Of a stretch of DNA of 64,000 nt, positions 1 through 64,000 are shown piece by piece; within the stretch, counting starts at the first letter, position 1, and each line of letters opens with the position of its first letter. This DNA comes from Ruminococcus sp. (GTDB lineage: Bacteria; Bacillota; Clostridia; Oscillospirales; Ruminococcaceae), in contig JAFXSC010000016.1 of the NCBI GenBank assembly GCA_017525915.1, positions 48,089 to 112,088 on the forward strand, in the 5' to 3' direction. Below the pieces are notes generated by a model. The model was given only the letters and a program-made list of their open reading frames with translations, was not told where the DNA came from and searched no databases. The position numbers were made by a program, and so were the translations under genes.

Positions 1-314
1 GACATTGCAAGCATCAATGCGTATACCACATTCCTCATAATAAGAAGTGCTGCCAATGATGTCACCGCCGCGCAGATAGCAAATGTGTTGTTATGACAGT
101 AGCAGCCAAGGTATCCGAATACAAGAACGGCAAGCGCAAAAGCCGTATGGACCAGGCCTATAAGACCTCCCGACATATATGTGAGAACTAAGTCCGCAGC
201 AGCGATCATTCCGCAGACAGCAACGTATATCTCGCATACCTTGTTTATAATAACCTGATTTTTCCGCATTCTCTCATGATTCACACGCAGAGCATTATCA
301 TTTTCGCTGGCCAT
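1..314 (-). CDS. Hypothetical membrane protein, C-terminal end outside window
   Basis: An open frame runs from an ATG at 312-314 to the left edge without a stop, so about 104 residues are visible and the C-terminus is missing. The N-terminus is polar (MASENDNALRVNHERMRKNQ) and is followed by at least three hydrophobic stretches, suggesting a small multi-pass inner-membrane protein with a cytoplasmic N-terminus. I recognise no family motif. It lies 28 bases downstream of the NERD-domain gene on the same strand and is probably cotranscribed with it. The reading frame is the only support, so the function is unknown. Confidence 0.6.
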   Translation of the reverse strand, partial: MASENDNALRVNHERMRKNQVIINKVCEIYVAVCGMIAAADLVLTYMSGGLIGLVHTAFALAVLVFGYLGCYCHNNTFAICAAVTSLAALLIMRNVVYALMLAM

Positions 315-342
315 ACCGTCGCTCCTTATTCTCCGGTTTATA

Positions 343-972
343 TCAGTCCCAGTCCTTCTTGTTGAACCTGTGGAAGAACTTTCTTATGGGATTTCTGACC
401 CTCAGCTTGTCAAAATACTCATATAGAATATCCTGATTGCAGCCGGCGTCCGGAAGGTTATTGGAATTAAAATAATCCTTGAACTGATCGAGCTTCATGC
501 CGACATTTGCTTCAAGTCTGAGGTCATTGTCAGCGAAAACAACAACGCCGTTGACCGGCACGTTCTCATATCCGCCCTTTTTGAGGTGGTGAGTAACGTT
601 GTCAATATGTGTCTTGTTCTGGAGCTCTGGGTTGTAGAGCTTGTGAGTTTTCTCGCCTATCGAGTGCTTGAGGTATTTAGAGCCGGACTTGCCGCTGAGA
701 GTTCCGGAGATGCCCTTGGTCTCAACAACAAGCACGCCGAATCTTCCGAATACAAGGTGGTCTATCTCGCAGGTCTTACGGTAAAGCGGCAGGAAAGCAT
801 TGTTCAGTACCTTCACCTTGTCATTCTTTCCGAGCTTCTTGATAACTCCTGCGACCTTGCGCTCGGCGGATCTGCCCTTGCGCTTTCCCTTGCTGAAATA
901 GGTCAGAAAGCTTACGACGAACAGCAGCACGATGAGCGCCGCGATTATTATGAGTATCGTTTTAGTTTCCAT
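343..972 (-). CDS. NERD-domain (nuclease-related) membrane-anchored protein
   Basis: This 209-residue protein begins with one strong membrane segment (about residues 5-26, TILIIIAALIVLLFVVSFL), followed by a basic linker and a NERD domain (about 40-150). The core motif CEIDHLVFGRFGVLVVETKG carries the Asp and the Glu-x-Lys of the restriction-endonuclease-like fold that NERD domains share. NERD proteins are widespread in Firmicutes, and their substrate is usually unknown. An anchored version with the domain in the cytoplasm is inferred from the positive residues after the membrane segment. The tail (residues about 180-209) is basic and rich in Phe, Arg and Lys. Family assignment is fairly sure; nuclease activity is not shown. 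Confidence 0.8.
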   Translation of the reverse strand: METKTILIIIAALIVLLFVVSFLTYFSKGKRKGRSAERKVAGVIKKLGKNDKVKVLNNAFLPLYRKTCEIDHLVFGRFGVLVVETKGISGTLSGKSGSKYLKHSIGEKTHKLYNPELQNKTHIDNVTHHLKKGGYENVPVNGVVVFADNDLRLEANVGMKLDQFKDYFNSNNLPDAGCNQDILYEYFDKLRVRNPIRKFFHRFNKKDWD

Positions 973-1069
973 ATTTTTCTCCTGATTTACTGAATATTTC
1001 AGAATTATCCTGCAATAATACTACCAGACGCAGAAGCGTCACAAATCCCTTGCAAAGAGGTGTTCTCAT

Positions 1070-1291
1070 ATGTGGGACAAATTAGCTCTTATTCTTCTGA
1101 TAATCGGAGGAATAAACTGGGGTCTGGTAGGAGTATTTGAGCTTGATATCATAGCATGGCTCTTTGGCGGTTCAGCATCCGTGATAAGCAGAGCGCTTTA
1201 CATTGTCGTAGCGCTTTCTGCCATCTGGTGCATTTCGCTTCTTTTCAGAAGCGAAGAAGAGCTTGCATACGACACAAGTTCAAACCGGTAA
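1070..1291 (+). CDS. DUF378 family small membrane protein
   Basis: This 73-residue protein has two membrane segments and the typical DUF378 opening: a short Lys-containing start, then LILLIIGGINWGLVGVFELD, where the GGINWGLVG motif is the family hallmark. The family (YuzA-like) is common in Firmicutes and has no assigned function. The ATG is preceded by an AGAGGTG ribosome site. The gene stands alone between the divergent NERD gene and the convergent rpsR operon. Family call is firm from the motif; no role can be given. Confidence 0.85.
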   Translation: MWDKLALILLIIGGINWGLVGVFELDIIAWLFGGSASVISRALYIVVALSAIWCISLLFRSEEELAYDTSSNR

Positions 1292-1371
1292 GACCTCTGA
1301 CCGCCGCTCCGCAGATGCCGTGGGAGCGGTCTCTACATAGCAGCCGCAGGTAACGGCTCGATATTAAACAA

Positions 1372-1397
1372 AAAGGGAGGCACATTTGCCTCCCTTT
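1372..1397 (-). terminator. Intrinsic terminator of the rpsF-ssb-rpsR operon
   Basis: A perfect 10-bp stem (AAAGGGAGGC / GCCTCCCTTT) with a 6-base loop begins 10 bases after the rpsR stop codon. On the minus strand it is followed by TTTTTGTTTAA, an adequate U-tract. Confidence 0.8.
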
Positions 1398-1406
1398 AAT
1401 TCACGA

Positions 1407-1649
1407 TCAATCGCTAACGTAAGGAAGCAGAGCGATGTGTCTTGCTCTCTTGATAGCAACTGTAAGCTCGCGCTGATGATAAGCGCAGGTACCTGTTACC
1501 CTTCTGGGAAGGATCTTAGCTCTTTCGGTCATGCACTTTCTGAGCTTAGCAAGGTCCTTATAGTCGATCCTGTCTATCCTGTCAGCGCAGAACATACAAA
1601 CCTTCTTGCGCGGCTTCTTGGCAGGACGGGCATTTCTTTCCTTTTCCAT
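1407..1649 (-). CDS. rpsR: 30S ribosomal protein S18
   Basis: This 80-residue protein is the normal size for bacterial S18. It has a basic N-terminus, the conserved [20 protein letters not shown] segment, and the arginine-rich [27 protein letters not shown] end that binds 16S rRNA in the platform beside S6. An N-terminal CMFC pair plus Cys residues further on give the zinc-ribbon-type CXXC variant of S18. It is the last gene of the classical rpsF-ssb-rpsR operon, 65 bases after ssb. Identification is certain. Confidence 0.97.
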
Positions 1650-1714
1650 AATTCAACTCGCACATCTGAAAAGATGTGTCCACTCCTTTCGTAAAAAATC
1701 GTATCAGTTTTCCG

Positions 1715-2215
1715 TTAGAACGGAACGTCGCCGTCTGAGAGTATTTCCTCGAAATCGCTCAGGGCGCCATAGGACATACTGTCGTTGTTCGGAGCAGCCG
1801 CCGCAGGAGCAGCCTGCTGGGGAGGAGCCTGAAAGTTATTGCGGGGGCTTCCGCCGTTGTTCTGATAACTGCCCTGACTGCCGCCTTCGCCCTTATTTCC
1901 GACGAATTCAGCATTATCAACCATAACGTCCATAGTGTAATGTGTAACGTCAGGGTGATTTTTGTCCTGGTAGTTATTGTTCCTGAGACTGCCTTCAACA
2001 CAGATCCACTTACCCTTGCTGAAATACTTCGAGATAAACTCAGCGGACTGTCTCCATGCGATGCACTGGATGAAATCTGCCTGTCTCTCGCCGGTATTCT
2101 TATCGGCAAATTTTCTGTCGATAGCAATTGTAAATCTGCATGATGCCACACCGCTCTGGGTCTGTCTGAGCTCAGGGTCAGCGGTGAGTCTTCCGACCAA
2201 AATAACCTTATTCAT
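1715..2215 (-). CDS. ssb: Single-stranded DNA-binding protein
   Basis: This 166-residue SSB starts with the canonical MNKVILVGRLTADPELR and has a complete OB-fold through about residue 108. A flexible Gly/Asn/Gln/Pro-rich linker follows, then an acidic tip ending SDGDVPF, the C-terminal hook that recruits replication and repair proteins. It acts as a homotetramer coating single-stranded DNA in replication, recombination and repair. It is the middle gene of the S6-SSB-S18 operon and is preceded by a strong GGAGGAAAC ribosome site. There is nothing unusual in length or motifs. Confidence 0.97.
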   Translation of the reverse strand: MNKVILVGRLTADPELRQTQSGVASCRFTIAIDRKFADKNTGERQADFIQCIAWRQSAEFISKYFSKGKWICVEGSLRNNNYQDKNHPDVTHYTMDVMVDNAEFVGNKGEGGSQGSYQNNGGSPRNNFQAPPQQAAPAAAAPNNDSMSYGALSDFEEILSDGDVPF

Positions 2216-2253
2216 CTGATGTTTCCTCCTTTAGAACCGAACTAACCTTTCAA

Positions 2254-2553
2254 TTATTCCTCGACAACAGTTACGAGTGAACGAAGAACACCGTCTGAAA
2301 GGTTGAGACGTCTTGAAAGATCAGCGGGGTAATCGGGAGCCGACTGGAACGTATAGATAACGTAGTAACCCTCTGTTTCGTCATTGATAGGATAAGCGAG
2401 CTTGCGCTTGCCCCAATCCTCATTGACTTCAACAGCTTCGGCGTGACGCTTGATCCTCTCCTCGAACTTCTGGACAAGAGCCTTCATAGTCTCTTCTCCG
2501 TCCTTAAGGCTGAAAACGACCATTACTTCATACTTAGCGGATACCTTTGCCAT
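2254..2553 (-). CDS. rpsF: 30S ribosomal protein S6
   Basis: This 99-residue S6 has the ferredoxin-like fold signature: YEVMVVFSLKDGEETMKALV at the start and the WGKRKLAYPINDETEGYYV motif in the middle, ending in a Leu-rich helix and VTVVEE. It forms a heterodimer with S18 on the 30S platform. It is the first gene of the rpsF-ssb-rpsR operon. The ATG follows GGAGGTGTACATTA. Transcription probably starts about 80 bases upstream at a consensus promoter, leaving a structured leader. Confidence 0.97.
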   Translation of the reverse strand: MAKVSAKYEVMVVFSLKDGEETMKALVQKFEERIKRHAEAVEVNEDWGKRKLAYPINDETEGYYVIYTFQSAPDYPADLSRRLNLSDGVLRSLVTVVEE

Positions 2554-2578
2554 TAATGTACACCTCCTTCTGGATCAT

Positions 2579-2598
2579 GCCCGCAACCAACTACGGGC
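2579..2598 (-). promoter_or_regulatory. rpsF leader hairpin, candidate S6:S18 autoregulatory site
   Basis: The rpsF 5' leader on the minus strand contains a GCCCG / CGGGC stem closing a 10-base loop, about 25 bases before the start codon. A second small hairpin (ATCGT..ACGAT) lies upstream of it. In several phyla the S6:S18 pair represses its own mRNA through a leader stem-loop; whether this hairpin is that motif is an inference from position only. Confidence 0.35.
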
Positions 2599-2633
2599 AA
2601 GGATAATAATATCGTTTCGCACGATACTTTTAC

Positions 2634-2662
2634 ATTATACCACTATAATCAAGGCTTGTCAA
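2634..2662 (-). promoter_or_regulatory. Sigma-A promoter of rpsF-ssb-rpsR
   Basis: Minus strand TTGACA, 17-bp spacer, TATAAT: a perfect consensus promoter about 80 bases upstream of the rpsF start codon. Confidence 0.85.
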
Positions 2663-2683
2663 GCAGTTTTTGCGGATTTTCTC

Positions 2684-2712
2684 AAAAAAATCCAGCCGGG
2701 GCTGCCGGCTGG
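2684..2712 (-). terminator. Intrinsic terminator of the aminotransferase gene
   Basis: Stem CCAGCCGG / CCGGCTGG (2692-2699 / 2705-2712) with a 5-base loop. It is followed on the minus strand by seven T residues. It lies 16 bases past the stop of the aminotransferase gene. Confidence 0.85.
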
Positions 2713-2728
2713 AAATATGCACTATATA

Positions 2729-4009
2729 TCAATCCATATCTGCGAGAAGTTTTTCTGCGCTTGCAAGCTTTACGCATATCGTAAAGAGCTCAACTGCCTT
2801 CTTCAGGTCCTCAACTGGCGGGAAGGTCGGTGCAAGGCGGATATTCTTATCCTCGGGGTCAACACCGTAGGGGAAAGTTGCACCTGCACCCGTGAGTGTA
2901 ACACCGGCGTCCGCACAGAGCTTGACTATCCTCTTGGCACAGCCGGGAAGTGCATTGAAGGAGATGAAGTAGCCGCCCTTCGGCTCGGTCCATGAACCGA
3001 TGCCAAGAGGAGCGATCTCCTTATCAAGTGCGCGGCATACGATCTCGAACTTCGGAGCTATGATCGCCATATGCTTTTTCATATGATCGCACATATTTTT
3101 GAATGTACCAAAGAATTTAACGTGGCGGAACTGGTTCATCTTGTCGTAGCTGATTATGCTGATGCCGAGGAACTTTTTGAGCTCGTCGATGTTTTCCCTG
3201 CTCGCCCCCATTACAGCAACGCCTGCTCCGGGGAAGGTTATCTTTGAAGTTGAACCGAATATATAAACAATGTTCTCATTGCCGAGCTTCTTAGCCTCAT
3301 CGAGAATGTTGAGGATAAGCTTCGGCTGGTCGGTGAGGTGGTGGATGCAGTATGCGTTATCCCAGAATATGCGGAAATCCTTTGCAGCAGGCTTGAGTCC
3401 GGCAAAGCGTCTGACGGTCTCGTCACTGTAACATATGCCGTCCGGATTTGAATACTGCGGAACGCACCAGATGCCCTTTATGCTGTCGTCCTCGGCAACG
3501 AGCTTCTCGATCATGTCCATATCAGGACCGTCAGCAGTCATGGGGATATTTATCATCTCAACGCCGAAGAATTCAGTTACCTTGAAGTGCCTGTCATAGC
3601 CGGGAACAGGACAGAGGAACTTGATCTTTCCACACTGTGACCACGGCTTTCCGCCGAGAACGCCCTTGTTGTAGGCGCACTGGACAGCCCAGAACATCGC
3701 ATTGAGGCTGGAATTTCCGAAGATTATGATCTCGTCCTCGTTAACGCCGATCATATCGGAAAAGAGCTCCTTAGCCTCAGGGATACCGTCGAGCAGTCCG
3801 TAATTGCGGACGTCCATGCCGTTCTCGCTCGTGAAATTGCCGTCATCGAAGACATTGAGCATATCCACGCTGAGTTCAAGCTGTTCCTTACAAGGATTGC
3901 CGCGCGACATATTGAGACAGAGCCCCTGCGCCTTGAAGTCGTTGTAGAGAGCCTCAGTCTCGTTCCTGAAGCTGACTAGCTGTTCCTTGTTCATCTGAGA
4001 TAAATTCAT
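2729..4009 (-). CDS. Class I aminotransferase, aspartate aminotransferase Ic-like
   Basis: This 426-residue PLP enzyme begins MNLSQMNKEQLVSFRNETEA. The PLP-binding Lys sits in FGSTSKITFPGAGVAVMGAS. A substrate-binding Asn/Asp/Tyr set (SNPDGICYSDE and FWDNAY) and a C-terminal GGYFISFNA / NIRLAPTFPP arginine region are also present. The long N-terminal segment and the MSRGNP motif place it with the MocR-like/AspT (subgroup Ic) aminotransferases described from Corynebacterium, which interconvert aspartate and glutamate. Exact substrate is inferred. It is monocistronic, with its own promoter and terminator. Confidence 0.85.
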   Translation of the reverse strand: MNLSQMNKEQLVSFRNETEALYNDFKAQGLCLNMSRGNPCKEQLELSVDMLNVFDDGNFTSENGMDVRNYGLLDGIPEAKELFSDMIGVNEDEIIIFGNSSLNAMFWAVQCAYNKGVLGGKPWSQCGKIKFLCPVPGYDRHFKVTEFFGVEMINIPMTADGPDMDMIEKLVAEDDSIKGIWCVPQYSNPDGICYSDETVRRFAGLKPAAKDFRIFWDNAYCIHHLTDQPKLILNILDEAKKLGNENIVYIFGSTSKITFPGAGVAVMGASRENIDELKKFLGISIISYDKMNQFRHVKFFGTFKNMCDHMKKHMAIIAPKFEIVCRALDKEIAPLGIGSWTEPKGGYFISFNALPGCAKRIVKLCADAGVTLTGAGATFPYGVDPEDKNIRLAPTFPPVEDLKKAVELFTICVKLASAEKLLADMD

Positions 4010-4052
4010 ATCGGTACCTCACCTTTCAGAAATTGATAGTCTACCTGTTAAA

Positions 4053-4081
4053 AGTATATCATAGCGCCGTGTTTTTTGCAA
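4053..4081 (-). promoter_or_regulatory. Promoter of the aminotransferase gene
   Basis: Minus strand TTGCAA, 17 bp, TATACT, about 45 bases upstream of the start codon. The rest of the 326-base gap between the two divergent genes (4010-4335) holds this promoter, the plus-strand promoter at 4230, and AT-rich sequence in which I see no further gene. Confidence 0.65.
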
Positions 4082-4229
4082 GTGACAATATAACAAATAT
4101 TAGGTAGTGAAAAGCGGATTTTTTGGCGTTTTCAGCATTATCAGCCTAATTACTGGGATAAACGCGGTCAAAACCCACTGAAAAGGCTTCCGTTCATTGT
4201 TGGTGTTTCACAAAAACATTCCGTATATC

Positions 4230-4258
4230 TTGACAATTCACGGATAATTTGTTATAAT
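4230..4258 (+). promoter_or_regulatory. Sigma-A promoter of the transglutaminase-dockerin gene
   Basis: TTGACA, 17 bp, TATAAT, a perfect consensus 78 bases before the ATG. The intervening leader is AT-rich. An AACGGAGG ribosome site precedes the ATG. Confidence 0.8.
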
Positions 4259-4335
4259 GCAATTAGGTATACGAATACCGAATAGAAATATATATGGGAA
4301 TTAGGGAATATTATTTCTGAAACGGAGGCTTCGTT

Positions 4336-6009
4336 ATGAAAAAAGTATTCTCGTTAGTTTTATCAGGAGCTTTGATGCTCGCATTTTCTGCCCAGCCATT
4401 TGCTGCGGCAGCTGTCCCCATGTTTTCAGCTGAGGAAAGCACCGATGCGTTTTCCGGTGAAGACCAGGTGATCTTTTCCGGCTTTACCCTCTCACAGGGT
4501 CCCTCAGCCCAGTTCAACAGAAACAAGGACGCTTATAATTACGGCTTTTACGAGTACCTTGAAGACGACACCTATGACTCAAAGCTTGATGCAAACAACG
4601 CTGCAGTCTATGCCGCTTTCACGGAACTCATCACACCTTCAACAGACCCGATAACGATAGCTCTTCCCAATCCGATCACATTCTACACTTCCTCACCAAC
4701 TCAGTCCGGTTTCTCCGAAACCGATAAGGAAACATACAAGAATGCAGTCGCATCAGCCTGTCAGTCAGGCGCAGACGCTGCCCTATTCGATATTCCCGAG
4801 CTTTTCTGGCTTGAAGAAAGCAGGATAGGAATAAATACATACCAGAACGGTCCTACTTACTCTTATTCAAAGAAAAAGTACAAATTCACGATAACTGCTC
4901 TGGTCCTCTATCCGAATTATTATCAGGTCTACAATTCGCTTGAAGAAGTTGAAGAATACCGCAGAGCTCTCGGAGATGCCGCAAACAACTATATCCTCGA
5001 TGATACTTCTGCTTCACGCTATGACAAGCTCAGATATATCCACGACCAGATATGCTACAACACTTCCTACCTTCTTGACGCTCCGTTTTCTTCGTCATGT
5101 ATCGGTTCGCTGGTAGAGCATGAGGTAGTCTGCGAGGGCTATTCAGAGGGCTTCAAGTACATCTGTGACCTCCTCGATATCCCCTGCGTGTGCGTTTTCG
5201 GCAACCTCGACGTGGATACCAACATCGGTCATATGTGGAACTACGTCCAGATGGACGACGGCAAGTGGTACGCTGTCGATGTTACATGGGACGACTACGA
5301 CGGCTACGCCGGCAAGGATATAGTATACACCTACTTCCTCAAAGGTTCCAGAAAGTTCAACACCGACCATTCCGAGAACGAATACTATGGCATCACCTAT
5401 TTCGATTACCCGGATATCGCAGTCGATGATTACGACCCGAACAACGTTGTAACAACCACGACTACCACCACTACAACTACTACATCTTCGACCTCAACCA
5501 CCACAACAACTGAGGACACCACGACCTCGACTACAACTACCACTGAGGACACCACGACCTCGACTACAACTACCACTGAGGACACCACGGCCTCGACTAC
5601 AACTACCACTGAGGACACCACGGCCCCGACTACAACAACAACTGAGGACACCACGACCTCGACCACAACTACGGCGGAGGACACCACGACCTCGACCACT
5701 ACCACGACCGAGGACACCACGACCTCGACCACAACTACGACGGAGGGCACCACAACCTCAACCACTACCACAACTGAGGACACGACCACTTCAACAACGA
5801 CCGTCACTGAGCCGCCTGAGCCTGATTACAGCAGCGGTGATATAGATCAGGACGGCGAAACTACGATCGCTGACCTCGTCAGCCTTCTGAACGGTCTGCT
5901 CGGCAGAAAGGGCGGTACTGCTGCCGATGTTAATTCAAGCGGACGCGCAGATGTCTTCGATGCGATAATCCTCAGAAGGATCATATTCTTAAAACCGCGT
6001 ATCTCATGA
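4336..6009 (+). CDS. Secreted transglutaminase-like protein with Thr-rich linker and C-terminal dockerin
   Basis: This 557-residue protein has a signal peptide (residues about 1-25, ending near AAAAVP) and an N-terminal region of unknown fold. A transglutaminase-like core (about 215-345) shows the catalytic triad in context: Cys in HEVVCEGYSEGFK, His in GHMWNYVQ and Asp in WYAVDVTWDD. Next comes a linker of about 120 residues that is nearly all Thr with periodic ED or EG pairs, and finally a dockerin (GDIDQDGETTIADLV and ADVNSSGRADVFDAI, two Asp-rich calcium loops). The dockerin implies binding to a cohesin on a cellulosomal scaffoldin or cell-surface anchor. Such cores act as proteases or cross-linkers, so the substrate is unknown. 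Monocistronic, with a strong promoter and terminator. Confidence 0.88.
   Translation: MKKVFSLVLSGALMLAFSAQPFAAAAVPMFSAEESTDAFSGEDQVIFSGFTLSQGPSAQFNRNKDAYNYGFYEYLEDDTYDSKLDANNAAVYAAFTELITPSTDPITIALPNPITFYTSSPTQSGFSETDKETYKNAVASACQSGADAALFDIPELFWLEESRIGINTYQNGPTYSYSKKKYKFTITALVLYPNYYQVYNSLEEVEEYRRALGDAANNYILDDTSASRYDKLRYIHDQICYNTSYLLDAPFSSSCIGSLVEHEVVCEGYSEGFKYICDLLDIPCVCVFGNLDVDTNIGHMWNYVQMDDGKWYAVDVTWDDYDGYAGKDIVYTYFLKGSRKFNTDHSENEYYGITYFDYPDIAVDDYDPNNVVTTTTTTTTTTTSSTSTTTTTEDTTTSTTTTTEDTTTSTTTTTEDTTASTTTTTEDTTAPTTTTTEDTTTSTTTTAEDTTTSTTTTTEDTTTSTTTTTEGTTTSTTTTTEDTTTSTTTVTEPPEPDYSSGDIDQDGETTIADLVSLLNGLLGRKGGTAADVNSSGRADVFDAIILRRIIFLKPRIS
5448..5805 (+). repeat. Tandem 33-bp repeat coding the Thr-rich linker
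   Basis: About nine imperfect copies of an 11-codon unit (GAGGACACCACGACCTCGAC plus five Thr codons) encode EDTTTSTTTTT. The unit ends vary between Asp/Gly and Ser/Ala/Pro. Array length is likely to vary between strains. Linkers of this kind are typical spacers before dockerins. Confidence 0.85.
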
Positions 6010-6014
6010 TACAG

Positions 6015-6053
6015 CAAAAAAGCTCCGGTGCAAAACCGGAGCTTTTGATTTTT
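6015..6053. terminator. Bidirectional intrinsic terminator between convergent genes
   Basis: Perfect 9-bp stem AGCTCCGGT / ACCGGAGCT (6021-6029 / 6035-6043). It is followed by TTTTGATTTTT on the plus strand and by six T residues on the minus strand. Confidence 0.9.
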
Positions 6054-6541
6054 CAGTTTTTCTTGAAGAGCTGTCTGATAACAAGTCCTGCGCCTGCTGC
6101 GGTGAGACCGAACATTATCAGGAATGTATAAGCGCTCGTAGTTTTCCAGTAAAGATGAGTTGTGAGGAACACGCTGGCAAGGATTATAGCAATGCCTATC
6201 GCAAATACGATCCAGCCGAAGATCTTCCTTTCCATCATGAAAAGCATACCGATACCGATAACAGCCGGAAGCATTACCATTCCGTTTGATAAGTGGAACG
6301 AACCGATGTGATAGCTGTACAAGCCCCAGTTGCTTGTAACATTGATGTTCTGGAGTATCATATAGATACCAACTGCGAGCATTACGAGTCCTACAAAGAA
6401 CTGCATGAGATCGCCGTCCGTAGTGCTGCCGCTCCCGGAGCTTCTGCTTCCGGAGGAACGTTCGTGTCCGGTAGAGATATTGTGACTGCGAAGCTCGTTG
6501 TAGATCTTATTGAGCTCGTCATCGCCTGTGCTTTTAGCCAT
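6053..6541 (-). CDS. Hypothetical membrane protein
   Basis: This 162-residue protein has a polar Ser/Gly-rich cytoplasmic-looking N-terminus (residues 1-45) and four hydrophobic segments (about 47-65, 85-102, 107-127 and 137-157), with a Lys-rich end. I recognise no family. It has its own promoter, which overlaps the end of the PBP gene upstream, and a GGGGGTC ribosome site. Only topology can be described. Confidence 0.75.
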   Translation of the reverse strand: MAKSTGDDELNKIYNELRSHNISTGHERSSGSRSSGSGSTTDGDLMQFFVGLVMLAVGIYMILQNINVTSNWGLYSYHIGSFHLSNGMVMLPAVIGIGMLFMMERKIFGWIVFAIGIAIILASVFLTTHLYWKTTSAYTFLIMFGLTAAGAGLVIRQLFKKN

Positions 6542-6589
6542 AGGATGACCCCCTTATCTTATATTTGCGAGCCGCGGCTCACAGCTAAC

Positions 6590-6618
6590 ATTATATAATA
6601 AAACGCGGATTTTGTCAA
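6590..6618 (-). promoter_or_regulatory. Sigma-A promoter of the 6053-6541 membrane protein gene
   Basis: Minus strand TTGACA, 17 bp, TATAAT, 50 bases before the start codon. The -35 box overlaps the last codons of the upstream PBP gene. Confidence 0.8.
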
Positions 6619-8147
6619 TAGCTCACCACTATGTCGATTATTCCTTTGTAAAACATTGCCGAATCACTGGCAAAGCTGAATCCGTGCTCTTGTGGATTCT
6701 GTATCTGCATGACGATAATATATGAGCCGTTGTTCTTGTAATCGGAATAGTCAGAAAACTCCGGCTCTGAGTCAGAATTGTCGTTATCGTTTTTCAGGCA
6801 GCCGGTAATGTAGAGGAAGTCCCCTGCCCCGGTCTCGGCAGTACCGGTCTTTGCGTAGAGGGTATAGCCTGCGGGAGAGGCAAATCCGAATTTATCGGCG
6901 ACGCCCTTCATGCCCTCGAGGAGGGGGGAGCGGTACTCCCGGGGAATGGACGCAATCTTATCATACGGCTTGCTGCCGTCTTTCTCATTACTGGTGATAT
7001 CGTTGGTATCGCCATAGCTTTTGACCGCAAAGGGTTTTACCATATCGCCGAAAACAGCTTCCCTGCCGAGTGCGGCAAGGTACAGCGGACAGGTCCTGAC
7101 GTACGCCTGACCGAAGGCGCTGCGCCTGAGATCGTCATTGCAGTATATCTCGATATAGTTTTCGAGCGGACCAAAGTCGCATTCCACGGGACAGTCATTG
7201 CCGAAGCTGAAAATGCTTTTGAGGTCGCTGAGAACGGTCTCCGTGCCTATCTGCTGGAAAGACTTGGCAAAGAAAACGTTACTCGAATCAATGATAGCCG
7301 AAACAAGGCTTCTCTCCATAGGATAAAGGTAGCTTTCGGTGTCCCAGTTCCAGTTGTGGACAGTCGAACCGTCATCGGTCCAGCTGCCTTCGTCGTAAAG
7401 TGAGGTAATGCCGTTCTTTTCGGAAATCACGGCAGACATGATCTTGAAACACGAGCCGGGTGCGGCATTCTGGAAAGCCTTGTTGCAGAAAGCACCGGAA
7501 TGGATACTGCTTGCGTAGTTCTCGTCATTGCGGTAAAGCTCCGGATCGTATGATGGATAGGATACCTCTGCCATGAGCGAACCGTCAGTACGCATCACAA
7601 CGACCGAGCCGACAAGGTTGTTGCTCTGCATATATTCAAAAACTGCGTTCTGGACGTCGCCTTCAAAGGTAAGGCGGACGGACCGTCCCACGTTATCGCG
7701 GCCCTGAACGGGAGTGGGATTGCTTACCCTGAGCTGCTCATCAAGAACAGCGTCAAGCCCTGCGGAAAGAGGATCAAGGATATTGGCAAAGCTGACCTTA
7801 TAGCCTGAATTGTAGTGACGCGCTCCGGTATCTCCCTCGTAATTGCTGTACACGAGGATATTGCCCCTGACGTCGCAGATATCACCCTTGATATCCGCAG
7901 TCGGAGCGGTCGTATCAGCCGGGACGGACGTGGTTTCAGAAGCAGTCACAGCAGCTGCTGTCGTTGCGGCTGAAGGCATTGTTTCGTCATATATTTTATC
8001 ATTACCCACTACACCGTTATTTCCGCCGGACATATCGAGACCGCCGAGGCTGTTGCTTCCGCTCATATCTGACGAACATGAGAACAAGGCGGTCAGTGCG
8101 GCAGCGGAAATGCAGGCGGCGATGAGCCTTTTAACGCAAAACTGCAT
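6615..8147 (-). CDS. Lipoprotein penicillin-binding transpeptidase
   Basis: This 510-residue protein starts with a lipoprotein signal: a basic start and a hydrophobic stretch ending LFSC, giving lipidation at Cys24. A low-complexity Ser/Thr linker follows (to about 85). The transpeptidase domain (about 175-500) has all three active-site boxes: S232-C-F-K235 in PGSCFKIMSAV, SSN at 288-290, and KTG at 433-435 in YAKTGTAETG. It should cross-link peptidoglycan on the outer face of the membrane and be inhibited by beta-lactams. It resembles the PbpA/FtsI-type class B domain, but its N-terminal dimerisation region is short and it uses lipid anchoring rather than a membrane helix. It is preceded by a leader with its own hairpin (8267-8300). 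Confidence 0.85.
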   Translation of the reverse strand: MQFCVKRLIAACISAAALTALFSCSSDMSGSNSLGGLDMSGGNNGVVGNDKIYDETMPSAATTAAAVTASETTSVPADTTAPTADIKGDICDVRGNILVYSNYEGDTGARHYNSGYKVSFANILDPLSAGLDAVLDEQLRVSNPTPVQGRDNVGRSVRLTFEGDVQNAVFEYMQSNNLVGSVVVMRTDGSLMAEVSYPSYDPELYRNDENYASSIHSGAFCNKAFQNAAPGSCFKIMSAVISEKNGITSLYDEGSWTDDGSTVHNWNWDTESYLYPMERSLVSAIIDSSNVFFAKSFQQIGTETVLSDLKSIFSFGNDCPVECDFGPLENYIEIYCNDDLRRSAFGQAYVRTCPLYLAALGREAVFGDMVKPFAVKSYGDTNDITSNEKDGSKPYDKIASIPREYRSPLLEGMKGVADKFGFASPAGYTLYAKTGTAETGAGDFLYITGCLKNDNDNSDSEPEFSDYSDYKNNGSYIIVMQIQNPQEHGFSFASDSAMFYKGIIDIVVSY

Positions 8148-8266
8148 TCATATACTTCCCTTCGTAGCATCAGGGCAATGCCCTGCAAGAATATTATACT
8201 ATCAATTGCTGCCCTCGTCAATTACCAAACGGTAACAGTTTTCCGGGAAAGCGGACATAAAAATAT

Positions 8267-8300
8267 CACAGCCCCCGTAGGATAGCCGGGAGCTGTGATG
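8267..8300 (-). terminator. Leader attenuator or small-RNA terminator upstream of the PBP gene
   Basis: On the minus strand, TCACAGC pairs with GCTGTGA around an inner CCCGG / CGGGG stem. It is followed by TATTTTTAT. It lies about 60 bases after the promoter at 8360-8388 and about 120 bases before the PBP start codon. It either ends a short RNA of about 90 nt or works as an attenuator. Confidence 0.55.
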
Positions 8301-8359
8301 GGTAATGAAGGAAATAGAGATACCTTGAATTCATTATTCATTATTCTTTCAGCATCATT

Positions 8360-8388
8360 ATTATAGCACATATTTTTTGTTTTGTCAA
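8360..8388 (-). promoter_or_regulatory. Sigma-A promoter upstream of the PBP gene
   Basis: Minus strand TTGACA, 17 bp, TATAAT with an extended TGTGC before the -10 box. It lies 213 bases upstream of the PBP start. The 367 bases between the PBP and DUF1540 genes hold this promoter, the hairpin at 8267, and nothing else I can identify. Confidence 0.8.
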
Positions 8389-8514
8389 CACTTATGATTG
8401 TAAACTTTTTACAAACAAATAATGAATAAATTTCGTCTTCGCGTCAATACTATTCTCAGTTCCTCCGGAACGATAATCCGTCCGCTTTCCGGACATATAC
8501 AAGGAGCGTTGAAT

Positions 8515-8697
8515 ATGAACGACCACAGAAAGAACGATCATATCAAGTGCAGCGTTTCCCAGTGCCAGCACAATCTGGTCACAGAGAACTATTGCTGCCT
8601 CGACTGCATCTCAGTCGGCACCCACGAGGACAACCCTACGGTACCGGAATGTACCGACTGTAATTCCTTCGTAAAAAGATCAGGCTGCTGCAGCTGA
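8515..8697 (+). CDS. DUF1540 cysteine-rich small protein
   Basis: This 60-residue protein has eight or more Cys in a DUF1540-like pattern (IKCSVSQCQHN and NYCCLDCISVG, ending SGCCS), probably a metal-binding fold. A longer frame begins upstream, but I chose the ATG at 8515 because AAGGAGCGTTGAAT sits directly before it and the homologous part begins there. DUF1540 proteins are common in Clostridia and their function is unknown. A GC-rich hairpin follows the stop. Confidence 0.8.
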   Translation: MNDHRKNDHIKCSVSQCQHNLVTENYCCLDCISVGTHEDNPTVPECTDCNSFVKRSGCCS

Positions 8698-8703
8698 GAC
8701 AAC

Positions 8704-8725
8704 GTCCGGGACTTTCGCCCCGGAC
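8704..8725 (+). terminator. Probable terminator of the DUF1540 gene
   Basis: Perfect 7-bp stem GTCCGGG / CCCGGAC with an 8-base loop, 6 bases after the stop codon. The following tract (TTACATATT) is only moderately T-rich. Confidence 0.5.
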
Positions 8726-8796
8726 TTACATATTGTGCAAATTCAATAAATTATACCTCAAATTACAGTCAAATCGGGAAAAATATCCGCATATAC

Positions 8797-8825
8797 TTGC
8801 AATAGATCCACTTTTGCGTTATAAT
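8797..8825 (+). promoter_or_regulatory. Promoter of the ireB-like gene
   Basis: TTGCAA, 17 bp, TATAAT, about 90 bases before the start codon. Confidence 0.75.
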
Positions 8826-8916
8826 ATACATATGGACCCGGTACATAATGCCGCCGGTTCCCCTTTCTGCCCATAACACAGGCAAGAAATATCCCAATGT
8901 CAGGAGGCTGATCACA

Positions 8917-9162
8917 ATGTTCGATAAAACCATGACCTTCACAGTCAACGAGGATAAGGAAGCTGAGCTCCGCAGGAACCTCAACGTCATCTACGACGCT
9001 CTTATCCAGAAGGGCTACAACCCCATCAACCAGATCGTTGGCTATATCCTCTCCGAGGACCCGACATACATAACCACATACAACAACGCCAGAAGCCTCA
9101 TCCGCCACATCGACCGTGACGAGCTCCTTCAGGTGCTTGTAAGGTCTTACCTCCAGGGCTGA
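8917..9162 (+). CDS. ireB: IreB-family regulatory phosphoprotein (UPF0297)
   Basis: This 81-residue protein matches the UPF0297/IreB family over its full length: it contains the [20 protein letters not shown] start and the [20 protein letters not shown] core, followed by [16 protein letters not shown]. In Enterococcus, IreB is phosphorylated by the Ser/Thr kinase IreK and affects cephalosporin resistance. The start at 8917 is chosen for its CAGGAGGCTGATCACA ribosome site and the family length, over an in-frame upstream ATG. Monocistronic, with promoter and terminator. It lies 770 bases from a PBP gene, which may or may not be related. Confidence 0.88.
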
Positions 9163-9231
9163 TACTTTACGCTGCAAACTTCCGCACAAGGTCGGAGCAG
9201 CTTTCTCCCCTGAGATATAAACAGAAACAAT

Positions 9232-9264
9232 GTCCGGAAGCATAATTCCGGGCTTTTTGTTTTT
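9232..9264 (+). terminator. Terminator of the ireB-like gene
   Basis: Stem GTCCGGAA / TTCCGGGC (one G-T pair) with a 6-base loop, followed by TTTTTGTTTTT. Confidence 0.75.
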
Positions 9265-9277
9265 CCCGCTTTTTCCG

Positions 9278-9306
9278 TTCATATACTCTCCTTCCCGGGC
9301 TATAAT
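9278..9306 (+). promoter_or_regulatory. Promoter of the polysaccharide deacetylase gene
   Basis: A perfect TATAAT at 9301 with a weak -35 (TTCATA) at 17-bp spacing, 52 bases before the chosen start. Confidence 0.5.
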
Positions 9307-9358
9307 TATAATGCAGGGCTATGCTCTGCATAAAGCGCTGCGAAAGGAGCTTTTTACC

Positions 9359-10105
9359 ATGAAGTTATTCCCACCGTCAGCAGCCGCGCTGCTGCTTTCA
9401 GCAGCACTGCCCCTGACCGTACCGGCAGCATACGCGGCTGATACCACAAAAAAAGGGTACGGTCAGGGGACAGCAGTGGACGGTCAGAACCGTCCACTGA
9501 GCGCGGCTCAGTTCAGCCAGCAGTATGCGGACCTCGGAGCTTTTGCACTTTCCAGGGACGACAAGCGGATCATCATAACCTTCGATCAGGGCTACGAAAA
9601 CGGGTATACCTCAAAGATCCTCGACACCCTGAAGGAGAAGAATGTGCAGGCGATATTCTTCCTCACAGGCGACTACGCAAAGAAAGAACCAGAGCTCGTC
9701 CGGCGGATGATAGCTGAGGGACACACCCTCGGAAACCACGGAATGACGCACGCAAGCCTTCCGGTACTCTCTGAGGAGGCTGCAAGGGACGAGATAATGT
9801 CCCTGCACAACTACGTCATGAACAACTACGGTTACCAGATGCAGTTTTTCCGCTGTCCATGCGGAGAGTATTCCGATGCAGCACTCGAAACAGTGCAGAA
9901 ATGCGGATACAAGACCGTTTTCTGGAGCTATGCCTATGTAGACTGGAAGACCGATGCCCAGCCGGACAAGTCCGAAGCAATGAAGAAACTCTGCAATTCC
10001 GCACACGGCGGCGAGATACTGCTGCTGCACTCGGTATCGTCCACAAACGCAGAGATACTCGGGGACGTCATTGACGCGCTGCGAGCGAAGGGATTTACTG
10101 TATGA
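9359..10105 (+). CDS. PdaA-like polysaccharide (peptidoglycan) deacetylase
   Basis: This 248-residue secreted protein has a signal peptide (residues about 1-27, ending AAYAA) and a NodB/CE4 domain (about 70-245). The first motif is TFDQGYENGYTSKILDTLKE, as in PdaA-type enzymes. The metal-binding motif GNHGMTH supplies two His. The usual RPP motif appears as RCPCGEYS with two extra Cys. PdaA makes the muramic delta-lactam of spore cortex together with an amidase; vegetative homologues deacetylate peptidoglycan. The start at 9359 follows GAAAGGAGC and yields a clean signal peptide. Family is clear, exact substrate is not. Confidence 0.85.
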   Translation: MKLFPPSAAALLLSAALPLTVPAAYAADTTKKGYGQGTAVDGQNRPLSAAQFSQQYADLGAFALSRDDKRIIITFDQGYENGYTSKILDTLKEKNVQAIFFLTGDYAKKEPELVRRMIAEGHTLGNHGMTHASLPVLSEEAARDEIMSLHNYVMNNYGYQMQFFRCPCGEYSDAALETVQKCGYKTVFWSYAYVDWKTDAQPDKSEAMKKLCNSAHGGEILLLHSVSSTNAEILGDVIDALRAKGFTV

Positions 10106-10111
10106 CCGTGA

Positions 10112-10134
10112 AGGGCTGCTCCGGCAGCCTTTCA
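10112..10134 (+). terminator. Terminator of the deacetylase gene
   Basis: GGCTGC / GCAGCC stem with a TCCG loop, 8 bases past the stop, flanked by AAG and CTTTCATT. A compact stem with a short T-tract. Confidence 0.55.
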
Positions 10135-10156
10135 TTGTACCTGCCGGTCAGCGGGA

Positions 10157-10185
10157 TTGACTTATCCGGTAAGCTGTGATATAAT
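10157..10185 (+). promoter_or_regulatory. Sigma-A promoter of the rhodanese-TtcA gene
   Basis: TTGACT, 17 bp, TATAAT, 30 bases before the start codon. Confidence 0.8.
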
Positions 10186-10214
10186 AGCATTAAATCCTAC
10201 AAAAGAGGTATATT

Positions 10215-11342
10215 ATGTATAAAGAGATATCACCGACCGAACTTGATTCGCTTCCTTCAGGCAGCTACTCACTCATAGACATCCGCGACCGCGTTTCGTT
10301 TGATTACGGTCATATCCCCGGCTCTGTGAATATTCCGCAGAACGAACTTTCTGCCGGAAATATCCCGAAAGACAGGCTAGCTGTTATCTGCTGCAAAAGC
10401 GGCATCATCAGCCGTGACACTGCCGAGGCACTCTCCGACCAGGGAATTGACGCCGCCAATCTCTCCGGCGGTTACGTCGAATGGCTGCGTCTGAATATTG
10501 AAAACCGCAATATCACCGCCGATGTCGAGCTCAGCATACGCAAGAAATTCAAAAAATCCATCTGGTGCAGGTTCACCAAAGCGATAAACGAGTACAAGCT
10601 CGTCACCCCCGGCGACCGCATCGCAGTCTGCATCTCCGGCGGCAAGGACTCAATGCTCATGGCAAAGCTCTTCCAGGAGCTGAAGCGCCACGACAAGTTC
10701 CCGTTCGAGGTGAAATTTCTCGTCATGGACCCCGGTTACAGTCCGGAAAACCGCCGGCTTATCGAGGAAAATGCCGCTTCAATGTCCATTCCGGTCGAGA
10801 TTTTTGAGTCGGATATATTTGAGTCTGTTTTCAACATCGAAAAGAACCCCTGCTACATCTGTGCCCGTATGCGGCGCGGTTATCTTTACAGCCGCGCAAA
10901 GGCTCTCGGCTGCAACAAAATAGCTCTCGGTCACCACTTCGATGACGTTATCGAGACCATACTCATGGGTATGCTCTACGGCGGACAGGTCCAGACCATG
11001 ATGCCCAAGCTTCACAGCACCAATTTCGAGGGAATGGAGCTGATACGCCCCCTCTATCTCGTCCGCGAGGCGGATATCAAACACTGGCGTGACTATAACG
11101 GTCTGCATTTTCTGCAATGCGCCTGCAAATTCACCGAAAACTGCTCCTCCTGTGACCAGAACGGTCAGACCGACTCAAAGCGTCTCGAGGTAAAGCACCT
11201 CATAGCGGAGCTGAAAAAGGTCAATCCGCAGGTCGAGAAGAATATCTTCCGCAGCGTCGAAAACGTCAACCTCAGCACAGTTATCGCCTACAAGCAGCAC
11301 GGCGAGACCCACCACTTCCTCGATACATACGACGAACTGTAA
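10215..11342 (+). CDS. Rhodanese-TtcA fusion, tRNA 2-thiolation-type PP-loop protein
   Basis: This 375-residue fusion joins two sulfur-handling modules. Residues 1-95 are a rhodanese domain with the active-site loop C60-K-S-G-I-I-S, which can carry a persulfide. Residues about 110-350 are a PP-loop ATPase with the SGGKDS motif (141-146), a C213-Y-I-C216 pair and a further Cys cluster (ENCSSCDQ), as in TtcA, which makes 2-thiocytidine at tRNA position 32 using an iron-sulfur cluster. The fusion suggests that the rhodanese hands sulfur directly to the thiolation domain. The RNA target is inferred from family only. Own promoter and terminator. Confidence 0.85.
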   Translation: MYKEISPTELDSLPSGSYSLIDIRDRVSFDYGHIPGSVNIPQNELSAGNIPKDRLAVICCKSGIISRDTAEALSDQGIDAANLSGGYVEWLRLNIENRNITADVELSIRKKFKKSIWCRFTKAINEYKLVTPGDRIAVCISGGKDSMLMAKLFQELKRHDKFPFEVKFLVMDPGYSPENRRLIEENAASMSIPVEIFESDIFESVFNIEKNPCYICARMRRGYLYSRAKALGCNKIALGHHFDDVIETILMGMLYGGQVQTMMPKLHSTNFEGMELIRPLYLVREADIKHWRDYNGLHFLQCACKFTENCSSCDQNGQTDSKRLEVKHLIAELKKVNPQVEKNIFRSVENVNLSTVIAYKQHGETHHFLDTYDEL

Positions 11343-11345
11343 TAC

Positions 11346-11372
11346 AAAAAAGCCGCACCAGAAGGTGCGGCT
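11346..11372. terminator. Bidirectional terminator between ttcA-like and ispH-rpsA genes
   Basis: Perfect 9-bp stem AGCCGCACC / GGTGCGGCT with an AGAA loop. The minus strand is followed by six T residues; the plus strand by TGCTTTATT. It ends the eight-gene minus-strand operon. Confidence 0.85.
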
Positions 11373-11389
11373 TGCTTTATTATCACTGA

Positions 11390-13369
11390 TTATTCAGCGT
11401 CTTCCTCAACAGGAGCTTCCTCAGCATCAGCCTCGTCAGCGCCCTCAATGAGAGCACGCATAGAAATGCTGATCCTCTTGGACTCAAAGTCGATATCAAT
11501 GATCTTAACATCGACCTCATCGCCGACTGTAAGGATATCCTTAACGTTATCTACCTTCTTGTCAGCGATCTGGGAGATGTGGATAAGTCCGTCAACTCCG
11601 TCAATAATTCTTGCGAATGCGCCGAAGCTTGTGATAGAAACGATAGTTGCCTTAACAACGTCGCCTACCTGATAGTTAGCCTTGAATACTTCCCAGGGAT
11701 TCTCTTCAGCCTTCTTGAAGCCGAGAGAAATGCGGTTCTCTTCGCGGTTGAGATCCTTGATGTAAACCTCAAGAGTATCGCCAACGCTTACTACCTCGCT
11801 CGGGTGCTTGATGCGCTTCCATGAGAGCTCGGAGATATGCACCATACCGTCGATACCGCCGAGGTCAACAAATGCGCCGAAGCTTGTGAGTGACTTAACC
11901 TTGCCTGTGTATGTAGCGCCAACCTCAGCAGTCTCCCAGAACTTAGCCTGAGCCTCTGCCTTCTTAGCGTTCTGGACAGCCTTGATAGAGCCGACAGCTC
12001 TCTTTCTGCCCTCTGTAACTTCGATGATAGTGAACTCTACCTTCTTCTTGAGGAGCTGCTCAAGCTCTGCGCCTCTGGGGAGACCTGTCTGTGAAGCAGG
12101 GATAAATACTCTTACGCCGAGAACGCTGAGAGTTACGCCCTTGTTAACAACGTGCTGAACAACGCCTTCAAGGACAGTGCCTTCCTCCTTAGCCTTGAGG
12201 ATAGTCTCATAACCAGCCTGCTCGTCGACCTTTCTCTTGGAAAGAGCACAGGTACCTTCAGCATCGTTGACCTTGATAACTACAAGCTCGATCTCGTCGC
12301 CGACGCTTACGATATCAGCGGGCTTCTTTGAAGGGTCGTCTGTAAGATCATCGAGAGCAACATAGCCTGTGTGCTTTGTACCGAGGTCTACGATAGCTTC
12401 TGTATTATTTACAGCAACAACTGTGCCTTTAACTTTCTCTCCTGTATGTATTTTTTTGAATGAATCCTCGACTGCCTGAGCGAAGTCGATCTCCTCATCC
12501 TGATTAGCTGCAAGAATTCCATTTTCTGCCATTTTGGTTTGTACCTCCTTGATTATGTACGCCGGAGTGGACGCCCCTGCGGTAATGCCGATATTCTCAG
12601 CATCGGGTAGCTTCAGGCTCCGGAGTTCGTCCGAATTTTCAATATGATACGTTTTGCAGTATCTGCTGCACACCTCAAACAGTTTTACCGTGTTGGAGCT
12701 GTGCTTTCCGCCGACAACGAGCATGATGTCCGAAGCCTTTGCGAGTTCAGCCGCATCGGACTGCCTTGTATCAGTGGCATTGCAGATGGTATCATAAATA
12801 ACGATATTCGGATCGTCTTTCGGGATCACGTTTAAACACTCGTCCCATACTACTATATTATACGTTGTTTGGGCGACAATTGCAAGCTTTTTTTTCAAAT
12901 TTGTATACTTTTTTTCAAAAAAGTCCTTTAGCTCAAAATTGTCCTTGAAAACGAGGTGATTTTCGTCACAATGCCCAACTATACCCTGCACTTCCGGATG
13001 TGAAGCGTCACCGGCAATGAGTATGAAATAGCCCTCTGCCGATTTCTCCGCAACTATCTTGTGTATCTTGGCAACAAACGGGCAGGTCGCATCGAGCATA
13101 CGGTTCCCCTTTGCAGCTATCTGCTCATAGACCGCTCTGCCGACACCGTGGGAGCGTATCACGACAGCCTCGCCGGGCATGAGTTCATCAACTGAATATA
13201 TGACCCTCGCGCCTTTTTCCTTCATGTCGTTCACAACGTCCTGATTGTGGATTATCGGACCGAGCGTTGCAACTCTGGTATTGCTGTCAAGCTCGCTGTA
13301 AACCATTTTTACGGCACGGTCAACTCCGAAGCAGAAGCCAGCCGACTTAGCAACTGTAACCTTACTCAT
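11390..13369 (-). CDS. ispH: IspH-ribosomal protein S1 fusion (HMBPP reductase / S1)
   Basis: This 659-residue fusion has an N-terminal IspH domain (1 to about 285) with the three cluster-binding Cys (C13 in AGFCFGVDRAV, C96 in LDATCPFVAK, C196 in DTICNATDTRQ). IspH makes IPP and DMAPP in the MEP isoprenoid pathway. Four S1 RNA-binding repeats follow (from about 300 to 635, for example VGATYTGKVKSLTSFGAFVD), then an acidic Glu/Ala tail. This fusion is widespread in Clostridia. The start at 13369 is chosen because GGAGGAGAAG precedes it and the IspH homology starts there. Its start overlaps the plsC stop by 8 bases, so the two are translationally coupled. Confidence 0.95.
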   Translation of the reverse strand: MSKVTVAKSAGFCFGVDRAVKMVYSELDSNTRVATLGPIIHNQDVVNDMKEKGARVIYSVDELMPGEAVVIRSHGVGRAVYEQIAAKGNRMLDATCPFVAKIHKIVAEKSAEGYFILIAGDASHPEVQGIVGHCDENHLVFKDNFELKDFFEKKYTNLKKKLAIVAQTTYNIVVWDECLNVIPKDDPNIVIYDTICNATDTRQSDAAELAKASDIMLVVGGKHSSNTVKLFEVCSRYCKTYHIENSDELRSLKLPDAENIGITAGASTPAYIIKEVQTKMAENGILAANQDEEIDFAQAVEDSFKKIHTGEKVKGTVVAVNNTEAIVDLGTKHTGYVALDDLTDDPSKKPADIVSVGDEIELVVIKVNDAEGTCALSKRKVDEQAGYETILKAKEEGTVLEGVVQHVVNKGVTLSVLGVRVFIPASQTGLPRGAELEQLLKKKVEFTIIEVTEGRKRAVGSIKAVQNAKKAEAQAKFWETAEVGATYTGKVKSLTSFGAFVDLGGIDGMVHISELSWKRIKHPSEVVSVGDTLEVYIKDLNREENRISLGFKKAEENPWEVFKANYQVGDVVKATIVSITSFGAFARIIDGVDGLIHISQIADKKVDNVKDILTVGDEVDVKIIDIDFESKRISISMRALIEGADEADAEEAPVEEDAE

Positions 13370-13988
13370 TCTTCTCCTCCACAGCCGGTGCATTCTCCGG
13401 TTCGCCCTCGACGAGCTTCTTTATCTCAGCCATATAGCGGTTTTTGAGCCTTACAAGCTTTCGCGGATTAGGCTCGTCACATATCTCAACATACTCGGCA
13501 GGGTCAATTGGCTCGCCGTACTTAACTGTCACCCTGCGGCGGAATTTCAGCTCTCCCTCATATACAACACCGACCGGGACTATGAGCTTGCCGGAACGTG
13601 CAGCAATAAGTGCCGCACCGGTATGCCCCTTTCCGACCTTGCCGTCCTGTGAGCGTGTTCCCTCCGGGAATATCATCATGCTGCGCTTTTCAAGCTTTTC
13701 AACAGCCGTATCTATAACGCCGGAATCGCCCTTTCCTCTTGCGACCGGGAATGCACCGAGACGGCGTATCAGCCAGCCGAACATTTTCTTCTCGAAAAGC
13801 TCCTCCTTCGCCATGAAGCAGAGCGGTCCCCTTGCTCCGCAGCCGACCAGCGGCGGGTCATAGTAACTGCGGTGATTGGAGGCGTAGATGACCTTCTGCT
13901 TTTTGGGGATATTCTTCTTCCCCTCATATCTCAGGTGAAAATATACCCTGAGATAGCATCTTACAAGGAATTTTACGAACGCATACAT
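13362..13988 (-). CDS. plsC: 1-acylglycerol-3-phosphate acyltransferase
   Basis: This 208-residue protein has the PlsC acyltransferase motifs NHRSYYDPPLVG (the HX4D catalytic box) and FPEGTRSQDG, plus the GALFPVARG-like region. A short hydrophobic N-terminus anchors it to the membrane. It acylates lysophosphatidic acid to phosphatidic acid. It lies between cmk and ispH-rpsA, an order common in Clostridia. Its ATG overlaps the cmk stop (TAATG). The last 25 residues are Glu/Pro/Ala-rich. Confidence 0.93.
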   Translation of the reverse strand: MYAFVKFLVRCYLRVYFHLRYEGKKNIPKKQKVIYASNHRSYYDPPLVGCGARGPLCFMAKEELFEKKMFGWLIRRLGAFPVARGKGDSGVIDTAVEKLEKRSMMIFPEGTRSQDGKVGKGHTGAALIAARSGKLIVPVGVVYEGELKFRRRVTVKYGEPIDPAEYVEICDEPNPRKLVRLKNRYMAEIKKLVEGEPENAPAVEEKNE

Positions 13989-14659
13989 TATTCAGCACTT
14001 CCGATCTTGTCAGTGATTACGCGGATAATGGCGTCAGCAGAGCCTTCAAGGTCAAGGTGGGTAGTGTCCACGAGAACAGCGTCCTCAGCCTGTTTGAGCG
14101 GAGCAGTCTCGCGGTGCATATCCTGATAGTCACGCTTGATTATATCATCAAGTATCTCCTGATAGCTCGGGCAGTCCGGCTTCTCGGCAAGCTCCTTGTA
14201 GCGGCGGTTAGCACGCTCCTCCGCGGAAGCAGTAAGGAATATCTTGACATCGGCATTCGGAAGAACGACCGTACCGATGTCCCTTCCGTCCATGATGACA
14301 TTGTTCTCGGCAGCTATCTTCTGCTGAGTACCGAAAAGGTAAGCTCTTACCGCCGGGATTGCCGAAGTGTGAGATGCAGCCATTGAGATCTCGGGAGTTC
14401 GGATAAGTCCGGAAACGTCTCTGTCACCGAGGAATACTCTCTGTGTGCCGTCAATAAACCTGAGCGAAACGTCAGCACCGGGAAGTGCCTCCTCTATCTT
14501 GTCGTCCGGGATATTGTTCTCGGTGATATAAAGGGCGATAGTGCGGTAGAGCGCACCTGTATCCACATAGATGTAGCCCAGCTTTTTCGATACCATTTTA
14601 GCGATAGTGCTCTTGCCTGCACCGGCAGGTCCGTCAATAGCGATATTGATATTCTTCAT
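13988..14659 (-). CDS. cmk: Cytidylate kinase
   Basis: This 223-residue protein has the P-loop GPAGAGKSTIAKMVSKKLGY near its start, the YVDTGALYRTIAL segment, and the GRDIGTVVLPNADVKIFLTA region typical of (d)CMP kinases. It phosphorylates CMP and dCMP in pyrimidine salvage. Its start overlaps the upstream gene's stop (ATGA). Normal length, no anomaly. Confidence 0.96.
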   Translation of the reverse strand: MKNINIAIDGPAGAGKSTIAKMVSKKLGYIYVDTGALYRTIALYITENNIPDDKIEEALPGADVSLRFIDGTQRVFLGDRDVSGLIRTPEISMAASHTSAIPAVRAYLFGTQQKIAAENNVIMDGRDIGTVVLPNADVKIFLTASAEERANRRYKELAEKPDCPSYQEILDDIIKRDYQDMHRETAPLKQAEDAVLVDTTHLDLEGSADAIIRVITDKIGSAE

Positions 14660-14985
14660 AATTCTTCTCCTTTATTTTCACCCTCATCAGGGGATTTTCT
14701 GACTTTTTCACGCAGTGAGCGAAACTTTATGACGCTCATAACGAGCATAAACGCTCCTATTGCAAGTATGATTATCCCTCCGGCGTACTTCCCGTCCCGT
14801 ATCATGAGTGCTCCTGCAAGGAAAACTGCAAACATCACAAACGCAAACAGCAGGATCAGGACCATAAGTATAAGGAACCTGACAGGTCTTGGGATCTTAC
14901 GGTTCCCGGCAGCCGAAACAGCGCCGTCCACGGTCGTATCGAAAAGCAGCTCCGCAATGAATTCAAATATAAGCTCCATACTCAC
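14656..14985 (-). CDS. Small two-helix membrane protein
   Basis: This 109-residue protein has two strong membrane segments (about residues 32-58 and 65-82), an Arg/Pro-rich region before the first, and a Lys/Glu-rich C-terminus (SPDEGENKGEEL). I do not recognise the family. It is translationally coupled to cmk (4-base overlap) and lies 3 bases after the flavoprotein stop, so it is a real operon member. Function unknown. Confidence 0.7.
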   Translation of the reverse strand: MSMELIFEFIAELLFDTTVDGAVSAAGNRKIPRPVRFLILMVLILLFAFVMFAVFLAGALMIRDGKYAGGIIILAIGAFMLVMSVIKFRSLREKVRKSPDEGENKGEEL

Positions 14986-14988
14986 ACC

Positions 14989-16206
14989 TCACATATTCAC
15001 TGCCGCAGTATATGCGGTCGAAAAGGCTATCTGGAGATTGAATCCGCCTGTGTAGGCGTCAACGTCTATGACCTCGCCGGCAAAGAAAAGTCCCGGCAGT
15101 AGCTTTGACTCCATAGTGCGCGGGTCTATCTCCTTTACTGACACTCCGCCGCTCGTGATAATGGCTTCGTCTATCGGTCTGAAGCCAGATATCCGGACGG
15201 GAAAGGCTTTCAGCAGACTTCCGAATTTGAGTCTCTGCTCCCTTGTTATTCCGTTTACCTTCTGCTCCGGAGCGATGCCGGAAAGCCTTACCGCTACGGG
15301 AATGAGCTTTGCCGGAAGCAGCTTCCTTATGCCGTTAATGAAGTCACGGTTGAGGTTTTCTGCGAAATCACGCTGGATACGCGCGTCAAGCTGTTCGGGC
15401 GTGAGGGCTGGTTTAAGGTCAATGACAGCACGGTATCTGTCCGGCTGCATATCGCGTATATGTGAGCTCGCACTCAGCACAAGCGGTCCGGACAAGCCGA
15501 AATGCGTGAACAGCATCTCGCCCATTTCGCTGTATATAGGCTTTTCGCGGTCGCAGAGCGTCAGCGTTACGTTGCGGAGCGAAAGTCCCATGAGCTCGGC
15601 ACAGAATTTGTCCGGCGATGTAAGCGGAACAAGGCTCGGTTTCAGTTCGGTGACTGTGTGACCGGCAGCCTCCGCAAAAGTGTATCCGTCGCCGTCCGAG
15701 CCTGTTTTCGGGTAGGACTTTCCTCCGCAGGCAACGAGCACAGAGCGGGAGCGGTATTCCTCGCCGCCTGCCCTGACTCCGCAGCACGCGCCGTCCTCGA
15801 TGATAAGGCGGCTGACGCGCTTATGTATCACCTTCACACCGAGCTTCTTCATCTCAGCTGCAAGGGCGTCCGCGATATCGTCGGCACGGTCGCTGACCGG
15901 GAACACCCTGTTTCCGCGCTCGGTCTTGAGCGGCACACCGAGCTCCTCGAAGAAGCTCATGGTATCCTCCGCGCCGAACAGTGAGAAGGCACTGTACAGA
16001 AAACGCGGATTTACCGGGATATTCCGCATATGCTCGTCTGAGGAGGAATTGTTGGTGACGTTGCAGCGTCCCTTGCCGGTTATGCGGAGCTTTCTCCCGA
16101 GGTGGTCGTTCCTCTCAAAGACGAGGACGGTCTTACCCATTCTGGCAGCCCAGACCGCCGCAAAGCAGCCTGCCGCGCCGCCGCCTATGATTATCGTATC
16201 AGTCAT
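14989..16206 (-). CDS. NAD(P)/FAD-dependent oxidoreductase, YhiN/HI0933 family
   Basis: This 405-residue flavoprotein opens with a Rossmann motif (IIIGGGAAGCFAAVWAARMG) and carries the family motifs KLRITGKGRCNVTN and GGKSYPKTGSDGDGY, with the C-terminal TSGGVSVKEIDPRTMESKL and FFAGEVIDVDAYTGGFNLQ. YhiN/BaiN-like proteins are widespread; physiological substrates are mostly unknown, although some are linked to bile acid or steroid reduction. The frame extends 49 codons upstream, but the homologous start MTDTIIIGGG overlaps the DUF3006 stop by 8 bases, so 16206 is the likely start. Confidence 0.88.
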   Translation of the reverse strand: MTDTIIIGGGAAGCFAAVWAARMGKTVLVFERNDHLGRKLRITGKGRCNVTNNSSSDEHMRNIPVNPRFLYSAFSLFGAEDTMSFFEELGVPLKTERGNRVFPVSDRADDIADALAAEMKKLGVKVIHKRVSRLIIEDGACCGVRAGGEEYRSRSVLVACGGKSYPKTGSDGDGYTFAEAAGHTVTELKPSLVPLTSPDKFCAELMGLSLRNVTLTLCDREKPIYSEMGEMLFTHFGLSGPLVLSASSHIRDMQPDRYRAVIDLKPALTPEQLDARIQRDFAENLNRDFINGIRKLLPAKLIPVAVRLSGIAPEQKVNGITREQRLKFGSLLKAFPVRISGFRPIDEAIITSGGVSVKEIDPRTMESKLLPGLFFAGEVIDVDAYTGGFNLQIAFSTAYTAAVNM

Positions 16207-16414
16207 GCTTCTTGATGAGACTGAGGATCTTTTCGCGCATAGCCCTGCGTCTTTCCTCGGTCGCAGCCCTGTCAACAGTATACCTTCCGCCGATATCCGT
16301 GAGGATATCCCCCTCGCAGGCGTTCTCCGCAACAAATCCTCTCCTGACCTCAATACTCTGTCCGTCCTTCTCGATCACAGCTATATTTCCTTCAAATCTG
16401 TCAAGTATAGTCAT
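16199..16414 (-). CDS. DUF3006 domain protein
   Basis: This 71-residue protein begins MTILDRFEGNIAVIEKDGQS, the DUF3006 signature: a small beta-rich domain with the F-E-x-x-x-A-V-I pattern. These domains are very often encoded next to or fused with ComEC-like metallo-beta-lactamase proteins, as here, where the metallohydrolase ends 10 bases upstream. Role unknown; partner inferred from synteny. Confidence 0.85.
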   Translation of the reverse strand: MTILDRFEGNIAVIEKDGQSIEVRRGFVAENACEGDILTDIGGRYTVDRAATEERRRAMREKILSLIKKHD

Positions 16415-16424
16415 GGGGTCCCTC

Positions 16425-17402
16425 CTATTCTATAATTCTAAGCACCTTTCCGTCGGATTCAAGCACGACGGTCCCGTCTTTGTCGGTGCGGTATATCCTG
16501 TCTGTATAGCGACGCAGTCTTTTCAGGACGGAAGCCGAAGGGTGTCCGTATGAATTGTCCTTGCCGCAAGAAATAACTGCAATATCCGGTGTTACCGCAG
16601 CGAGCAGGGCTTCCGATGAAGATGAGCTGCTGCCGTGGTGACCGGCTTTATAAACATTCACATGGCGAAGTCTTCCTCCGCCGATCATTTCGTGTTCTGA
16701 CTGAGTTTCCGCATCGCCGGTAAGCAGCAGGCTGACTGAGCCGTGTGTCACCATGAATGCGACCGAGCTGTCGTTGAGGTCTTCATATCCGGAATGTGCC
16801 GGAGCAATTACCTCCGCCCGTGCATCGCCAAGGGATACCGTATACCCGGGTACAGCCTGAGTGAGCTGCAAGCCCTTATCAGCGCAGGCATCAAGGAACT
16901 TCTCGTAGTACACAGCAGTCGGGAGCTGCCAGTCATCAAGCGGCGGTACAATGACCTCACCGATGTCGAAATCCTTCACTATCCCAGCCATTCCGCCCAT
17001 ATGGTCAGAGTGTGGATGCGTGGCTACAAGGCAGTCGATCCGCTTTATGCCGCGCGCACTGAGGTATTTGGTGACCCTGCTGAGATACTGGTACTCACCG
17101 CAGTCGATCAGCATTATCCTGCCGTCGCAGGCGAGGAGCGTACAGTCTCCCTGTCCGACATCTATGAAGTGTACCGCAAGGGTATCGTCTGCCGCAAGAT
17201 AGGGCTTCGGCTTGCTGTATCGCTTCCACAGGAATATCCCGCAGACGATCAGCAGCAATAACAGCAGCGGTGATATCAGTGACCTTTTCTTTTTGGCTTT
17301 CCGCTTTTTTCTGTACGGCGGATGTTTCCGGTACTTTTTCGCTGTTCGCCGGAGCTTTTTGCTCTGGTCCCGTGCGATGCGGTATCTCTGCCGTTTCTGC
17401 AC
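16425..17402 (-). CDS. ComEC/Rec2-like metallo-beta-lactamase-fold hydrolase, membrane anchored
   Basis: This 325-residue protein has a very basic N-terminus (about 1-40), one membrane segment (about 43-60) and an extracytoplasmic metallohydrolase domain (75-320). The domain has the ComEC-like FIDVGQGDCTLL motif and the metal ligands ATHPHSDHMGGM, followed by LTGDAE and YKAGHHGSSSSSSEA. In natural competence, ComEC domains are thought to degrade the non-transported DNA strand; stand-alone versions are of unknown role. The proposed start is a GTG 127 bases inside the upstream ygiQ-like gene, so the exact start is uncertain; the conserved domain is not affected. Confidence 0.82.
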   Translation of the reverse strand: MQKRQRYRIARDQSKKLRRTAKKYRKHPPYRKKRKAKKKRSLISPLLLLLLIVCGIFLWKRYSKPKPYLAADDTLAVHFIDVGQGDCTLLACDGRIMLIDCGEYQYLSRVTKYLSARGIKRIDCLVATHPHSDHMGGMAGIVKDFDIGEVIVPPLDDWQLPTAVYYEKFLDACADKGLQLTQAVPGYTVSLGDARAEVIAPAHSGYEDLNDSSVAFMVTHGSVSLLLTGDAETQSEHEMIGGGRLRHVNVYKAGHHGSSSSSSEALLAAVTPDIAVISCGKDNSYGHPSASVLKRLRRYTDRIYRTDKDGTVVLESDGKVLRIIE

Positions 17403-19225
17403 TGTCTGTCACCGTCCTTCCGGCTGTGCTGAGCGTCGTCCCGGACGAGACATTTCGGTGAACTGCCGATGAGGTCACGTCTTCCGGCAGTCTTCAGCGC
17501 TTCGAGCACGATCTCCCTGTTCTGCGGACGGAAGTATTGCAGGAGCGCCCTCTGCATAGCCTTTTCCTTCGGAGTTTTCGGAACATACACCTTTTCCATA
17601 GTGTACGGGTCGAGCTCAGTGTAGAACATACAAGTCGATATCGTGCCGGGGGTCGGGTAGAAATCCTGCACCTGCTCCGGACGTATCTTGTTGTCGCGAA
17701 GGAAAAGCGCAAGCTCTATCGCCTCGCTGAGAGTGCTTCCGGGGTGGGAGGACATGAGATACGGCACAAGGTACTGTTCCTTGCCCATGCCCTTGGTTAT
17801 CTCATAAAAGCGCTTCTGGAACGCCTTGTAAGCCTCAATGTGGGGCTTTCCCATTTTGTCAAGCACAACAGCGGAACAGTGCTCCGGAGCGACCTTGAGC
17901 TGACCGCTTATGTGGTGCTGTATCAGCTCGCGCATGAACTCGTCGTTCTTATCCTGCATGAGGTAGTCGTAACGTATTCCCGAGCGTATGAAAACGCGCT
18001 TGATACCCTTTATCTTCCGTATCTTCCGCAGCATTGCGAGATATTCGGTGTGGTCGGCTTTAAGTGCCGGACAAGGCGTCGGCGCAAGGCACTTCTTCCC
18101 CATGCACAGTCCCTTGCTGAGCTGCTTCTCGCAGGAGGTATGTCGGAAGTTTGCCGTCGGACCTCCCACATCGTGTATGTAGCCCTTGAAATCGGGCATT
18201 TTCGTAATTCTTTCTGCCTCCGCAAGGACTGACTCCTCGCTGCGGACAGTTACCCTTCTGCCCTGATGAAGTGCGATCGAGCAGAAATTGCAGTAGCCGA
18301 AACAGCCGCGGTTATGGGTTATCGAGAAGCGGACCTCCTCTATGCCGGGCACTCCGCCCTGACTGTCATAGGAGGGGTGTACCGCCCTTGTGTACGGCAG
18401 GCTGTAAACGCGGTCAAGTTCCTCGGTCGTAAGGCTGTAAGCCGGCGGATTCTGCACGAGCATGAGCCTGCCGTGGCGCTGGATGATGATCTTTCCGTAG
18501 ACCTCGTCCTGCCAGTCGTACTGTATCTTCGTAGCCTTCGCGTACTCCGCCTTGTTCGCGCGTACCTGCTCGAAAGAGGGACACTGTGCCGCTCCGAGGG
18601 GAGTATTCACCGGCTCGGTGAGATAGCAGGTGCCGCGGACGTCGCGGATATCCCTGATACTCTCCCCTGCTGCGAGCCTTTTGCAGACCTCCTCGGTCTG
18701 GTGCTCACCCATGCCGTACATGAGCATATCAGCACCGCTGTCTGTCAGTATCGAGGGACGCACATCGTCGTCCCAGTAGTCATAGTGTGCGAAACGGCGG
18801 AGAGAAGCCTCCAGGCCGCCTATCACGATGGTGACGTCACCGAAGTATTCCCTGAGCTTCTGGCAGTAGACGATAACGGCTCTGTCGGGACGTTTCCCTG
18901 CAATTCCTCCCGGAGAATATGCGTCATCGGAGCGCTTTCTCTTGGCGGCGGTATAGTGTGCGACCATTGAGTCGATGTTTCCGGAGGTCACAAGGAAGGC
19001 GTACTTAGGTGCGCCGAAACGCCGGAAATCCCTGTCAGAATGCCAGTCCGGCTGGGCGATCACGCCGACCGTAAAGCCCATAGACTGAACAAGGCGGGTA
19101 ATGATAGCCGCCCCGAAGCTGGGGTGATCGACATAGGCATCGCCTGTTATGTATATGAAATCGAACTGTTCAATACCCAGCTCGTCCATTTCCTTTTTTG
19201 TAGTCGGCAAGAAGCCCTCGTACAT
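17276..19225 (-). CDS. YgiQ-family radical SAM protein
   Basis: This 649-residue protein has the YgiQ N-terminal B12-binding-like region (FLPTTKKEMDELG and YITGDAYVDHPSFGAAII) and the radical SAM cluster motif CFGYCNFCSIALHQGR (CX3CX2C). A further Cys pair, then RSGIRYDYLM, and a C-terminal region with the TPGTISTCMFYTELDPYTM motif follow. The last 60 residues are basic and low in complexity and overlap the next gene. The biochemical role of the family is unknown; it is expected to use S-adenosylmethionine and a 4Fe-4S cluster. First gene of the eight-gene operon. Confidence 0.9.
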   Translation of the reverse strand: MYEGFLPTTKKEMDELGIEQFDFIYITGDAYVDHPSFGAAIITRLVQSMGFTVGVIAQPDWHSDRDFRRFGAPKYAFLVTSGNIDSMVAHYTAAKRKRSDDAYSPGGIAGKRPDRAVIVYCQKLREYFGDVTIVIGGLEASLRRFAHYDYWDDDVRPSILTDSGADMLMYGMGEHQTEEVCKRLAAGESIRDIRDVRGTCYLTEPVNTPLGAAQCPSFEQVRANKAEYAKATKIQYDWQDEVYGKIIIQRHGRLMLVQNPPAYSLTTEELDRVYSLPYTRAVHPSYDSQGGVPGIEEVRFSITHNRGCFGYCNFCSIALHQGRRVTVRSEESVLAEAERITKMPDFKGYIHDVGGPTANFRHTSCEKQLSKGLCMGKKCLAPTPCPALKADHTEYLAMLRKIRKIKGIKRVFIRSGIRYDYLMQDKNDEFMRELIQHHISGQLKVAPEHCSAVVLDKMGKPHIEAYKAFQKRFYEITKGMGKEQYLVPYLMSSHPGSTLSEAIELALFLRDNKIRPEQVQDFYPTPGTISTCMFYTELDPYTMEKVYVPKTPKEKAMQRALLQYFRPQNREIVLEALKTAGRRDLIGSSPKCLVRDDAQHSRKDGDRQCRNGRDTASHGTRAKSSGEQRKSTGNIRRTEKSGKPKRKGH

Positions 19226-19244
19226 CTTTCGGCACCTCCCTTTG

Positions 19245-19359
19245 TAATTAGTAATTAGTTATTAGTGCATAGTGCATAGTTGCGGTGTCCGGCTTTGCCG
19301 GACGAATATAAAGAAAGATGCCGGCAGCTATAACTTTGCACTAAGCACTGATAACTGAT
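19245..19359. repeat. Palindromic dispersed repeat with AGTTATTAGTGCATAGTGC arms
   Basis: The left arm (19245-19280) reads TTAGTTATTAGTGCATAGTG; the right arm (19331-19359) is its inverted counterpart (minus strand CAGTTATCAGTGCTTAGTGC). A perfect GTCCGGC / GCCGGAC hairpin sits between them (19287-19303). The right arm abuts the ftsK stop codon. Two related half-copies occur at 31070 and 49402. It behaves like a small non-autonomous repeat family or a mobile hairpin. Confidence 0.65.
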
Positions 19360-21953
19360 CAGTCAATGTCCTGCATACGGCGGAGCTTGCGCTCGTCGAA
19401 CTGCATCTTCGACATAAGGACCTTACGCGGCTTTGCACCCTCGCTGGGACCGATAACGCCGCGCTCCTCGAGTTCGTCCATAACGCGCGCCGCCCTTGCA
19501 TAGCCGAGCTTGAGCTTTCTCTGGAGCATGGAAGTTGAGAGTTGTCCGGCATTGACAGCGACCTCCATAGCCTTCTCAACATAGTCCTCGTCCGAACCTG
19601 CAACAAAATCCGAGGAGTCGTCGTCACTGTCGCCCTTGCCCTTCGGCTCATAGTTCTCAACATCAGCAATGATGCTCTCATCGTATTCAGCCTGGCACTG
19701 GTCTCTGATAAAGTCGAGAGTCTTCTTGATTTCGCCGTTTGAGGCAAAACAGCCCTGTATACGCACCGGCTTGTTCGTACCTATCGGCATATAGAGCATA
19801 TCACCGTTTCCGAGGAGCTTTTCAGCGCCGGCAACGTCAATGATAGTACGCGAATCGACCTGAGACATAACGGAAAGTGCGATACGGCTCGGGATATTAG
19901 CCTTGATGATACCGGTGATAACATCGGTGGTAGGACGCTGTGTGGCTACAACAAGGTGCATACCGGCAGCACGTCCCATCTGTGCAAGACGCTGTATCGA
20001 GTCCTCGACCTCGTTCTTTGCAACGAGCATCATATCGGCAAGCTCATCTATGAACACCACTATCTGCGGCATTTTTTCAAGCTCGTCATTGCTCTCGGCC
20101 ATAGAGTTGAAGCTTTCGAGTGAATTCGCGCCATAGTCCGAGAACAGCTTGTAGCGGCGCATCATCTCGTTAACAGCCCAGTTGAGAGCTCCGGCAGCCT
20201 TCTTGACCTCGATGATTATAGGGATAAGCAAGTGGGGAATGCCCTCGAACACCTTGAATTCGACCATTTTCGGGTCGATGAGTATGAGCTTCACCTCGTC
20301 CGGACGGGCGTTGTAGAGTATACTCATTATAATAGAACGGGTGCAGACAGACTTACCCGAACCTGTAGTACCTGCGATGATAACGTGAGGCATCTTGGCG
20401 ATATCGCCGAGGATAACGTTACCTGCAATGTCCTTGCCGACTGCGAAGGTGAGCTTGCTCTTGGCGTTCCTGAAATCGGGGACTGAAAGTATCTCCCTGA
20501 GAGTTACCATGTCCCTGAGCTCGTTAGGCACTTCTATACCTACGACCGACTTGCCGGGGACGGGAGCTTCTATTCTGACGCCCTGAGCCGCAAGGCTGAG
20601 CGCGATATCGTCCTCCAGGCCCTTTATCTTCGAGACCTTGACGCCGGGTCCCGGCTGTATCTCGTACCTTGTGATAGAAGGTCCGCGGAGGATATTCTGT
20701 ATCTTGACCTTTACCCCGAAGCTGGAGAAGGTGTTGACTATGACCTCAGCCTTCTCACGCATCTCGGCCGCCGCCTCGGTACTGTTGTTCCTTATCTGAG
20801 GAAGCGAAAGAAGGTCAAGAGGCGGAAGTATGTATATCTTTTCGGGAACGGCTGCCGCCGGAGCTTCCGGTTCATCACCGATGCTGATGTCGATGCTGTC
20901 ATTCGGTTTTCCGGCAGCTTCACGGGCGATGAGCGATTCAAGTCCGTCATCGGCAGAAGCGGTCTTTCTAGCCGGCTGATGCTGCTTCTTTGCGGCGGCA
21001 GGCTTGTCCTGCACCGGCGGTATAAGGTCATCGGTCGGTAGCGGTATATCGAACATGAAGTCGTCACTTCCGCCCTTGGGAGCTTCCGTGACAGGTATAT
21101 TTATGGGGATTATCCTCTCCGTGTTATCCTCCGGAACGTCAGCAGGAGCGTTATCCCGGGCTTCTTCGGGTATTTCCTCCCGGAGCCTTTTCTCCTCACG
21201 GCGGCTGCGGCTGTTGACTATCTCGATAGCCTCCATGTCCTTGTCGAAGCTTTTCTTCTCCTTATCATCGTCGATGTCGTCCTCCTCCTCGAAGGCATCA
21301 CCGAACTTTCCGCCGACTGACACACAGTGTATGCCCTTGAAGCATCTTCCGATGAACCTGAAAGGCGGAGAGAGCATATTCAGGAATTCGATAAGGCTCA
21401 GCCCCGTAAGGAGCATTCCGAAGACGAAGAACATTATTACAGTGATTATCTTTGCGCCGAGACTTCCGAATGCCTTGATAAGTATACCGGCGATGACGAT
21501 GCTCGCAACACCTCCGCCGCGCAGCTCTGAACCGTCGGCATAAAGCTCGCGGAGCTGCACACGGAAGGAGTCTCCGGGGAGGCTTCCCACGAAGAATATC
21601 TGTATCGCTGCACTGGTCAGGAACATGAGCGCAACGCCCCATACTGCCCTGCCGGCAACGCATTTCTGGCTTTTTTCCATACCTATCTGGACGGCTGTAT
21701 AAATAAGTATCATCGGCACGAAGAATGCCGCTATGCCGAACATTCCGAGCAGGAAGCGGTGTATCGCGTGCCAGCCTGCCGAACCTGTTATGAGCACCAT
21801 CATGGCTGTCAGCAAGCCCGATGCAAAGAGTATTATCGACCAGAACTGGTTCTGATCGTTTTTGAGCTGCTTGGAGACCTCGGGCTTAGGCGGCTCGGGG
21901 GGCGGCGGCGGTGCAGCCTTCCGCTGTGCGGTCTTCTTTTTAGGTTCTGCCAT
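19359..21953 (-). CDS. ftsK: FtsK/SpoIIIE DNA translocase
   Basis: This 864-residue protein has four N-terminal membrane segments (about 35-190) and a charged, Pro-rich linker (200-390). The FtsK motor follows, with a Walker A box (IAGTTGSGKSVCTRSII), a Walker B box (IVVFIDELADMMLVA), the VEIPNELRDMVTLREIL segment and the ATQRPTTDVITGIIKANIPS sensor. The gamma winged-helix domain ends the protein (about 795-850). It pumps chromosomal DNA across the division or sporulation septum. The tepA-like protease gene lies just upstream, a conserved Firmicutes pairing. Division versus sporulation use cannot be told from sequence alone. Confidence 0.93.
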   Translation of the reverse strand: MAEPKKKTAQRKAAPPPPPEPPKPEVSKQLKNDQNQFWSIILFASGLLTAMMVLITGSAGWHAIHRFLLGMFGIAAFFVPMILIYTAVQIGMEKSQKCVAGRAVWGVALMFLTSAAIQIFFVGSLPGDSFRVQLRELYADGSELRGGGVASIVIAGILIKAFGSLGAKIITVIMFFVFGMLLTGLSLIEFLNMLSPPFRFIGRCFKGIHCVSVGGKFGDAFEEEDDIDDDKEKKSFDKDMEAIEIVNSRSRREEKRLREEIPEEARDNAPADVPEDNTERIIPINIPVTEAPKGGSDDFMFDIPLPTDDLIPPVQDKPAAAKKQHQPARKTASADDGLESLIAREAAGKPNDSIDISIGDEPEAPAAAVPEKIYILPPLDLLSLPQIRNNSTEAAAEMREKAEVIVNTFSSFGVKVKIQNILRGPSITRYEIQPGPGVKVSKIKGLEDDIALSLAAQGVRIEAPVPGKSVVGIEVPNELRDMVTLREILSVPDFRNAKSKLTFAVGKDIAGNVILGDIAKMPHVIIAGTTGSGKSVCTRSIIMSILYNARPDEVKLILIDPKMVEFKVFEGIPHLLIPIIIEVKKAAGALNWAVNEMMRRYKLFSDYGANSLESFNSMAESNDELEKMPQIVVFIDELADMMLVAKNEVEDSIQRLAQMGRAAGMHLVVATQRPTTDVITGIIKANIPSRIALSVMSQVDSRTIIDVAGAEKLLGNGDMLYMPIGTNKPVRIQGCFASNGEIKKTLDFIRDQCQAEYDESIIADVENYEPKGKGDSDDDSSDFVAGSDEDYVEKAMEVAVNAGQLSTSMLQRKLKLGYARAARVMDELEERGVIGPSEGAKPRKVLMSKMQFDERKLRRMQDID

Positions 21954-21976
21954 ATTTTCCTCCGTTTTGTTCTACG

Positions 21977-22684
21977 TTACTGATATCTTTTTCCGGTGTG
22001 CTCTATCATGCCGTAAAGGCAGTCCATAGCGTCACCGAGGCTTCCGAGAGAGTCGATGAGTCCGAGCTCTACCGCTTCCCTTCCCTCAATAACACTGCCT
22101 ACGTCCATGACGAGTTCCTGTGTATTTGTAAGGAGCCTTCTGAAATCCGGCTCACTGACCTTGCTGTTGCGAAGAATAAAGCTGATTATCCTGTCCTGCA
22201 TCTTGTCGAAGTAGGAAAGAGTCTGGGGCACTCCGAGAACGGTGCCGTTCATGCGTACCGGGTGGATAGTCATTGAAGCAGTCGGAACGATGAAAGAATG
22301 CTTTGCACTTACCGCGAGGGGAACGCCGATAGAGTGTCCGCCGCCGACAACGAGTGAAACGGTCGGTGTTTTCATGCCCGAAATGAGCTCCGCGATCGCG
22401 AGTCCGGCTTCAACGTCTCCGCCGACGGTGTTGAGGATAATGAGAAGTCCCTCGACGCTCCTGTCCTGTTCAATGGCGATGAGCGCAGGGATAATATGCT
22501 CATAGCGCGTGGTCTTGTTCTGCTCGGGAAGGACGTAGTGTCCCTCTATCTGACCCACGACCGAAAGGCAGTGGATAAGGTGCTTCGAGTTCTGCGAGAC
22601 GGTCTGTCCGATTTTTTCGGCAAGCTCTGCCTCTGAAAGCTTTTCCTCCGTGCGTGTAGACTCCCTGTTTTCGTCCTTGTCCAT
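21977..22684 (-). CDS. tepA: ClpP-family protease, TepA-like
   Basis: This 235-residue protein belongs to the ClpP-like Ser protease clan of the TepA/YmfB type. It contains NTVGGDVEAGLAIAELI, the nucleophile Ser in GGGHSIGVPLAV, and the His in TIHPVRMNG, with a C-terminal GLIDSLGSL region. TepA-like proteins are linked to clearance or translocation of secreted peptides. It is encoded 23 bases upstream of ftsK on the same strand, matching the usual tepA-spoIIIE arrangement. Role beyond proteolysis is inferred from family. Confidence 0.88.
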   Translation of the reverse strand: MDKDENRESTRTEEKLSEAELAEKIGQTVSQNSKHLIHCLSVVGQIEGHYVLPEQNKTTRYEHIIPALIAIEQDRSVEGLLIILNTVGGDVEAGLAIAELISGMKTPTVSLVVGGGHSIGVPLAVSAKHSFIVPTASMTIHPVRMNGTVLGVPQTLSYFDKMQDRIISFILRNSKVSEPDFRRLLTNTQELVMDVGSVIEGREAVELGLIDSLGSLGDAMDCLYGMIEHTGKRYQ

Positions 22685-22980
22685 GTCAAGTGCTCCCTTC
22701 TGCAGTTTCAGGTATAGTATATCCAGAAACCGGGAGCATATACATTATTATTATACGCCAAAGCCGCACCAAAGTCAAGACCTTTCCAATGTGTAATTAA
22801 ATTGAGAACGGAAAATGGTGGTGTGCGGCGTTCGCAGGACGGATCTGAATTTACAACTCCTTACTTGCTATTATAACGTGAACAGTGCTCAGCTCAGAGG
22901 ACAACCTGCAACTTTAAGTTCACCAGAACCGTTCGCTTGACCTTGTTTTGTGTTCAAATGATGAAATTTTTCAAAAACCC
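22685..22980. other. Gene-free stretch between tepA and nfeD
   Basis: Most of this 370-base gap (22685-23054) has no open frame with a ribosome site and no clear hairpin. It separates divergent genes. The only site I can support is the plus-strand promoter near its right end. A tepA promoter is expected but I could not fix one. Confidence 0.4.
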
Positions 22981-23009
22981 TTGAAATTTACTCGGATATG
23001 TGGTAGAAT
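22981..23009 (+). promoter_or_regulatory. Promoter of the nfeD-SPFH operon
   Basis: TTGAAA, 17 bp, TAGAAT, 46 bases before the nfeD start codon. Confidence 0.65.
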
Positions 23010-23054
23010 ATTGTCGTAGGGATTACTACAATATCCGAGAAAGGGGGTCAAGTC

Positions 23055-23495
23055 ATGGAGGCCGAGCTTTTCATCTGGGCAATAGTATTCGCTCTCTTTG
23101 TGGTAGCTGAGGTCACTACCGTGCAGCTCGTTTCGATCTGGTTCGCAGTCGGTGCGCTTTGCGCTCTCCTCAGTGCGTACTTCTTCAATGTGGGCTTCAT
23201 CGCACAGTTTGCGATCTTCACGCTGTCATCCGGCATCTTCCTTGCGTTCACGTTCCCGTTCCTGAGTAAATGGCGCAAAAACCGGGTGCCTGTTTCTACG
23301 AATGCTGAGCTCGATATCGGTGAGACTGCTGTCGTTATCGAGGAGATCAACGAGAACACCGGCTCCGGACGAGTCACTTTAAAAGGGGTCGATTGGAGTG
23401 CAGTTCCGGCAGTCAGTGGAACAGTTATCCCGAAGGACAGCATTGTCATCGTAAAAAAGGTTCAGGGAGCAAAACTCACAGTTGTTCTTAAATAA
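23055..23495 (+). CDS. NfeD-like membrane protein
   Basis: This 146-residue protein has membrane segments in its first 70 residues (FIWAIVFALFVVAEV and FFNVGFIAQFAIFTL) and an OB-fold NfeD C-terminal domain (about 80-146, with IGETAVVIEEI and GRVTLKGVDWSAVP). NfeD proteins pair with SPFH-domain proteins, which is the next gene here (33 bases apart). They are thought to help organise membrane microdomains. Short N-terminal form without the ClpP-like domain. Confidence 0.88.
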   Translation: MEAELFIWAIVFALFVVAEVTTVQLVSIWFAVGALCALLSAYFFNVGFIAQFAIFTLSSGIFLAFTFPFLSKWRKNRVPVSTNAELDIGETAVVIEEINENTGSGRVTLKGVDWSAVPAVSGTVIPKDSIVIVKKVQGAKLTVVLK

Positions 23496-23528
23496 TCATT
23501 GTAATCAATAAACAGGAGGAATTTTATC

Positions 23529-24515
23529 ATGGGATCAATTCTTACATTCATTGTTTTAGCAGTTATTGTATTTCTTATTTTCATAATCGTAAGGAGCTTC
23601 AGGGTAGTTCCGCAGGCTCATGTGTTCGTTGTTGAGCGTCTCGGTGCTTTCCACGCTGAGTGGGAGACCGGCGTTCATGTTCTCGTTCCGTTCATCGACC
23701 GCATCGCCGGAAAGGTCTCCCTCAAGGAGAAGGTCGTTGACTTCAAGCCGCAGCCCGTTATCACCAAGGATAACGTTACCATGCAGATAGATACAGTCGT
23801 ATTCTTCCAGGTAACTGACGCAAAGCAGTACATCTACGGAGTTGAAAGACCTCTTGTTGCTATCGAGAACCTCTCCGCAACAACTCTCCGTAACATCATC
23901 GGTGAAATGGAACTCGATACCACACTCACCTCGCGTGATGTGATAAACACAAAGATAACCTCTATCCTCGACCAGGCTACCGACCGCTGGGGCATCAAGG
24001 TAAACCGCGTAGAGCTCAAGAATATCCTTCCTCCGCGTGAGATACAGGACGCAATGGAGAAGCAGATGAAGGCTGAGCGTGAGCGCCGTGAGAAGATACT
24101 CCAGGCAGAGGGTGACAAGAAGTCACAGATCCTCGTTGCAGAAGGTGAAAAGGAGTCACAGATACTCCGTGCACAGGCTAAGAAGGAGTCGCAGATACTA
24201 GAGGCTGAGGCTCAGAAGCAGGCTATGATACTCCGTGCGGACGCCGTTAAGGAGCAGAAGATACTTGAAGCTACCGGTGAAGCAAGGGCTATCGAAATGG
24301 TTCAGCAGGCACTTGCTGAGAGTATTGTAAAGCTCAATGAGTCCAATCCTAATGAGAGAGTTATACAGCTCAAGTCCCTCGAAGCCTTCCAGAAGGCTGC
24401 TGACGGTAAGGCTACAAAGATCATCATACCCAGCGAGATACAGGGAATTGCAGGTCTTGCAGCCGGTCTGAAGTCTGTTGTTGAAAAGGACGTTCAGGCA
24501 AACGATAAGAACTGA
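23529..24515 (+). CDS. SPFH/Band 7 (stomatin/QmcA-like) protein
   Basis: This 328-residue protein has one N-terminal membrane segment (about residues 4-22) and an SPFH domain (about 28-200, with VVERLGAFHAEWETGVHVLV and PFIDRIAGKVSLKEKVVDFK). A long coiled coil rich in Glu, Lys, Gln and Ala (about 190-270) has the repeated pattern KKESQILRAQ / KKESQILEAE. It should oligomerise on the membrane beside NfeD. A strong terminator follows 6 bases after the stop. Confidence 0.9.
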   Translation: MGSILTFIVLAVIVFLIFIIVRSFRVVPQAHVFVVERLGAFHAEWETGVHVLVPFIDRIAGKVSLKEKVVDFKPQPVITKDNVTMQIDTVVFFQVTDAKQYIYGVERPLVAIENLSATTLRNIIGEMELDTTLTSRDVINTKITSILDQATDRWGIKVNRVELKNILPPREIQDAMEKQMKAERERREKILQAEGDKKSQILVAEGEKESQILRAQAKKESQILEAEAQKQAMILRADAVKEQKILEATGEARAIEMVQQALAESIVKLNESNPNERVIQLKSLEAFQKAADGKATKIIIPSEIQGIAGLAAGLKSVVEKDVQANDKN

Positions 24516-24520
24516 TACAA

Positions 24521-24553
24521 AGCCGCCGCACGACAAGTGCGGCGGCTTTTTTG
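24521..24553 (+). terminator. Terminator of the nfeD-SPFH operon
   Basis: Perfect 11-bp stem AGCCGCCGCAC / GTGCGGCGGCT with a GACAA loop and a run of six T residues. Confidence 0.92.
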
Positions 24554-24774
24554 CGCGATCAGAACTAAAATCACCGTGGTCTGTGCCGTCCGCAAGAACA
24601 GGGGAAGCCGACCTCCGGTTCGGCGAGCTGCGTGACGCCGCTTTCCACATTTCCACGTTGAGTTCCATGTTAAAAAGAAAACTATTATGAACGTCAAAAA
24701 CAGTTTATAAATGAAGTTCGTTTTTGTCTGTTGGTACGATTTTTGCAAAAAATGTAAAACCTTGTTTTTTGCTA
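24554..24774. other. Gene-free stretch upstream of the acyltransferase operon
   Basis: The gap 24516-25006 starts with the terminator above. The GC-richer part to about 24670 holds a small hairpin (GCCGACCTCCGGTTCGGC) and no supported gene. The remainder is strongly AT-rich and leads to the promoter at 24775. Confidence 0.4.
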
Positions 24775-24803
24775 TTGCAATCCGTAAATATTTGGTGTAT
24801 AAT
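24775..24803 (+). promoter_or_regulatory. Sigma-A promoter of the MBOAT-DHHW-FkbH-ACP operon
   Basis: TTGCAA, 17 bp, TATAAT. It lies about 200 bases before the first start codon, giving a long AT-rich 5' leader in which I see no clear riboswitch. Confidence 0.7.
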
Positions 24804-25006
24804 AACATATGCAATGTTATATAGTTTTTACTATTACAGATAGTAATACTCTGTAAGTTATTGTTAAAATTATATATTGCATTATTTTTTGGAGATTTTT
24901 CAGATATTATTTGTGCAGTTTTACAACATTGCAGGACCGCCGCGCTTATCATGCGGAAACAGAGATAGAAATAAAACAAAAGAACCCTCAAGGTGGTAAC
25001 AACAAA

Positions 25007-26407
25007 ATGATCTTTTCAAGGCTATTCTTTATATACCTCTTTCTGCCTGCCTGTCTGCTGACTTACGCAGCTGCAAGGGGAACTAAACATAAAAATACGG
25101 TGTTGATTATTTTCTCACTGATATTCTACGCATGGGGTGAGCCGGCTTTTGTCCTGCTCATGCTTCTAAGTGCCTTCGTCAACTATGCCTGCGGTCTGCT
25201 TATCGAGAAATACCGCGGCGGAAAAGGCGATAGCGCTGCGACTGCGTTTGCCGTCGTGTTCGACATCCTCATGCTCGGAGTATTCAAGTACAGCGGCTTT
25301 GTCGTTGAGAATATCAACGCCCTTTTTTCATGCTCGATACCCGTTCCGGACATCAGACTGCCTATCGGTATCAGCTTCTACACGTTCCAGACCCTCTCCT
25401 ACATAATCGACTGCCACTGGGAAAAGGTCGATACACAGAAGAGCTTCAAGAACTATCTGCTCTACCTCGCACTCTTCCCGCAGCTCGTCGCAGGTCCTAT
25501 CGTCCGTTACAGCACTATTGAAAAGGAAATAGAGAACCGCTCGGTATCTGTTTCCGACGTTGCCTACGGCTTCAACCGCATCGCGCTCGGTCTCGGCAAG
25601 AAGGTGCTCCTCGCAAACCAGCTCAGCATCATCGTTGACAATACCCTCGGCGGCATCGAGAATGCAACCGTGGTCGGTGCATGGTACGGCGCGATCGCCT
25701 ACGCTATGCAGATATACTTTGATTTTTCGGGATATTCCGACATTGCTATCGGTCTCGGAAGGCTCTTCGGCTTCCACTTTGACGAGAACTTCCGCCACCC
25801 CTTCGTCTGCAAGGACATCACTGAGTTCTGGCAGCGCTGGCACATCTCCCTCAGCACCTTCTTCCGCGACTATCTCCTCTATGTCCCGATATTCGGCAAG
25901 CGCCGCAAGTACGGCGGACTCTTCCTCGTATGGCTCTGCACCGGCATCTGGCACGGCGCAAGCTGGAACTTCGTCCTCTGGGGACTTTACTACGGTCTGT
26001 TCGTGTTCATAGAAATGCTCATCGGCAAGAAGCGCATGAAGAAGATACCCCTTGTGATAAGGCATATTTACAGCAAAGCCGTTATAATCGTCGGCTTCGG
26101 CATATTCTACTTCGAGAAGCTCTCAAATCTCGGAATATTCTTCCGGAAGATCGTCGGCTACGGCTCTACACAGCTCATCGGCCTTCAGGACAGGATATCC
26201 CTCACGAACAATATGTACCTGCTCATAACCGCTGTTATCTGCACATTCCCGCTCATTGAAGGCTTTAAGAAGCTCTCCGAGAAGAACTTTGCCGCAAAGA
26301 GCGCTGTTAATTCCGCGGCAGCCCTCTGCTCCGCTGCACTGCTGCTGCTTTCGAGCATCATGCTCGTTGACGCGACCACAAATCCGTTCCTTTATTTCAG
26401 ATTCTGA
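25007..26407 (+). CDS. MBOAT family O-acyltransferase (AlgI/DltB-like)
   Basis: This 466-residue polytopic protein has about ten membrane segments and the AlgI-type MBOAT core: LPIGISFYTFQTLSYIID, FPQLVAGPIVRY, YFDFSGYSDIAIGLGRLFGF, and the conserved His pair in FWQRWHISLSTFFRDY (H279) and CTGIWHGASWNFVLWG (H316). MBOAT proteins move an acyl group through the membrane onto an extracellular acceptor. The start at 25007 follows AAGGTGG; an upstream in-frame Met has no ribosome site. It is the first gene of an operon with a DltD/AlgJ-like protein, an FkbH-like protein and an acyl carrier protein, so its donor is probably carrier-bound. Confidence 0.9.
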   Translation: MIFSRLFFIYLFLPACLLTYAAARGTKHKNTVLIIFSLIFYAWGEPAFVLLMLLSAFVNYACGLLIEKYRGGKGDSAATAFAVVFDILMLGVFKYSGFVVENINALFSCSIPVPDIRLPIGISFYTFQTLSYIIDCHWEKVDTQKSFKNYLLYLALFPQLVAGPIVRYSTIEKEIENRSVSVSDVAYGFNRIALGLGKKVLLANQLSIIVDNTLGGIENATVVGAWYGAIAYAMQIYFDFSGYSDIAIGLGRLFGFHFDENFRHPFVCKDITEFWQRWHISLSTFFRDYLLYVPIFGKRRKYGGLFLVWLCTGIWHGASWNFVLWGLYYGLFVFIEMLIGKKRMKKIPLVIRHIYSKAVIIVGFGIFYFEKLSNLGIFFRKIVGYGSTQLIGLQDRISLTNNMYLLITAVICTFPLIEGFKKLSEKNFAAKSAVNSAAALCSAALLLLSSIMLVDATTNPFLYFRF

Positions 26408-26416
26408 GGTAAGATA

Positions 26417-28189
26417 ATGAGTAAGAAAAAGAATACCGGAAAGCCGGAAGGCAATAATAAGCGCGAAGCCTCTCAGGCAAAGGCTGCAACTGCGATACTT
26501 GAAAAGCCTGAGACCGATACAACTGACGAAAACAAGACCGAAGCCGCTCCTGCCGCAGCAGAAAACGCAACAGAGAAAAAGCACAGGCGTGTGTCCAACA
26601 CTATCGCTCTCGCCAACACACTTCTCGTCGGCGGAATGATAGCCTTCGGTTCGGTATATATGACCTGCCTGCGCCACGAAACGATCGCAGAGGACGAGAA
26701 CCGTTATCTCACGAAGTTCCCGACCTTCTCAATGAGCAGCTACCTCAAGGGTGACTATACAGAGGGCATCGCTGACTATTTCGACGATACCGTGCATAAC
26801 CGCGCAAAGATAAAGCAGTTCATCTCGGACAAGCTCCTCCCCCTGAAGGGCGAGCCTTACGGCGGAGATGACGAGGTAGAGCTTTACGGCATAGCCTTCG
26901 AGCATACTCCGCAGGAGATACCCGAATTAGAGCCTGTACCTCCTATCACAGACCCTCCCGCACAGCTCATCACTGAGGGCGATACCGAGGCTTCTTCCGG
27001 AAACGAGTCGACCTCCGGCAAGGTGACTACTACTATGGAGGATACCTCCGGTCAGACGACATCCGAAGAGGACACCTCCGAGGAACAGACCGAAAAACAT
27101 ACTGAAAAGCAGACTGAAAAAGAGACAGAAAAGCATACCGAGAAGGAAACTGAGAAGCAGACCGAAAAACAGACTGAGAAGGAAACCGAGAAGCCTACCG
27201 AGAAGCCCACGGAAAAGCCGACCCAGACCACTACTCAGAAGCCCTCGGAGCAGACCACACAGCAGCAGACCACTATCCCCGTAAAGACCGGCGATGACCC
27301 CAAGGCAGCTGACGGCGAGGTAACCAACAATATCCTCATCGTGAACAAGCGCGGCATCACCCTCTACGGCGGCGGCTGGGGCGGCGAAAAGACCTACGCT
27401 TCCTACGTCAATGAGTACCACAAGGCTCTGCCGAACGTGAATATCTGGTCGATGCCCCTTCCTACCTCATGCTCGTTCTATCTGCCCGACAAGTACAAGA
27501 ACCTCGTTCAGAGCGAAAAGGCAGACTTCGACACTATGGCTGCCTGCTATAACGGTGTAAATGCTGTTGATGCCTATACTGCGCTCAGCCAGCACGTTGA
27601 CGAGCCTATATACTCGCGCACAGACCACCACTGGGCACCTCTCGGTGCTTACTATGCGGCTCAGGAGTTCGCAAAGGACGCAGGCGTGCCCTTCGATGAC
27701 CTTTCAACCTACGAAAAGTGCGTGCTCCCCGGATATGTCGGCACTCTCTACGGCTTCACCAAGAGCTCGAAGCTCCTCAACAACCCCGAGGACTTCATCT
27801 ACTACAAGACAAAGAACAACGTGACCGTTACGCAGTACAACACTTACTTCGGCAATCCCTACAAGACCAGCCTTTACCTCAATCCGGCAGGCTGGGACAA
27901 GTCCTCCTACTACCTTGTTTTCGGCATGGACGACAATATCCGCCATATCAAGACCGAATGCAGGAACGGCAGGACGCTCATAATCTTCAAGGACAGCTAC
28001 GGAAATGCTCTCGTTCCCTTCCTCACAGGCTCGTTCGAGAACATTTACCTCTGTGATATACGCTATTTCAACCTCAATGCTGCCTCTTTCGCAAAGCAGG
28101 TCGGCGCAACTGACATACTTTTCTCGATGTGCTCATACTCGGCAGTCGGTGGAAACAAGACGCATATCCACAATAATCTCTATAAGTAA
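26417..28189 (+). CDS. DHHW-motif (AlgJ/AlgX/DltD-like) membrane-anchored protein
   Basis: This 590-residue protein has a cytoplasmic basic N-terminus (1-55), one membrane segment (about 58-80), and an ENRYLTKFPTFS entry region. A long charged linker built of Glu/Lys/Gln/Thr repeats (TEKQTEKETEKHTEKE type, about 222-275) follows. The extracellular SGNH-like domain has the signature YSRTDHHWAPLGAYYAAQEF and a C-terminal IIFKDSYGNALVPFLTGSFE. The DHHW/DHH motif and the SYG Ser are as in the AlgJ/AlgX acetyltransferase family, which completes acyl transfer outside the membrane. It begins 10 bases after the MBOAT stop. Acceptor unknown. Confidence 0.85.
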   Translation: MSKKKNTGKPEGNNKREASQAKAATAILEKPETDTTDENKTEAAPAAAENATEKKHRRVSNTIALANTLLVGGMIAFGSVYMTCLRHETIAEDENRYLTKFPTFSMSSYLKGDYTEGIADYFDDTVHNRAKIKQFISDKLLPLKGEPYGGDDEVELYGIAFEHTPQEIPELEPVPPITDPPAQLITEGDTEASSGNESTSGKVTTTMEDTSGQTTSEEDTSEEQTEKHTEKQTEKETEKHTEKETEKQTEKQTEKETEKPTEKPTEKPTQTTTQKPSEQTTQQQTTIPVKTGDDPKAADGEVTNNILIVNKRGITLYGGGWGGEKTYASYVNEYHKALPNVNIWSMPLPTSCSFYLPDKYKNLVQSEKADFDTMAACYNGVNAVDAYTALSQHVDEPIYSRTDHHWAPLGAYYAAQEFAKDAGVPFDDLSTYEKCVLPGYVGTLYGFTKSSKLLNNPEDFIYYKTKNNVTVTQYNTYFGNPYKTSLYLNPAGWDKSSYYLVFGMDDNIRHIKTECRNGRTLIIFKDSYGNALVPFLTGSFENIYLCDIRYFNLNAASFAKQVGATDILFSMCSYSAVGGNKTHIHNNLYK

Positions 28190-28201
28190 GGAGGCGGCGG
28201 T

Positions 28202-29998
28202 TTGAAGGAACTCGTATTTCCATTCGACAGCAGGGCTATACTCAGGAACAAGCGTGAGCTCAAAAAGGCTCTCCTCTCCGACGGTACTGCCCGGGTAAAG
28301 AAGAATGTCGCTGTTCTCGGCGGTTCTACGGCTGACCACGTTGTTTCGATGCTGAGGCTCTTCCTGTTGAATTCGGGCATTGAGCCGCATTTCTACAAGT
28401 CGGAATACAACAAGTTCTACGAGGACGCTGTATTCGGCTCTCCCGAGCTCGAAGCCTTCAAGCCGGATATCGTCTATATCCACACCACCTCGCGCAACCT
28501 CACCTTGATGCCGGAGAGTGCTTCTGTTACCGCTGAGGAGGCTGAACGTCTTCTTGACGAGCAGTTCGCATATTTCCGTCAGGTGTGGGAGGGCATCGAC
28601 CAGCGCTTCGGCTGCCCGATAATACAGAACAACTTCGAGCTTCCGCTTTACCGCAGGACAGGCAGCTTCGACTGCTGGAGCCCTTCCGGTCAGGCAGCCT
28701 TCATAAACCGCATGAACGTGCGCCTTGCCGACTATGCAAGAAGCAGGAGCAATTTCTACATCAACGATATCAACTACCTCTCCTCCGCGATAGGTCTTGA
28801 AAAATGGCACGATCCCGAGGCATGGTACCTTTATAAGTACGCCATGAGCACCGCTGTAATCCCCGACCTCGCACACAGTGCCGCTTCGATAATCAAGTCG
28901 ATATACGGCAGGAACCACAAGGTCATCGACCTCGACCTCGACAACACACTCTGGGGCGGCGTCATCGGTGACGACGGCAGGGACGGCATTGAGATAGGTC
29001 CGGAGACCGCGGTCGGACAGGCTTACAGCGAGTTCCAGAGCTTCATCAAGGGCTTTAAGGACTACGGCGTGCTGCTTGCGGTATGCTCCAAGAATGACGA
29101 GGAGAACGCACTTGCGGGGCTGGAGCACCCCTCCGGTATACTCCGCCCGGACGACTTCGTGTCCATAAAAGCCAACTGGGAGAGCAAGGACTCCAATATC
29201 CAGTCCTCTGCCGACGAGCTCGGTCTGCTTGCCGAAAGCTTCGTGTTCGTGGACGACAACCCTGCGGAATGTGCTATCATCGTGGCACAGCTCCCACAGG
29301 TTCAGACGGTATGCCTTACCTCGGTCGGAGATGCGATGTATGCACTCAGCCGCGGCGGATTCTTTGAGGTGACTTCCCTTTCAGGCGATGACCTCAGACG
29401 CACGGAGATGTATGCTGCAAACGCAAAGCGTGCCGCACAGCAGAAGAAGTTCGCAAACTACGGCGAATATCTCCTCAGCCTCGGAATGTACGCATCTATT
29501 ACGGATTTCGAGCCTGTCTACCGCCAGAGGATAACCCAGCTCACCAACAAGAGCAACCAATTCAACCTCACGACCAGGCGCTTCACCGAAAGCGAGATCG
29601 AGGAGGTAAGCGCAAGTCCCGACCACATAAGGCTCTGCGGACGACTAAGCGATAAATTCGGCGACAACGGCATCGTTTCCATCGTGATCGCACGCTGCGA
29701 GGGCGATACAGCGCACATTGAGCTCTGGCTCATGAGCTGCCGCGTACTGAAAAGAGACATGGAGCTCGCAATGCTCGACGAGCTTGTGAAGAAGTGTCAG
29801 GAACGCGGTATATCGCGCATTATCGGCTATTACTACAAAACACCCAAGAACTCAATGGTAGCCGGTCTCTATGAGAGCTTCGGCTTTGAGCCAGTTGAAA
29901 AGAAGGAAAGCGGTGACTCGGTATGGTCACTCAGCACCGCAGGCTACACAAACAAAAACAAGGTCATACAAAAGGATCAAAGGAGCTGCACAGCATGA
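28202..29998 (+). CDS. FkbH-like HAD-IIIC/GNAT acyl-loading protein
   Basis: This 598-residue protein has three parts: an N-terminal SGNH-like module (about 35-230, with VAVLGGSTADHVV), a HAD phosphatase domain with the FkbH motif DLDLDNTLWGGVIGDDG (D245, D247), and a GNAT-like C-terminal domain (about 430-590, with TNKSNQFNLTTRRFT and MSCRVLKRDMELAMLD). Known FkbH-type enzymes take 1,3-bisphosphoglycerate, remove phosphate and load the glyceryl unit on an acyl carrier protein. The carrier gene is directly downstream (ATGA overlap), which fits. The start is a TTG with a strong AAGGAGG site. Family is firm; the loaded acyl is an inference. Confidence 0.9.
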   Translation: MKELVFPFDSRAILRNKRELKKALLSDGTARVKKNVAVLGGSTADHVVSMLRLFLLNSGIEPHFYKSEYNKFYEDAVFGSPELEAFKPDIVYIHTTSRNLTLMPESASVTAEEAERLLDEQFAYFRQVWEGIDQRFGCPIIQNNFELPLYRRTGSFDCWSPSGQAAFINRMNVRLADYARSRSNFYINDINYLSSAIGLEKWHDPEAWYLYKYAMSTAVIPDLAHSAASIIKSIYGRNHKVIDLDLDNTLWGGVIGDDGRDGIEIGPETAVGQAYSEFQSFIKGFKDYGVLLAVCSKNDEENALAGLEHPSGILRPDDFVSIKANWESKDSNIQSSADELGLLAESFVFVDDNPAECAIIVAQLPQVQTVCLTSVGDAMYALSRGGFFEVTSLSGDDLRRTEMYAANAKRAAQQKKFANYGEYLLSLGMYASITDFEPVYRQRITQLTNKSNQFNLTTRRFTESEIEEVSASPDHIRLCGRLSDKFGDNGIVSIVIARCEGDTAHIELWLMSCRVLKRDMELAMLDELVKKCQERGISRIIGYYYKTPKNSMVAGLYESFGFEPVEKKESGDSVWSLSTAGYTNKNKVIQKDQRSCTA

Positions 29999-30237
29999 AT
30001 AAGGAAGATGTAATAAAAAGACTTAACGAGGTTTTCCGCGATGTTTTCGGCGACGACAGCATAAGCGTCAATGAGGAGACGACCTCTGCCGACATCGAGG
30101 ACTGGGACAGCATCGAGCACATCAACCTCATAGGCTCGGTAGAGAGCGAATTTGGTATGAGGTTCAAGATGCGCGAGGTCTCCGGCATGAAGAACGTCGG
30201 AGAAATGATAAGGATAATCTGTGAGCGCGGCTGCTGA
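29995..30237 (+). CDS. Acyl carrier protein (phosphopantetheine-binding)
   Basis: This 80-residue protein has the carrier fold: helix 1 to about residue 18, an acidic helix 2 with the motif DWDSIEHINLIGSVE, and S39 as the likely phosphopantetheine site (DSxxHxxL). Its start overlaps the FkbH stop (ATGA) and its end overlaps the phosphoesterase start by 17 bases, so it belongs to this operon and not to fatty acid synthesis. I infer that it carries an acyl unit from the FkbH-like protein to the MBOAT protein, as DltC does for D-alanine. Confidence 0.88.
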   Translation: MNKEDVIKRLNEVFRDVFGDDSISVNEETTSADIEDWDSIEHINLIGSVESEFGMRFKMREVSGMKNVGEMIRIICERGC

Positions 30238-31075
30238 GACAGATAAAAAAAGGCGCAGGTTCATTGCATTCTGCCTTGTCCTCTTGGTGACGGTAACGCT
30301 GTTCATCGCAGGCTATGAGCCGGAAACAGTCAGATACACGCTGACCTCCGGCAAGCTCAGGGGCGAGGTCAGGATAGTGTTCGTCTCCGACCTCCACAAC
30401 TGCATCTACGGCGGCACGGACCAGTCCGGACTTATGGCGGACATTGACAGAGAAGAACCGGACATAGTTATCTTCGGCGGCGACGTTATCGACGGCTGGA
30501 ACTACACCGCGAACGCCCTTACCGCTATGCGGAAGGCTGCGGAAAAGTACCCCTGCTTCTATACCCCCGGCAACCATGAGTTCATGCGGAACGATACCGA
30601 GAGATTTCTCGCTGACGCTGAGAAAACAGGCGTGAAGCTCATCATGGGCGGTTACGAACAGATAAGCATAAGGGGCAGCGAGCTGAGGATATACGGTGCG
30701 GTAGACGCTACCTATAAGGGGCAGCTCAAAGAATGTTTCTCCACCCTCGACGGCAGCTATTACAATATCCTCATCGCCCACAAGCCCGAACAGATAGACA
30801 AATACCTCGGAAGCGGAAGCGTCCGCTTCGACCTGATACTTTCCGGTCACGCACACGGCGGACAGTGGCGGCTGCCCGGTCTGCTCGGTCAGGGGCTCTA
30901 CGCACCGGATCAGGGTATCTTCCCGGAACGCACCTGCGGAAAATACACCTACGGGGACACGGTGCAGATAATCAGCAGAGGGCTCGCAAAGCCGCTCAGA
31001 ATGATATTCATACCGAGGATATTCAACCGTCCGGAGCTGACGGCTGTTGAACTGAAACCAGAAGTAAATGGTTAG
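30221..31075 (+). CDS. Metallophosphoesterase, membrane anchored
   Basis: This 284-residue protein has a membrane segment (about 14-32) and a calcineurin-like phosphoesterase domain with all metal motifs: FVSDLHN, IVIFGGDVID, PGNHEF and ILSGHAHGGQWRLP. The active site should face outside. The start is a GTG inside the end of the carrier-protein gene. It may remove a phosphate from a lipid or polymer in the same pathway, or be a general enzyme placed here by cotranscription; the substrate cannot be read from the sequence. A dispersed repeat begins at its stop codon. Confidence 0.85.
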   Translation: MSAAAETDKKRRRFIAFCLVLLVTVTLFIAGYEPETVRYTLTSGKLRGEVRIVFVSDLHNCIYGGTDQSGLMADIDREEPDIVIFGGDVIDGWNYTANALTAMRKAAEKYPCFYTPGNHEFMRNDTERFLADAEKTGVKLIMGGYEQISIRGSELRIYGAVDATYKGQLKECFSTLDGSYYNILIAHKPEQIDKYLGSGSVRFDLILSGHAHGGQWRLPGLLGQGLYAPDQGIFPERTCGKYTYGDTVQIISRGLAKPLRMIFIPRIFNRPELTAVELKPEVNG

Positions 31076-31100
31076 TTCTTAGTGCATAGCTTCGGGCGCA
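31070..31100 (+). repeat. Half-copy of the TTAGTGCATAG dispersed repeat
   Basis: The sequence GGTTAGTTCTTAGTGCATAG begins at the stop codon of the phosphoesterase gene. It matches one arm of the palindromic element at 19245 and the copy at 49402. Confidence 0.55.
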
Positions 31101-31136
31101 CCACTGCTTTCTCAGCTCTGCTGACAAAATTTACAC

Positions 31137-31165
31137 TTGCAATAGAATCAGAAAAATGCTATAAT
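31137..31165 (+). promoter_or_regulatory. Sigma-A promoter of the rlmB operon
   Basis: TTGCAA, 17 bp, TATAAT, 43 bases before the rlmB start codon. Confidence 0.75.
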
Positions 31166-31207
31166 GTAGGATAAAAGATAAAGGAGACGGAGGCTTGCCC
31201 TCCGGAA

Positions 31208-31987
31208 ATGAATATGGATAAGGACAAAAAGCTCAGGGAAGCTCCGGCAGATGTCATCTGCGGAAGAAATCCCGTTATGGAAGCACTCAAGTCGGGCGCT
31301 CAGCTCGATACTATATACATAGGCGGCAGCAGCGGCACTCTCGGCGTTATCCGCCGCCTTGCAAAGGAAAAGGGCATTGTCGTCAAGGACGCCGATGACA
31401 AAAAGCTCTCCCGGCTCTCGGGCGGAGCTTCGCATCAGGGAGTTGTCGCGGAGGGTGCCTGCGGAGAGTATGTCTCCGTTGAGGATATCCTTGAAGTCTC
31501 GCGCAGCAAGGGCACAAAGCCCTTCATCATAATCTGCGATGAGATAGAGGACCCCCACAACCTCGGCGCGATAATCCGTACCGCTGAGACAGCCGGTGCG
31601 GACGGCGTTATCATACCCAAACGCAGGAGCGCCTCGCTCAATGCTACGGTACACAAGACCTCGGCAGGCGCGGCAAGCTATGTTCCGGTCGCAAGGGTAT
31701 CTAACCTTGCTGCCTGCATAGACAAGCTCAAGGATAACGGCGTGTGGATATACGGCACCGACGCCTCCGGAAGCGAATACACAAAAACCGACTTCACGGG
31801 CGGCTGCGCCCTCGTTATCGGCTCTGAGGGCTTCGGCATCAGCAGCCTTATACAGAAAAAGTGCGACTTCATGATAAAGCTCCCGATGTGCGGCAGGATA
31901 AATTCCCTCAACGCCTCGGTGGCAGCCGGGATATTCATGTATGAAGTCCTCCGCCAGCGCTCTGCCGCGCAGGAGGGTCAGCCATGA
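31208..31987 (+). CDS. rlmB: 23S rRNA (guanosine 2251-2'-O)-methyltransferase
   Basis: This 259-residue SpoU/TrmH-family enzyme has an N-terminal substrate-binding domain (1-95) and a C-terminal knotted methyltransferase domain with the motifs DEIEDPHNLGAIIRTAE (motif 1), ALVIGSEGFGISSLI (motif 2) and LPMCGRINSLNASVAAGI (motif 3). It methylates 23S rRNA using S-adenosylmethionine. A second in-frame Met lies two codons downstream. Its stop overlaps the start of the next gene (ATGA), so the two are coupled. Confidence 0.9.
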   Translation: MNMDKDKKLREAPADVICGRNPVMEALKSGAQLDTIYIGGSSGTLGVIRRLAKEKGIVVKDADDKKLSRLSGGASHQGVVAEGACGEYVSVEDILEVSRSKGTKPFIIICDEIEDPHNLGAIIRTAETAGADGVIIPKRRSASLNATVHKTSAGAASYVPVARVSNLAACIDKLKDNGVWIYGTDASGSEYTKTDFTGGCALVIGSEGFGISSLIQKKCDFMIKLPMCGRINSLNASVAAGIFMYEVLRQRSAAQEGQP

Positions 31988-34524
31988 CGGATCAGAAAAT
32001 GTCGCTCAATGATATACTCGACCAGTATTCCCCCGAGGACGGCGAGCCCAGAAGCGTAGGCAGGGTCGATGCACAGAAGGTGCTCAATTCGACCGTCGGT
32101 GAACCGGACAAGGGTTCACCCGAAAAACAGCGCATAACTATCCCGGACGAAAAGTCAGACCTGTTCGACGGCGCAAAGCGTCAGGCAGAACCGGCTGATG
32201 AGTACAAGCCTGCCGACCTCTCGCGCCAGAGGATATCAGTATTGGCAAAGGACGCTGCCTCAGAGGTGCGCTCCACCACTGTCAGAAAGCCGGAGGGACA
32301 GTACGCAGTACCGTCACAGCCCGGTGTACCGGCTGACGAAACGCCTAAGATACGCCGCATGAACAACTCCACGAGAGCCAAGGAGGCTATCGACCGCAAA
32401 CGCGGAAAGCGCCGCAAGCCTGACCGCCGCCGCCAGACCGGTTCTACATACGACAGGGAGCGTCCGGACGGCGAGTATATGTACACTCCCCCTTCCTTCC
32501 GGAAGAAGAAAAAGACCCGCGAGGCTATGATCGCCGAAAACGAGAGCCCCGAGGGAAAGAAGCATATTACCGATATCGTCCCCTCTCCTGCTGCTGTTGA
32601 AGCCGCAAAGCCGGTAGTACCGGCACCGAGGGCGGAGGTCACGAGCCTTGACCTGAGCGAGCGCGGCGACGTTGACGCAAGCGCACTTGATGTGCATATC
32701 ACTCAGGAACAGGACGAATATCTCTCGGTAAAGGCAAAAAAGAAGCGCACCAAGCGCATCGTCGATTTCAACTACTACGGCGACGTCGAGGACGTCGGAA
32801 GGGACATCTTCGAGCTCAAAAGCACGATATCCTCACGGTTTTTCATTCTCTTCCTGAGCGCATTCCTGAGCCTGTATCTCACGCTCGGAAACCAGTTCGG
32901 GATACCGATGATAAGTCTTTTCGACAAGGCTGAGCACATCAAGGTATTCGTCGGGACACAGCTCGTCCTCGGAACGATAGCTGTCATTTCGTCCCTCCCG
33001 GTCATTGCAAAGGGCATGAAGAACCTCATCAGACTGCGCCCGGACAGCGACTCCATGACCGCGATAACTGCCCTGAGCTGCATTTTTGCAACACTCACCG
33101 CCTTTTACAGCACCGACCTCGTCAAGGACGGACTGATACACGTTTATATGCCGGTGGGAATACTTGCCCTGCTCGTGAATTCGTTCGGCAAGCTGCTGAT
33201 AATACGCCGCGCAGCAAGGAATTTCCGCTTTGTCTCCAAAAACGGCGACCGCACAGGCGTCCTCTATGTCACGGATGAGGACCGTGCCGAGCGCCTCACA
33301 AGAGGTACTCTCGGCGATTTCCCGATACTTGCGACCACACGCCGCACGGACTTCCTCACCGATTTCCTGCGCTATACCTACTCGTCGGACATGACCGACA
33401 AATACTGCCGGAAGGCTGCTCCGATGTGCCTGCTTTTCTCGGCAGCGATAGCACTTTTCCTCGCCTACGCGAGAAGGGACTCCTACTCGGCAATGGGTGC
33501 AGCGGCTTTCGGCCTTTCGATTTTCAGCATGATGATAAGCTCGTCCGCCTGCACCGCCATGCCGCTCGTTGTGAACATACCGCTCGAAAAGAACGCGGAA
33601 CGCGCCTTTGACAACAAGGGTATTATCCTCGGTTACCAGAGCGTTGACGACTTCTTCGACACGAACTCGGTGCTCGTTGACGCGGAAGACCTTTTCCCTG
33701 CCGGTACAGCAAAGCTCGAGAGCATAAAGATGTTCTCCAATACCAAGATAGACGAGGCTCTGCTCGAAGCTGCAAGCCTTACCTACCACGGCGGCAGCGT
33801 GATGTTCCAGCTTTTCAGCGACGTCACCGACGGCAACAACGATATGCTCTACCGCATCGACAACTATTCCTTCGAGGAATCGCTCGGAATGTGCGGCTGG
33901 ATAAACAACAAGAGGATACTATTCGGCAACCGTGAGCTCATGTCGAGCCACAATATCGAGGGCGTTCCCACAAAGGCAAAGGAAGCGGAGTACCTCTCCG
34001 ACAAACAGGAAGCCCTCTATCTCTCGATATCCGGAAACCTCGCGGCTATGTTCATCGTAAGCCTCAGGGGCGAAAGGAACACCAGGAAATGGGCGAACAA
34101 GCTCTGTAAGAACAAGGTCTGCCTGATAGTCAAGAGCGTTGACCCGTGTCTGACCGTGAGAAAGCTCCACAACATCTTCGGTGTGCCGGAGGATATGGTA
34201 AGGATAATCCCCAAGCGTCTCCACGAGGACTTCGATGCCGAGACCGGCAAGGCTGTCCGTCTGAGTGCTTCAATGGCTACGACGGGAAAATTCACCTCGC
34301 TCGCACAGCTCCTTATAAGCACTAAGGTCATACACTCCTCGGCAGTTCTGGGGCTGATAATCCAGACCGTTTCGATACTTCTCGGGCTCGGATTGAGTAT
34401 GGCAATGATAATCTCAAAGGCATTCCTCAAAAACTACGTCTATATGTCTGCAAGCGCCCTTATCATCTACAATCTGGCAGCGCTTATCGTGACTTCGATA
34501 GCCGTAAGGATCAAAAAGCCCTGA
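31984..34524 (+). CDS. Large membrane protein resembling a catalytically dead P-type ATPase
   Basis: This 846-residue protein has a charged, disordered cytoplasmic N-terminus (1 to about 250, with a basic patch at 135-180) and a region laid out like a P-type ATPase. It has membrane pairs (about 285-340 and 355-402), a small beta-rich middle, a membrane pair with SACTAMPLVV (521) where transporters have CPC/SPC, then KGIILGYQSVDDFFDTNSVL. At VDAEDLFPAG (565-574) the usual DKTGTLT is missing. A P/N-like part follows without TGD or GDGxND. C-terminal membrane helices close it. The ancestry is inferred from order and local similarity. It may be a structural or regulatory protein. Coupled to rlmB. 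Confidence 0.7.
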   Translation: MTDQKMSLNDILDQYSPEDGEPRSVGRVDAQKVLNSTVGEPDKGSPEKQRITIPDEKSDLFDGAKRQAEPADEYKPADLSRQRISVLAKDAASEVRSTTVRKPEGQYAVPSQPGVPADETPKIRRMNNSTRAKEAIDRKRGKRRKPDRRRQTGSTYDRERPDGEYMYTPPSFRKKKKTREAMIAENESPEGKKHITDIVPSPAAVEAAKPVVPAPRAEVTSLDLSERGDVDASALDVHITQEQDEYLSVKAKKKRTKRIVDFNYYGDVEDVGRDIFELKSTISSRFFILFLSAFLSLYLTLGNQFGIPMISLFDKAEHIKVFVGTQLVLGTIAVISSLPVIAKGMKNLIRLRPDSDSMTAITALSCIFATLTAFYSTDLVKDGLIHVYMPVGILALLVNSFGKLLIIRRAARNFRFVSKNGDRTGVLYVTDEDRAERLTRGTLGDFPILATTRRTDFLTDFLRYTYSSDMTDKYCRKAAPMCLLFSAAIALFLAYARRDSYSAMGAAAFGLSIFSMMISSSACTAMPLVVNIPLEKNAERAFDNKGIILGYQSVDDFFDTNSVLVDAEDLFPAGTAKLESIKMFSNTKIDEALLEAASLTYHGGSVMFQLFSDVTDGNNDMLYRIDNYSFEESLGMCGWINNKRILFGNRELMSSHNIEGVPTKAKEAEYLSDKQEALYLSISGNLAAMFIVSLRGERNTRKWANKLCKNKVCLIVKSVDPCLTVRKLHNIFGVPEDMVRIIPKRLHEDFDAETGKAVRLSASMATTGKFTSLAQLLISTKVIHSSAVLGLIIQTVSILLGLGLSMAMIISKAFLKNYVYMSASALIIYNLAALIVTSIAVRIKKP

Positions 34525-34527
34525 ACC

Positions 34528-34560
34528 GAACCTGTATCCGCGAGCCGGGTACAGGTTCTT
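34528..34560 (+). terminator. Intergenic hairpin between pseudo-ATPase and LCP genes
   Basis: 9-bp stem GAACCTGTA / TACAGGTTC starting 3 bases after the stop codon. It is followed by TTCC and A-rich sequence, so termination would be weak; it may only separate or process the message. Confidence 0.45.
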
Positions 34561-34580
34561 CCAATAGAAAGGACAATGAT

Positions 34581-36068
34581 ATGCAGGAAAGGGATCATAA
34601 AGAAAACCACCGCAAACTGAACAACACCGACGATCAGGACACCATCTGCTTTGAACTTCCGGAGAGCGAGACTGCAAGGCATGAGGGGGATTATCAACGG
34701 CAGTCCGCACCGTCTCAGCCGGAGGGGTATTATCAGCGGCAGTCCGCACCGTCTCAGCCGGAAGGCTACTATCAGCGGCAGTCCGCACCGTCTCAGCCGG
34801 AAGGTTACTATCAGCGGCAGTCCGCACCGTCTCAGCCGGAAGGTTACTATCAGCGGCAGTCCGCACCTATACAGCCGGAAGGTTACTATCAGCGGCAGTC
34901 CGCACCGTCTCAGCCGCAGGGCGGATATTATCAGGGACAGCAGGCACCTCCGCCGCCTCCGCAGGGCGGCTACTCCCCTCCCCCGTACCGCAGTCCGCGT
35001 CCGCCGAAGAAGAAGCTGAAGAAGAAGGGCGCTCCCGTAAGGCAGAACGCTCCGGCACCTCCACCGCCGGTCAGGGAGGTAGTTGTCAAGAAAAAGAAAC
35101 GCCGCCGCAAGACGCTTGCCGGCAAGATAATCCGCCGCGTGCTTCTCAGTCTCCTCAGCATTTTCCTCATACTTTTCGGCATCTATTCCTGCACCTCGCT
35201 GACGCTCATAAACAAGATGAACCTCGTCTCCACCGGCGAACGCACAAGGACAGAGGACGCTCTCAGCCGTAAGTACGTCCGGAGCGTACTCATAATCGGT
35301 ACTGACGGGCGCTCCGACACCGAGCGCGGACGCTCCGACTCGATGATACTCGTCTCGCTCAACAAAAAGACCAACAAGCTCATCATGACCTCGTTCATGC
35401 GCGACAGTCTTGTCAATATCCCCGGATACGGCGATGATAAGCTGAACAATGCCTATTCATACGGCGGTCCCGAGCTCCTCATGGACACTATCGAGAGCAA
35501 TTTCAAGGTGAAGATAGACGACTATATCCAGATAAATTTCAGCACCTTCGCAAGCGTTATCGACGCGGCAGGCGGTATAGACATGGAGATCTCCGACGCG
35601 GAAGCCGAAGCCCTCAACGTTATCCTCATCTCCGAGGTCAACGAGCTCATGGGCGATGAGAGGGAGTCTGACCTTATCGAACACGGCGGAAAGCTCCACC
35701 TGAACGGCAAGCAGGCGCTCTCCTACTCGCGTATCAGAAGCGTCGGCAACTACGATTTCGAGCGCACCAACCGCCAGAGAAAGGTCGTTACCGCACTTAT
35801 AAAGAAGGCGCGGAAGGGCGGTCTTTCGTTCCTGAGAAAGGTCGGAAAAGGCGCTCTGCCCTCAATTACGAGCAATATGTCCAAGTGGGAGCTCTACAAG
35901 CTCTCGCTGAGAATACCTTTCATACTGAAATACGACACTGAACAGCTCCAGATACCGGCAGACGGTACTTACAGTGACGACCCGAACCACCCGAAGGGCT
36001 GGGTCATCATCGTGGACGACTTCGAGGAAAACTATGATATCATGAAGGACAAGATATTCAGCCGTTAA
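34581..36068 (+). CDS. LCP (LytR-CpsA-Psr) family cell-wall polymer ligase
   Basis: This 495-residue protein has an unusual cytoplasmic N-terminus. Residues about 38-120 contain six tandem 13-residue units (YQRQSAPSQPEGY type), followed by Pro-rich and Lys-rich stretches. A membrane segment follows (about 194-212), then the LCP domain (about 235-470), with the conserved MILVSLNKKTNKLIMTSFMR, RDSLVNIPGYGDDKLNNAYS and ALSYSRIRSVGNYDFERTNR motifs (the Asp and Arg residues that bind pyrophosphate). LCP proteins transfer teichoic acids or capsule from a lipid carrier to peptidoglycan. It acts outside the membrane. The repeat function is unknown. The start follows GAAAGGAC. Confidence 0.9.
   Translation: MQERDHKENHRKLNNTDDQDTICFELPESETARHEGDYQRQSAPSQPEGYYQRQSAPSQPEGYYQRQSAPSQPEGYYQRQSAPSQPEGYYQRQSAPIQPEGYYQRQSAPSQPQGGYYQGQQAPPPPPQGGYSPPPYRSPRPPKKKLKKKGAPVRQNAPAPPPPVREVVVKKKKRRRKTLAGKIIRRVLLSLLSIFLILFGIYSCTSLTLINKMNLVSTGERTRTEDALSRKYVRSVLIIGTDGRSDTERGRSDSMILVSLNKKTNKLIMTSFMRDSLVNIPGYGDDKLNNAYSYGGPELLMDTIESNFKVKIDDYIQINFSTFASVIDAAGGIDMEISDAEAEALNVILISEVNELMGDERESDLIEHGGKLHLNGKQALSYSRIRSVGNYDFERTNRQRKVVTALIKKARKGGLSFLRKVGKGALPSITSNMSKWELYKLSLRIPFILKYDTEQLQIPADGTYSDDPNHPKGWVIIVDDFEENYDIMKDKIFSR
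34690..34926 (+). repeat. 39-bp tandem repeat inside the LCP gene
   Basis: Six imperfect copies of a 39-bp unit (TATCAGCGGCAGTCCGCACC, then 19 more bases) encode YQRQSAPSQPEGY. The near-identity of the units at DNA level suggests recent expansion and likely length variation. Confidence 0.9.
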
Positions 36069-36094
36069 TAACAGCAACGATAAGGAGTGAGCTA

Positions 36095-36652
36095 ATGATA
36101 CTGTACGTCAACTGCTGCGTCCGCAGCGATTCAAGGACAGACCGGCTTGCACGGGCAGTGCTTGGAAAAATGGGAGAATACACCGAACTGCATCTCCCGT
36201 CAGAAGATATCCGTCCCCTGAGCGAAGAAATGCTCCTGAGAAGAACTGCGCTGCTTCAGAGCGGCAGGTATGACGACCCGATGTTCCGCTATGCAAGACA
36301 GTTCGCAGAGGCGGATAAAATAGTCATCGCAGCCCCCTTCTGGGACGGTTCTTTCCCCTCACTGCTGAAAGTGTACATTGAAAATGTCTACGCGGTCGGT
36401 ATAGTTTCAAGCTACGGTGATGACGGCTTGCCGGCGGGACTTTGCAAGGCGGACGAGCTCATCTATGTAACAACGGCAGGCGGTCCCTATATACCGGATT
36501 TCAGCTATGGTTACATCAGAGCGGTCGCCGGGACCTGCTTCGGCATCGGAAAGACCAGGCTCGTTAAGGCTGAGATGCTCGACATCGCCGGCATGGACGC
36601 AGAAGGTATACTTTCACAGGCGATAGAAGGTATACCCGAAATGCTGGCATGA
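36095..36652 (+). CDS. NAD(P)H-dependent flavodoxin-fold oxidoreductase, AzoR-like
   Basis: This 185-residue protein opens ILYVNCCVRSDSRTDRLARA, a variant of the flavodoxin-like FMN-binding start. It carries IVIAAPFWDGSFPSLLKVYI, the signature of the AzoR/MdaB-like flavin reductases, and TTAGGPYI near the flavin. It probably reduces quinones or similar acceptors with NAD(P)H. It is encoded 26 bases after the LCP gene with AAGGAG before its ATG and ends in a strong terminator. Substrate unknown. Confidence 0.82.
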   Translation: MILYVNCCVRSDSRTDRLARAVLGKMGEYTELHLPSEDIRPLSEEMLLRRTALLQSGRYDDPMFRYARQFAEADKIVIAAPFWDGSFPSLLKVYIENVYAVGIVSSYGDDGLPAGLCKADELIYVTTAGGPYIPDFSYGYIRAVAGTCFGIGKTRLVKAEMLDIAGMDAEGILSQAIEGIPEMLA

Positions 36653-36704
36653 GCTCCGGTAACCGAACAAAGCTTACTGACAACATCAACATAAACAATG
36701 AAAT

Positions 36705-36746
36705 AATCCGCTATGCTCCTTTCATAAGGCATAGCGGATTTTTATA
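36705..36746 (+). terminator. Terminator of the LCP-oxidoreductase operon
   Basis: Perfect 12-bp stem AATCCGCTATGC / GCATAGCGGATT followed by TTTATA. The rest of the gap to the tRNA gene (36747-36966) holds two similar short GC-rich segments (GCGCCCGGCAACTCGCC at 36834 and GCGCCCGGCAGCTCGCC at 36950) and no supported gene. Confidence 0.8.
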
Positions 36747-36966
36747 CCGTTTATTCTCTGAAACCTTTAATATAGTCACTCTGCATCTGAATATCATCAG
36801 TTCTGCAAGCGTAAAAAAGCCCCTCAGAATGGAGCGCCCGGCAACTCGCCCACTGTGCAAGCTTTACGATTTGATGTGACTTCTGTGAGCGAAAGCAGAC
36901 TTCCGTTCTGTAAAAAGCAAAGCGAGCTTGCGAGCGTCCCCGTGGAAGCGCCCGGCAGCTCGCCGG

Positions 36967-37053
36967 TGGTGCGGATAACAGGACTTGAACCTGCATGTCC
37001 TTGCGAACATATGGACCTGAACCATACGCGTCTGCCAATTCCGCCATATCCGC
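36967..37053 (-). tRNA. tRNA-Leu, anticodon CAG
   Basis: The minus strand folds into a full class II tRNA. Acceptor GCGGATA / TATCCGC, D-arm with GGCAGA, anticodon stem TATGG / CCATA with loop TTCAGGT (anticodon CAG, reading CUG), variable arm GTTC GCAA GGAC, T-arm CAGG / CCTG with TTCAAGT, discriminator A and encoded CCA. It is preceded by its own consensus promoter. Its 5' 35 nucleotides plus promoter are duplicated exactly at 43913-43974. Confidence 0.95.
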
Positions 37054-37080
37054 ATTGCTATAATATTATAGCACAAGTGC
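37019..37080 (-). repeat. 62-bp direct repeat, copy A (in tRNA-Leu and its promoter)
   Basis: Identical base for base to 43913-43974. It covers tRNA-Leu nucleotides 1-35, the leader and the -10 box. The two copies are in the same orientation and bracket a 6.9-kb segment with two cell-wall hydrolase genes and a two-component system. Confidence 0.95.
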
Positions 37081-37093
37081 AGAGGTTTGTCAA
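37065..37093 (-). promoter_or_regulatory. Sigma-A promoter of tRNA-Leu
   Basis: Minus strand TTGACA, 17 bp, TATAAT, 12 bases upstream of the mature 5' end. A perfect consensus, as expected for a stable RNA gene. Confidence 0.9.
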
Positions 37094-37190
37094 GAGTTTT
37101 TTGCCAAAAAGATCCGGTGGTATTTTAAGTAATCGTTCCTTGAAAAATAAGGCAAGGAGAGCATTGATGCTGTATCTGTATTCATCACAG

Positions 37191-37216
37191 CCAAGCTGAA
37201 GCATATGCGTCTGCCA
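37191..37216 (-). other. Diverged tRNA-Leu-like fragment
   Basis: The minus strand reads GGCAGACGCATATGCTTCAG, similar to the tRNA-Leu D-arm/anticodon-stem section and to the fragments at 43911 and 44580, including a following GCTTG. It has no promoter. Too short to call alone; supported by being one of four related pieces. Confidence 0.4.
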
Positions 37217-37246
37217 GTTGCTGTCGCTGTACAGCAGACGTAAACA

Positions 37247-37279
37247 GCTCATCCGCAGGAGCATTTCCTGCGGATGAGC
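37247..37279. terminator. Strong inverted repeat downstream of the dockerin hydrolases
   Basis: Perfect 14-bp stem GCTCATCCGCAGGA / TCCTGCGGATGAGC with a 5-base loop, 66 bases past the end of the lysozyme-dockerin gene. No T-tract on either strand, so it may protect a 3' end or be a weak terminator. Confidence 0.55.
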
Positions 37280-37344
37280 CTTCTGATATGTCCCTTAAAT
37301 ACAAAAACCAAAGGTCTTTCCCCCTTAATGTGCAGACAGGGAGA

Positions 37345-39162
37345 TCAACCGTTTATCAGTCTGCGTCTCATCATAATGAGGTCGAATACATCAAGTCTGT
37401 CATCATTGCAAAGGTCAGCTGCCTTCCAGTTTTCAAGCTCTGAACCGGGTGCAGTACGGAGCCATTTCTGAAGAAGTACAACATCAGAAACATTGAATTC
37501 ACCGTCAGCATTGCAGTCGCCGTCAGCCTTCTTCCTGATGGCCTTTACAGTGAACTGTATAACGTCCTGATCCTCTGTGACAACGGATATCAGCGCTGTT
37601 CCCTCCTTTACGGCGGTCACGGTGCCTTCGTCGCTGACTGTCGCAACTTCGGTCTTATGCGACTTATATGTCACATTTCTGCCGCTGAAATTCAGCGTAT
37701 ACTTCTCACCGATGCTTAGAGTAAGCTCTGATGCGACCGTAAACGATACCTTTGCGCTCTCCTTGCTTCCGGCTTTATTTGAAGCAGTAACATACGCCGT
37801 GTAGCTACCGGCATCTTCAAAGGAAAGTATGAGCTTTCCGCTGGTTATATCCTTAGTGATGACCTTGCTGCCATTTTCAGCTTTGAAAGTTAACTTGTCT
37901 GCTGTGTCAGCTTCGGCTGTGAAGAGTATCGGCTCGCCTGCAAGCACAGATGTTTTATTGGCTTTGAGCACGCTTACGGAAGGCTTGCTGACCGCTTCCT
38001 GTATTGTTGCTTTATGTGCGCCTTCAAGCTGTGAGTTCCTGTCTCCGGCACCGCGGTTTATCGCATGGGCATAGAAGGTATGCTCCCCTGTTACATTCAG
38101 AGAAATAGTCGCTTCATAGCGGTGATTGCCAGGATAGCCAAGCACCTCGTTCACATCAGGCGAAGGCTGGTCAGCTATTATACCGGTCGCAACGCGCTTG
38201 CCCTGCCCGGAAGGACCGTCCATGTAAATATGTATCTCGCAGGCTTCATTCGGTGTATCCACGTCATAAGCCCAGCCCTTAACCGTAACGCAGCCTGCTC
38301 CGCCCTCGGCTGAATCAAGATAGCCTACCGGATTGTGTTTGCTTGGTTCAAGTATCTTATCTATCTCTGCAATTATTGCTGCTCTGGTAGCAGGACCGAC
38401 TATGCCGTCCGGTACCAGATCCTGGGAATTCTGGAAATTCGCAACGGCTGTCTCAGTTGAATCACCGAAGTCACCGTCAACACCGGCTGAACCAATGTCA
38501 TAACCGAGCCAATGGCTCAGCGTATACTGCACCCAGCGGACAGTGTCGCCCTTCATGCCTATCTTTACATTGCTGGTAGGACGGGGATAGGGCGCGTAGG
38601 GCTCATCATGAGCAATAGGGTCTCCGCCATAGATCGGCCAGTATTCATCGCGTGCCATTTCTCCGCGGTCATTTGATTTCCACACCTTATTAGCCGGCCT
38701 TTCATAGTAATAGCAAATATTGTATGCAGCATCATATGCTCCCTGTTCATTATTCTGCTGGTCTAAGATTCTGGAAGCACTTGCAGCTTCATCGTTTTCC
38801 AATTCATATTGGATAAACAATAGCTGCGCATCAATTGATGACATTTCATAGCCGTTATCCTGACAGAAGTGTTTTAATTGAGTTCTTCTTCCGCCCTCCC
38901 ACTGAATAAGACCATACGCATATCCATTGTCGGCTTCCGGGTCGAAAGATGATTCACGGTAGATATTTGCTAAAAAACCGCAGGCAATAGCAGAGTTATA
39001 CCCTAATCGCTGAGTTAGAAAACTGTATATGTAATCTTCCTTCTCTTTATCATAAACAGCATTTGAATCAGATATAAACAATGATAAAGACAATGACGAT
39101 ATCATGAAGATGCTCGCTATTATGGAAGAAATAAAACGAAGAATCACAGACCTGTTTTTCAT
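37345..39162 (-). CDS. Secreted lysozyme-like peptidoglycan hydrolase with dockerin
   Basis: This 605-residue protein has a signal peptide (about 1-33) and a phage-tail-type lysozyme domain (about 40-165: YNSAIACGFLANIYRESSFD, with a catalytic Glu in YRESSF, and AYGLIQWEGGRR). A peptidoglycan-binding domain (about 205-270: MKGDTVRWVQYTLSHWLGYD), two Ig-like regions, a Big2-like domain (VTYKSHKTEVATVSDEGTVT) and a dockerin (GDCNADGEFNVSDVVLLQKW and LCNDDRLDVFDLIMMRRRLI) follow. The dockerin suggests display on a surface scaffold instead of free release. It follows the CHAP protein gene by 63 bases. The start at 39162 follows GGAGGC; an upstream Met lacks a site. Confidence 0.9.
   Translation of the reverse strand: MKNRSVILRFISSIIASIFMISSLSLSLFISDSNAVYDKEKEDYIYSFLTQRLGYNSAIACGFLANIYRESSFDPEADNGYAYGLIQWEGGRRTQLKHFCQDNGYEMSSIDAQLLFIQYELENDEAASASRILDQQNNEQGAYDAAYNICYYYERPANKVWKSNDRGEMARDEYWPIYGGDPIAHDEPYAPYPRPTSNVKIGMKGDTVRWVQYTLSHWLGYDIGSAGVDGDFGDSTETAVANFQNSQDLVPDGIVGPATRAAIIAEIDKILEPSKHNPVGYLDSAEGGAGCVTVKGWAYDVDTPNEACEIHIYMDGPSGQGKRVATGIIADQPSPDVNEVLGYPGNHRYEATISLNVTGEHTFYAHAINRGAGDRNSQLEGAHKATIQEAVSKPSVSVLKANKTSVLAGEPILFTAEADTADKLTFKAENGSKVITKDITSGKLILSFEDAGSYTAYVTASNKAGSKESAKVSFTVASELTLSIGEKYTLNFSGRNVTYKSHKTEVATVSDEGTVTAVKEGTALISVVTEDQDVIQFTVKAIRKKADGDCNADGEFNVSDVVLLQKWLRTAPGSELENWKAADLCNDDRLDVFDLIMMRRRLING
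38383..38547 (-). repeat. 165-bp near-identical repeat shared by the two hydrolase genes, copy 1
   Basis: Encodes the peptidoglycan-binding module. It matches 40735-40899 at constant offset with few mismatches, much closer than the flanking sequence, indicating recent duplication or gene conversion. Confidence 0.85.
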
Positions 39163-39225
39163 AAAAGCCTCCAATCTTTACATAACTTCTCATATCCGCG
39201 TTTTGCTTACTGACACTGTATAGCA

Positions 39226-41595
39226 TTACATTTCCGTCTCAGCATCATCGCCATAACCTGAACCAAACAGCATTCTCTTCAGTCTTATGAGATCGAACAC
39301 ATTGACCCTGCCGTCACTGTTGAGGTCAGCAGCGGACCAGTTTTCGATTGCAGCATCAGGTGCGGCACGGAGCCACCTCTGGAGGAGTACAACGTCAGCA
39401 ACATTGAATTCGCCGTCATCGTTGCAGTCGCCGGCAACGACCTTCTCCTTGACCTGAACAAGGATAACGAACTGTTTTCCATTGGCATCTGCCACAGTTA
39501 TGACAGCATTTCCAATGCCCATTGCAGTGATAACACCCTTTGTTGAAACAATGGCGACCTCCTTGTTGCTCGACTTGTATGTCAGACCTGTGCCGTAAGC
39601 GCTGATCGTGTGCTTTGCCGTTTCGTAAAGCGTTACTTCATAAGGCGTAACAGAAAAAGTTATCTTTTTGCTGTCTTTGCTTCCCCTGCTGTTTGATGCA
39701 GTAACATAAGCAGTGTAGCTGCCTGCCTCTGTAAAGGACAGCATAAGCTTTCCGTCAGTCATTTTATGAGTTACTGCCTCGCCGTTTTCCATAGCAACGG
39801 ACAAGGTATAGGCTGTTGCAGAATCCGATTTTGCTGTAAATGTTATTGCTTCTCCGGTACGCACGGAAATCCTGCTGGATTCAAGCGTACTCGTTAAAGG
39901 TGCTTTCTGAAGCGGTACCAGCTCCCAGCGCTGACAGGATTTATCATTGGATTCCCACACCTGTACATTCGTATCATCAGCAGTTTTTGCTCCGGCAACA
40001 TCAAGGCAGTATCCGCTGCATTTTGCCTGAAGCTTATATCCGGTATCCGTTGAGGTTATAGACCAGAGCTGGGCGCTTGAAGTGTTGAGTGTCCACGCGC
40101 GGACATTGGCACCCATAATTGTGCTTGCACCGTCAACGTCCAGTCCGATATCCGCACCCTTCTGAGTTATTGAATAGAAGCCGTTATCCATATACTTTAC
40201 CGTCCAAGTATCACAGTCAGGGGGCAGCTTTCCTGCTGATGCAGTCCACATATGTACGTTGGTTCCCGAAGCAGCGGGACAGTCTCCGCCGTCAATGTCA
40301 AGGTAATAGTTATCCTTGAGTTTTGAGAAGATATAGTAATCTCCGTCGGGAACAGTCTGACCTGCACCCTTAGTCATCGCTGAGCCGACTTTCAGTTCAA
40401 GATCTGCTCCTCCGGCACTCGCAGAGTTCCCTGCCGCGTCCCATGCGTAGATATGCGTGATGTATCTTCCGTATTCATTGTTGTGCTGAGATACGGACAC
40501 ACGGTAAGAATAAGTATTTCCGCTGACCGAGGCATCATGCCAGATAAGGTCGTCCTGTCCGTTGTTTTCCGTCCATGTGGGGAACTGCACCTTGGTGACG
40601 CCTACATTGTCCGTAACGGTACACCTGACAGAGTATCCGGTTTTGTCGATGTCGTATACCTGTATATCCGAAATCACCGGAGCTTCAGTGTCATTTTGGG
40701 GAAGTATCTTATCGATCTCTGCGATTATAGCATTTCTGGTGGCAGGACCGACTATGCCGTCCGGTACCAGATCCTGAGAATTCTGGAAATTCGCAACGGC
40801 TGTCTCAGTTGCATCACCGAAGTCACCGTCAACACTGTCTGGACCGATGTCATATTTAAGCCAATGGCTCAGCGTATACTGCACCCAGCGAACACTGTCC
40901 CCTGTCATTCCGAGCTTAACAGTGCCGGCAGGACGAGGAAAGGGAGCGTATGGTTCATCATTCCGAGGAGTGGGTGGAATAATACTGCCGTCATAATTGG
41001 GCCTTTCAAATCCTATTACCGCTAAAAAGCCGCTTGAAGATAATGACTGATTTTGGTGCTGATAAACGCGATATCCACCGCCCGTATTACCACCAATTGA
41101 TGTAAACGTATTACTTGTAGAATCGTAGTCAACTACGATTTCAACATGTCCAGAGGAGCCATTCACTTCTTCGCCATCATAATAAACAATATCTCCTCTG
41201 GAAGGAGTAAACTGACCATTTATTACATATGATTTCGGATAATATGCACCGCCAAAATTCCCTGTTCCTGTTGATCCGCCCATATCTCCAGCCCATGCAT
41301 TCTTCTTTATAATGCTCTCCGGAATTCCTGCTTGCTGTGCACACCACCATATAAAAATCGCACACCATTCTGCGTTTGGTGTACCATACGCAACTCCATA
41401 CTTTGTGTAATTGTTGGATCCTTCCTGATAGCCTTCTTCGCCAAGGGCTACATTTACAATGTCATCCTGCTGCGATGCATATGCAGTGATATTACTTTTA
41501 GTCCAATTATTCACAGGGATAATAGATAAACAGGACAAAGAAAATACAGTGCATACAAAAGTGGTCAGAACTCGTTTTAGAATATTTGTTTTCAT
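39226..41595 (-). CDS. Secreted CHAP-domain peptidoglycan hydrolase with ricin-type lectin and dockerin
   Basis: This 789-residue protein has a signal peptide (about 1-40) and a CHAP amidase/endopeptidase domain (about 50-200: Cys in NAEWCAIFIWWC, His in GSSGHVEIVVDY). A peptidoglycan-binding domain nearly identical to that of the next gene, an Ig-like domain, a ricin-B trefoil (about 415-560, with YYLDIDGGDCPA, IGLDVDGA and YCLDVAGA motifs), a Big2-like region and a dockerin (GDCNDDGEFNVADVVLLQRW) follow. It should cleave peptidoglycan peptides or amide bonds while bound to carbohydrate. First gene of the two-gene hydrolase operon, with AAAGGAGGT before its ATG. Confidence 0.9.
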   Translation of the reverse strand: MKTNILKRVLTTFVCTVFSLSCLSIIPVNNWTKSNITAYASQQDDIVNVALGEEGYQEGSNNYTKYGVAYGTPNAEWCAIFIWWCAQQAGIPESIIKKNAWAGDMGGSTGTGNFGGAYYPKSYVINGQFTPSRGDIVYYDGEEVNGSSGHVEIVVDYDSTSNTFTSIGGNTGGGYRVYQHQNQSLSSSGFLAVIGFERPNYDGSIIPPTPRNDEPYAPFPRPAGTVKLGMTGDSVRWVQYTLSHWLKYDIGPDSVDGDFGDATETAVANFQNSQDLVPDGIVGPATRNAIIAEIDKILPQNDTEAPVISDIQVYDIDKTGYSVRCTVTDNVGVTKVQFPTWTENNGQDDLIWHDASVSGNTYSYRVSVSQHNNEYGRYITHIYAWDAAGNSASAGGADLELKVGSAMTKGAGQTVPDGDYYIFSKLKDNYYLDIDGGDCPAASGTNVHMWTASAGKLPPDCDTWTVKYMDNGFYSITQKGADIGLDVDGASTIMGANVRAWTLNTSSAQLWSITSTDTGYKLQAKCSGYCLDVAGAKTADDTNVQVWESNDKSCQRWELVPLQKAPLTSTLESSRISVRTGEAITFTAKSDSATAYTLSVAMENGEAVTHKMTDGKLMLSFTEAGSYTAYVTASNSRGSKDSKKITFSVTPYEVTLYETAKHTISAYGTGLTYKSSNKEVAIVSTKGVITAMGIGNAVITVADANGKQFVILVQVKEKVVAGDCNDDGEFNVADVVLLQRWLRAAPDAAIENWSAADLNSDGRVNVFDLIRLKRMLFGSGYGDDAETEM
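40735..40899 (-). repeat. 165-bp near-identical repeat shared by the two hydrolase genes, copy 2
   Basis: Partner of 38383-38547, encoding the same peptidoglycan-binding module in the CHAP gene. Confidence 0.85.
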
Positions 41596-41790
41596 TTCAA
41601 TACCTCCTTTGGTTTGCGCCCGCAGTCATCTCACAGCACACCACTGCGCGGCTTTATACTGACCGTGCTTATCGCACCGTTCCAATTTAATTGTAAACAT
41701 TTATACCGTAAAAATCAACAGTGATGCAAAATCAAATCAAAATCATACAAAAACAAATATCAGACTGTGAACAAATTGTTGATAATGCAG

Positions 41791-41823
41791 AAAAATAACC
41801 GTTAACACAAAATGTTAACGGTT
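41791..41823 (-). terminator. Terminator overlapping the histidine kinase stop codon
   Basis: Perfect 11-bp stem AACCGTTAACA / TGTTAACGGTT with a 5-base loop, followed on the minus strand by ATTTTT. The kinase stop codon (41815-41817) lies inside the stem. Confidence 0.85.
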
Positions 41824-43116
41824 TTTCTGTTCATCTTGGCCGACAGGCATGGTCATCAGTGCCGTGAAGGTCCCGCCGCTGATGTCCGTACTGAATGTAC
41901 CGTCGTATTTCCTGACGATACTGCGGATAATATCAAGACCGTAGCCCTTCCGCGAGCGCTTCTGCGGCTTGCCGCTGTCCGGCACAGTGTTTTCACATTT
42001 AAGGATAAAGTTTTCTCCGAACACCTTCGACTTCACTGAGATATGTCCGCTGCCGGAATCCCTTGCGGCTCGTATAGCGTTGTCCATAATATTCGAGAAA
42101 ATGCTGCAAAGCTCATAGTTATCGAACGGCAGCGCTTTGCAGCCGGACAGCATTACATCAGCCGCAATGCCGTTTTCCGCACACTCGTTCAGCTTCAGGG
42201 ACATTACAACGTTTACCGCCGGGACATCTGAATACACGCGCACCCCGACCTCGCTGTATTTTTCACGCAGAACTTCAAGGCTTTTCCGGGATTCCTCAAT
42301 GTCGTTTTCCGCGATGAGGTACTCGACCGTCTGTACCTGATTGCGTATATCATGTCGTATCTTTGCTGTTTCCTCATATCTGCGCTCGGCAAGCTCATAG
42401 AACTCCCGGGTCTGCTGTATATAGCTTTCCATTCCGGCGAGACGTTCCTCATCTCTGGTCTTTTCGACGCTGTGTTTCATCGCGTAATACAGCACTATCA
42501 GAAGAACGGTTATCATGCAGTGCGTCATCTGGTTTATAAAAACATCCTGCCTGTTCAGCTTGTCAGCGCCGTTCGTGTTGTAGAATATGGATATCGCGCT
42601 GAAAAATACTGCGACCAGTGCGCTTATCAGGCAGATAGACCTCATGCGCCGGAACGACTCGTCCCTTATCCTGAAAAGCAGCACAACGAGCACTGTCCAT
42701 GTGTAGTACAATTCAAGCGCAAGTATTGAGATGACCGTTTCGAGCTTATCCGCAGTCCCAAGGTCATGCGTGTCCACACCGTACACGGCTCGGACAATAA
42801 CGATAACAGTAAGCTCCGTAAGCAATGAAGCGGCTGTGACTGCGGTCAAAGAACGCAATTTCTGCCGCCATTTCCCTTCCGTCAACCACACGATGATAAC
42901 AAAGATACAGAGAGACTGCAATGTGCTGAGGATACTTTCACTTTCAGGCGGTCTTAGCACCGCAAATATCATAACGTTGAGGAAAGCACATACACTCAGG
43001 ATACAGAAATACGCTCCGAAAAAGCTCTTTTTCAGCTTAACGGTCTCATTTGCCGCGAATATGATGAGCGCTGACTGCACGAGCATGTTTACTGCATACG
43101 TTACCCAATAGCTCAT
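41815..43116 (-). CDS. GHKL-domain sensor histidine kinase
   Basis: This 433-residue protein has about six N-terminal membrane helices (to about 190), a coiled linker and a GHKL kinase core. The phospho-acceptor is in KIRHDIRNQVQTVEYLIAEN, the N box is SIFSNIMDNAIRAARDSG, and the G box is RKGYGLDIIRSIVRKYDG. This architecture matches AgrC-like sensors, which often detect peptides or cell-envelope cues. It is cotranscribed with the LytTR regulator upstream (4-base overlap). The signal is unknown. Confidence 0.88.
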   Translation of the reverse strand: MSYWVTYAVNMLVQSALIIFAANETVKLKKSFFGAYFCILSVCAFLNVMIFAVLRPPESESILSTLQSLCIFVIIVWLTEGKWRQKLRSLTAVTAASLLTELTVIVIVRAVYGVDTHDLGTADKLETVISILALELYYTWTVLVVLLFRIRDESFRRMRSICLISALVAVFFSAISIFYNTNGADKLNRQDVFINQMTHCMITVLLIVLYYAMKHSVEKTRDEERLAGMESYIQQTREFYELAERRYEETAKIRHDIRNQVQTVEYLIAENDIEESRKSLEVLREKYSEVGVRVYSDVPAVNVVMSLKLNECAENGIAADVMLSGCKALPFDNYELCSIFSNIMDNAIRAARDSGSGHISVKSKVFGENFILKCENTVPDSGKPQKRSRKGYGLDIIRSIVRKYDGTFSTDISGGTFTALMTMPVGQDEQKNR

Positions 43117-43817
43117 AGCAGACCTCCAAGATATTGGAAATAGCGGTCTCGTGTCTGAATGAATTTTCCCTGACTTATGGGGAGCTCCTTCCCGTCGGTA
43201 AGGGTGAACGCAAAACGCTTTATACCCTTGATATTATTCATATTGACAAAAAAACTGTGGTGGCAGCGTATGTAATAGTCGGGAAGCCTGCTTTCTGCCT
43301 CGCGCAGACTTATTCTGGCCTCGCCTTTAAGCACTTCGTCAGCACCGTAAAACAGAAGTCTGCGGTCACTGTTTTCGATATAGTATACCTCGCTCAGATC
43401 AATGTTGACGACAGCATTTTTAGATGCACGCAGAGTGATCATATCGGCAGCATCGTTCATACTCTTGCCTATCCACTCAATAACGTCACGGACGCTCTCA
43501 TCCTTGAAAGGTTTTACCAGGAAACCGACAGGCTGAGCCTTGAAGATCTTCTCACAGTATTCGGTGTATGCAGTGATGAAAACTATCCGGAGCTGAGGAT
43601 AGCGTTCTTTCAGCTCCACAGCGAAATTGATACCATTCGCTTCACTGAGACATATATCCATAAACACCGCATCTGTCCTGTTATCAATGAGCTCGCTTGC
43701 TTTTTCGCAGGTCTCTGTACATATAACAGAAGCTTTGCTGTCCGTATTCTTCTTTATCATCTTTTTCAGCAATTCAGATGCTGCAATGTCGTCATCACAA
43801 ATAACAGCTCTAAGCAC
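43113..43817 (-). CDS. LytTR-family response regulator
   Basis: This 234-residue regulator has a receiver domain (1-120: ICDDDIAASE acidic pair, phospho-Asp in DAVFMDICLSEANG, and FLVKPF) and a LytTR DNA-binding domain (about 130-230: VYYIENSDRRLLFYG and YYIRCHHSFFVNMNNIKGI). It pairs with the downstream kinase. I chose the GTG at 43817, since GAGGGAGCG precedes it and the receiver starts there, rather than an upstream in-frame start. It is transcribed from a captured tRNA-Leu promoter with a hairpin in the leader. Confidence 0.88.
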   Translation of the reverse strand: MLRAVICDDDIAASELLKKMIKKNTDSKASVICTETCEKASELIDNRTDAVFMDICLSEANGINFAVELKERYPQLRIVFITAYTEYCEKIFKAQPVGFLVKPFKDESVRDVIEWIGKSMNDAADMITLRASKNAVVNIDLSEVYYIENSDRRLLFYGADEVLKGEARISLREAESRLPDYYIRCHHSFFVNMNNIKGIKRFAFTLTDGKELPISQGKFIQTRDRYFQYLGGLL

Positions 43818-43860
43818 TGATATCGCTCCCTCTCTATAATGATGATTCGATAAAGCCAAA

Positions 43861-43885
43861 ACCGTTCCCACATCGTGAGAACGGT
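43861..43885 (-). promoter_or_regulatory. Leader hairpin of the response-regulator transcript
   Basis: Minus-strand RNA pairs ACCGTTCTCAC with GTGGGAACGGT around a 3-base loop; a U opposite a G is paired only on the minus strand. It lies 44 bases before the regulator start, in the position of an attenuator. It is one of three related hairpins (also 44530 and 44624). Confidence 0.6.
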
Positions 43886-43910
43886 TGTTTTTACACTATC
43901 ATAGCACAAT

Positions 43911-43947
43911 CCGAACCATACGCGTCTGCCAATTCCGCCATATCCGC
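43911..43947 (-). pseudogene. Truncated tRNA-Leu (5' 35 nt only)
   Basis: The minus strand repeats tRNA-Leu nucleotides 1-35 exactly (stopping within the anticodon loop) and then switches to unrelated sequence (GGATTGTGCTATGATAGTGT). No variable arm, T-arm or 3' acceptor strand is present, so no functional tRNA can form. Confidence 0.85.
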
Positions 43948-43974
43948 ATTGCTATAATATTATAGCACAAGTGC
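43913..43974 (-). repeat. 62-bp direct repeat, copy B
   Basis: Identical to 37019-37080. After it, the -35 box TGTCAA stays conserved (43982-43987) while the spacer has changed, keeping a 17-bp distance. Confidence 0.95.
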
Positions 43975-43987
43975 GGACGTTTGTCAA
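43959..43987 (-). promoter_or_regulatory. Captured tRNA-Leu promoter upstream of the response regulator
   Basis: Minus strand TTGACA, 17 bp, TATAAT: the tRNA-Leu promoter duplicate, intact although the tRNA it drives is truncated. It reads into the LytTR regulator 140 bases downstream. Confidence 0.75.
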
Positions 43988-44035
43988 GTATTTTTTATAA
44001 AAATCCAATCAATGGCTTCTCAGCAGGCTGCGGAA

Positions 44036-44488
44036 CTAATTAACCTCCCCCTCAAACATCTCACCGTCAACGATACGGACAGTACGTTCCGCCCACTTGG
44101 CAACATTGAGATCATGGGTTATCATAACGATAGTATTGCCCATTTCGTGGAGCTTAGTAAAAAGCTTCAGCACCTCAGTACCGCTGTTCTGGTCGAGCGC
44201 ACCGGTAGGCTCGTCAGCAAGGAGAAGTGAAGGCTTGCTGCAAAGAGCTCTTGCAATTGCAACTCTCTGACGCTGACCTCCTGAAAGCTCCGAGGGCTTA
44301 TGGTGTATACGGTCAGAGAGCCCGAGCATATCTACTATCTCCCGACATTCTTTCTCAGCCGATCTTCTGTCCTGTCCGCGCATAAGGAGAGGCATTATAA
44401 TGTTCTGCATAACGGAATAAGTCGGGATAAGGTGGTAATTCTGAAATATGAACCCTATCTCCTGATTGCGTATCCTTACAAGCTCGCG
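44036..44488 (-). pseudogene. MacB-type ABC ATPase lacking its N-terminus (no Walker A)
   Basis: About 150 residues match a MacB/LolD-like ATPase from the Q-loop region on: RNQEIGFIFQNYHLIPTYSV, the signature ELSGGQRQRVAIARALCSK, Walker B LLLADEPTGALDQN, the switch His in MITHDL, and a normal end. The first about 75 residues, including Walker A (GxxGxGKS), are missing; the frame upstream of about 44490 has no homology and no good start. It looks like a truncated remnant, not able to bind ATP alone. Next to it are hairpins and tRNA-like fragments, suggesting a recombination scar. Confidence 0.7.
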
Positions 44489-44529
44489 TTCCTTACACAC
44501 ATAGGAAAAGATACAGCAGTAAAACAATA

Positions 44530-44555
44530 AAGGTCCCACAAAAATGTGAGACCTT
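44530..44555 (-). terminator. Hairpin upstream of the truncated ABC ATPase
   Basis: Minus-strand stem AAGGTCTCACA / TGTGGGACCTT with one U-G pair. It is followed by TATTGTTTTAC. Related to the hairpins at 43861 and 44624. Confidence 0.55.
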
Positions 44556-44561
44556 AAAATA

Positions 44562-44599
44562 ACACTATCATAACGCAAGCCGAACCATATGCGTCTGCC
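44562..44599 (-). other. tRNA-Leu-like fragment fused to a -10-like sequence
   Basis: Minus strand GGCAGACGCATATGGTTCGG followed by CTTGCGTTATGATAGTGT, the same join seen at 43893-43930. The tRNA promoter part is missing here. With the copies at 37191 and 43911 this makes a small family of tRNA-Leu pieces. Confidence 0.55.
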
Positions 44600-44623
44600 G
44601 TCCCGGATAGCAGTATAAAGTCA

Positions 44624-44651
44624 GACCGTCCCCACATAAGTGAGAACGGTC
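44624..44651 (-). terminator. Hairpin terminator after the MacB-like gene
   Basis: Minus-strand 12-bp stem GACCGTTCTCAC / GTGGGGACGGTC with two U-G pairs and loop TTAT, 13 bases past the stop codon. It is followed by TGACTTTAT, a poor T-tract. Confidence 0.55.
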
Positions 44652-44663
44652 TCCCTTACTGTC

Positions 44664-45749
44664 TCAGCTGCCGTGTATCATCTTATTTATCCGGCATCTG
44701 AGCGCATATATCTTATCCGAAGCAAAGCGGAAAGCGGACTTTGACTTGCGCCTGAGCCACTTGTAAGCCTTAACTACGAGCCATACCGCAGTCAGTGCCG
44801 GTACAGCAAGAATTACCCTCCGCACTGAATACATCACCGACAGCTTGTGTTCTACGATGCGCGAGGCGTTCTCCCAGAATGGAAGTTTTACCGCCTCATT
44901 CCGCACACCGGAACGGCTGAGATCTTTCGCCGCCTTTACACGGACAGAGGAGGAAAACCTGTCCGTGTTGTTGACGATCATGGCATTGTCACCGTAGCTG
45001 CTGAACAGCTTCTCGACCGCGTTATACCCGAAATTCTCGACCGGGTCGGGTACTATAACCTCATAGCAGCTCACCCTCCGGAACTGCTCTCCGGTGTCGG
45101 TGAGCTTTTCCGCCATTTCGTATGGGATGTACATCTTAGGATAGTCCCCGGCGCACTCCCTCTCGTATTTTGTCCGGGGATCGTCCACAACTCCGGCAAC
45201 TCTGAGCTTCACGTTATTGACATAGATGCTCATTCCGGCGATGTTTTCAGAACCGTAGAGCCTGAAAGCGAGCGCCCGGTCGATGACCGCGCCGTCCTGC
45301 ATGATATCCTTGTCGCTGATGTAGTTTCCACTCAGAAGGTCAAAGCTACGGAACAGGAAAAACTCGCCACCTACCGCCGTAATATCAGCCGGAGCTGAAC
45401 TCATGCGGTCACAGTTCACCTGAAACCTTCCTACCGGGGAGCTGTAAGCGTCCGGGCAGAGCGTTTTTCCGTCCTCGGGATAGACCGCCGCGGCTTCAAG
45501 GGAACTGAGCAGAGCGAGCCTTACCGATATCACATTATCCCTGATAAATCCGGAATCGTCCGCGAAAAAGCAGCTCACCTGCGTACAGCCGCCCCTGCCC
45601 TGCGTCCAGCGGTCGGCAGCGTAGTTGTACCTCTGCGACCTTGCCAGTGAATCACCTATGAGCGTGAGAATGAGCGCCGCTGTGAGGACTGCAACATTTG
45701 CCGCCGCAAGGACGATGTGCCTTATCTTTATCTTCTTCATAACCTTCAT
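44664..45749 (-). CDS. MacB-like ABC permease-type membrane protein, shortened
   Basis: This 361-residue protein has an N-terminal membrane helix (about 10-32), a large extracytoplasmic domain with the MacB periplasmic-core pattern (FDLLSGNYISDKDIMQDGAV, then IDRALAFRLYGSENIAGMSI and VNNVKLRVAGVVDDPRTKYE), and only one clear C-terminal membrane helix (about 310-330). Typical MacB permeases have three there, so it looks like a truncated or specialised version. It overlaps the adaptor gene stop (ATGA), so the two form a unit, but the ATPase partner next door is damaged. Possibly uses an ATPase encoded elsewhere. Confidence 0.72.
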   Translation of the reverse strand: MKVMKKIKIRHIVLAAANVAVLTAALILTLIGDSLARSQRYNYAADRWTQGRGGCTQVSCFFADDSGFIRDNVISVRLALLSSLEAAAVYPEDGKTLCPDAYSSPVGRFQVNCDRMSSAPADITAVGGEFFLFRSFDLLSGNYISDKDIMQDGAVIDRALAFRLYGSENIAGMSIYVNNVKLRVAGVVDDPRTKYERECAGDYPKMYIPYEMAEKLTDTGEQFRRVSCYEVIVPDPVENFGYNAVEKLFSSYGDNAMIVNNTDRFSSSVRVKAAKDLSRSGVRNEAVKLPFWENASRIVEHKLSVMYSVRRVILAVPALTAVWLVVKAYKWLRRKSKSAFRFASDKIYALRCRINKMIHGS

Positions 45750-47512
45750 TTTGATTTCAGACGGACCTGATCGCCCGGCTTGACAGGCTTGCTGAACGCG
45801 ACAATAACGCTGTCACTTCCCGATATATTGCCGGAGACCGCACTTGACGAATCGTCGGAGGCAAGCACCGTAACGCTCACCCTCTCCGCATAGTAGCGGT
45901 TGCCGAGGGGAGTATTCTTCGAGCGCACCTTGTACACAAAATCACCGTCCTGATCGCTGTATACCGCACTTTTCGGGACTATCGCGCTGTAATCGTCCTG
46001 CGAGAGCGGAATGGAAACTTCGAGATAGCTTCCGCCGGAGACCGCGCCCGTAACGCTGAACGTCATCACCCTTTTCGAGGGGCTTTCGGTATCGCTGCTG
46101 ATGTCGGACACGACCGCCCTGACATCGCCGCTCCAGTTGTTCACGACCTTTGCGGCAGTTCCGACATCGACCTTTGCCGCCTGTTCAGCAGTCACGGAAA
46201 CTTTAAGTTTGAAGCCTGCATTATCGAGGTCGATGACCGCGAGGGGAACACCGGCAGCGGTCATATCGTTGGGCTTGACGCTGACAGTCCGAACCGTTCC
46301 GCTGTACTTCGACACCACCTCAACAGGGGCACTGCTGCCGCGGAGATCTTCGATCGCCTGCTTTTTCTTCTCGATTATGCCGCGCTTGTTTTCGAGGTCG
46401 AGGTCGTACTGCTGCTGCGCGATATTGTTGGTATTCTGCGTTTTTGCGAGGTTTATGCGGAGATTTTCGAGCGTGCGCTGCTTCGCCTGAACGTCAGCAA
46501 CGCAGTCCTCATAGCTCATTCCGCCGGCAGGTGAACTGTTCTCGTATGCGGAAATGCGCGAATTTACGGTACTCAGCTTCGCCTCTGTATCGCTTAGCTG
46601 CGAGGCAAGTCCCGAACGTATTTCGCTCTTAGCTGTGTCGTAAGAGGACTTTGCCTCGTTTCTTTTTGCGTCCTTCGCATTGCAGTCTGCGAGGGCAGTT
46701 TCCGCGTCACCTGTGCCGACCGCCGATGTGTATATCTCATAGGCGGCAGAATATTCATTTTCCGCAGACTGCCAGCTATTTTTCAATGTTGGAAGGTCAC
46801 CCATGAGCTCTGCCGGAGCATTTGTATAGTCGTCCGAATCTATCGCATTTATGGCGGCAGTGAGCTTGTCCTTCTGAGCGGAAAGCCCTGCGGCTTCTTC
46901 CTTGTCGGATTTGTACTGAGCAAGCGCCTGAGCGGAGGAATTCTTCGCCGCCAATGCCGCGTCACGGCGTTGTATCGACTGTTCGAGGTCCTCGGCGGCG
47001 TTGCGTATCTCCTGATTCTCGGAGGAATAGTCCGCCGGAGCGTTCAGCAGCATTTTGCTGTACTCATATTCGAGCGCCGCAAGCTCGTCCTCAGCGGCAG
47101 TGAGCGACTGCTCCTTTCCCGAACCGAGAACGAACAGCACATCACCTTCCGTCACCTTCTGACCTGCCTTTACGCTGATAGTTTCGACGTTTCTGCTGCC
47201 GTCAAACGTCACTTCGTAGGACTGTTCCGCCTCCACAACACCCATACCGCGTATCCGCTCGGTGAGCTTTCCGGAGGTGACGCTCTGTGTGGTTATCTCA
47301 GCGAGGGCGCGGTTCATGATAGTATTCGAGAAAAACGTGAGAATGAGCATTGCCGCGAGAAAAACGATGAGCAGTGTTTTTATTATCTCCTTGCGCTTCC
47401 GCGGGTCCTTTGCCACAGTGTCCGCGCTGTTGAGCTTTTCGGTTATGCGGCGGACCTCCTCCTCAGATGAATGTATATCATTGCTTCCATTGTTCATTTC
47501 TGTATCTTTCAT
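45746..47512 (-). CDS. HlyD/RND-type membrane fusion (adaptor) protein
   Basis: This 588-residue protein has an N-terminal membrane helix (about 47-68) and a lipoyl-like half motif (VETISVKAGQKVTEGDVLFV). A long coiled-coil hairpin (about 135-385) rich in Ala, Glu, Lys and Ser follows, then the second lipoyl half (VVSKYSGTVRTVSVKPNDMT) and a beta-barrel/C-terminal part (SVTAEQAAKVDVGTAAKVV and PLSQDDYSAIVPKSAVYSDQ). It should bridge a MacB-type exporter in the envelope. It begins 11 bases after the MalG-like permease stop, which links an exporter adaptor to a sugar importer in one operon. Confidence 0.88.
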   Translation of the reverse strand: MKDTEMNNGSNDIHSSEEEVRRITEKLNSADTVAKDPRKRKEIIKTLLIVFLAAMLILTFFSNTIMNRALAEITTQSVTSGKLTERIRGMGVVEAEQSYEVTFDGSRNVETISVKAGQKVTEGDVLFVLGSGKEQSLTAAEDELAALEYEYSKMLLNAPADYSSENQEIRNAAEDLEQSIQRRDAALAAKNSSAQALAQYKSDKEEAAGLSAQKDKLTAAINAIDSDDYTNAPAELMGDLPTLKNSWQSAENEYSAAYEIYTSAVGTGDAETALADCNAKDAKRNEAKSSYDTAKSEIRSGLASQLSDTEAKLSTVNSRISAYENSSPAGGMSYEDCVADVQAKQRTLENLRINLAKTQNTNNIAQQQYDLDLENKRGIIEKKKQAIEDLRGSSAPVEVVSKYSGTVRTVSVKPNDMTAAGVPLAVIDLDNAGFKLKVSVTAEQAAKVDVGTAAKVVNNWSGDVRAVVSDISSDTESPSKRVMTFSVTGAVSGGSYLEVSIPLSQDDYSAIVPKSAVYSDQDGDFVYKVRSKNTPLGNRYYAERVSVTVLASDDSSSAVSGNISGSDSVIVAFSKPVKPGDQVRLKSK

Positions 47513-47523
47513 AAGTTCATCTC

Positions 47524-48414
47524 CTATCCCTTTATTCCGCCCGAGTAGGCGATGCCGTCCACAAGGCAGTCCTCGCCGTAGAGAAACATGAGCACGGTCG
47601 GTATCATGTAGACCACTCCGACCGCGAAGGCAAGTCCCACGTCACTGGTATTTATCTGCGAAAGGAACACCGACAGCGGGTGAAGTGCCTTTGCTTCGTC
47701 GCTCGTCATGAGAATGAGCGGCTGCTCGACCATGTTCCAGTAGTCGATGAAAACGAGCATGCCTATCGAGATTATCGCATTCTTGCACAGCGGCATATAT
47801 ATCCGCGTGAGTATCTGCAATTCGCCTGCGCCGTCGAGCTTTGCAGCTTCAACGTATGAAGCTGGCACTCTCCGCATGACCTTCGTGAGCAAAAATATAC
47901 TGAACGGAGAGAATATTGCAGGGAGTATAATCGCCGAACGCTTGTTGAGCAGATCGAACCGCTTCGCAACGAGGTAATTCGGCACAAGCGTGACCTGATA
48001 CGGCATTATCATGAGGATTATGTACGCGAAGAATATGATGCCCTTCACCTTCGAGGGATAGCGCGAGAAGCCGTATGAGGTGAGTATCGCGACAAGCAGC
48101 TGGAACACGGTTATCGGTACGGTCAGCCAGACGGAGTTCCAGAACTTGACAAGGTAGTCCGAATTTGTGATGAGGACGGAACGGTACTGGTCGAGAGTTA
48201 CCTTGTCGGGAATGAATTTAAGGTTGACGTCCCCGGAGATGTAGGTCTTTTCGCTGTCGGTCATGTTGCTGTACATAGCGCCGTAATTCGCCGATATCTC
48301 GCTCGAAGTCATGAACGAATTGGCAATAGTCAACACAGTCGGCAGGAGGAACAGGAGCGCTCCGAGTGCAACGATGACCGTCACGGTGATATTACTGATA
48401 TGTCTGCGCTTCAT
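47524..48414 (-). CDS. MalG-type sugar ABC transporter permease
   Basis: This 296-residue permease has six membrane helices and the EAA loop EAAKLDGAGELQILTRIYMP that docks on the ATPase. An extended extracytoplasmic loop follows the first helix (about 35-85). The start at 48414 overlaps the MalF stop (ATGA) and is preceded by GGAGAACTG; a frame extending further upstream is antisense to MalF coding sequence in another frame and is not used. It works with the MalF-like partner. No ATPase gene is nearby, so a shared MsmK-like ATPase is expected. Confidence 0.92.
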   Translation of the reverse strand: MKRRHISNITVTVIVALGALLFLLPTVLTIANSFMTSSEISANYGAMYSNMTDSEKTYISGDVNLKFIPDKVTLDQYRSVLITNSDYLVKFWNSVWLTVPITVFQLLVAILTSYGFSRYPSKVKGIIFFAYIILMIMPYQVTLVPNYLVAKRFDLLNKRSAIILPAIFSPFSIFLLTKVMRRVPASYVEAAKLDGAGELQILTRIYMPLCKNAIISIGMLVFIDYWNMVEQPLILMTSDEAKALHPLSVFLSQINTSDVGLAFAVGVVYMIPTVLMFLYGEDCLVDGIAYSGGIKG

Positions 48415-49298
48415 CAGTTCTCCACGTCCTTTCCGAAGATATTTTCCAGAATGAGGAGCACTGCCATTATCACTATCATGACGAGCGCGAACAGCACTGC
48501 CGCCGCGGAGAGCTTCTGGTAGTCGAGCTTGTTGAAGGTGTTGTTCATGAAATGCTGGAGCATATACAGCTTGTCGTAGGGGTAATTTCCGGTCAGAAGG
48601 TATACTTCGCGGAATATTTTGAACGAATTTATCAGTGAGAGAATGAATACGAAGAGTATAGTCGGTGAGAGGTACCGCAGCTTGATGTGGAAGAATTTGT
48701 ACCAAGCACCGGCGCCTTCAAGCTCGGCGACCTCCATCATATCGCGCGGAATGTTGCTGAGTGCCGCCATGAAAAGTATCATGTTGTAGCCGATGTTTTT
48801 CCAGAGGAACATGAGGATAATCACGACCTGCCCCTTTGTGGATTTGAGCCAGTCTACCGGTTCGCCGCCGAACATTTCCGCGACCTGATTGACCGTGCCG
48901 TGATTGTGGAACAATACCTGCCACACCAGCACGACCGATGCGGTCGGCACCATGAGCGGACTGAGGAAGAACGTCCGGAAGGCGCTTTTCCCTGGAATTT
49001 TCCGTTCGAGGAGGACTGCAAGTCCGAGGGCAAGAACTACCGCGAGGGGTACCGATATTGCCGAGAACATCGCTGTATTCCGTGCAGCCTTGCGGAAAGC
49101 GGTGTTGTGAACGAGCGCCTTGTAGTTGTCGAGCCCGACGTATTCCTTCGTCACGGGATTTTTTATTACGGAGTAGCGCACCACTATCCCGAAGGGTACA
49201 ACGAAGAATATGAGCACGCCCACAATGCTCGGGATAAGGCAGGCGTAGCTGAAAATCTTCTCGCCGCGCCGACCGCATTTGCCCTTCAATGATATCAT
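48414..49298 (-). CDS. MalF-type sugar ABC transporter permease
   Basis: This 294-residue permease starts MISLKGKCGRRGEKIFSYAC. It has about six membrane helices and the EAA motif EVAELEGAGAWYKFFHIKLR. It forms a heterodimer with the MalG-like protein. The only candidate binding protein nearby is the SBP-like domain of the protein encoded 180 bases upstream (49478-51166). Normal length for the family. Confidence 0.92.
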   Translation of the reverse strand: MISLKGKCGRRGEKIFSYACLIPSIVGVLIFFVVPFGIVVRYSVIKNPVTKEYVGLDNYKALVHNTAFRKAARNTAMFSAISVPLAVVLALGLAVLLERKIPGKSAFRTFFLSPLMVPTASVVLVWQVLFHNHGTVNQVAEMFGGEPVDWLKSTKGQVVIILMFLWKNIGYNMILFMAALSNIPRDMMEVAELEGAGAWYKFFHIKLRYLSPTILFVFILSLINSFKIFREVYLLTGNYPYDKLYMLQHFMNNTFNKLDYQKLSAAAVLFALVMIVIMAVLLILENIFGKDVEN

Positions 49299-49401
49299 TT
49301 CACCACTTCCTTTGCTGTTTAATACATTCTGTCCGAAGGGCGGAGACGTTGCACTCCGGAAGGCTCACCGCCGGAATTTTGTAGAAGTGAACAATTCGGC
49401 G

Positions 49402-49440
49402 CTTAGTTATTAGTGCATAGTGCTTAGTGCATTTGTAGGA
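49402..49440. repeat. Half-copy of the TTAGTGCATAG dispersed repeat
   Basis: CTTAGTTATTAGTGCATAGT followed by GCTTAGTGCATTTG, in the gap between the SBP-anti-sigma gene and malF. It matches one arm of the element at 19245. Confidence 0.6.
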
Positions 49441-49477
49441 ACGTCGTCCCCTGCAAGCAAATAATTACGCATTAAAA

Positions 49478-51166
49478 TCAGGCGTTCTCGCTCAGGAGGA
49501 TAGAACAGCGGCTCTGTATGCGCTCGGCAGCCTGTTTTGCGGTGCAGTCGCCGTGGAAATACGCGTCAGCCTCCTCCTTGCAGATGCTCATTATGTCGGG
49601 GGCGATTTCATTGTCAAGGGTATCGCAGGAGAGGAGATACCTCCGGTAGTCCTCTAATTCCTCATCGGTAGGAGCATAAAGTGTGGTGTCACGGTGCTCC
49701 CAATAGGTGTGGTCTGTCTTGACCCACTTTTGCTCCTCATCGCTGTATTCGTAGCAATATTTGTTCTGTTCGATCCATTCCTCAAAGCAGTCCTTTCTGA
49801 CGCGCATCTGCTGAATCGGAAATGCTTTTTTATAGTCAGGAGCTTCACCCGGCTCATGGTTCGCCTGTGTTTCCTTGGTGAAGAATTGACGGACGAACTG
49901 CCATGCGCCGTTCTTGTCGGAACAGGTATCAAGTATCGCAAATTCGCCGAGAGGTTCAATTTTTCCGCCGTGACCATCGCTTGTAGGCGCGCCGACAAAG
50001 GTAAAGTCCTCTCCGCCAAAATCAACATATTTAATACTGCTGAATTCGCTTTCCAATGTTCCGGAATATCCCATTATCATTCCCATGTAAAGCGGAGAGC
50101 GGTCGAGCTTAGTCCATGTTACTTTATCGCGCCAGTAAGCGTCAGCCTCAGCTTTATCCTCCGGTACATTCTGGCTTTCAGCGAAGCGGTTGCAGAATTC
50201 CAGAACCTTTACAAATTCATCGCTGTCAAAATAGCACTCAGCCTTGTCGTAGTCCACAAGCTCATTCATGCCGCGCACGATAATTTCGAGCAGCCAGCCG
50301 CGTGTTACACTGTCATAGAGGTGGTCGGCGGTTGCAGGGGCGCTGTCGAAAAACGCTATCATATCGTCAATGCTCCAGTTTTCCTTCTGACCGAACTTTT
50401 TCTTGACCACCATTGTATTTATCTGGTAGGTCGGCGCAAGGGAATAGAGCTTTCCGTCAGAGCTTTCAAAGGCTTTCAGCACGTTCGGAAGGAGGGTGTC
50501 CCTGTTTACCTCCGGGTCGTTCTCCATGAAGCTGTAAAGGTCGGCAAATGTACCCTTACTGCCGAGCGCATTGATGAGGCTGTGGTCACCTGTAAAGATG
50601 ATGTCGGGAGCATCGCCAGCGGCAATATCTATCTTCAGCTGACGCATAGCAGCTTCGCCGTAGGTACCGTTCTCAACGTCGTATTTGTGATAGTCCACAA
50701 GCTTGATAGTATAATCGTCCTGACCGCTGTTAAAAATATTCACCATTTTTTCATAGTCAGTAATACCAAAGATGAACGCCGCCGTGATGACGGTTTTCTC
50801 CTTCTTTTCGGGAGCGGTCGTACCCTCGCCGGTACTGTCAACGCTTGTGTAATAGCTGTCGCCGTTGGAGCTGCTTCCGCCGCCCTTTTTCAGGAGCGCC
50901 GCTCCGCCGATAACTCCGCCCACTAAAAGCAGGCAGGCTGCCGCTGTCATGGCAGGCTTTCTCCAGTTCTTTTTCATATTACCGTCAACACCTTTCAATA
51001 CATAAACTTCCTCTTCATAGGAAGCGTCGCCGCACTTCTGCTGTATTTTGGCAAAAATACGCCTGTCAGTCCTTTTGTCAACAGGCTTGCAGCGCTCCGA
51101 CAGATCGCGCAGGGTGCGGTCATCCGCATTATCAAAGACATCAAAGAGAATATTCTTTTTCTTCAT
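49478..51166 (-). CDS. Membrane SBP-domain protein, candidate anti-sigma factor 1
   Basis: This 562-residue protein has a cytoplasmic N-terminus (1-70), one membrane helix (about 71-92, AMTAAACLLLVGGVIGGAALL) and a large extracytoplasmic domain like an extracellular sugar-binding protein: VITAAFIFGITDYEKMVNIF, DIAAGDAPDIIFTG, a WSIDDMIAFF hinge region, and the typical SBP end AAERIQSRCSILLSE. It has no lipoprotein signal. The N-terminus shares FDVFDNAD and the EEVYVLKGVD..MKKN motif with the two paralogues (51842, 54957). It is encoded 4 bases after an ECF sigma factor, the usual place for an anti-sigma. I infer a sensor; it may also serve the MalFG permeases. The start at 51166 is chosen for its GGGAGTG ribosome site. 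Confidence 0.8.
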   Translation of the reverse strand: MKKKNILFDVFDNADDRTLRDLSERCKPVDKRTDRRIFAKIQQKCGDASYEEEVYVLKGVDGNMKKNWRKPAMTAAACLLLVGGVIGGAALLKKGGGSSSNGDSYYTSVDSTGEGTTAPEKKEKTVITAAFIFGITDYEKMVNIFNSGQDDYTIKLVDYHKYDVENGTYGEAAMRQLKIDIAAGDAPDIIFTGDHSLINALGSKGTFADLYSFMENDPEVNRDTLLPNVLKAFESSDGKLYSLAPTYQINTMVVKKKFGQKENWSIDDMIAFFDSAPATADHLYDSVTRGWLLEIIVRGMNELVDYDKAECYFDSDEFVKVLEFCNRFAESQNVPEDKAEADAYWRDKVTWTKLDRSPLYMGMIMGYSGTLESEFSSIKYVDFGGEDFTFVGAPTSDGHGGKIEPLGEFAILDTCSDKNGAWQFVRQFFTKETQANHEPGEAPDYKKAFPIQQMRVRKDCFEEWIEQNKYCYEYSDEEQKWVKTDHTYWEHRDTTLYAPTDEELEDYRRYLLSCDTLDNEIAPDIMSICKEEADAYFHGDCTAKQAAERIQSRCSILLSENA

Positions 51167-51170
51167 ACAA

Positions 51171-51728
51171 TCACTCCCGTTCATCATAACCGATCTCAGC
51201 CATCAGCTTTCTGAGCCTTTCGAGCGCACGCTGGAGCCGCTTCCGGACAGTTGCAGGCTTCATAGAGAGCCTTTTCCCTATCTGGAAGGAATTCATTTCA
51301 TACCAGCAGCTCATTAGGATTATTGTAGAATCCGGCTCGCCGAGCTCGTTGATCTTACTCAGAACTTCGCTGCAGCGCTGTCTGTTCTCAGCATCAGCCG
51401 CAACGTCAGCAGCATCAGCGATCATTTCATAGCCGCCGCTGTCGTTTTCATAGCCTGAGGAGAGCCGCCTGTAAAACTGAACAGCCTTTCGCTTTGCTAT
51501 CAGACCGGTCATGCCGCTGAGGTCGTCCATTTCGAAAAAGCGCTCAATATCCAGAAATATATCCGCAAACACATCACTGACGCATTCCTCAGTATCCTCT
51601 TTTGAGCCGTAGCTTCGCAGTCTGCTGTAAACTATGGTATACACATAGTTCTTGTACTCATCATAGAATGCCTGCTGAGCATCAAGCGGAGATTTCCGGA
51701 ACAGAGCCTTCAATTCACTTCCTGTCAT
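51171..51728 (-). CDS. ECF sigma factor 1
   Basis: This 185-residue ECF sigma factor has region 2 (about 15-85: FYDEYKNYVYTIVYSRLRSY and EECVSDVFADIF) and region 4 (about 125-180: INELGEPDSTIILMSCWYEM and a helix-turn-helix IGKRLSMKPATVRKRLQRAL). It is very close to sigma 3 (54381) and less so to sigma 2. It precedes the SBP-anti-sigma gene by 4 bases. A 16-bp palindrome lies 24 bases before its start. Sigma call firm; target promoters unknown. Confidence 0.88.
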   Translation of the reverse strand: MTGSELKALFRKSPLDAQQAFYDEYKNYVYTIVYSRLRSYGSKEDTEECVSDVFADIFLDIERFFEMDDLSGMTGLIAKRKAVQFYRRLSSGYENDSGGYEMIADAADVAADAENRQRCSEVLSKINELGEPDSTIILMSCWYEMNSFQIGKRLSMKPATVRKRLQRALERLRKLMAEIGYDERE

Positions 51729-51752
51729 TGTTATTCCCCTATATTAGATCAA

Positions 51753-51768
51753 TGAAAATGCATTTTCA
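51753..51768. promoter_or_regulatory. 16-bp palindrome upstream of sigma 1
   Basis: Perfect palindrome TGAAAATGCATTTTCA, 24 bases upstream of the sigma 1 start. A related palindrome (TATGAATGCATTCATA) lies 20 bases upstream of sigma 3. Both have the core AATGCATT. Candidate operator. Confidence 0.45.
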
Positions 51769-51841
51769 CTACCTACTATTGCTTTTTATCGGCAAAGTGT
51801 GACAAATAATATTTCAATTATGAAAAAACTGAAGATATGTC

Positions 51842-53581
51842 TCAGGAATTCTCGCTCAGGAGGATAGAACAGCGGCTCTGTATACGCTCGGCAGCCTGTT
51901 TTGCGGTGCAGTCGCCGCCGAGGACGTAATTTACCTCCTCTTTTATGATCTCATCTATCTCACCGTAGCTGTATGGCTCGACCTTGACAGTCTGGATATA
52001 GTTATAGAGCTGGTCGATACGCTCCTGTGTGATGAGCCTGCCGCTGCCGCTGCACATCGTGTTCTTTGCACTATCCCATGAGATACGCTTGGAGTAGATG
52101 CAGCTGTCTTTTTCCGTAAGCCTTGTATTGTACTGCTTATCGAGCACTGCCTTTGATACATTGCCTTCGCTGATAAAATAGCTGACAGCATCCCACGCGC
52201 CCTCCTTGTTAGAGGAGCTTTCCGGGATACCGTAAAGCAGCTGGAACTCCGTTACTGCTCCGTTCCCGTCACTGCTCGGATAGCCGACAAAGGTGAGGTC
52301 ATCCTCGCCGAATTCAGACCAGAGCTGCTGCCCCTCATAGCTCCCGAGACCGGTAATATACACTCCGCCAACAAGCGCTCTGTCGTTGAGCAGAGCCCAC
52401 TGAGCCGCCATAGAATAGCTGTCGAGCTCGCCTCCGCTCAATTCCGCGGCATTAAGTACATTGCTCTTGTCCGGGAAGCTCATTGAGTATTCAAGCGCAC
52501 TTATCATTGACGGGTCGCTGAAATTGCAGGTATTCTCCGCTCTGTCAACACAGTCGTTCATCAGCTTCAGCAGAGCGTAATACGAAATATTCTGGCGGTT
52601 GTCCTGATACGCGCCGTTCCACGATAAAAATGAGGCATTATTAAGTATATGCATACCCTCCGGAAGTGACTCTGCCGTTTCGATAAACTTATCTACTGTC
52701 CAGTTTTCGGCACTATTGCCCACGAATTTAGTTTTTGCAGCAGCCGTATATATCCGATACTCCGTGCCGATAGCCGGAAGTCTGCCGTCTATCTCAAAGC
52801 CCTCAAGCATATTCGGGAGAATGTCCACGCGCTCCAGTCCGCCGGGCTCGTCCATGAATGGGAACATATCGCAGAACATACCCTTATTGATAAGTGTGAA
52901 CATATTATCCGTATCGAATGCGATTATGTCCGGAGCATTGCCGGAGATGATGTCTCTTTGCAGCAGGCTGAACTCCTCGGCATAGCTGTCAGTGTAGCTG
53001 CTGCCTAATGTCCTGCCGCTCTTCTGCGAATAATTTACCGCTTCAAGCCAATAATCCTCCTGGCTCCTGTTGTAGTCACTGATCAGCTTTGCTGATGCTT
53101 CATTGATATTTGCCAAGCCGATAGTTACAGTCCGCCTGCCTTCCTCACCTTCATCAGCCACGCTTGCATAATAACTGTCCTCCGGCGCAGAGCTGTTTCC
53201 GCTGCTCTTTTTCAGAAGCGCCGCTCCGCCGATAACTCCTCCCACCAGCAGCAGGCAGGCTGCCGCAGTAACGGCAGGCTTTCTCCAGTTCTTTTTCATA
53301 TTGCTGTCAACTCCCTTCAATATATAGATCTCGTCAGTTTCGGGTTCCGGTTCAACCAAGCCCGTCAGTCCATGATATGCCGCAGACTTCTCCGCAGCCA
53401 TACTGAACATCTTCCCCTGCTCTCTGGTGTCTGCCGCCGGAACACCGGCTCCGTTCCTTGTTCTTTTCAACTTTTTCTGCGATACGAGCTGCTTTATTCT
53501 TTCAGTATCACAGGGGCAGTCCTTCAGCTCCGGCAGTTCTCCGGTATATCCGGAAAAAAGATCATATATGTTATGCTTCAT
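51842..53581 (-). CDS. Membrane SBP-domain protein, candidate anti-sigma factor 2
   Basis: This 579-residue paralogue has a longer cytoplasmic N-terminus (1 to about 102, with IYDLFSGYTG and MFSMAAEKSAAYHG), a membrane helix nearly identical to protein 1 (AVTAAACLLLVGGVIGGAAL), and an SBP-like domain: VTIGLANINEASAKLISDYN, then DIISGNAPDIIAFDTDNM and the AAERIQSRCSILLSENS end. Its last 70 or so bases match protein 1 almost exactly, a sign of recent gene conversion. It overlaps the end of sigma 2 by 11 bases, so the two are coupled. The start follows GAAAGGGG. Confidence 0.78.
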   Translation of the reverse strand: MKHNIYDLFSGYTGELPELKDCPCDTERIKQLVSQKKLKRTRNGAGVPAADTREQGKMFSMAAEKSAAYHGLTGLVEPEPETDEIYILKGVDSNMKKNWRKPAVTAAACLLLVGGVIGGAALLKKSSGNSSAPEDSYYASVADEGEEGRRTVTIGLANINEASAKLISDYNRSQEDYWLEAVNYSQKSGRTLGSSYTDSYAEEFSLLQRDIISGNAPDIIAFDTDNMFTLINKGMFCDMFPFMDEPGGLERVDILPNMLEGFEIDGRLPAIGTEYRIYTAAAKTKFVGNSAENWTVDKFIETAESLPEGMHILNNASFLSWNGAYQDNRQNISYYALLKLMNDCVDRAENTCNFSDPSMISALEYSMSFPDKSNVLNAAELSGGELDSYSMAAQWALLNDRALVGGVYITGLGSYEGQQLWSEFGEDDLTFVGYPSSDGNGAVTEFQLLYGIPESSSNKEGAWDAVSYFISEGNVSKAVLDKQYNTRLTEKDSCIYSKRISWDSAKNTMCSGSGRLITQERIDQLYNYIQTVKVEPYSYGEIDEIIKEEVNYVLGGDCTAKQAAERIQSRCSILLSENS

Positions 53582-54116
53582 ATCCGTAACCCCTTTCCGT
53601 AAGTTTTTCCCTGAGCCTGTTCCTTGCACGGTGAAGCGCAGTTGTGCAGGCAGACAGTCCTATTCCCATTTCCTCTGCTATCTGCGGCAGGCTCTGATAA
53701 TAGAAGTAGTACCTGACCAGCAGTTCCCTGTCACGGGGCTGCATCTCTGCTATCACACGGTTGAGCTCTTCCGTCAGGACTTTCCGCTCCGCCTCATATT
53801 CTATGTCCTGATCGTCAGCCGTTTCTATTTCATCGAGCGGAATGTGAAGATGCTTCGATCTCAGCCTGTCAATGGCAAGATTACGCGCTATGACCGCGAT
53901 ATATGACCTCAGCGTTTCCGTCCGGAGATGTCCGGCATTGTTCCATATCCTTATGAACACGTCCGAAATAACTTCCTCGCTGTCGCTGATGCCAAGAGTT
54001 CCGCCGGACACGTTCCTCACGATCGTGCTGACATATCCGCTGTACCGTTCTATCAGTGCGGCAAGCGCCTTTTCATTTTTCCTGTTGAGCTGGTGTACCA
54101 GCATTTTGTCATTCAA
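53571..54116 (-). CDS. ECF sigma factor 2
   Basis: This 181-residue ECF sigma factor has a region 2 with SEEVISDVFIRIWNNAGHLR and IAVIARNLAIDRLRSK, and a region 4 ending LPQIAEEMGIGLSACTTALH and RARNRLREKL. It differs clearly from sigma 1 and 3, although its SBP partner resembles protein 1. It is divergent from sigma 3 across a 264-base region with promoters for both. Confidence 0.88.
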   Translation of the reverse strand: MNDKMLVHQLNRKNEKALAALIERYSGYVSTIVRNVSGGTLGISDSEEVISDVFIRIWNNAGHLRTETLRSYIAVIARNLAIDRLRSKHLHIPLDEIETADDQDIEYEAERKVLTEELNRVIAEMQPRDRELLVRYYFYYQSLPQIAEEMGIGLSACTTALHRARNRLREKLTERGYGYEA

Positions 54117-54204
54117 CAGTACATTCCCCCTTTCTCCCTTCTGATATTATATACGGAACAAGTCCGCAAACTCTTACACTGTACCACAGCAGCATTTCAG
54201 TATT

Positions 54205-54233
54205 ATTCTTGCACAGGTGAATGGATTTGTCAA
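54205..54233 (-). promoter_or_regulatory. Possible promoter of the sigma 2 operon
   Basis: Minus strand TTGACA with a poor -10 (AAGAAT) at 17 bp, 89 bases upstream of the sigma 2 start. The strong -35 with a weak -10 could suit activation or another sigma. Confidence 0.4.
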
Positions 54234-54272
54234 GCTGTCAGGCTTCCGTCAGATCGTGCCGTCTCCTCCGGA

Positions 54273-54301
54273 TTGACTTGCACCAATGATTAATGTATAA
54301 T
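54273..54301 (+). promoter_or_regulatory. Sigma-A promoter of the sigma 3 operon
   Basis: TTGACT, 17 bp, TATAAT, 80 bases before the sigma 3 start. A housekeeping promoter on an ECF operon implies basal expression without self-activation. Confidence 0.75.
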
Positions 54302-54344
54302 AAAAAAATATGCTACACTTTCGCTGCTATTTGCGAATATGTAT

Positions 54345-54360
54345 TATGAATGCATTCATA
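54345..54360. promoter_or_regulatory. 16-bp palindrome upstream of sigma 3
   Basis: Perfect palindrome TATGAATGCATTCATA, 20 bases before the sigma 3 start and downstream of the promoter. Related to the palindrome at 51753. Confidence 0.45.
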
Positions 54361-54380
54361 ACCGGGGAAGGAGGGGCAAG

Positions 54381-54944
54381 ATGACACACAGCGAATACCG
54401 TTTGCTGCTGCGGACAGACAAAGAAAAAGCCCAGCGAAGGATCTTTGACGAATACTACAACTACGTCTACACGATAGTTTACAGCCGGCTGCGAAGCTGT
54501 GCCGCACGGGAAGACATTGACGAATGTGTGAGCGATGTGTTTGCTGACGTGTTTTCCTCATACGACCCGGACAAGCTCATAACCGGCGATATCAAGGGCT
54601 TTATCGGCATGATAGCCGGCAGGGACGCCACTGACTTTTACCGGCGCATCTGCAAGGCTCCCGTTACCCTGCCTATCGACGAGGAAGGGGCTGCGGAAAT
54701 ACCCTCCGGCGAAGATGTGATACAGGACTCCGAGCAAAAAGAGCTCCGCGCGATGCTTCTCGGAATTGTTGAAAGTCTCGGCGAACCGGATTCCACGATA
54801 ATCATACAAAAATATTTCTACAAGCGCACCTCAAAGGAAATAGCGGAAACTGTTCCCCTCTCCCCTGTCATGATAAGGGTAAGGAGCAGCCGTGCGCTCA
54901 AAAAGCTGCGGAAAATGCTGTCCGATAAGGACATCACGATATGA
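54381..54944 (+). CDS. ECF sigma factor 3
   Basis: This 187-residue ECF sigma factor is a close paralogue of sigma 1 (FDEYYNYVYTIVYSRLRSC and ECVSDVFADVF versus EECVSDVFADIF). Region 4 contains LGEPDSTIIIQKYFYKRTSK and a helix-turn-helix ending SRALKKLRKML. The ATG at 54381 has the strong site GGAAGGAGGGG; an upstream in-frame Met lacks one. Its SBP partner follows 12 bases later. Confidence 0.88.
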   Translation: MTHSEYRLLLRTDKEKAQRRIFDEYYNYVYTIVYSRLRSCAAREDIDECVSDVFADVFSSYDPDKLITGDIKGFIGMIAGRDATDFYRRICKAPVTLPIDEEGAAEIPSGEDVIQDSEQKELRAMLLGIVESLGEPDSTIIIQKYFYKRTSKEIAETVPLSPVMIRVRSSRALKKLRKMLSDKDITI

Positions 54945-54956
54945 ACGGAGGTCATT

Positions 54957-56588
54957 ATGAAAAAACATAACGGATTTGACTTGTTTGAAAATGCAGACAA
55001 GGATACAATTGAAAAGCTCTCCGCGCATCTCGGTGAGACCGGCGGCAGTGAGCGCGAGAAGATATACCGCATGGCTGTGAAGAAGTCAGCAGTCCGTCAG
55101 GGACAGTTCTGCGGCATCGAGCCGGCTTACGAGAACGAGGAGGTCTATGAACTGAAAGGAGTTGACTTCAATATGAAAAAGAACAGGCTAAAGCCATTCA
55201 TGGCGGCAGCAGCCTGCCTGCTCATAGCGGGCGCGGTGCTGTGCGGGACCGCCCTTATCAGGCACAGCGGAAAGAAAAATGACTCTGAGTATTATTCAAA
55301 CATTGCCGCTACGGACGAAAACGGAAAGACTATACTCAAAGTCGCTTATGTTGCATTGGGCACTGACACAGATTTCAGCGGATTCAGGAGTATAATCAGC
55401 GATTTCAACGCAAGCAGCGATTCCTATAAGGCAGAGCTTGTTCCTTACAGCAACGAGGAGGGACACAGTGCCATTAACAAGCTGAATGAGGACCTTGCTG
55501 ACGGGATAGTGCCCGATATCATCTGGGCTGAGCCATGCAAGCTCAGAACACTCTACGACCACGGCTATCTTGAAGACCTCAATAATATGATAGACAATTA
55601 CAACGGCATCAAGCGCAATGAAATAGTCCCGTCGCTTCTGAATGTAATTACCATTAACGGTCATATTCCGTGCATACCGGACAGTATTCACGCACAGACC
55701 TACTGTATGGAGACCTCTCTGCTCGGTGAGGGCATCACAAACTGGAACTTTGAGCAAGCAGTAAAGCTGTACAACAGTCTCAGTGAGGACGACAAAAAGC
55801 ATTTCTTAGAACTTAATGCCTACAACGACAGTGAATTAAACATCTTCTGGAGTTCAAGAAGAGAAACGCTTGCAGATTATTTCATAACCGGCGGTATCAT
55901 AAGCAGCATGGACTATGAGAATTACGAATTCAAGCCCGAGAACGGTCTGCGGCAGGCTCTCGAATTCATATACTCACTTCCTGACGACTCAAACGAATAC
56001 GATGAACCGGATCTCACATTCCGCCGCCCTGTCCTCACAAACGCATATGTTTCCGTATGTTCAAGCTATTCCACGCACGCAATAGGATATCACGGCGGAA
56101 ATGATATCTCCCTTGTCGGCTATCCGACTGAAAACGGTACCGGAGTTCTTGGCAGCAGCTACCTCGGTATCGGCATTATGAAGAACTGCCCTTCAAAGCA
56201 GGGCGCATGGGACTTCATCAACTACACCGCGATAACAGGTGACGACCAATACAGGACGCCTACAAGCAACCTTCCGCTGCGTGCAAGCCTCTACCAAAAA
56301 GACTATGAAGCTGATAAGATGTCAAAGAGCTCGATAAACTGCGGTATGACAAAAGACGGCGGACTCACCTTTGACCAGAATGAGATCGCTTTCTATATCA
56401 CCGAGTCACAGAAGCAGCAGCTGAAGGACTATATCGATTCCCTCGATTTCACCATTTATCAGGACGAGGAGATAGAAAATATTATCCGCGAGGAATGCGC
56501 CTATGTCGTGCGCGGCGAACGCACCCCCGACCAGTGCATATCCATACTCACCGACCGAATAGGGACTTATATTGACGAAAACAGATAA
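54957..56588 (+). CDS. Membrane SBP-domain protein, candidate anti-sigma factor 3
   Basis: This 543-residue paralogue has a cytoplasmic N-terminus (1-78: FDLFENADKDTIEKLSAHLG and KIYRMAVKKSAVRQG), a membrane helix (about 80-101), and an SBP-like domain: LKVAYVALGTDTDFSGFRSI, then NEDLADGIVPDIIWAE and the NCPSKQGAWDFINYTA region. The C-terminal helix is more divergent (QCISILTDRIGTYIDEN). No transporter gene follows, so it cannot be a dedicated transport component here, which favours a sensing role. It uses the same sigma/SBP order as the other two but on the opposite strand. Confidence 0.8.
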   Translation: MKKHNGFDLFENADKDTIEKLSAHLGETGGSEREKIYRMAVKKSAVRQGQFCGIEPAYENEEVYELKGVDFNMKKNRLKPFMAAAACLLIAGAVLCGTALIRHSGKKNDSEYYSNIAATDENGKTILKVAYVALGTDTDFSGFRSIISDFNASSDSYKAELVPYSNEEGHSAINKLNEDLADGIVPDIIWAEPCKLRTLYDHGYLEDLNNMIDNYNGIKRNEIVPSLLNVITINGHIPCIPDSIHAQTYCMETSLLGEGITNWNFEQAVKLYNSLSEDDKKHFLELNAYNDSELNIFWSSRRETLADYFITGGIISSMDYENYEFKPENGLRQALEFIYSLPDDSNEYDEPDLTFRRPVLTNAYVSVCSSYSTHAIGYHGGNDISLVGYPTENGTGVLGSSYLGIGIMKNCPSKQGAWDFINYTAITGDDQYRTPTSNLPLRASLYQKDYEADKMSKSSINCGMTKDGGLTFDQNEIAFYITESQKQQLKDYIDSLDFTIYQDEEIENIIREECAYVVRGERTPDQCISILTDRIGTYIDENR

Positions 56589-56600
56589 ACGTACAGACAC

Positions 56601-56626
56601 AAAAAGGGCGCACAGTGTGCGCCCTT
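56601..56626 (-). terminator. Terminator of the YtrB-like ABC operon
   Basis: 10-bp stem AAGGGCGCAC / GTGCGCCCTT with a 3-base loop. It is followed on the minus strand by five T residues. It may also stop the convergent plus-strand sigma 3 operon less well (no plus T-tract). Confidence 0.8.
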
Positions 56627-56644
56627 GACGTTTATATGTAACTG

Positions 56645-57394
56645 TTATTGCAGGTTGAGGTGGTTCTTTACGATATTGTGGACAATTGCAAACTCAATGC
56701 CTGCGATTATCATGTAGAAGAAGCCGATTCCGAACATTGCTCCGGCAGCAGATGTACCGTCGAACATTTCAACGAGCATGGTGAATACGAAGATATTGGC
56801 TATCCAGAGACCTATTCCGAGCAGTACGCTCTTTGCCTTTGAGCCGCCTATCATTGAGGAAAGCGATGTGAGCATATAGCAGAACAGGAGGAATGCAAGA
56901 TATACAAAGGTCGAGCAGAAGAAGAATGCGAATACTACATCAAAGTGGTCTGTGAACGCCTCTCCGATGCCCTCCTTTATGCCCTTTATCACCTTATTCG
57001 AGCCCTTGATGCCGATAATAAGGATATTGATAGAAAGGCATACCGCAATATAGCTTACGACATAATTCGTAGCTCCGGCAACTATCTTTGCGATGATGTT
57101 GCTGCTCGTTGATACCGGGAGAGTATTGGTGAGGTAACCCTCGGGTCCGAACATACTCTTTTTAAAGCGCCTTGCATTGTTTGTAATGGTCATCAGTCCG
57201 ATGATAAGCATGAAGATATACCATGTAACCGCGAATATTCCGGCAAGTGTATTGAATGCAGAACCGCTGCTTCCGCCGATAGCCATATGTATGAATATCT
57301 TCAGAATAATGGTGACACCGAAGAATAGTGCGTATACCAGCGTAAATGACTTGATGATGTACTTGTATTCGTGCTTTAGTAATTTCAGAAACAT
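56645..57394 (-). CDS. ABC-2-type exporter membrane subunit
   Basis: This 249-residue protein has about six membrane helices (for example TLVYALFFGVTIILKIFIHM) and the pattern FGPEGYLTNTLPVSTSSNII, seen in ABC-2 permeases of YtrB-type systems. Together with the ATPase it forms an exporter or a lipid/peptide-handling complex. It overlaps the ATPase gene by 10 bases. Substrate unknown. Confidence 0.8.
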   Translation of the reverse strand: MFLKLLKHEYKYIIKSFTLVYALFFGVTIILKIFIHMAIGGSSGSAFNTLAGIFAVTWYIFMLIIGLMTITNNARRFKKSMFGPEGYLTNTLPVSTSSNIIAKIVAGATNYVVSYIAVCLSINILIIGIKGSNKVIKGIKEGIGEAFTDHFDVVFAFFFCSTFVYLAFLLFCYMLTSLSSMIGGSKAKSVLLGIGLWIANIFVFTMLVEMFDGTSAAGAMFGIGFFYMIIAGIEFAIVHNIVKNHLNLQ

Positions 57395-58089
57395 CCCTTG
57401 AACACCTCCTTGAAAATGTCAACGACGTTCATGTTCCATGCAGCCTTCAGACCGGGTACATCTCCGCAGAGCGCAACATTGCCGTACTTTATCATTATGA
57501 CTTCATCGAGCACCTGTTCGATATCTGTGATGAGGTGGGTGGAGATGATAACTGAGGATTCGGGACTGTGTGCCTTGATTATCGTATCAAGGATATAGTC
57601 TCTTGCGACCGGGTCAACGCCTGCGATAGGCTCATCAAGAAGGTAGAGCCTTGCGTAGCGGCTCATTACGAGAATGAGCTGTACCTTTTCCTTTGTACCC
57701 TTTGAAAGAGTCTTCATCGGAGCGTTGGGGTCTATTCTGAGGTTCTGGAGCATCATTTCTGCGAGGGGACGGCGGAAGTCCGCATAGAAATCGCAGAAGT
57801 AGTCGAGCATTTCTCTTACCCTCATCCACTCAGGTACATAAGTACGGTCAGGAAGATAGGAAACTACCGACTTGGACATAGGACCTACGGGATAGCCGCA
57901 GATTGATATGTTTCCGGCATTGGGTGTGAGCAGTCCGCAGAGAAGCTTGATAAGTGTAGTCTTACCGCTTCCGTTTGGACCGAGGAGACCTATGACCTTG
58001 CCGCCCGGGATAGTGAGGTTAACATTATTGAGAGCGACCTGTGAGCCATAGACCTTTGTGACATTAGAGATGTAAGCAAGGTCTGCCAT
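57385..58089 (-). CDS. ABC transporter ATPase, YtrB-like
   Basis: This 234-residue ATPase has Walker A (GLLGPNGSGKTTLIKLLCGL), a signature variant (MKTLSKGTKEKVQLILVMSR), Walker B (YLLDEPIAGVDPVARDYILD) and the H-loop (IISTHLI). The LSKGTKEK signature is typical of YtrB/EcsA-like exporters. Own sigma-A promoter. It drives the ABC-2 permease encoded directly after it. No GntR regulator is present, unlike in ytr operons. Confidence 0.88.
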   Translation of the reverse strand: MADLAYISNVTKVYGSQVALNNVNLTIPGGKVIGLLGPNGSGKTTLIKLLCGLLTPNAGNISICGYPVGPMSKSVVSYLPDRTYVPEWMRVREMLDYFCDFYADFRRPLAEMMLQNLRIDPNAPMKTLSKGTKEKVQLILVMSRYARLYLLDEPIAGVDPVARDYILDTIIKAHSPESSVIISTHLITDIEQVLDEVIMIKYGNVALCGDVPGLKAAWNMNVVDIFKEVFKGCF

Positions 58090-58166
58090 GATTTTTTCCG
58101 AGTCTGAAAGACTCCATCCTTTCGTGAATTTGTACTCTTAGCGGTACACGCTTTTTTACACTACAC

Positions 58167-58195
58167 ATGATAGCACAAATGTATATTTTTGTCAA
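58167..58195 (-). promoter_or_regulatory. Sigma-A promoter of the YtrB-like operon
   Basis: Minus strand TTGACA, 17 bp, TATCAT with an upstream TGTGC. It lies 78 bases before the ATPase start codon. Confidence 0.75.
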
Positions 58196-58278
58196 TAGCT
58201 CACGAAAGAAAAGCCCCCGTTCTTCCGTAAAGGAAAGCTTTCTTTTTTAAAAAATATCCGCAAACACAAAAAAAGGTC

Positions 58279-58307
58279 TTTACAAGTGCAAAAAAATGTG
58301 ATATAAT
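58279..58307 (+). promoter_or_regulatory. Sigma-A promoter of the VanY-like gene
   Basis: TTTACA, 17 bp, TATAAT, 82 bases before the ATG. The 299-base divergent gap holds only this and the minus-strand promoter. Confidence 0.8.
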
Positions 58308-58388
58308 AATAAAATAGTGTGAATAATCACTAATAATCGCTCCACACAGATATTATATACGGAGCTTTACAAGGAGAGATCTTATTAT

Positions 58389-59438
58389 ATGAGTAACGGC
58401 AGCCAGCGCAGCAGCAGAAGGCAGAAGCCCGCTAAAAAATACAGACTCAGAGTTGACAGGGTCGTAGCAGCAGCCCTCGTCCTCATCGTACTTATCGTTA
58501 TATTCACCTCTTGTGCTAAAAGCTGCTCAAAGGGCAGCAAGAGCTCGTCAGATGACGGCGATGCCTCTACATCAGAACCGACTACACAGTCCTCTATCGT
58601 GGACAACCTCGATACGAGCGGTCAGAGCGACACGCTCCTGACCTCACAGCTCGATACGCTCAGACCTGACGCTTCACAGTTCGTCAATGAGCCCCACCCT
58701 TCCACCGACATCTACCGCGGAAACCTCGTCCTCATAAATTCAGCGCACGAGTATACTTTCCCCTCGGATGACACCGACCCTGCCGAAGTCTGGAACAACA
58801 GAAGCAACGAGTTCTACAACGTCAGCGACTATGTTATAAAGCTCGACAAAGAGACGCTCGCAAGCCTTGACGCATGGATGGCAGGCTTCTACGCTGACAA
58901 AAAGAGCACCGAGATCACGATAATCGGCGGCTACCGCACAAAGAACGAGCAGGAGATCAAGTACAACGGAGGCTACACTCGCTTCAAGGGCGGCTTCTCG
59001 GATTATCACAGCGCAAGGACCTTCGATATGGGGATTTTCCCCAAGGACGGTTCAAGCTCCGGATATTATACATCAACAGGTATCTATTCATGGCTCGATG
59101 AGAACGCCGCCGAGTACGGCTTCATCGTAAGATTCCCCGAAGGCAAGGAGGAGCTCACCGGCGAGCCTGCAAGGACTTACACCTACCGCTACGTCGGCAA
59201 GCCCCACGCTACATATATCAAGCAGAACGGTCTCTGCCTCGAGGAGTATATCGAAAAGATAAAGTCATATAATAGTACCGCACCGCTCGAGATCACTGTC
59301 GGTCAGAAGCTCTATCAGGTATACTATGTACCGGCTGCTGCATCAGGCAATACGGACGTTCCTGTTCCTCAGGACAAGACCCACAGCGTTTCCGGCAACA
59401 ACTGCGACGGCTTCATCGTTACTGTCGCTCTCAACTGA
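58389..59438 (+). CDS. VanY-like D-Ala-D-Ala carboxypeptidase (M15B)
   Basis: This 349-residue protein has a basic N-terminus, one membrane helix (about 26-41, VAAALVLIVLIVIFTSC) and a Ser/Thr-rich linker. A peptidase M15B-type domain follows (about 155-305), with SDYHSARTFDMGIF in place of the usual SxHxxGxAxD zinc motif, a YGFIVRFPEGKEELTG segment, and YRYVGKPHATYIKQNGLCLE near the C-terminus, typical of Firmicutes VanY-like proteins. It would trim D-Ala from peptidoglycan stems. The zinc motif has some changed positions, so activity is likely but not certain. Confidence 0.82.
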   Translation: MSNGSQRSSRRQKPAKKYRLRVDRVVAAALVLIVLIVIFTSCAKSCSKGSKSSSDDGDASTSEPTTQSSIVDNLDTSGQSDTLLTSQLDTLRPDASQFVNEPHPSTDIYRGNLVLINSAHEYTFPSDDTDPAEVWNNRSNEFYNVSDYVIKLDKETLASLDAWMAGFYADKKSTEITIIGGYRTKNEQEIKYNGGYTRFKGGFSDYHSARTFDMGIFPKDGSSSGYYTSTGIYSWLDENAAEYGFIVRFPEGKEELTGEPARTYTYRYVGKPHATYIKQNGLCLEEYIEKIKSYNSTAPLEITVGQKLYQVYYVPAAASGNTDVPVPQDKTHSVSGNNCDGFIVTVALN

Positions 59439-59445
59439 TAACTAC

Positions 59446-59463
59446 GTCCCCCGCAAGGGGGAC
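59446..59463 (+). terminator. Hairpin after the VanY-like gene
   Basis: 7-bp stem GTCCCCC / GGGGGAC with a GCAA loop, 8 bases after the stop. No strong T-tract, so termination may be partial. Confidence 0.5.
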
Positions 59464-59509
59464 TATTCAGCTTTTAGACCACCAATACGCAATACGGAAG
59501 GAGATATCA

Positions 59510-61144
59510 TTGAAGAAGCTACCCATTGCGTTCTGTGCAGCACTGTGCACATTATCTGCCGTTTCCTGCGGCAACAAGGACCGCGGCGACGGTACCGGCC
59601 ATATGTATGACGCGGTACTCTGCGGCAATCCTGCAAGTCTTGATCCGCAGTTTGCGAGCGATCCGGCTTCTGCAACAGTTATCAGAAATATGTACAGCGG
59701 ACTGATGAGAGCCGATGAGAACGGCAATATCACCTGCTGCAACGCTGCAAGCTATACCGTTTCACCGGACGGTCTGACCTATACATTCAACCTGCGCCGT
59801 GACAATTACTGGTTCCTTGACGCAGATCACGACGATATCATGGACGAAGGAGAGTATTTTCCCGTAAAGGCTGCGGACTACGTTTTCGCCTTCCAGAGGC
59901 TCCTCGACCCGAAAATGCAGTCGCCGTACTCTGCCTATTATTCGTGCATAAAGAACGGCGAGAAGATAATTTCCGGAGTTTTCACCCCGGATTATGCAGG
60001 TGTCAGAGCTGTTGACGACTACACTCTCGAAATAGTTCTCGACTACCCCTCGGCGGCATTTCTGTCAATGCTTGCCGCATCGCCTGCTTCGCCCTGCAAC
60101 CGCGAATTCTTTGAATCAACCAAAGGCACTTACGGTCTGAACGACGGAGCGGTCATGTCCAACGGTTCTTTCTATATGCGCCAGTGGTTCTACGATCCTT
60201 ACGGTCATCACAATATACTCTATATGCGCCGTCTCGACAAAAATACCAGCCTCGAAAACACGGTCATACCGTCATTCCTGAGCTTTTCTATCGAGAAGGA
60301 CGAGGACGGTGTCTGGGAGACATTCAAGGACGGCGGGGCTGAGTGCCTTACCACCCTCTACACCGGTCACACCTCCAAGAAATACTCCGTGACGGGAAAG
60401 TCTTCCGTTACGCTCGGACTTATTTTCAACACCAAGCAGGGATATTTCAAGAACGAGTCGCTCCGCAAGGCTCTCGCTCTCTGCATCGACAGGGAAAAAC
60501 TTGCCGACAGCCTCAGCAGCGATGTCGAAGCCGCTTACGGAATAGTTCCGCCGGCTGCCATGCTCTCCGGAAGAAGCTACCGCGAGCTCTCATCTGACAA
60601 GGGCTTCAACCGTCTCGACACCGCCGCTGCACAGGAACTCATGAAAAAGGCAAAGGACGAGCTCAAGATCGGCTCGTTCGAGAGCACTAAGATAATGGTC
60701 TGCGCCAACACGGTCGATTCTGCCTATCTTCACCTAATCTCGCAGCAGTGGCAGGACACCCTCGGCATATACATCGGCATCGAGGACGTTACTGAGGACG
60801 AGTTTTACAGCAGGATCAGGAAGGGAGACTATTCCCTTGCGCTCTATCCCCTGCGCGGCAATATCAACAGTCCGCTCGGCGTGATATCACAGTTTGATAC
60901 CAACAGCGACCTTGCGGCTGCTTCCGGCGGAAACAAGCTCCTGCCCGGTCTCATGCGCTGCACTACTGTTGCTGATACGGTCGAAGCTGTTACAGCCGCG
61001 GAGCGCGGAATTATTGACGGTTTCGGCTTCGTACCGGTCTTCTACAAGAATTCTTACCTCGTTGCCGACAAGGACAATGAGGATATCATCTACGACCCAT
61101 TCTCAGGAGCGGTCGATTACAGGCTTGCCAAAAATTACAGCTAA
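59510..61144 (+). CDS. Oligopeptide-binding (OppA-like) lipoprotein
   Basis: This 544-residue protein has a lipoprotein signal (LSAVSC, lipidation at about Cys20) and a family 5 solute-binding fold: PASLDPQFASDPASATVIRN, then LTYTFNLRRDNYWF and YVFAFQRLLDP. The C-terminal part contains ESLRKALALCIDREKLADSL. It should bind peptides outside the membrane for an ABC importer whose other genes are not here. Start is a TTG with GGAAGGAGAT. A glgB gene follows 12 bases later, an unusual neighbour. Confidence 0.88.
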   Translation: MKKLPIAFCAALCTLSAVSCGNKDRGDGTGHMYDAVLCGNPASLDPQFASDPASATVIRNMYSGLMRADENGNITCCNAASYTVSPDGLTYTFNLRRDNYWFLDADHDDIMDEGEYFPVKAADYVFAFQRLLDPKMQSPYSAYYSCIKNGEKIISGVFTPDYAGVRAVDDYTLEIVLDYPSAAFLSMLAASPASPCNREFFESTKGTYGLNDGAVMSNGSFYMRQWFYDPYGHHNILYMRRLDKNTSLENTVIPSFLSFSIEKDEDGVWETFKDGGAECLTTLYTGHTSKKYSVTGKSSVTLGLIFNTKQGYFKNESLRKALALCIDREKLADSLSSDVEAAYGIVPPAAMLSGRSYRELSSDKGFNRLDTAAAQELMKKAKDELKIGSFESTKIMVCANTVDSAYLHLISQQWQDTLGIYIGIEDVTEDEFYSRIRKGDYSLALYPLRGNINSPLGVISQFDTNSDLAAASGGNKLLPGLMRCTTVADTVEAVTAAERGIIDGFGFVPVFYKNSYLVADKDNEDIIYDPFSGAVDYRLAKNYS

Positions 61145-61156
61145 GGAGGAGACAGC

Positions 61157-62962
61157 TTGGACATAAACAGTTTTTACAGAGGCGATGCCTTTGACGCCTA
61201 TGAATACTTCGGCGCTCACATCACCAAGGACGGCACTGTTTTCCGCACCTATGCCCCTAACGCCTCAAAGGTCTCGGTAGTCGGAGATTTCACCGACTGG
61301 GAAGACCTTCCCATGGAAAGAATTGAGGACGGAAGGTTCTTCGAGCTGACTGTTCCCGAGGCTGCGGAGGGTCTGCGCTACAAGTACCGCATCTACGACA
61401 AAAGCGGCAATTTCATCGACCACTGCGACCCATACGGCTTCGGCATGGAGCTTCGTCCCGGCACCTGCTCCGTTATCCGCAGTCTGAACGGCTACGAATT
61501 CACCGATGAAAAATGGCTCGAAAGCCGTACTGACTGCCGCGACAAGCCTATGAACATATACGAGGTGCATCTCGGTTCGTGGCGCAAAAAAGACGACGAA
61601 GACCCCGAGGGCTGGTACAGCTATTCCGAGATCGCCGATGAGCTGATCGACTATGTAAGCGAGTTCGGCTACAACTTCATCGAGCTCATGCCCCTTTCCG
61701 AACACCCCTGCGATGAGTCGTGGGGCTACCAGATAACCGGCTTCTTCTCGCCTACCGCACGCTACGGCACTCCCGCTGAGCTCATGGAGCTCATTGACAA
61801 GTGCCATAAAAAGGGCATCGGCGTTATAGTTGACTTCGTGCCGGTACACTTTGCCGTTGACCATTACGCACTTACCGAATATGACGGCACAAAGCTCTAT
61901 GAGCACCCCACTGACGATATCGGCTACAATGAATGGGGCAGCCGCAATTTCATACATTCCAAGGGCGAAGTGCAGACCTTCATTCAGTCCGCCGCCGACT
62001 ACTGGCTCAGTGTCTACCACTTTGACGGTCTGCGTATGGACGCCGTAAGGAATATGATATACTGGAACGGTCAGGAGAGCCGCGGCGAGAACCTCAAAGC
62101 GATAAGCTTTCTTAAATCCATGAACAGCGGTCTCAAAGCGCGTCACCCTTCCGCGATAATCGCCGCTGAGGACTCATCCTCCTACCCGAAAGTCGCCGCA
62201 CCGGTATTCGACGGCGGTCTCGGCTTCGACTACAAGTGGGACCTCGGCTGGATGCACGATACCCTTGAATACTTCCAGAGCGCTCCGATGTACAGAACGC
62301 GTGATTACCACAAGCTGACCTTCTCGATGCTCTATTTCTACAACGAGCGGTTCATACTCCCCCTCTCTCACGATGAGGTCGTCCACGGAAAGGCTACTAT
62401 CGTCCAGAAGATGAACGGTCAGTACCCTGAGAAATTCCCGCAGGCAAGAGCTATGTTCATGTACATGATCGCTCACCCCGGAAAGAAGCTCACCTTTATG
62501 GGCAACGAGTTCGCACAGCTCCGCGAGTGGGACGAAAAGCGTCAGCAGGACTGGGATATGCTGAAATACCCCATGCACGATTCCTTCCGGGAGTATATCA
62601 AGGCGCTGAACGCGATATACCTTAAATACTCCGCCCTGCACTATGACTACGCCCCGACCAATTTCATGTGGGAGGACTGCAATTCCGCTATACGCTGTAC
62701 TTATACGATACGCAGAAAGAGTGCCGACAGCGATATCGTTGCCGTTCTCAACTTCTCCGACTGGTATCAGGCGGACTATTCCGTCACCGTCGGCGAGGGC
62801 TATGACGTTGAACTCCTCCTCGATTCCGACGACCAGCTTTACAGCGGCAATACTCCCCACGGCACCACCGATTTCGAGTACCGTGACGGAAAACTGCTTA
62901 TGAATATACCGCCCTTCAGCGGTAGAATGTTCCTGCTTACCAAACAAATAAGCCGCACTTAA
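61157..62962 (+). CDS. glgB: 1,4-alpha-glucan branching enzyme
   Basis: This 601-residue GH13 enzyme has an N-terminal CBM48-like domain (about 15-110), then the catalytic barrel with LGSWRKKDDEDPEGWYSYSE, ELMPLSEHPCDESWGYQITG and HFDGLRMDAVRNMIYW (nucleophile Asp), IIAAEDSS (acid Glu) and LPLSHDEVVHGK. The C-terminal beta-sandwich ends at GRMFLLTK. It makes alpha-1,6 branches in glycogen. It is slightly shorter than E. coli GlgB at the N-terminus. Start TTG with an AAGGAGG site. Confidence 0.93.
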   Translation: MDINSFYRGDAFDAYEYFGAHITKDGTVFRTYAPNASKVSVVGDFTDWEDLPMERIEDGRFFELTVPEAAEGLRYKYRIYDKSGNFIDHCDPYGFGMELRPGTCSVIRSLNGYEFTDEKWLESRTDCRDKPMNIYEVHLGSWRKKDDEDPEGWYSYSEIADELIDYVSEFGYNFIELMPLSEHPCDESWGYQITGFFSPTARYGTPAELMELIDKCHKKGIGVIVDFVPVHFAVDHYALTEYDGTKLYEHPTDDIGYNEWGSRNFIHSKGEVQTFIQSAADYWLSVYHFDGLRMDAVRNMIYWNGQESRGENLKAISFLKSMNSGLKARHPSAIIAAEDSSSYPKVAAPVFDGGLGFDYKWDLGWMHDTLEYFQSAPMYRTRDYHKLTFSMLYFYNERFILPLSHDEVVHGKATIVQKMNGQYPEKFPQARAMFMYMIAHPGKKLTFMGNEFAQLREWDEKRQQDWDMLKYPMHDSFREYIKALNAIYLKYSALHYDYAPTNFMWEDCNSAIRCTYTIRRKSADSDIVAVLNFSDWYQADYSVTVGEGYDVELLLDSDDQLYSGNTPHGTTDFEYRDGKLLMNIPPFSGRMFLLTKQISRT

Positions 62963-62981
62963 AGTGCGGCTTTACTTTTTG
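62950..62981 (+). terminator. Terminator after glgB, also usable by gdhA
   Basis: Stem AAGCCGCACTT / AAGTGCGGCTT with a one-base centre (in practice a 4-base loop). It is followed by TTACTTTTT. A second GC-rich stem (CCCCCTCCGC / GCGGAGGGGG, 62993-63022) lies between it and gdhA and is nearer the gdhA stop. Confidence 0.75.
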
Positions 62982-63052
62982 CGGATACACCCCCCTCCGC
63001 CGTTCGTCACAGCGGAGGGGGTATTATTATTCAGCTTAGCTTGTTCGTTTTA

Positions 63053-64000
<948 letters not shown>

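Follow-up and report, generated by a model that had tools for sequence, protein, structure and literature searches.

Some known anti-sigma factors sense through carbohydrate-binding modules or enzyme domains, and in cell-surface signalling of the FecI/FecR/FecA type a transporter component doubles as the signal input to an anti-sigma/ECF pair. In that type the receptor is an outer-membrane transporter separate from the anti-sigma, whereas at the locus analyzed here a transporter binding-protein (SBP) domain lies covalently within the putative anti-sigma factor. In the SigI/RsgI system of Clostridium thermocellum (PMC12203970), RsgI is a single-transmembrane (TM) anti-sigma of SigI with a cytoplasmic N-terminus, and the present locus resembles that system in the combination of an alternative sigma factor with a single-TM anti-sigma, in exchangeable, often carbohydrate-related ectodomains, and in the occurrence of several paralogues within one cellulolytic Firmicute. 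It differs in that the sigmas pass an ECF model, not SigI, the N-terminus lacks a Pfam RsgI match, the ectodomain is a transporter SBP rather than a CBM, GH or peptidase-like domain, and the operon continues into permease genes. For an autocleaving periplasmic domain in the partner proteins, the search was confined to Pfam. ECF30 SigV/RsiV and the DUF4179 anti-sigmas (PMC6066255) likewise join a Firmicute ECF sigma to a single-TM anti-sigma, but DUF4179 similarity here was below the Pfam cut-off (TM segment, 4 of 17 rows, best E 0.023) and the ectodomain is unrelated to the lysozyme binding described there. Among the matches listed from the open-licence PMC literature, no anti-sigma built from a transporter SBP was found.

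The reading judged probable overall is that these are ECF sigma factors with membrane anti-sigmas that sense through a captured SBP, and that the fusion next to MalF probably also serves the permease.

Sigma genes and membrane partners in the window

The window, the whole stretch of 64,000 nucleotides analyzed, contains three sigma genes (Sig1, Sig2, Sig3), each with a partner gene (AS1, AS2, AS3) directly 3′:

49478..51166, minus strand: AS1, candidate anti-sigma/SBP fusion, 562 aa (TM 74–92; PF01547 1.3e-8; N-terminal profile 4.3e-34, AS1 row included in the profile)
49481..50818, minus strand: AS1 SBP ectodomain (positions 7–443 of the 444-position lipoprotein SBP profile, 424 bits; 57/64 conserved positions kept)
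50891..50947, minus strand: AS1 transmembrane helix, from hydropathy
50948..51166, minus strand: AS1 cytoplasmic N-terminus, residues 1–73, putative sigma-binding part, common to partners of other sigmas
51171..51728, minus strand: Sig1, ECF sigma factor, 185 aa (PF08281 5.7e-8; PF04542 9.5e-4, below the Pfam cut-off; TIGR02937 above cut-off)
51842..53581, minus strand: AS2, candidate anti-sigma/SBP fusion, 579 aa (TM 104–122; PF13416 5.2e-7)
53273..53581, minus strand: AS2 cytoplasmic N-terminus, residues 1–103, from the motif and partner comparison
53571..54116, minus strand: Sig2, ECF sigma factor, 181 aa (PF04542 9.9e-10; PF08281 3.3e-10)
54381..54944, plus strand: Sig3, ECF sigma factor, 187 aa (PF04545 5.2e-6; region 2 below the Pfam cut-off; TIGR02937 above cut-off)
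54957..56588, plus strand: AS3, candidate anti-sigma/SBP fusion, 543 aa (TM 83–101; PF13416 1.4e-9; N-terminal profile 9.8e-32, AS3 row included in the profile)
54957..55202, plus strand: AS3 cytoplasmic N-terminus, residues 1–82, from the N-terminal family comparison

All three sigmas (181–187 aa) matched region 4 above the Pfam cut-off and passed NCBIfam TIGR02937 (sigma70-ECF); a region 2 match was present in each, above the Pfam cut-off in Sig2 only, and no match to sigma-70 region 3 was listed. With sigma2 and sigma4 domains, small size and no sigma3, Sig1–Sig3 are ECF sigma factors. Sig3 has 13 matches in the genome at E <= 1.4e-29, itself counted and Sig1 among them, and Sig2 is of a different type, with 80–82% identity to sigmas of two relatives (G299 and G392). 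The listed start of Sig2 is TTG, and its true start is uncertain.

Relative to the end of the sigma gene, AS1 starts 4 nt after, AS2 11 nt inside and AS3 12 nt after. Each partner contains one hydropathy TM preceded by a basic NMKKN segment and has the layout of a membrane anti-sigma, with its gene directly 3′ of the sigma and a single N-in TM, the topology being taken from hydropathy and the basic flank. PF01547 or PF13416, family-1 SBP domains, exceeded the cut-off in each partner. No PS51257-like lipobox was found in the first 140 residues of 6/6 fusions (AS1–AS3 and those of relatives G299, G392 and G395), while 5/5 related SBP lipoproteins tested as a control carry one. The sequence-only reading had described three sigma genes, each directly followed by a single-TM SBP partner without a lipoprotein signal, and the Pfam/NCBIfam matches, hydropathy, gene spacing and lipobox search bear it out; its shared N-terminal motif also held, as LKGVD.NMKKN is common to AS1–AS3, whereas its basic (M)AxxKS segment is present in AS2 and AS3 but not in AS1.

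Three upstream motifs were located:

51765..51800, minus strand: promoter-like motif ACACTTT-N24-RTGAA upstream of Sig1, read off sigma upstream regions
54145..54178, minus strand: different upstream motif at Sig2, common by eye to orthologue upstream regions in G299 and G392
54315..54350, plus strand: promoter-like motif ACACTTT-N24-RTGAA upstream of Sig3, read off sigma upstream regions

ACACTTT-N24-RTGAA had nine matches in the genome, six at sigma upstream regions and three within or next to unrelated genes, against four for the reversed pattern used as a control; because the motif was read off sigma upstream regions, the six of nine and the two window matches arise by construction. In an independent k-mer count, ACACTTT was present in 8 of 20 upstream regions (5 of the 20 from relatives), where the shuffle maximum averages 3.76. 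A sigma-70-like promoter match inside the end of AS1 (49617–49590) could drive MalF on its own.

The N-terminal family and its sigma factors

A single-TM protein with such an N-terminus directly follows 15 of 16 sigma-like matches in this genome; 12 of these 15 partners carry no SBP, and one of the 12 has Dockerin_1 (1.5e-16). These counts tie the N-terminus to the sigma, not to SBPs, and because it recurs beside other sigmas in SBP-less proteins, the N-terminal likeness of AS1–AS3 goes beyond chance. The motif [VLI]-x-GV[DE] stands just before the TM in 14 of 15 partners, the remaining one reading VSGTE. By a loose pattern, applied without a control, 14/15 partners have XAA motifs in the TM that resemble those read by ClpXP in RsgI; these motifs were given no weight in the interpretation. 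At L305, an anti-sigma-like gene has no sigma gene called beside it.

Identity between sigmas and identity between their N-termini were correlated over 19 pairs (r=0.56; 0/9999 permutations as high) and over the 15 pairs of this genome (r=0.38; 32/9999 permutations as high). The first ~40 residues of AS2 resemble the Sig2-type partners in G299 and G392, and these relatives present a natural swap: their sigmas are Sig2-like and their partners start like AS2, yet their ectodomains are nearest to AS3. Judged by these comparisons, N-termini track their cognate sigmas and ectodomains do not.

Tethered SBPs serving transport only, with the N-terminus as a mere membrane anchor and sigmas that simply regulate the operons, would account for SBP domains that are full length, one of them adjoining MalFG in each of four genomes, and for an N-terminus that matches no known anti-sigma domain. 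This account is quite improbable, given that the same N-terminus occurs in 12 SBP-less sigma-paired proteins of this genome and co-varies with the sigma, and that AS2 and AS3 have no adjacent permease gene. Against the Pfam and NCBIfam models of anti-sigma domains (zinc-finger ASD, RsgI N-terminal, DUF4179), the N-terminus had no match above cut-off, and its profile gave chance-level matches only against PDB sequences (best E 0.088). The family is lineage-specific.

Origin and conservation of the SBP ectodomains

All six fusions match at least positions 9–443 of the 444-position lipoprotein profile, which shows by homology that the ectodomain is a full-length family-1 SBP domain related to SBP lipoproteins of the genus, including those of MalFG-type ABC transporters; we infer that it was captured from them. 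The tree contained 55 rows (6 fusions, 3 added SBPs, and 46 lipoproteins, some chosen and some random, out of the 73 SBP lipoprotein rows in the alignment), and two long-branch rows were removed from it and kept in the 51-lipoprotein profile and conservation test. A single clade of fused SBPs was rejected (p-AU 1.0e-5), and SBPs were apparently fused to an anti-sigma more than once. The SBP domains of AS2, AS3 and the three relatives have their nearest lipoproteins in G135 and G019, and no MalFG was found in the fetched surroundings of those lipoproteins (L095, L096), so AS1 alone falls nearest to the 800-aa type. Together, the family of sigma-paired proteins, co-variation and repeated fusion lend good comparative support to the proposal of the sequence-only reading, an anti-sigma that senses through an SBP.

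At positions conserved among SBPs, AS1 equals the lipoprotein median, and AS3 and the fusions of G299 and G392 keep 38, 36 and 35 of 64, with all 51 lipoproteins compared higher (43–61); ligand binding by these three domains is doubtful on this account. Among solved structures, CbpC of C. thermocellum (PDB 7x0o) is closest to the SBP domain, matching the family profile over nearly its full length at E 3.7e-38. It is a separate binding protein without an anti-sigma part, and its sugar binding is disputed: it was reported to bind none of the sugars tested and to have a blocked pocket (PMC9601137). That the SBPs have decayed into inert ectodomains, or sense envelope state rather than solute, would suit both the AS3-type counts and the report on CbpC, and is unlikely in view of the conservation of AS1 and an ectodomain dN/dS of 0.21 (G299 vs G392). 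Sugar capture in a fibre degrader, as proposed earlier, fits relatives that are Ruminococcus, several of them R. flavefaciens, and the paralogous protein with a dockerin, but its sugar part is weakened by CbpC, and "sugar" as the ligand class is uncertain.

The MalFG operon and proposed signalling

Four genes of the MalF-MalG operon follow AS1:

48414..49298, minus strand: MalF-type permease (PF00528 1.7e-18), 179 nt after AS1
47524..48420, minus strand: MalG-type permease (PF00528 2e-10)
45746..47512, minus strand: HlyD/membrane-fusion-type protein (PF13437 8.3e-7), order kept in relatives
44664..45749, minus strand: MacB periplasmic-core-type protein with two TM (PF12704 9.6e-9), order kept in relatives

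Of 60 other MalF loci fetched from the genus, 55 have an SBP gene as the last gene of the MalF-MalG-HlyD-MacB_PCD operon. Four operons, one in this genome and the others in three relatives, have the sigma and then the fusion directly before MalF-MalG; a 3′ SBP gene was present in 0/3 fusion operons readable beyond the MacB_PCD gene, and in the fourth (G392-C89) the contig ends 237 nt after that gene. The fusion carriers are related (MalF 84–86% to the window MalF), so these synteny counts are not independent. A Fisher test relating fusion to the presence of a 3′ SBP gene (p 1.2e-4) was set aside, as it omitted one truncated locus, counted G392-C89 and drew on related carriers. The order sigma, fusion, MalF, MalG recurs in three other assemblies (RUG127, RUG12238, SIG534), which makes chance neighbours or an assembly chimaera, conceivable in a draft genome of 67 contigs, extremely unlikely.

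When every candidate was scored, 3/3 SBP-family members in this genome (G000) and 1/1 in G299 were fusions; G395 keeps two SBP lipoproteins alongside its fusion. The suggestion of the sequence-only reading that AS1 may also feed MalFG is strengthened by comparisons beyond its reach: a fusion directly precedes MalF in three other assemblies, and within the sensitivity of the search neither this genome nor G299 showed a separate family SBP. AS1 plausibly also serves the permease. The unfused neighbours at L216 are ordered sigma, anti-sigma, SBP lipoprotein, MalF; with the separate 3′ SBP and the fusion they form a natural series that makes domain capture directly testable.

In the anti-sigma reading, the short cytoplasmic N-terminus would hold the sigma, one predicted TM helix would cross the membrane and the SBP domain would lie outside; the ectodomain would change when it binds ligand, or when the liganded domain docks on the permease, and this would lead through regulated intramembrane proteolysis to free sigma. 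The proteolysis and release step is proposed by analogy with RsgI and RsiV; a site-2-protease-family gene is present in this genome (PF02163 2.5e-62) and in 14/14 control genomes. Once released, sigma would direct transcription of the operon that encodes it, as suggested by the shared upstream motifs, transcription from Sig1 could run through AS1 into MalF-MalG, and the MalF-adjacent fusion would probably double as the binding protein of the permease. A sensor of transporter state, in which the signal is the tethered SBP engaging MalFG and sigma activity follows flux or the amount of permease, is rather unlikely as an account of its own: in four genomes the fusion immediately precedes MalF, two of these genomes with no separate family SBP found, but two of the three pairs in the window lack a permease gene beside them. 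As a trigger step, it would be compatible with the anti-sigma reading.

A more tentative proposal, judged less likely than not, is that one polypeptide is both the only binding protein of the importer and the anti-sigma of the importer operon, with each capture or transport event read by transcription, and that such proteins were built more than once from SBPs via a separate-neighbour stage. If the anti-sigma reading is right, what the bacterium gauges would be the same nutrient that its transporter catches, with no separate sensor, and SBP-anti-sigma sensors could become modular solute-responsive switches.

AS1 and AS2 share stretches of 146 nt at 86% and 76 nt at 96%, and part of their likeness looks like recent homogenisation of paralogues.

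Sigma factors and the N-termini of their partners

The three ECF sigma genes and their membrane partners were found where the sequence-only reading had placed them. Sig1, Sig2 and Sig3 all passed the NCBIfam sigma70-ECF model, with region 2 of Sig1 and Sig3 scoring under the Pfam cut-off. The partners AS1, AS2 and AS3 start 4 nt after the Sig1 gene, 11 nt inside the Sig2 gene and 12 nt after the Sig3 gene, respectively, and each has a 73-103 residue N-terminus, a basic segment, one hydrophobic helix and a family 1 solute-binding protein (SBP) domain. The reported absence of a lipoprotein signal held, a lipobox being found in none of six such fusions (the three window proteins and relatives in genomes G299, G392 and G395) and in all five related SBP lipoproteins tested.

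Judged by sequence, the shared N-terminus appears to belong with sigma partners and not with SBPs. In a search of the genome holding the window (G000), AS3 matched the three window proteins and, with its N-terminal part, four others (query residues 1-129, up to 235 in one). Sig3 matched 16 sigma-like places in that genome; at 15 of them the next gene encodes a single-TM protein laid out as AS1-3, with [VLI]-x-GV[DE] immediately N-terminal to the TM in 14 of the 15. Twelve of these partners were called non-SBP because the SBP search of G000 matched window proteins only (n = 3). Five of the 12 were scanned with Pfam, and one carries a type I dockerin (E 1.5e-16):

L033:1940-3487 (fetched locus, same genome), AS paralogue, putative anti-sigma factor with a type I dockerin ectodomain

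Dockerins are parts of the cellulosome, to which this protein would link an anti-sigma factor. An N-terminal profile, its rows mostly from G000, matched at least 16 places in G000; in a family-wide sample of 297 genomes at least 18 had a match, a distribution from which the N-terminus family looks lineage-specific and expanded in G000.

Besides homology, layout and synteny, the sequences show that sigma and N-terminus co-vary: N-terminus identities track sigma identities (r 0.56 over 19 pairs, a value that none of 9999 permutations reached; own-genome subset, n = 15, r 0.38, reached by 32 of 9999). The G299 and G392 sigma factors are 80-82% identical to Sig2 and their partners have AS2-type first ~40 residues, yet their ectodomains are closest to AS3, a natural swap of ectodomain on a Sig2-type pair. 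Two DNA blocks are nearly alike in AS1 and AS2, one of 146 nt (86%; window 50868-51013 and 53190-53335, covering roughly AS1 residues 52-99 and AS2 residues 83-130), the other of 76 nt at the C-terminus (96%; 49478-49553 and 51842-51917). Outside both, protein identity is mostly ~30%. These blocks are probably homogenisation of paralogues by gene conversion, with the N-terminal parts spared. Co-variation, natural swap and spared N-termini together point to the first ~40 residues as the sigma-specific part.

The motif ACACTTT-N24-RTGAA lies 5′ of Sig1 and Sig3. The ACACTTT part alone is present in eight of 20 compared upstream regions (shuffle best averages 3.76), and the full motif had nine matches genome-wide, six upstream of Sig-family genes (by construction) and three elsewhere, against four for a reversed-motif control. 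Sig2 has a different upstream motif, seen by eye also 5′ of its orthologues. Autoregulated ECFs with an own promoter per sigma type would fit this pattern. No terminator-like site was listed on the coding strand of the 179-nt AS1-MalF gap, and a sigma-70-like promoter match lies inside the AS1 3′ end. A site-2-protease-family gene (PF02163) is present in G000 and likewise in 14 of 14 control genomes.

Importer operons with separate and fused binding proteins

A close MalF was found in 113 of 125 genus genomes. Sixty further MalF loci were taken from the upper part of the genus match list, leaving out G365 and G400 (MalF was uncalled in L164 and the L197 SBP frame is only 424 aa). In 55 of the 60, an SBP gene follows MalF, MalG, HlyD-type and MacB_PCD-type genes, its product mostly ~800 aa with the SBP as C-terminal half; L097, L098 and L101, beyond the 60, also have it. 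The five others were G371, contig G392-C74, G351, G345 and G350, the last so counted with sequence that ends early; G371, G351 and G345 have 3, 9 and 10 SBP-family matches elsewhere in the genome. A fusion 5′ of MalF was found at none of the 60 loci (upstream sequence 44 nt in L192, at least 300 nt elsewhere).

A sigma gene and fusion stand directly 5′ of MalF (gap 12-179 nt) in the window, G395, contig G392-C89 and G299. No SBP gene follows MacB_PCD in the window, G395 or G299, and the G392-C89 contig ends 237 nt past that gene. The SBP family was searched with the SBP half of the L097 protein, and every candidate was scored. Matches were fusions only in G000 (3/3) and G299 (1/1), one fusion and one lipoprotein in G392, and one fusion and two others in G395, one of which heads the same gene row.

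Unfused arrangements also occur. A second G392 MalFG operon (L216) has a sigma gene (66% to Sig3), a 415-aa anti-sigma with a different ectodomain and a separate SBP lipoprotein gene ending 1 nt 5′ of MalF. At L305 (G263, another genus) a 315-aa anti-sigma-like frame, with no sigma gene called beside it, overlaps an 812-aa SBP gene, and at L311 (G395) a partial frame, anti-sigma-ectodomain-like by eye, precedes a 697-aa SBP gene.

The SBP domains of the fusions represent more than one lineage. In a 55-row tree AS1 clusters with an 808-aa G395 lipoprotein (100/99), whereas the remaining five fusions fall with three lipoproteins from G135 and G019 (100/99); no MalFG was found around those three lipoproteins in the fetched sequence (L095, L096). 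A single clade of all fusions was rejected on this tree (p-AU 1.0e-5). Barring an exchange or loss of N-termini after a single fusion, anti-sigma modules would therefore have met SBPs of this family two or more times.

Separately, L231:4322-6700 (titled R. flavefaciens MA2007) holds a sigma/anti-sigma pair without SBP 1.2 kb 5′ of MalF, in an operon keeping its 3′ SBP lipoprotein. MalG, HlyD-type and MacB_PCD-type genes follow MalF in 75 of 80 named loci (automatic calls). In the window (44664-49298), L097, L098 and L101, a conserved operon combines sugar-importer-type permeases with proteins of the HlyD type and of the two-TM MacB_PCD type, both known as components of efflux machinery. The N-terminal ~370 aa of the 810-aa SBP lipoprotein at L097:5578-8010 has no Pfam match, and relative to it the fusions hold the SBP half only. 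An ABC ATPase frame adjoining the window MacB_PCD gene (44036-44578) covers only ABC_tran positions 55-136 of 137 and lacks the N-terminal part of that domain.

The fused domain and its proposed roles

The lipoprotein profile aligned over almost its full length with all six fused domains (212-424 bits). Of the 64 positions that 70% or more of 51 lipoproteins conserve, AS1 kept 57, AS2 49, G395 45, AS3 38, G299 36 and G392 35, compared with a median of 57 (range 43-61) in the lipoproteins themselves. The ectodomain is under purifying selection in one pair, G299/G392 (dN/dS 0.21; N-terminus 0.45, sigma 0.18, MalF 0.05). The closest solved structure was CbpC of C. thermocellum (E 3.7e-38), for which PMC9601137 reports tested sugars unbound and a blocked pocket, contradicting an earlier binding report. 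In the same paper a transporter C mutant is reported to have grown normally when given glucose, cellobiose or Avicel.

In the proposed mechanism the N-terminus would hold the sigma factor, the ectodomain would sense a solute, intramembrane proteolysis would operate as for RsgI (PMC12203970), and the sigma factor would autoregulate. Its boldest part is that the fusion may also serve MalFG. In favour of this dual role, no separate SBP of the family was found in G000 or G299; against it stands the divergent G299 domain (36/64). That one polypeptide is both the importer's only binding protein and the operon's anti-sigma, built repeatedly via separate neighbouring genes, is a tentative and rather doubtful proposal, made slightly weaker by the G392 contig end and the L095/L096 neighbours.

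Anti-sigma factors bearing sensor domains are already a known kind. No SBP-based one appeared among the matches listed in open-licence literature, a hint that this type may be new. ECF52/53 proteins have predicted hydrolase and carbohydrate-binding domains according to a review (PMC10766802), and the RsgI ectodomains described in PMC12203970 include CBM, GH10 and peptidase-like domains, whereas the window partners carry an SBP.
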